In this document: positions 1 through 13,633 of the stretch, in pieces | Layout of the letters: each line of letters opens with the position of its first letter | Numbering within the stretch: the stretch's first letter is position 1 | Source: Prevotellaceae bacterium | Lineage (GTDB): Bacteria; Bacteroidota; Bacteroidia; Bacteroidales; UBA932 | Direction: 5' to 3' | DNA: 13,633 nt | NCBI GenBank assembly: GCA_031289995.1 | Contig: JAITOI010000163.1 | Location: 1 to 13,633, forward strand | Program-made: the position numbers and the translations under genes | Notes under the pieces: model-generated | What the model saw: only the letters and a program-made list of their open reading frames with translations | What the model was told of the DNA's origin: nothing | Database searches by the model: none

Positions 1-761
1 ATCAGCACGCCGTTGGCGCCCTTGCTGCCGTACATGGCGGTGGAGGCCGCGTCTTTGAGCACGGTGATGTCCTGAATGTCGCTGGGCGAAATGTTGAGCA
101 GCTGCGAGTAGCTCTCCTCATCGGCGGTGGCAAAGTCAAAGTCCGACGAAATCGTGGTCTCGTAGGGGATACCGTTCACCACGATGAGCGGGTCGGCGCT
201 GTTGTTGATGGACGAGGTGCCGCGGATGCGAATGGACATACCCGACCCAGGCTGCCCCGAGTTGGCCACAATGTCCACGCCAGCCAAGCGTCCCTGCAAG
301 GCTTGGTCGATGGAGGTTACGGGCAGACCTTCAATCTCCTTGGTATCCAACTTGCTATAGGCAAAAGTCATGTCGCGTTCGTCGATGTTGAGCGAGCCGA
401 TGTTCACCTTTTTCTTGGCCGAAATCACCACCTCATCCATCTCAACCGACTGCTCTTCAAGCCCCACATTCACCACCGCGCTGCTCTCGATGGGCAGCGT
501 AACGGGCTTAAATCCCATATAGGAAAACACCAGCGTGTTGCCCTTCACGTTGCTCACCGTAATGCTGTAGCTGCCGTGAATGTCCGTCATCGCGCCGCTC
601 AGAATGCGGTTGTTCTTGTCTTTTTCGGTAACGCTGGCGCCCACCAAGGGGGCGTTCGAGCCTTTTTCCGTCACCTTTCCGCGCAACAAAATTTTATCCT
701 GCGCGTGGGCGCTGCCCGCCGACACTACAACAATCGCAAGTATCCACAAAAGTCGCTTCAT
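1..761 (-). CDS. SusC/RagA-type TonB-dependent outer-membrane receptor, N-terminal part (cut by window edge)
   Basis: The N-terminal 253 codons of a SusC-family receptor are visible; the beta-barrel lies beyond the left edge. In this family the receptor sits in the outer membrane and imports glycans or peptides using TonB energy, normally with a SusD lipoprotein lid. Reading from the ATG at 759-761: a signal peptide (residues 1-21, ending AHA before Q), a carboxypeptidase-regulatory-like (CarboxypepD_reg) domain at about 25-105, a linker, then the TonB plug domain from about 135 with LQGRLAGVDIV, IRIRGTSSIN and DPLIVVNGIPYE. The family signature VLKDAASTAMYGSKGANGVL is at the edge. The gene begins 59 bases after the stop of the FAS1 lipoprotein gene on the same strand with no promoter motif recognised between them, so co-transcription is likely. 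The substrate cannot be read from this part. The family call is certain. Confidence 0.96.
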   Translation of the reverse strand, partial: MKRLLWILAIVVVSAGSAHAQDKILLRGKVTEKGSNAPLVGASVTEKDKNNRILSGAMTDIHGSYSITVSNVKGNTLVFSYMGFKPVTLPIESSAVVNVGLEEQSVEMDEVVISAKKKVNIGSLNIDERDMTFAYSKLDTKEIEGLPVTSIDQALQGRLAGVDIVANSGQPGSGMSIRIRGTSSINNSADPLIVVNGIPYETTISSDFDFATADEESYSQLLNISPSDIQDITVLKDAASTAMYGSKGANGVL

Positions 762-820
762 AGTTTTATACTTTTTTGCCGTAAACTTCTATAACTTCTA
801 CATTTCTACACTTCTTCAAG
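762..820. repeat. Short spacer with degenerate GTAGAA-type repeats
   Basis: This is the 59-base spacer between the FAS1 lipoprotein gene and susC. Read on the minus strand it holds three degenerate copies of a TGTAGAA-like unit (TGTAGAA, TGTAGAA, TATAGAA) separated by 1-2 bases. No TAnnTTTG promoter motif or terminator hairpin was seen, which fits a single operon. Confidence 0.4.
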
Positions 821-3343
821 CTATGGTTTTCTATAATACAGGTAGTTATCCACCTCGTGAATGACCGTTTGTGGGCCAAATAGGTTGCTGCGCTTCACGC
901 CCCGCGTAACGGATGCCGTTCGGGTTCCCATCTCAGGCATTTCGTAGGTGCTAAATTGCAAGTTGTTACCGTCACCAAAATCTTTCGAGATGCGCACAAA
1001 GGTGCTGTTTAGGCCGTCTTTGAGCGAGGTTACCGCCACCGCGTCGCGCTGCACCGTGCCGTTGTTGAACAGCACGTGGTCGTAGCCGTCGTTGAGGTAG
1101 AGCGTGCCCGGAGTGGTATGGTATCTGAAAAAATTCACAAAGTCGGTAACACATTTCGACCAGTTCAGCACCACGTCGGCCAACTCGCCGCTCTCTTCCT
1201 GCCTTTTTAGCGCCGCTAAATTCAAGTAAATTTTACGGGTTGAGAATTGAGGAACGTCATTTATTTCTCCGGTTTGTACTCGCTCGTCCATGTTGAGTAA
1301 TTCTGTCATCCGGTCGTTGTTGGGCAGCAAGAGCGTCCAAAACGACTCCGCGCTCATGGTCATTTTGGCGTTGTAGGTGGTGCTACCCACGGTGCGAGAA
1401 GTGAGCAGGTATATCAGCAGGTCGGCCGCGATGCTGATGTTCGGGTTATCAGTTTTCGCCTTTTCGAGGCAGTCAGCTAAGGTCGGTACAAGTTCGATGC
1501 TGCCGTCTCCGGTGCCCTCTATGTGCGAAAATTGCGGCAGCTTGTCCATCGTGAACACCTGCCCGTTGGAGAAAGTTTTCACCTTGGTTACCCTCACCTT
1601 TTCGCCCGCCATATAGTCGCCGGTCAGCTCCACCTCATTGTCCTTGTAGCGCAGCATATCGCCGTAGTCGTTCACCGCGTAGGCGTAGCCCTCGTAGCCG
1701 CCTGCGGGGTCGCCCGCAAAGTCGAGGATGCGCGTGTCGACGTCGGCATTTTTTATGCGCTTAAACACGTACGAGCGCACCAGCCTTTGCATCCGCGTGC
1801 CCGCGGTGAAGGCGGTGTTGGTGTGCCGAAATTCGTAGGCGTTGCTGCCGGCAGGCCATATCCAGCTGAAGCCTTCGCCCTGCAGCTGCTCGTCCGAGGG
1901 CAGCAGCACGGTGTAGTTCTCCTGCGTGTAGCCGTTGAGCGGGCACTTCACAAAATCCTCCATCAAGGTGGTGGAAAAATGCTTGTTCAGCGCGTTGTAC
2001 AAAAAGATGTACTTGAGCGTGGAGTTGTCGTCCGTGCGGCGCATCAAAATTTCGGTGAGCACCGACTCAAAGTAGTGGGATTTTACGTAGTCGCTCGAGC
2101 CGTAGAACAGGCCGTTGCTCGCAGGCCGGAGGTCGGGAAACCTAAGCGGGCTAAACTCCGCGCCAGCTCTACCCTCGCCGTTGATGAAGTTTTCGTACAC
2201 GTTGCGGGCGCCCTTGTACTCGCTCGGCCAAATCAGATTCAACCCCATCTGCGCGTTCACAAAATAGCTCAGCACGTTCGTCGGCAAAGCCGCCACCGAC
2301 GCGTAGCCGTAGGGCTGCACCACCTCCTCTTCAAACTTCGCTATCGCCGCGTTGTTGGGCGCGTACAGCGTGTAGCCGTCCTCCTCTTGCCCCGACAAAA
2401 AGTAGCGCTCCACGTTGAGCGGAATGGCCACCGCCTGCGACGAGGTGCGCAAAAATTCAAACGGCACGTTGTAGGCCTTGATGTACACGTTGTCGATGTT
2501 GCGCAACGGGTACATGTTTTTGTAGTACTCGTTCACCGCCGTGTTCGTTGCGTAGGCGTAGAAGAACGGCTCACCGGTGCCGTTTTTCACGTCGAGCAGC
2601 GCCTTGTAGGTCGAATAATTTTCGCCACCCAGCAAGTCCTCCAGCGTGGGCAATGGCTCGTTTACGCCGTCCACCTCGTGGGCAATGCCGTTGCTTGCCG
2701 AGATGTCCTGCGCGAGCACCGACGCGGCCTGCACGTTCCTTCCGGTGTAGCTCGATGCGGGGTAAAAAGTCTCATAGTCCGCGGGTGTTTTCGAGCTGAA
2801 GTTGCGCGTCAGGTAAAACGGCAGATATTTGTAGTTGTTGTCGTTGCTGTTCCAGCTGCTGTTGTAGGTGGTGGGAGAAGTTACCCAAATGGAGTCGCCA
2901 TTGTAGGCCTCGCGGCGCAAGGTTTCGTAGTAGGGCGTTTTCTTTTTGATGCACTTCAGCGTGTCCCACTTATTACTCGCCAGCACGTCCGACAAACGCC
3001 CGAATGCGTAGCGGTTGTACACCATCGAGTAGGCCACAATTTTTTCTACCACGTCCTGCGGAATGGCGTCCACCGACAGGTAGCCCTTCCTGCTCAGGTA
3101 GGCGTTTACGGCCGCGTCGTTGGGCGCAAACACCGTCCACAGGCCGTTACCTTGCAGCGAGCTGACGTAAAGCGTGCGGTCCACGCATTGCAGGTACAGG
3201 CCAAAGCGCCCCTCGCCTTGCAGCGCCTCGTAGAGGGATTTGCCGCCCCACTCCGGCTCTTCGTAGTACTTGTCGCGGTCGCGCTGGCATTGAACCAGCA
3301 GCAGGCACAGCAAGGGCAGCGCGTATGCTACATACTTTTTCAT
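821..3343 (-). CDS. Multi-domain fasciclin (FAS1)-like lipoprotein, upstream partner of SusC
   Basis: An 840-residue predicted surface or periplasmic lipoprotein. The N-terminus MKKYVAYALPLLCLLLVQC is a lipoprotein signal with the lipidated Cys at 19. I see about four FAS1-like units: ~36-230 (LYEALQ...GLWTVFAPNDAAVNAY, closing near GIAHEVDGV), ~232-420 (YTLYAPNNAAIAKF), ~425-610 (YTVLLPSDEQL, closing NGQVFTMDKLP) and ~617-840 (FWTLLLPNNDRM, closing VIHEVDNYLYY). The repeated 'T-hydrophobic-APN/PSD/PNN' segment is the FAS1 H1-like motif. FAS1 domains usually mediate adhesion or ligand binding, and in Bacteroidota such lipoproteins occur beside SusC/SusD pairs. The last three units are divergent, so boundaries are approximate. 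It is probably co-transcribed with susC and preceded by a long leader containing an intrinsic terminator. The start fits the signal peptide. The ligand is unknown. Confidence 0.85.
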   Translation of the reverse strand: MKKYVAYALPLLCLLLVQCQRDRDKYYEEPEWGGKSLYEALQGEGRFGLYLQCVDRTLYVSSLQGNGLWTVFAPNDAAVNAYLSRKGYLSVDAIPQDVVEKIVAYSMVYNRYAFGRLSDVLASNKWDTLKCIKKKTPYYETLRREAYNGDSIWVTSPTTYNSSWNSNDNNYKYLPFYLTRNFSSKTPADYETFYPASSYTGRNVQAASVLAQDISASNGIAHEVDGVNEPLPTLEDLLGGENYSTYKALLDVKNGTGEPFFYAYATNTAVNEYYKNMYPLRNIDNVYIKAYNVPFEFLRTSSQAVAIPLNVERYFLSGQEEDGYTLYAPNNAAIAKFEEEVVQPYGYASVAALPTNVLSYFVNAQMGLNLIWPSEYKGARNVYENFINGEGRAGAEFSPLRFPDLRPASNGLFYGSSDYVKSHYFESVLTEILMRRTDDNSTLKYIFLYNALNKHFSTTLMEDFVKCPLNGYTQENYTVLLPSDEQLQGEGFSWIWPAGSNAYEFRHTNTAFTAGTRMQRLVRSYVFKRIKNADVDTRILDFAGDPAGGYEGYAYAVNDYGDMLRYKDNEVELTGDYMAGEKVRVTKVKTFSNGQVFTMDKLPQFSHIEGTGDGSIELVPTLADCLEKAKTDNPNISIAADLLIYLLTSRTVGSTTYNAKMTMSAESFWTLLLPNNDRMTELLNMDERVQTGEINDVPQFSTRKIYLNLAALKRQEESGELADVVLNWSKCVTDFVNFFRYHTTPGTLYLNDGYDHVLFNNGTVQRDAVAVTSLKDGLNSTFVRISKDFGDGNNLQFSTYEMPEMGTRTASVTRGVKRSNLFGPQTVIHEVDNYLYYRKP

Positions 3344-3382
3344 TGGATGTGCTGTTTTTTTATTGGCAAATTATTGGTGCAC

Positions 3383-3431
3383 AAAAAAACCGCACTCGCG
3401 CAGCGGCGCAAATGCGCTGCTGCACGAGTGC
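3383..3431 (-). terminator. Intrinsic terminator in the 5' leader of the FAS1-susC operon (candidate attenuator)
   Basis: On the minus strand an 18-base-pair stem (arms 3414-3431 and 3392-3409; one G-U pair and one C-A mismatch) with a 4-base loop is followed after GG by seven T (3389-3383). The T run is on the minus-strand side only, so it acts in the direction of the FAS1 gene. It lies 40 bases before the FAS1 ATG, about 390 bases past the GH105 stop and about 260 bases after the presumed promoter. It could simply terminate read-through from GH105, but its place downstream of the only promoter motif seen favours attenuation. Confidence 0.8.
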
Positions 3432-3493
3432 AGTTAAAATACGTAAAATGGTATTTTTGTAATTCGCTGAAAGCGAGAAAGTTATATGGTTTT

Positions 3494-3601
3494 CTACCCC
3501 CCCCCGTTAACAAACGTTAACATAACACCAAAACGTTTGGCCGTATAGCAACCAAAAGCCGACGCAATTAAGCGGGTGTTGAGGTGTAAACATTTCATCA
3601 T
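3494..3601 (-). CDS. Possible 35-codon leader peptide ending at a G9 run
   Basis: A small ORF in the long leader of the FAS1 operon. It starts at tandem ATG codons (3601 and 3598) in an AT-rich context and ends with three Gly codons made by nine G (3505-3497), then TAG (3496-3494). I do not recognise the peptide; it has no signal peptide or known domain. It is listed because of its frame. With eight or eleven G the same ORF would continue 51 more sense codons through the terminator hairpin and stop at a TGA that overlaps the FAS1 ATG as ATGA. It could be a chance ORF; codon evidence is too short to decide. Confidence 0.25.
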   Translation of the reverse strand: MMKCLHLNTRLIASAFGCYTAKRFGVMLTFVNGGG

Positions 3602-3687
3602 TTTCTAAATCTAAATTTGAGCCGTAAAAAATCGTTTTTTTAAATCATTTTTCCTCTTGCGCAACATGTGTCCGCACACAGAAAGTG

Positions 3688-3695
3688 CAAAGGTA
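3688..3695 (-). promoter_or_regulatory. Candidate -7 element TACCTTTG for the FAS1-susC operon
   Basis: TACCTTTG on the minus strand matches the Bacteroidota primary sigma -7 consensus TAnnTTTG. The -33 side is weak: the nearest TTTG (3724-3721) is 25 bases upstream, longer than the usual 19-21. If used, the transcript would start near 3680 and carry a leader of about 340 bases. That leader includes a 5-base-pair stem at 3667-3680, palindromes at 3506-3537, the G9 run, a small hairpin at 3464-3476 and the terminator. It is the only TAnnTTTG I found on this strand in the spacer. Confidence 0.45.
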
Positions 3696-3822
3696 AGGGG
3701 TTTTTTGTTACGTTGTTCTCCAAAGAAACTTTTTTAGTGTTATTTATTAGTTTTTAGCGGTAATAAGGACATGTTACTTTCGTCTTTCTTTGAAGTAAAT
3801 AGCTGTATATTATCCTATTACC

Positions 3823-5055
3823 TTATCTTCTATCGCTCAACTTCATAATCTCGATGCCGCAGTCCAGAATCAGCCCAATTCCATGCTTTTCGTTATCGCC
3901 CACAGGACGGCTGTAGTAGAAGGGCAAATCGTCGGTAATGCCCGTGCCCACGCAGACATCGGTGAAGCGGCCATCGTCGGTGATTTTGGTTTTGAGCGCC
4001 CGCCAGCCGTTGGTGGCAATGCCGCGGTACGAGGCGGAGAGCCAGCCGCTGTTGATGGCCTTGGCCACGCCGTAGGTGAACAGCGCCGTCACGGACGACT
4101 CTTGGTAGCTGTCGTTTTTGTCGATGAGCTGGTGCCAAAAGCCTTGCCCATCTTGGTATCGCGAGTAGCCCACAACTTGGCGCACGAGCTGTTTTTTGAG
4201 CTCCTCTTTTTGCGGATGCGCGTCGGGCATGACGCTCAGCAGCTCGCATGTGGCCAGCACAATCCAGCCGTTGGCGCGCCCCCAGTAGGCTACGCCGTTG
4301 CGCTGCCAGCTGCTGTAGTAGCAGTGGTAGTGCAGCTGCTTCTGCTCGTCCCACAGGTACTTCGAAATGTTGATGAGCTGCTTTGCGGCGTCGTCAAAAT
4401 ATTTTTGCTCCTGCGTGATGTAGGCCAGCCGCGATAGGAACACCACGCCCATGTAGGCGTCATCGGCCCACACGGTGAGGTTCTGCGGAAACGTGCGGCT
4501 CAGCGTGCCGTCGGGAAGCCGCTCCTGTCCTGAGGTTATGCGCAGGCTGCCGTCGTCGAAATACTTTTTGTAGGCGGCGTTGCTGCGGCCATCGAGGTCG
4601 TACACGTCAATCACGGCGGCGCCCATTGCGCCAAAGTCGTCGAGCTCTTTCATGGTCCACAGCTGGCCGAAGGGCCATGTGTGGTGCCTGCGGTCGTTGC
4701 GAAACGTGGACTTGAAGTAGGCGTAGTTGTCGAAGCCAAAGGCCACGTGCTTCCTCGCGTAGTCCACGTACAGCGAATCGTTGAGGTGCTGTCCGAGGTG
4801 AATCATCGCGCGGTCGAGCACACCGTTGGAGTAGTGCCACTCGCCCAGCGGCGACTTAAATTTCACGTCCTCGCCTGCCGGAATGTCGGCAGTTTTGGCG
4901 TAGGTTTGGCCGTCTTTGACGCCCACAAATTCAAACGTCGGCTGCCGCAAAACGTTGTCGGCAATGCTGCGCAAAAGCTGCTCGTCGCTCTTCTGCGCGA
5001 ACCCCGCAATCGCAGCAAACATGCCGACTGCAAGGGGGAGAATGGTTTTTTTCAT
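3823..5055 (-). CDS. Secreted glycoside hydrolase family 105 protein (unsaturated rhamnogalacturonyl/uronyl hydrolase)
   Basis: A 410-residue enzyme of the GH105 (YteR/YesR-like) family. Members remove the 4,5-unsaturated uronic acid left at the non-reducing end of oligosaccharides by lyases, typically in rhamnogalacturonan (pectin) breakdown. The chosen ATG at 5053-5055 gives a signal peptide (residues 1-20, ...AIAGFA before Q); an in-frame start 18 codons upstream would add a polar stretch encoded by repeat DNA and is less likely. Family motifs seen: LGEWHYSNGV (70-79), HTWPFGQLW (125-133), VWADDAYMG (195-203, with the Asp pair matching the catalytic Asp region), YWGRANGW (257-264) and SYQESSVTALF (316-326). 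Length is close to family norm. It lies 87 bases downstream of argS on the same strand, and the spacer is mostly tandem repeat. Its location fits a role with the neighbouring SusC system, but the exact substrate is not shown. Confidence 0.92.
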   Translation of the reverse strand: MKKTILPLAVGMFAAIAGFAQKSDEQLLRSIADNVLRQPTFEFVGVKDGQTYAKTADIPAGEDVKFKSPLGEWHYSNGVLDRAMIHLGQHLNDSLYVDYARKHVAFGFDNYAYFKSTFRNDRRHHTWPFGQLWTMKELDDFGAMGAAVIDVYDLDGRSNAAYKKYFDDGSLRITSGQERLPDGTLSRTFPQNLTVWADDAYMGVVFLSRLAYITQEQKYFDDAAKQLINISKYLWDEQKQLHYHCYYSSWQRNGVAYWGRANGWIVLATCELLSVMPDAHPQKEELKKQLVRQVVGYSRYQDGQGFWHQLIDKNDSYQESSVTALFTYGVAKAINSGWLSASYRGIATNGWRALKTKITDDGRFTDVCVGTGITDDLPFYYSRPVGDNEKHGIGLILDCGIEIMKLSDRR

Positions 5056-5070
5056 GATGTTTTTTTTTTG

Positions 5071-5103
5071 TGATGTGCGATGTGCGATATGCGATATGCG
5101 ACT
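5071..5103. repeat. Heptamer tandem repeat CGATRTG
   Basis: A period-7 tandem repeat of about four and a half units (TGATGTG, CGATGTG, CGATATG, CGATATG, CGACT) lies 16 bases upstream of the GH105 start codon. Its reverse complement shares TCGCACATC with the repeats at 11397-11445. Confidence 0.75.
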
Positions 5104-5109
5104 CTGCAA

Positions 5110-5144
5110 TCTTCAAATTTTCAAATCTTCAAATCTTCAAATCT
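5110..5144. repeat. Octamer tandem repeat TCTTCAAA
   Basis: Four head-to-tail copies of an 8-base unit (TCTTCAAA; the second reads TTTTCAAA) at 5110-5141, followed by a partial unit that runs into the argS stop codon (5143-5145). Related copies occur at 8287-8317 and 11616-11631. Confidence 0.8.
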
Positions 5145-5145
5145 A
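5138..5145 (-). promoter_or_regulatory. Possible -7 element TAGATTTG for the GH105 gene, overlapping the argS stop codon
   Basis: On the minus strand TAGATTTG matches TAnnTTTG; its TAG is the argS stop codon and its TTTG is the first octamer repeat unit. A TTG is present 17 bases upstream (5165-5163), shorter than usual. Transcription from here would give GH105 its own leader of about 75 bases. It may be coincidence, since the octamer itself supplies TTTG. Confidence 0.25.
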
Positions 5146-6921
5146 CATCCTCTCCGGAACCTCAATCCCCAGCAGCCCCATAGCCGTTTTCAGAGCGCGT
5201 CCAACCTGCTTAGCGAGGACGAGCTTGAGGGTGCGCAGGGCGATATTTTCCTCGTGCAGAATGGTAACGTCGTGGTAGTATTGGTTGAACTCTTTGGCCA
5301 GCTCGTAGGCGAAATTTGCCACGAGCGCGGGCGAGTGCTCAGCGCCTGCCTGCAACACCACCTGCGGAAATGTGGACATCGTTTTGACCAGCTCCAGCTC
5401 GCGTGCACCAATCAAGTCCGCGTCAATGCCAGCAAGGGATGGCGCGTCGCTCGCCTTGCGCATCACGGAGCAAATTCGGGCGTGGGTGTACTGTATAAAG
5501 GGGCCGGTGTTGCCGTTGAAATCTATGCTCTCCTTGGGGTTGAAGAGCATCGTTTTTTGCGGGTCAACTTTCAGGATGAAGTACTTCAGCGCCGCGAGGC
5601 CAACCATTCGGAACAGGCGCTGCTGCTCATCTGCGGGCATATCGTCGAGCTTGCCGAGCTCCTGCGAAGTCTCGCGAGCGGTGGCAATCATTGCGTCCAT
5701 CAAGTCGTCGGCATCGACCACCGGACCCTCGCGCGATTTCATCTTTCCTGCGGGCAGCTCCACCATTCCGTACGAGAGGTGGAATATGCTGTCGGCCCAA
5801 TCGTAGCCAAGCTTTTTAAGGACGAGGCGGAGCACCTGAAAGTGGTAGTTTTGCTCGTTGCCCACCACGTAAATCAGCTCGCCGAACTTGTACTCATCGT
5901 AGCGCTGGCGGGCGGTGCCGAGGTCTTGCGTCATGTACACCGAGGTGCCGTCGGAGCGCAACAGCAGCTTCTGGTCGAGGCCGTCGGCGGTGAGGTCGCA
6001 CCACACCGAGCCGTCGTCATTCCTAACAAACACGCCCTTCTGCAGGCCATCGTTCACGAGCTCTTTGCCGAGCAAGTAGGTCTGCGATTCGTAGTAAATT
6101 TTGTCGAACGACACACCCAGCTGCCGGTAGGTTTCATCGAAGCCCGCATACACCCACGAGTTCATCGTTTCCCACAAGCTGCGAACGTCGGCGTCGCCTT
6201 GCTCCCAGCTCAGCAACATGCGCTGCGCCTCCTGCAAAATAGGCGCCTGCTTCTTCGCCTCATCCTCGCTCAAGCCTTGCGCCACAAGGCTTGCCACCTC
6301 CTGCTTGTAGGCCTTATCGAACTGCACGTAGTAGTCGCCCACAAGGTGGTCGCCCTTTTTGTGCGCAGCCTCCGGCGTGGCACCTTGCCCGTAGCGCTGC
6401 CACGCCAGCATTGACTTGCAGATGTGAATGCCGCGGTCGTTCACCAGGTTGACTTTGACCACGCGATGCCCGTTTGCCTCGAGGATGTTTGCCACCGCAA
6501 AGCCGAGCAGGTTGTTGCGAATGTGGCCAAGGTGCAGCGGCTTGTTGGTGTTGGGTGAGGAGTACTCCACCATCACCGTTTTGCCCGACGAATTTTTTTC
6601 GGCACAGCCAAAGTTTTCGCTCGCGGCCATTTGCTCCAGCTGCTCCAGCCAAAACGATTTTGCCAGCACGATGTTGAGGAAGCCCTTGACCACGTTGTAG
6701 GCCGCCACCTGCGGCACGTTAGCCTTGAGCCATTCGCCGATTTCAGCGCCCAGCAGCTCGGGCGTTTTGCGGCTCAGCTTGGCTATCGGAAAGGTAACCA
6801 GCGTGAGGTCGCTCTCGTACTCCCGGCGCGTTTTGGTGAGCTGCACGGCACAGTTTTCTAAGCCGTAAAGCGCCGCAATGCACCCCTTAATTTTTTCGGT
6901 TATAAATAGTTCTGCGCTCAT
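5143..6921 (-). CDS. argS: Arginine-tRNA ligase (arginyl-tRNA synthetase)
   Basis: A cytoplasmic class Ia synthetase of 592 residues that charges tRNA-Arg with arginine using ATP. The N-terminal Add-1 domain (about 1-105) recognises the tRNA elbow. The catalytic core starts with VEYSSPNTNKPLHLGHIRNN, holding the HIGH motif as HLGH (130-133), and continues with VNLVNDRGIHICKSM (157-171), the conserved VVGNEQNYHFQVL (352-364) and the KMSKS-type loop as GKMKSREG (392-399). The C-terminal DALR anticodon-binding domain includes NTGPFIQYTHARI (471-483) and the end GIEVPERM. The start at 6919-6921 (MSAEL) fits the family; an in-frame start 16 codons upstream would place the promoter inside the gene. 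It has its own promoter on the minus strand, overlapping that of the divergent TPR gene. Confidence 0.98.
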   Translation of the reverse strand: MSAELFITEKIKGCIAALYGLENCAVQLTKTRREYESDLTLVTFPIAKLSRKTPELLGAEIGEWLKANVPQVAAYNVVKGFLNIVLAKSFWLEQLEQMAASENFGCAEKNSSGKTVMVEYSSPNTNKPLHLGHIRNNLLGFAVANILEANGHRVVKVNLVNDRGIHICKSMLAWQRYGQGATPEAAHKKGDHLVGDYYVQFDKAYKQEVASLVAQGLSEDEAKKQAPILQEAQRMLLSWEQGDADVRSLWETMNSWVYAGFDETYRQLGVSFDKIYYESQTYLLGKELVNDGLQKGVFVRNDDGSVWCDLTADGLDQKLLLRSDGTSVYMTQDLGTARQRYDEYKFGELIYVVGNEQNYHFQVLRLVLKKLGYDWADSIFHLSYGMVELPAGKMKSREGPVVDADDLMDAMIATARETSQELGKLDDMPADEQQRLFRMVGLAALKYFILKVDPQKTMLFNPKESIDFNGNTGPFIQYTHARICSVMRKASDAPSLAGIDADLIGARELELVKTMSTFPQVVLQAGAEHSPALVANFAYELAKEFNQYYHDVTILHEENIALRTLKLVLAKQVGRALKTAMGLLGIEVPERM

Positions 6922-6966
6922 TTTTGGTTTGCCCAAGCGGTTGCTTGGGAGGTAAAAAATTTTCGC

Positions 6967-6996
6967 CAAAGGTAGTAAAAAACTTGTACTACCAAA
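6967..6996 (-). promoter_or_regulatory. argS promoter (TTTG-N18-TACCTTTG)
   Basis: Minus-strand TTTG (6996-6993) and TACCTTTG (6974-6967) are separated by 18 bases and match the Bacteroidota -33/-7 pattern. The start point would fall near 6960, giving a short leader to the ATG at 6921. This supports MSAEL as the true argS start. Confidence 0.6.
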
Positions 6997-7013
6997 TTTT
7001 ATAGCTATCTTTG
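6984..7013 (+). promoter_or_regulatory. Promoter of the TPR-ribH operon (TTG-N19-TATCTTTG)
   Basis: Plus-strand TTG (6984-6986), a 19-base spacer and TATCTTTG (7006-7013) fit the Bacteroidota promoter consensus. It is interleaved with the divergent argS promoter, sharing 6984-6996. Confidence 0.65.
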
Positions 7014-7056
7014 CAGCCCAAAAATTTACTGAAACTCAAAAAAAACGGGTAGAAAA

Positions 7057-7752
7057 ATGTCGAAAAAAATTGAACACACCGAAGGTAATTTAGGCGCCAT
7101 CGAGCACTCATTATCGTCAGCTGAGCTATTCATCGAAAAGTACGAGCGCCAGCTCATCTACGGCGGCGTTGGTATTCTCTTGCTTGTGGGCGTATTTTTT
7201 GCCTACAAAAATTGGTACCAGGCGCCGCGCGAAGAGGCCGCGCAGTCGCAGCTGTTTACCGCAGTGCAGTACTTCGAGCAAGACTCGCTGAACCTTGCCC
7301 TCAACGGCGACGGCAGCAACCTTGGCCTGATTGACGTGGAAGACCAGTACGGCAGCACCACCGCAGGCAACCTCGCCGCCTACTACGCAGGGCTGGCTTA
7401 CCTGCACACCGGCCAGTACGACGAGGCCATCCGCTACTTCAACAAGTACAGCGCCAGCAACAGCCTCGCCAAGGCGCTCGTGAACGGCAACCTCGGCGAC
7501 GCCTACAGCGAGCTGGGCAGCTACGACAAGGCCGTGGCGCACTACAAAAAATCGGCCGACAGCGACGACAACAAGCTCACCGCGCCGCGATGCCTTCTCA
7601 AGGCCGGAATCTTGCTCGAAAAGCAGGGCAAATTTGGCAAGGCAAAAGAGCAGTACGAGCGCCTCAAGCGCGACTACTCCGACACCGCCGAGGGCCGCGA
7701 AGCCGACAAGTACATTGCGCGTGCGCAGGTGGGCATAGAGCAAAATTCGTAG
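7057..7752 (+). CDS. Membrane-anchored tetratricopeptide repeat protein
   Basis: A 231-residue protein with a short polar N-terminus, one transmembrane segment at about 33-50 (LIYGGVGILLLVGVFFAY) and a C-terminal domain of TPR repeats facing the periplasm if the N-terminus stays inside. Clear repeats: ~102-132 (AAYYAGLAYLHTGQYDEAIRYF), ~138-166 (LGDAYSELGSYDKAVAHYKK) and ~174-205 (LLKAGILLEKQGKFGKAKEQY). The architecture resembles the YfgM-like family of single-pass TPR proteins, which act as scaffolds or chaperone partners; a precise role is not known for this one. Its stop is 30 bases before ribH, and this TPR-ribH pairing is, from memory, common in Bacteroidales, so the two are probably one operon under the promoter at 6984-7013. 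Confidence 0.9.
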   Translation: MSKKIEHTEGNLGAIEHSLSSAELFIEKYERQLIYGGVGILLLVGVFFAYKNWYQAPREEAAQSQLFTAVQYFEQDSLNLALNGDGSNLGLIDVEDQYGSTTAGNLAAYYAGLAYLHTGQYDEAIRYFNKYSASNSLAKALVNGNLGDAYSELGSYDKAVAHYKKSADSDDNKLTAPRCLLKAGILLEKQGKFGKAKEQYERLKRDYSDTAEGREADKYIARAQVGIEQNS

Positions 7753-7782
7753 CACTTTTTTTGCAAAAAAATCACCCCAACT

Positions 7783-8274
7783 ATGGCAACTGTGCTGCAC
7801 AATCTATCGCACATACACCGCGACGGCGAGCCAATAACGGCCAAGGAAATGCACTTCGGCATTGTGGTGTCGAAGTGGAATTCCGAGATTACCGACAAGC
7901 TGCTGAGCGGTGCCCTGAGCACGCTCAACGAGCATGGCGCTCTCGAAAAAAATATCGTGGTCAAGTGGGTGCCCGGCAGCTTCGAGCTACCGCTGGGAGC
8001 GCAGCTGCTGGCCAACAACCACAAGGTGGACGCGGTGATTTGTTTGGGCTGCGTGATACAGGGCGAAACACGCCACTTCGAGTTTATTTGCAGCGCCGTT
8101 TCGTCGGGCATTATGCAGCTCAACCTGGAGTACAGCATGCCCTTCATCTTCGGCCTGCTCACGCCAAACGACATGCAGCAAGCCCTCGACCGCGCAGGCG
8201 GCAAGCACGGCAACAAGGGCGATGAGGCCGCCATCACAGCCATCAAAATGGTGGAGATGCAACGCATGATTTAG
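7783..8274 (+). CDS. ribH: 6,7-dimethyl-8-ribityllumazine synthase
   Basis: A 163-residue lumazine synthase, the penultimate enzyme of riboflavin synthesis. It condenses 5-amino-6-ribitylamino-uracil with 3,4-dihydroxy-2-butanone 4-phosphate to give 6,7-dimethyl-8-ribityllumazine. The proteins of this family assemble into pentamers or 60-mer shells in the cytoplasm. Family landmarks: IVVSKWNSEIT (27-37) with Trp32 at the ring-stacking position, WVPGSFELP (62-70), CLGCVIQGETRHFEFI (87-102) with His98 at the proton-transfer position, PFIFGLLT (120-127), and DRAGGKHGNKGDEAA (136-150) with Arg137 at the phosphate-binding position. All expected active-site residues are there and the length is typical. 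No other riboflavin genes are nearby. It probably shares the TPR gene's promoter. Confidence 0.97.
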   Translation: MATVLHNLSHIHRDGEPITAKEMHFGIVVSKWNSEITDKLLSGALSTLNEHGALEKNIVVKWVPGSFELPLGAQLLANNHKVDAVICLGCVIQGETRHFEFICSAVSSGIMQLNLEYSMPFIFGLLTPNDMQQALDRAGGKHGNKGDEAAITAIKMVEMQRMI

Positions 8275-8286
8275 GAAATTTTCCAA

Positions 8287-8317
8287 TCTTCAAATCTTCA
8301 AATTTTCAAATTTTGAA
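8287..8317. repeat. Octamer tandem repeat TCTTCAAA between ribH and yebC
   Basis: About four 8-base units (TCTTCAAA twice, TTTTCAAA, then the diverged TTTTGAAT) start 12 bases after the ribH stop and fill most of the 51-base spacer before the YebC-family gene. The unit and orientation (on the plus strand) match the array at 5110-5144. No TAnnTTTG promoter was seen in this spacer. Confidence 0.75.
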
Positions 8318-8325
8318 TCTAAAAA

Positions 8326-9067
<742 letters not shown>

Positions 9068-9088
9068 CGTAATAAATAAATTTTGAAC

Positions 9089-9991
9089 ATGAAAAAGTTA
9101 CTGTACATCGGCGTTGCGGCAGCATTGATGCTACCGGCGCGGGCTATGGCTCAGGACAGCTTAGCCACCGACAGCACGGCCACGTCAGCTTCGGCTGCGT
9201 CGGCCACCACCTCTGACCCTGCGACAGCGCCTGCACCCGCGGCATCGCCTGCACGCGCAGCGCGCACTCCTGCGCCGCTCACCAAGGCCGAAATTAAGGC
9301 CATGGAAAAGGCCGAAAAAGAGCGCAAGAAGGCGGAGGAGGCAGCCCGCAAGCAGGCCGAAAAAGATGCCAAGCAGCGCGCCAAAGAGCAGAAAAAAAAG
9401 CCGCTGTACGTGCGCGATATGGAGGCCGACATTGTGGTGCTGAAGGCATCGCAGGACTCGCTGAGGCACTTGCTACGAGCCGCACAGCGCGAGGCTAACG
9501 GCGCACGCGAGCTGGCGCGCACCTCGCAGGAAGCCGCACAAAAAGCCGCCGAGCAAGCCGCGCAGGCCGCACAACTGGCGCAAGCCGCACAGCAGCAAGC
9601 GGCGCAGCAACAAGCGGCGATGGCCACCTACACGCCACCCACCGCATCCTCGTCGTCCGGCGCCACCAAAGGCACCAGCAAGGGCAAGGCAAGTGAGCTC
9701 AGCTACAAGGTGCAGCTGCTGGCGCAGGATAAAAAAATCGAAAACGTGAAGGCCGCATTCGAGCTGTTCGACATCCGCGACTCCATTTCGGAGGACGTGG
9801 TGGTAGGCGCTAACGAACATTTTACCTACAAATATCTCGTTGGCCCCTACCCCACCATCGAGAAGGCGCGGCAGGAATGCTTCCGCGTTCGCAACAACGG
9901 CAAGCGCTTTAAGGATGCCTTTGTGGTGCCCTACTTCCAAGGCAAGCGAATTACGATGGGCGAGGCGCGGGAGATTCTGGGAATGAAGTAA
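9089..9991 (+). CDS. Secreted Ala-rich coiled-coil protein with a SPOR-like C-terminal domain
   Basis: A 300-residue exported protein. The ATG at 9089-9091 gives a signal peptide (1-21, ...ARAMA before Q); a TTG two codons earlier is also in frame but adds nothing. After the signal comes an Ala/Thr/Ser/Pro-rich linker (22-63), a strongly charged Lys/Glu/Ala helix (65-105), a second Ala/Gln-rich coiled coil (110-180) and a Ser/Gly/Thr linker. The C-terminal ~95 residues (SYKVQLLAQDKKIE..., YKYLVGPYPTIEKARQECF, DAFVVPYFQGKRIT) have the layout of SPOR-type domains, which bind denuded peptidoglycan at division sites. The call of SPOR-like is by pattern only. A role at the cell wall is therefore inferred. 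A strong terminator follows the gene. No clear promoter is seen in the 46-base upstream spacer, so it may be read through from yebC. Confidence 0.8.
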   Translation: MKKLLYIGVAAALMLPARAMAQDSLATDSTATSASAASATTSDPATAPAPAASPARAARTPAPLTKAEIKAMEKAEKERKKAEEAARKQAEKDAKQRAKEQKKKPLYVRDMEADIVVLKASQDSLRHLLRAAQREANGARELARTSQEAAQKAAEQAAQAAQLAQAAQQQAAQQQAAMATYTPPTASSSSGATKGTSKGKASELSYKVQLLAQDKKIENVKAAFELFDIRDSISEDVVVGANEHFTYKYLVGPYPTIEKARQECFRVRNNGKRFKDAFVVPYFQGKRITMGEAREILGMK

Positions 9992-10015
9992 AAAAAATTG
10001 AAGTTGGAGAACGCG

Positions 10016-10059
10016 GAAACGCAGCAGGTGTAAGGCTTGCTGCGTTTCTGTTTTTTTTT
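10016..10059 (+). terminator. Intrinsic terminator after the SPOR-like protein gene
   Basis: Perfect 11-base inverted repeat GAAACGCAGCA / TGCTGCGTTTC (10016-10026 and 10038-10048) with an 11-base loop, followed by a T-rich run TG then nine T (10049-10059). It separates the upstream genes from the sigma factor unit. Confidence 0.9.
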
Positions 10060-10068
10060 CAGCTGCGC

Positions 10069-10099
10069 TGTAACTTTTTCCAAAAACGGGCGACCAATA
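10069..10099 (+). promoter_or_regulatory. Candidate ECF-type promoter of the sigma factor gene (TGTAAC-N16-CGACCAATA)
   Basis: TGTAAC (10069-10074), a 16-base spacer and CGACCAATA (10091-10099) have the AAC-core -35 and CG-led -10 layout used by many ECF sigma factors, and no proper TAnnTTTG is present. This suggests that the sigma factor transcribes its own gene. The distance to the first ATG (10111) is only about 12 bases, so either the leader is very short or the second ATG (10123) is the start. Confidence 0.4.
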
Positions 10100-10110
10100 G
10101 GGCAAAACGA

Positions 10111-10614
10111 ATGAACAGCAAAATGGACAAGAACGTGCGAGAGCAAGAGTTTATGGCGGCTGTGGAGCAGCACCAGCGGCTCATCTACAAGGTGTGCTAC
10201 GTGTATGCCACCAGCAAGGACAACCTGAACGACCTCTACCAAGAGGTGATGGTGAACCTGTGGAAAGCGTTTCCGCGCTTTCGCGGCGAGTGCAAGCTAT
10301 CCACGTGGATGTACCGCATTGGGCTGAACACCTGCGTTTCGTTTCTCCGCAAGAGCCGCCGAATGCCGGAGGTGGTGCCCCTCTCGGTGGACATCGAAGC
10401 CCTTGCCGACAGCGACGCGAGCGACGCCGCACAGCTGCGTGAGCTCTACCAAATGATTAGCCGCCTGAGCCAGCTTGAGCGCGCTCTCATCCTCCTCTGG
10501 CTGGAGGAAAAGAGCTACCAAGAGATGGCGGAAATCGTTGGCATTTCGCGCGACAACGTGGCCGTTAGGCTGAACCGCATTCGCGAAAAGTTGAAGAAAA
10601 TGTCGAACAACTAA
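10111..10614 (+). CDS. ECF-type RNA polymerase sigma factor
   Basis: A 167-residue sigma-70 family protein with only regions 2 and 4, the ECF pattern. Region 2 at about 22-85: QRLIYKVCYVYATSKDNLNDLYQEVMVNLW carries the core-binding and -10-reading helices, and STWMYRIGLNTCVSFLRK closes it. Region 4 at about 108-163: LSQLERALILLWLEEKSYQEMAEIVGISRDNVAVRLNRIREKLKK, with the helix-turn-helix that reads the -35 box. There is no extra C-terminal domain. A second in-frame ATG is at 10123. The gene stands alone after a terminator and is followed 12 bases later by a membrane protein gene, the usual place for a partner that controls the sigma factor. Target genes cannot be told from this window. Confidence 0.93.
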   Translation: MNSKMDKNVREQEFMAAVEQHQRLIYKVCYVYATSKDNLNDLYQEVMVNLWKAFPRFRGECKLSTWMYRIGLNTCVSFLRKSRRMPEVVPLSVDIEALADSDASDAAQLRELYQMISRLSQLERALILLWLEEKSYQEMAEIVGISRDNVAVRLNRIREKLKKMSNN

Positions 10615-10626
10615 ATCCAAAAAAAA

Positions 10627-11208
10627 ATGGAATTGGAAGAACTCAAAGCGGGCTGGAGCCTGCTAAGCGAGCGCCTTGAGCGCAGCGAGGTGGTGAACCG
10701 CCGCATCGTCCGCGAAATGGTCGCCAAGCGTACGCAAACGGCGTACGGAAAAATTCAAAGCTGGAATGTGCTGGGGCTGGCGATATGCCTTGGCATGATG
10801 ATCGTGCTGTACGTTCTGGCGGTCATCGGGCCCTACAAGCTACCGCTGTCGCTGCTGGTGGCAGGCGAGGTGATGCTGGGCTTAACCTGCGTGTGGCAGG
10901 CCGTAAAGCTGAGCTTCATTGGCCGCTTTCGGATGGACAAAAATTCGGTGCTGGAGCTCAGCAAGTGGACGCTGCGCTACCGACGGCTCATCAAGCGCGA
11001 GGAGGTCGTGGGCGTGCTGCTCGTGGTGACGTTTTTAGCCGTGTACTACCTCTTGTATTTCCAGCATTCGGTGAAGCTCAGCATCCTCTTCGTTATGGCC
11101 ACCATCGTTGCCGTCGCGCTCAGCTACCTTTGCTACCGCTACGTGGAGCGCAAAAACGTGGATGCTATCGGGCAGGGGTTGGAGGAGCTGGGGTCGATGG
11201 AGGGGTGA
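10627..11208 (+). CDS. Four-helix membrane protein, candidate partner (anti-sigma) of the ECF sigma factor
   Basis: A 193-residue protein that I cannot assign to a named family. The N-terminus (1-45, MELEELKAGWSLLSERLERS) is a polar amphipathic helix that would lie in the cytoplasm. Four hydrophobic segments follow at about 47-67, 73-93, 127-145 and 150-170, with a charged cytoplasmic loop at ~100-125 and a short polar tail. Twelve bases separate it from the sigma factor gene, so the two are co-transcribed. Position and topology suggest that it binds and holds the sigma factor at the membrane, but it has no zinc-type (HxxxCxxC) anti-sigma motif and no FecR-like domain, so this role is inferred from context only. 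Confidence 0.75.
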   Translation: MELEELKAGWSLLSERLERSEVVNRRIVREMVAKRTQTAYGKIQSWNVLGLAICLGMMIVLYVLAVIGPYKLPLSLLVAGEVMLGLTCVWQAVKLSFIGRFRMDKNSVLELSKWTLRYRRLIKREEVVGVLLVVTFLAVYYLLYFQHSVKLSILFVMATIVAVALSYLCYRYVERKNVDAIGQGLEELGSMEG

Positions 11209-11216
11209 AGGCTAAG

Positions 11217-11244
11217 GTAACAACGGCAAGGATGCCGTTGCTAC
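11217..11244. repeat. Hairpin just after the membrane protein gene
   Basis: Inverted repeat GTAACAACGGCA / TGCCGTTGCTAC (11 of 12 pairs) with a 4-base loop, starting 9 bases past the stop codon. There is no T run, so it is at most a weak or factor-assisted terminator; it could instead be the edge of the adjacent repeat element or protect the mRNA 3' end. Confidence 0.6.
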
Positions 11245-11245
11245 G

Positions 11246-11405
11246 GCGTTCTGCATGGCGCACGGGTGTTGGGTTGTGCCCCGAATGAGGGATGTACTCC
11301 GTGCGCAAGACGCGGATGTGGTTGCCGTCCGCAGGCTGCGCTACCGCTTGTCTGCGGTTATGAAAATTACGTCTCTTCGGGACTTCGCAGCAACATCGCA
11401 CATAG
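11246..11405 (+). repeat. Dispersed-repeat-like element, copy 1
   Basis: The first ~75 bases (11246-11320) match the reverse complement of 11512-11589 at high identity, sharing GCACGGGTGTTG, CCCCGAATGAGG and CGTGCGCAAGAC. Weaker similarity continues inward to CGGGACTT-GCAGCAA. Internal short stems include ACCGC-N6-GCGGT. Confidence 0.7.
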
Positions 11406-11411
11406 ACTCTG

Positions 11412-11441
11412 GCATAGTCGCACATCGCATAGTCGCACATC
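11412..11441. repeat. Tandem duplication of GCATAGTCGCACATC at the centre of the repeat island
   Basis: Two exact 15-base copies side by side (11412-11426 and 11427-11441), flanked by partial CGCACAT copies. The shared TCGCACATC is also found, on the other strand, in the heptamer array at 5071-5103. Confidence 0.8.
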
Positions 11442-11589
11442 ACATCCCCTTGCTGCAAGTCCCGCATGGGACGGCACTTTATTAACCGTAGGCTAAAGCC
11501 TACGGTCTCGACACCCATCCGCGGTCTTGCGCACGAAGCACAGGCCTCATTCGGGGTACAAGCAACACCCGTGCGCATGGCAGAACGCA
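11430..11589 (-). repeat. Dispersed-repeat-like element, copy 2 (inverted)
   Basis: Inverted partner of copy 1. It contains two well-formed stems: CCGTAGGCT-AA-AGCCTACGG (11486-11505) and GTCCC-GCAT-GGGAC (11459-11472). The outer 75 bases pair with copy 1, so a transcript crossing the region could fold into one long hairpin with a ~190-base loop. Confidence 0.7.
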
Positions 11590-11615
11590 TGGAATAGCAC
11601 CTCAATAAAGGTTTA

Positions 11616-11631
11616 GCTTCAAATCTTCAAA
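11616..11631. repeat. Two octamer units (GCTTCAAA, TCTTCAAA)
   Basis: Two adjacent units of the same octamer as at 5110-5144 and 8287-8317, in the same plus-strand orientation. They fall where the -33 region of the NlpC/P60 gene promoter would be. Confidence 0.6.
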
Positions 11632-11638
11632 TTTTTCC

Positions 11639-11646
11639 TACCTTTG
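11639..11646 (+). promoter_or_regulatory. -7 element TACCTTTG of the NlpC/P60 gene
   Basis: TACCTTTG matches the Bacteroidota -7 consensus, 29 bases before the GTG start. No good TTTG or TTG -33 element lies at 19-21 bases upstream; that position is occupied by the octamer repeat. Confidence 0.5.
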
Positions 11647-11675
11647 CCCTCGCATCAAAAACAAAAATCAGCACC

Positions 11676-12188
11676 GTGAAGCAAAAAATCCTCGCCATCC
11701 TAACCCCCATCATCCTACTCGCATCCTGCGCTCCGACGCGCTATTACTCGGCGGCGGATAGGGAGTTTTATGCAAAATATTCGCAGGCGCTGGGCGTGAA
11801 ATTCGAGGGTACGGAAAATCCGCGCCTCATCGAGGAGGTGGCACGATGGATGGGCACGCCCTACCGCTACGGCGGCAGCTCGCGCAAGGGCGTGGATTGC
11901 TCGGGGCTGGTGCACGAGGTGTACAAGAGCGCCCTCAACATGGCGCTGCCGCGCACCACTGCCGACCTCAAAAAACACGCCACGCGCATTCGGCAACGCA
12001 AGCTGCGGTGCGGCGACTTGGTGTTTTTTAGCATCCGCGAATCGTGGTTGCGCAAGACCGACCACATCGGCATTTACCTCGCCCACGGCAAGTTTGTGCA
12101 CGCCTCCACCTCGCGCGGGGTAATGGTTTCGGACCTGAATGAGGCCTACTGGCGCAAGAGCTTTTCGCGTGCCGGACGTGTCAGGTAG
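11676..12188 (+). CDS. NlpC/P60-family lipoprotein, probable peptidoglycan endopeptidase
   Basis: A 170-residue lipoprotein. The GTG at 11676-11678 is preferred because it gives a complete lipoprotein signal (MKQKILAILTPIILLASC, lipidated Cys18); no ATG serves. The mature part is one NlpC/P60 domain, a papain-like cysteine peptidase that cuts peptide stems of peptidoglycan, usually between D-Glu and the diamino acid. It shows IEEVARWMGTPYRYGG (52-67), the nucleophile in VDCSGLV (Cys75), LRCGDLVFF (110-118), the catalytic His in DHIGIYL (His130) and a third polar residue in FVHAS (His142). The Cys-His-His set is complete. Short Spr/NlpC-like lipoproteins of this size are common wall-remodelling enzymes. 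Own promoter motif at 11639-11646. Confidence 0.93.
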   Translation: MKQKILAILTPIILLASCAPTRYYSAADREFYAKYSQALGVKFEGTENPRLIEEVARWMGTPYRYGGSSRKGVDCSGLVHEVYKSALNMALPRTTADLKKHATRIRQRKLRCGDLVFFSIRESWLRKTDHIGIYLAHGKFVHASTSRGVMVSDLNEAYWRKSFSRAGRVR

Positions 12189-12235
12189 GCGGCCACCGCC
12201 GCTCCTCGCGCTCGATGACATGGGCGATTTTTGTC

Positions 12236-12267
12236 TTGCATTTTTCGCTAAAAAATTGCTACCTTTG
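12236..12267 (+). promoter_or_regulatory. Promoter of the acyltransferase gene (TTG-N21-TACCTTTG)
   Basis: TTG (12236-12238), a 21-base spacer and TACCTTTG (12260-12267) fit the Bacteroidota consensus. The start point would be about 12274, leaving a ~25-base leader before the ATG at 12299 and ruling out the longer in-frame ORF that begins at 12215. Confidence 0.65.
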
Positions 12268-12298
12268 CGCCGAAAATTTTAGCATATCAAGCTCAATC

Positions 12299-13045
12299 AT
12301 GCTCAACAAAATTTATACCGTTCTGTTCGTCCCCTTCTTTCTGGTGACCGCGCCCTTGCTGGTGTTGACCTCGGCGCTGATATTCGTGGCGGCGCTGCCC
12401 TTCGACCGTCAGCGCAAGCTGCAGCACCTATTTTCGGTGTTCATTTCGTGGTTCTATTTTTCGGCCTCGCCCTTCGCACCCGTAGTGGTGAAGGGGCGCG
12501 AGCACGTGGCCAAAGGCGGCGTCTACGTGATTGTTTCCAACCACCAGTCGATGCTCGACATCCTGCTGCTCTACAACGTGCCGCTGTACTTCCGCTGGGT
12601 GTCGAAGCGCGAGGTGTACCGCATCCCGCTGGTGGGCCAGCTGCTGTGGCTGCACGGCGACGTGTGCATCCGCCGCGGCGACACCAGCAGCGTCCGCAAG
12701 ATGATGCACGACTGCACGGAGCTGCTGCAACGCGGCCACTCCATCATGATGTTTCCCGAAGGAACGCGCTCCACCAACGGCAAGGTTGCCCGCTTCAGGT
12801 CGGGCGCTTTTGCGCTGGCCAAGGCCAACCACATGCCCATTTTGCCGGTGGCGCTCGACGGCACCCGCGCCTTCTCCAACGGCAACGGCGGATGGCTCAA
12901 CGCGCGGCAGCTGTTTCAGCTCACCATTTTTCCGCCCATCTCCGCCGACGAGGTGGCCTCCACCAGCGAGCGAGCGCTGATAGAAAAAGTTCAAAATCTG
13001 GTGGTTGATGAGCACAAGAGGATGATACCGTCGGCCTACCAATAA
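12299..13045 (+). CDS. plsC: 1-acyl-sn-glycerol-3-phosphate acyltransferase (PlsC-type)
   Basis: A 248-residue membrane-bound acyltransferase of the LPLAT family, which adds the second acyl chain to lysophosphatidic acid to make phosphatidic acid for phospholipids. The N-terminus has a hydrophobic segment at about 5-33 that anchors it to the inner membrane. Catalytic motifs: SNHQSMLD (80-87, the HX4D block with His82 and Asp87), the acceptor-binding FPEGTRS (152-158), then GAFALAK (169-175) and ILPVALDGT (181-189). All four LPLAT blocks are present and the length is typical. The start MLNKIY is downstream of the promoter; an upstream in-frame extension is rejected. A closely related lyso-ornithine-lipid acyltransferase cannot be excluded by motifs alone. 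Confidence 0.93.
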   Translation: MLNKIYTVLFVPFFLVTAPLLVLTSALIFVAALPFDRQRKLQHLFSVFISWFYFSASPFAPVVVKGREHVAKGGVYVIVSNHQSMLDILLLYNVPLYFRWVSKREVYRIPLVGQLLWLHGDVCIRRGDTSSVRKMMHDCTELLQRGHSIMMFPEGTRSTNGKVARFRSGAFALAKANHMPILPVALDGTRAFSNGNGGWLNARQLFQLTIFPPISADEVASTSERALIEKVQNLVVDEHKRMIPSAYQ

Positions 13046-13073
13046 TTTATCAACAGTAGATTGTTGATAAATT
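13044..13073. repeat. Perfect inverted repeat with two DnaA-box-like halves upstream of dnaN
   Basis: AATTTATCAACA (13044-13055) and its exact reverse complement (13062-13073) surround a 6-base loop. Each half contains TTATCAACA, one base from the DnaA box TTATCCACA. It overlaps the acyltransferase stop and ends 2 bases before the likely dnaN -33 TTG. No T run follows, so terminator function would be weak. Confidence 0.6.
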
Positions 13074-13075
13074 TG

Positions 13076-13107
13076 TTGGCGTGTAACCGATTTTTTTCCT
13101 ACCTTTG
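13076..13107 (+). promoter_or_regulatory. dnaN promoter (TTG-N21-TACCTTTG)
   Basis: TTG (13076-13078), a 21-base spacer and TACCTTTG (13100-13107) match the Bacteroidota pattern. The leader to the ATG at 13164 would be about 50 bases and very AT-rich. Confidence 0.65.
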
Positions 13108-13163
13108 CCCGCTTAAAATTAAACAATTTTTCTTTTTTTCGTACACATAAAAAACACAACGCA

Positions 13164-13633
13164 ATGAAATTTATCATTTCGCGAACCGAGCTCTTCAACC
13201 AGCTGCAGCTGATGGAGAAAGTTATGCCCACCAAGGCCTCGGTGCCCATTCTGGAGAACGTACTTTTTACGCTTCGCAACGACAAGCTGACGCTGATGGC
13301 GTCGAACCTTGAGACCTCGCTGGTGGCCGAAATTGCGGTGACCAACGTGCAGGAAGAAGGCAGCGTGGCCATGCCGCACGACCTCATTTCGTGGCTCAAG
13401 GCGCAGCCCGAACAGCCGCTCACCATCACCGTTGACGAGCAAACGTTCCAGATAAAAATTGTGACGGCCACCGGCAACAGCGAGCTCGCCGGCTTCGACC
13501 CGCAAGAGTTTCCCAGCATCCCCGAAGTAGAAAAGGTTTCGACCATTTCTTTTCCGGCGGCAACGCTCAGCGACGGCCTGTCGAAAACCATCTTTGCCAC
13601 GTCCGACGACCCGCAGCGCCTGCCCGCCATGAC
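13164..13633 (+). CDS. dnaN: DNA polymerase III beta subunit (sliding clamp), N-terminal part (cut by window edge)
   Basis: The first 156 codons of the ring-shaped clamp that tethers DNA polymerase III to DNA; the protein is normally about 370 residues, so more than half lies past the right edge. The N-terminus MKFIISRTELFNQLQLMEKV, then PILENVLFTL and LTLMASNLETSLVAEI are typical of clamp domain 1. The start of domain 2 is seen in ISFPAATLSDGLSKTIFATS and DDPQRLPAM at the edge. No dnaA is in the window. It has its own promoter preceded by an inverted repeat with DnaA-box-like halves, so control by DnaA is possible. Confidence 0.97.
   Translation, partial: MKFIISRTELFNQLQLMEKVMPTKASVPILENVLFTLRNDKLTLMASNLETSLVAEIAVTNVQEEGSVAMPHDLISWLKAQPEQPLTITVDEQTFQIKIVTATGNSELAGFDPQEFPSIPEVEKVSTISFPAATLSDGLSKTIFATSDDPQRLPAM

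Follow-up and report, generated by a model that had tools for sequence, protein, structure and literature searches.

A candidate phase-variable transcription attenuator, built around a G run in a leader reading frame, ahead of a FAS1-susC operon

Introduction

Switches in which a tandem repeat in a leader governs the expression of a downstream operon have been described at two pilus loci of Streptococcus gallolyticus, pil1 and pil3, with the mechanism demonstrated experimentally for pil1 (Danne et al., 2014; PMC3894217). Phase variation in Bacteroides is portrayed, in the sections used here of a review, as largely a matter of DNA inversion, and the same sections cite invertase-mediated phase variation of the Bacteroides fragilis SusC/SusD families (PMC11868660). 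Repeat-leader attenuation was not found for Bacteroidota in the literature searched.

Two further kinds of system bear on the locus described here. At the contingency loci of Neisseria, Haemophilus and Campylobacter, the variable repeat usually lies inside the gene or its promoter. In the pyrBI-type attenuation of Escherichia coli, a leader ORF spans the terminator, and a ribosome that follows closely prevents the hairpin from forming.

Here we analyze a leader in a 13,633-nt stretch of DNA (the window), which we judge quite probably to be a phase-variable transcription attenuator: slippage in a repeat would set the reading frame, and ribosome read-through would block a terminator.

Results

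The operon proposed to be under control lies on the minus strand and begins with a gene for a fasciclin-domain (FAS1) protein (821..3343; PF02469, 1.1e-13), beyond which the 5′ part of a SusC-type TonB-dependent receptor gene (3..761; Plug, 2e-20; CarbopepD_reg_2, 3.5e-15) runs off the window. Ahead of FAS1, on the same strand, folding predicts an intrinsic terminator (3383..3435) composed of a hairpin (3435-3388; −40.3 kcal/mol, z −7.5) and a T7 tail (3389-3383), which sits between the repeat and the first gene. The repeat is a run of nine G (G9, 3497..3505), the only one of such length in the window (0.04 expected; at least one in 7 of 200 shuffles), and we propose that it acts as a length-variable switch. 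A 35-codon minus-strand ORF (3494..3601; MMKCLHLNTRLIASAFGCYTAKRFGVMLTFVNGGG and a stop) starts at an ATG at 3601, reads 32 codons before the run and terminates just after it at a TAG (3496-3494).

Inspection of the three frames beyond the run shows that one stops 59 nt ahead of the hairpin, while two pass through. Runs of 6, 9 or 12 G end the leader ORF at 3494, the OFF frame. With 8 or 11 G, 51 or 52 more codons are open (3340..3496), and the closing TGA (3342-3340) overlaps the FAS1 ATG at 3343-3341 (ATGA). The earlier note on this DNA had described the ORF running into nine G and a TAG, the position of that stop before the hairpin and the passage of the 8- or 11-G frame to the FAS1 start, and the sequence bears out all three. 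It had overlooked that runs of 7 or 10 G likewise read past the hairpin and end only at a stop codon at 3362-3360 (extension 3360..3496), so that two of the three frames are read-through frames. With the linker shuffled, one or more frames read through the hairpin in 2562 of 5000 cases and two or more in 316 of 5000. The frame relations of the window locus are therefore near chance and carry no significance by themselves; it is in related leaders that chance is exceeded.

A candidate promoter lies farther upstream. The element TACCTTTG(CAC) at 3688..3695 (minus strand) matches TAnnTTTG, given as the Bacteroidetes −7 promoter consensus in the part of the source used here (PMC7366714), and from its position the leader transcript likely starts near 3681. 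It is the sole minus-strand match between the stop of the GH88 gene (3823) and FAS1, in a window that holds 14 such matches against 5.9 expected. The GH88 gene ends 388 nt ahead of the hairpin, with the TAnnTTTG site in between. A TTTG is also present upstream of the putative promoter (3724-3721), at a larger spacing than expected. Between run and hairpin, TCAGCGAATTACA (3458..3470, minus strand) is the only match in the window, within 2 mismatches, to the box TCAGCGAGTTACG, which comes after the repeat in many relatives' leaders (45 of 113 when up to 4 mismatches are allowed). For this box, 0.35 matches are expected over both strands, and at least one appears somewhere in 56 of 200 shuffles; its offset from the repeat is 26 nt in the window versus 2-12 nt in most relatives. 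Searches against Rfam (gathering threshold), for tRNA, and against a plasmid collection and viral contigs returned no matches.

Orthologs of FAS1 show what occupies the same position elsewhere. In four of seven FAS1 loci from metagenome-assembled genomes (MAGs) of uncultured Bacteroidales, a (CA)n array (82 and 112 nt in L001 and L002) or a (GA)n array (64 and 26 nt in L007 and L008) precedes FAS1, and beyond each array lies a terminator-like hairpin (−26.3, −28.3, −20.7 and −13.0 kcal/mol, respectively). Two of the seven (L003, L005) have no such repeat ahead of FAS1, and in L004 the repeat lies 3.7 kb upstream. Seven Dysgonomonas/Paludibacter FAS1 loci contain neither a dinucleotide array with 5 or more units nor a G/C run of at least 8, and no terminator was found at the four checked for one (L006, L009, L011, L012); that check left out L010, L013 and L014, where the FAS1 start was not found, and its 360-nt stretch missed the L001 repeat and the L008 leader. 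The repeat unit is 1 nt (G) in the window and 2 nt (CA or GA) in relatives, none a multiple of three.

In the genomes of uncultured Bacteroidales relatives, many operons, frequently ones for SusC-type receptors, are preceded by leaders built alike around (CA)n or (GA)n. A Pfam scan found a SusC-type Plug domain in 28 of 80 first genes and FAS1 in 3 of 80. First genes were assigned by a rough rule, as the longest ORF to begin within 900 nt; of 88 distinct ones at least 190 aa long, 80 were scanned over their first 330 aa, and 8 near-copies or fragments were omitted. The first CA set drew on 64 array ends, for which 59 regions with 59 distinct arrays were fetched (one further region proved to be a GA array); 5 were short downstream and 15 lacked a hairpin. 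A hairpin thus follows 39 of 54 arrays. Five shuffles gave between 6 and 14 of 54, and the opposite strand gave 6 of 54; upstream of the arrays the count was 1 of 21 in one direction and 2 of 21 in the other. The second CA set (30 loci out of 88 ends) comprises 29 arrays new with respect to the first, 3 of them short and 7 without a hairpin. The GA set, from 13 + 21 loci and L008, comprises 25 arrays, 3 short and 5 without a hairpin.

At least one frame is open from repeat through hairpin in 74 of the 75 testable leaders, where dinucleotide shuffles predict about 40; L260 is the leader without any open frame. The excess recurs in each set: 39/39 versus 21.4 (sd 2.9) in the first CA set, 17/17 versus 9.2 (sd 1.7) in the GA set, and 18/19 versus 9.5 (sd 2.2) in the second CA set, which had not been used to find the rule and which alone is fresh for this test, since a number of the GA leaders had already been inspected by eye. 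Intergenic terminators without repeats have such a frame in 29 of 51 cases (Fisher 1.3e-9 versus leaders), and natural terminators of any kind, many of them probably behind genes, in 208 of 275 (Fisher 3e-7). The linkers of the 75 leaders are related, 72 joining one group at a looser cut-off. Conservation of the frame in related leaders, on which the earlier note had made its reading depend, is thus what we find. In 67 of 75 leaders one read-through frame is paired with one that stops at least 28 nt ahead of the hairpin, a limit taken from the part of the pil1 report used here (PMC3894217). We rejected as signals the lack of any leader with all three frames open and the presence of a closed frame in every leader, because the shuffles predict only about 0.4 three-open leaders (0.31 + 0.01 + 0.11). 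As assembled, different leaders show 23 OFF and 11 ON states.

The relatives also carry ORFs that enter the repeat. An ATG-initiated ORF of at least 20 codons reaches it in 39 of 42 CA leaders (10.6, sd 2.9, in shuffles) and in 17 of 22 GA leaders (4.0, sd 1.8), against a natural intergenic background of 110/453 and values of 5/35 and 4/19 on the other flank; these ORFs read 22-40 codons ahead of the repeat. Seven of the 39 CA ORFs lie in frames that stay open beyond 210 nt upstream, and two run to the locus edge, so that each of these may be the tail of a longer gene. Ahead of CA leaders with a terminator, TAnnTTTG shows no clear enrichment (5/24 versus 2.7). In 12 GA leaders the ATG stands at exactly −68, and 10 of the 12 also have TAnnTTTG at −94 to −109. 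The ORFs of these 12 hint weakly at selection on the peptide: their BLOSUM score is reached in 18 of 2000 column permutations, and the signal is weak because 142 of 2000 reach it once the FGxIFA part is removed. The absence of stops is a somewhat stronger signal (16 and 37 of 2000 permutations stop-free). By eye, RFGVML in the window peptide resembles FGTIF and SGTIF of GA and CA leaders, a likeness on which we do not rely.

Poly-G runs were considered as a leader class in their own right and dropped, as neither set showed an excess of downstream hairpins. The first set (68 runs of at least 8 from G001-G005, G008 and G009, 56 with enough downstream sequence) gave 7/56 versus 5/49 in the opposite direction, and the second (60 runs of at least 7 and then a stop, with 30 loci of the first search for this set outside the count) gave 9/60 versus 7/56. 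Among the relatives, leaders with a poly-G run are rare; a single one, L345 (G001), matches the window layout, with an ATG, 32 codons, G12, TAA and a hairpin of −21.5 kcal/mol. Because the relatives' poly-G runs are mostly not leaders, the family membership of the window rests on layout, orthologous position and the shared box, and not on poly-G.

Discussion

Taken together, the related leaders, with their repeat, terminator, open frame and ORF entering the repeat, strongly support, by analogy, a run-length switch acting on terminator formation, as the earlier note had proposed. We infer that the leader would be transcribed from its promoter and translated, that antitermination would follow and that the run would change length in living cells. 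RNA would start near 3681, and a ribosome would read along the leader ORF as far as the G run and into it; the length of the run, altered by slipped-strand events, would set the frame beyond it. At 9 G the ribosome would halt at the TAG, 59 nt short, the hairpin would form, and most transcripts would end, leaving FAS1-susC OFF. At 8 or 11 G, or at 7 or 10 G, the ribosome would traverse the hairpin region, blocking the hairpin and turning the operon ON; at 8 or 11 G the overlap of leader stop and FAS1 start could allow coupling as well.

It is unlikely, in our estimate, that the G9 run and the leader ORF coincide by chance ahead of a plain terminator (one serving upstream transcription or a constitutive attenuator) while FAS1 has its promoter elsewhere. 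The near-random frames of the window, the poly-G runs of relatives that are mostly not leaders and the two MAG loci without a repeat would suit such a coincidence, yet it would leave repeats with terminators in orthologous FAS1 leaders, a run expected only 0.04 times, a box common to the window and its relatives, and a 32-codon layout repeated in L345 all to accident; also against it are the 388 nt that separate the end of GH88 from the hairpin and the TAnnTTTG site within that interval.

We regard as very unlikely a role of repeat length in initiation, through promoter spacing or escape at a sigma-54-like site in GA leaders and a −7-like site in the window. Directly before the GA repeat stands TTTGGCAYGATNTTTGCA, which we take to be a match to the sigma-54 −24/−12 site (TGGCAYN5TTGC). 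This sigma-54-like motif is present ahead of most GA arrays, and it encodes the FGxIFA segment, conserved as DNA, with free third positions reading TTT, GGC, TTT and GCA in 21/21 sites (one more site, L008, lay outside the search). In addition, the poly-G runs L430 and L431 lie shortly ahead of a TTTTATTTTTG stretch, and the window has a one-mismatch −7 site (TAACTTTC, 3484-3477) after its G run. In the window leader, however, nothing matches the sigma-54 motif even when 2 mismatches are allowed, the hairpin would remain in the path of transcription, and 12 GA leaders carry an ATG at exactly −68, 10 of them with TAnnTTTG farther upstream. We keep the sigma-54 reading as a rival because it leaves the open frames and the upstream ORFs unexplained. 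Still more improbable is a small RNA or protein acting in trans, for which repeat length would tune binding rather than frame. Poly-G in the leader of Helicobacter pylori tlpB is the target of the RepG sRNA, and coding-strand CA, GA or G could conceivably be bound likewise; such a partner predicts no reading-frame rule, contrary to the 74 of 75 leaders, and the differing repeat units among FAS1 orthologs speak against one sequence-specific partner.

Beyond the window, we think it likely that genomes in a lineage of uncultured Bacteroidales hold a network of independent attenuator switches. Dozens of operons per genome would each have a leader ORF with a hypermutable repeat before a terminator, the unit being G, CA or GA and changing from one ortholog to the next. 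SusC-type receptors lead about one third of the operons scanned, and a population would run a frame lottery over very many surface-import states, in leaders that ordinary annotation passes over. The CA and GA leaders of uncultured relatives suggest that an on/off lottery is in wide use at surface genes. Such switches would easily go unannotated, since gene calling probably passes over both the repeat and a leader of 30 codons. If this holds, leader-ORF repeats that gate termination would be a second route to phase variation, on/off states could be predicted from sequence alone, and the leaders would provide a test case for transcription-translation coupling in Bacteroidota.

With contingency loci the proposed switch shares slipped-strand repeats, surface genes and many loci per genome, but its repeat lies in a separate leader ORF that would act on termination, not in the gene or promoter. 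As in pyrBI, a leader ORF runs through the terminator and a ribosome would block the hairpin; in pyrBI, by contrast, the frame is fixed and UTP is sensed by way of pausing of the RNA polymerase, whereas here the frame itself would vary. On/off control of SusC-type outer-membrane proteins in Bacteroidales recalls the SusC/SusD switching of B. fragilis, which, in the sections cited above, proceeds by DNA inversion through a site-specific invertase rather than by repeat slippage (PMC11868660). Closest are pil1 and pil3, which likewise have a leader ORF, a tandem repeat with a unit length not divisible by three and a terminator before a surface-structure operon, with one frame stopping well before the terminator (low) and the others ending at or passing it (high), as in the window (PMC3894217). 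Read-through there depends on translation, as it probably would in Bacteroidota. The S. gallolyticus switches are two loci with GCAGA units, whereas the candidate switches of Bacteroidota use G, CA or GA ahead of many operons per genome, often of SusC-type receptors, and would, if our reading is correct, make a genome-wide principle of what has been seen in Streptococcus at two loci.

A leader with a homopolymeric repeat between GH88 and FAS1

In the window, a contig of 13,633 nt, the FAS1-domain gene (3343-821, minus strand) is followed by a SusC-type TonB receptor gene, of which the start is present (761-3, minus), and is separated by a 479-nt gap from its upstream neighbor, a GH88-family gene (5109-3823, minus). 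On the minus strand, this gap contains a putative promoter element, TACCTTTG (3695-3688), which is the sole match there to the Bacteroidetes -7 consensus TAnnTTTG, as quoted in PMC7366714. Inspection of the sequence places a leader ORF (3601-3494, minus) next, with a G9 run (3505-3497) and a TAG stop (3496-3494) at its end, followed by a predicted hairpin (3435-3388) with a T7 tail. Over both strands of the window, TAnnTTTG occurs 14 times against 5.9 expected, a number reached in 0/200 shuffles. Two GTTAAC palindromes (3521-3516 and 3511-3506, 10 nt apart) directly precede the G run.

With 6, 9 or 12 G, the leader ORF stops at the TAG, 59 nt short of the hairpin. A run of 8 or 11 takes it on to a TGA (3342-3340) that overlaps the FAS1 ATG, and one of 7 or 10 also takes it past the hairpin, to a stop at 3362-3360. 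A G9 run is improbable in the window (0.04 expected). At least one frame, however, is open in 2562 of 5000 shuffles of the linker, and at least two in 316; open frames are thus so common that the frame relation at this locus is not evidence by itself, and the earlier note was right to caution that the leader ORF might be chance.

Repeat-bearing leaders in related genomes

Scanning an alignment of FAS1 against a collection of species genomes yielded 14 loci; seven belong to MAGs with the name Prevotellaceae, Bacteroidales or Tannerella, the other seven to Dysgonomonas or Paludibacter. No habitat is stated in the titles of the MAGs; judging by their isolate names they may be termite-gut bins, for which term searches of two papers gave no confirmation. 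The arginyl-tRNA synthetase of the window is 72% identical to its best named matches, from 'Prevotellaceae bacterium' MAGs. A (CA)n array of 82 or 112 nt precedes FAS1 at loci L001 and L002 (L168 and L240 in the leader set), and a (GA)n array of 64 or 26 nt at L007 (likewise L104) and L008; at all four, a terminator-like hairpin and then FAS1 follow the repeat. L002 also carries a G13 run (8281-8293) close to a contig end, outside any leader, with a pair of long ORFs (1095 and 527 aa) upstream of it. At L004, a (CA)46 array lies on the same strand 3.7 kb upstream of FAS1. None of the seven Dysgonomonas/Paludibacter loci has a dinucleotide array of at least 5 units or a G or C run of at least 8, and no terminator was found in the four checked up to 360 nt from FAS1.

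Long CA arrays (16 or more units ending in C; 11 or more ending in A) have 59, 46 and 47 ends in the genomes of L001, L002 and L004 (G001, G002 and G003), some ends being interruptions inside one array. CA arrays with at least 13 units and a terminal C occur in 21 of 247 relatives of G002, with a minimum of four ends of this type in 10 of them. The GA form with an FGxIFA segment occurs in the genome of L007 and three relatives, 4 of the 296 genomes searched.

An ATG-initiated ORF of at least 20 codons leads into the repeat in 39/42 CA leaders (200 shuffles: 10.6, sd 2.9, never above 21) and 17/22 GA leaders (4.0, sd 1.8), against a natural background of 110/453 intergenic positions; reading the other flank toward the repeat gives 5/35 and 4/19. 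An upstream stop closes the frame within 210 nt in 30/39 CA and 16/17 GA cases, indicating short ORFs; the remaining nine CA and one GA ORFs could be ends of longer genes. Leader ORFs span 22-40 codons in relatives and 32 in the window; 12 GA leaders share an ATG position of precisely -68, and all 12 are free of stops. TAnnTTTG occurs within 150 nt before 12/22 GA arrays (3.3 expected) and 10/42 CA arrays (4.0 expected), and before only 5/24 CA leaders with a terminator (2.7 expected).

Directly before GA arrays, inside the leader ORF (as FG[TM]IFA), lies TTTGGCAYGATNTTTGCA (L104, L110, L112-L116, L267-L285 and L008), which is partly present ahead of the CA array of L241. The TTTGGCAYGATNTTTGCA/FGxIFA pattern has 21 sites in 4/296 genomes, with none for the reversed pattern. 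TTTGGCAYGATNTTTGCA resembles a sigma-54 -24/-12 motif.

Downstream, 39 of the 54 CA arrays with enough sequence are followed by a hairpin with a T-rich tail and an energy of at most -10 kcal/mol that begins 30-127 nt away, as compared with 6-14 in five dinucleotide shuffles, 6/54 on the opposite strand, and, upstream of 21 CA arrays, one in one direction and two in the other.

Repeat length and read-through of the hairpin

In the first CA set, all 39 leaders can be read without a stop from the repeat past the hairpin in one or more of the three frames, against 19.8 (sd 3.0) in mononucleotide and 21.4 (sd 2.9) in dinucleotide shuffles. The same holds for 18/19 leaders of a second CA set (9.5, sd 2.2; the exception is L260) and 17/17 GA leaders (9.2, sd 1.7), some of the latter having been read by eye before the test was applied. 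When each cluster of similar linkers is represented by a single leader, the figure is 30.8/31 (17.1, sd 2.5); at a looser cut-off, 72/75 linkers merge, which weakens the rule. It is also weakened by natural repeat-free terminators of any kind from L001-L014, 208/275 of which have an open frame (Fisher 3e-7); for intergenic ones the count is 29/51 (Fisher 1.3e-9 versus leaders). Not one leader is open in all three frames, as chance also predicts. As purely descriptive counts, a frame with a stop at least 24 nt ahead of the hairpin exists in 75/75 leaders, and a stop at 28 nt or more plus a read-through frame in 67/75.

The window agrees with these leaders in layout and orthologous position. Its box TCAGCGAGTTACG (3470-3458, minus, two mismatches), 26 nt after the G run, is the sole window match within two mismatches; since at least one match arises somewhere in 56/200 shuffled windows, its location inside the leader is what counts. 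The box (up to four mismatches) soon follows the repeat in 45/113 leaders, with a stop codon next after it in 24 of the 45 (TAA 14, TAG 9, TGA 1), perhaps a kept OFF stop. Genome G001 has another poly-G leader, L345, which comprises TATATTTG, ATG, 32 codons, G12, TAA and a hairpin of -21.5 kcal/mol, followed by what by eye is a lipoprotein-like gene start. Poly-G runs of at least 8 number 9-71 per genome in each of seven related genomes and are in general not leaders there, which counts against the window's membership. At L430 and L431 (G012), GTTAAC-G8/9-TAA lies a short way before TTTTATTTTTG, and the poly-G there resembles a repeat that sets promoter spacing more than one of the leader kind. 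Taken together, layout and statistics suggest that the window leader is probably a phase-variable attenuator; confidence in this is slightly lowered by two MAG loci, L003 and L005, in which FAS1 lacks a preceding repeat of this kind within the locus DNA examined.

Assembled states and first genes

When the longest ORF of each leader was traced across the repeat as assembled, 23 of 34 leaders were OFF and 11 ON (reading through the hairpin), repeat lengths being doubtful in metagenome assemblies and 36/113 arrays having less than 30 nt of upstream sequence, mostly at contig edges. The 80 first genes scanned include 28 with the TonB Plug domain of SusC-type receptors, three FAS1, three family-2 glycosyltransferases, two fimbrillin-like and one with a rhamnogalacturonan lyase domain (49 families in total, 25 listed). 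At L158 (G002) and L173 (G001), a gene with a LacI-type regulator-like start is preceded by a CA array (66 and 78 nt, respectively), with no hairpin above threshold at either locus; this regulator may itself be phase variable.

Comparison with known systems

No Bacteroidota report of a leader-repeat switch appeared among the open-access matches listed (partly the best 10-12 of 41/61/292, judged by title and abstract opening; most subscription papers and all preprints lie outside this set), and a term search of the 2025 review PMC11868660 returned neither 'leader peptide' nor 'attenuation'. In Streptococcus gallolyticus, GCAGA repeats in the pil1 leader ORF switch expression by frame-dependent antitermination, as described on the basis of sequenced variants, chloramphenicol treatment and mutants, and likewise for pil3 (Danne et al., 2014; PMC3894217); the principle is therefore already known. 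Unlike the GCAGA units of pil1/pil3, the leaders here carry other repeat units, belong to a different phylum and stand at many loci in a single genome, largely ahead of outer-membrane importers; it is this combined use that appears to be new.
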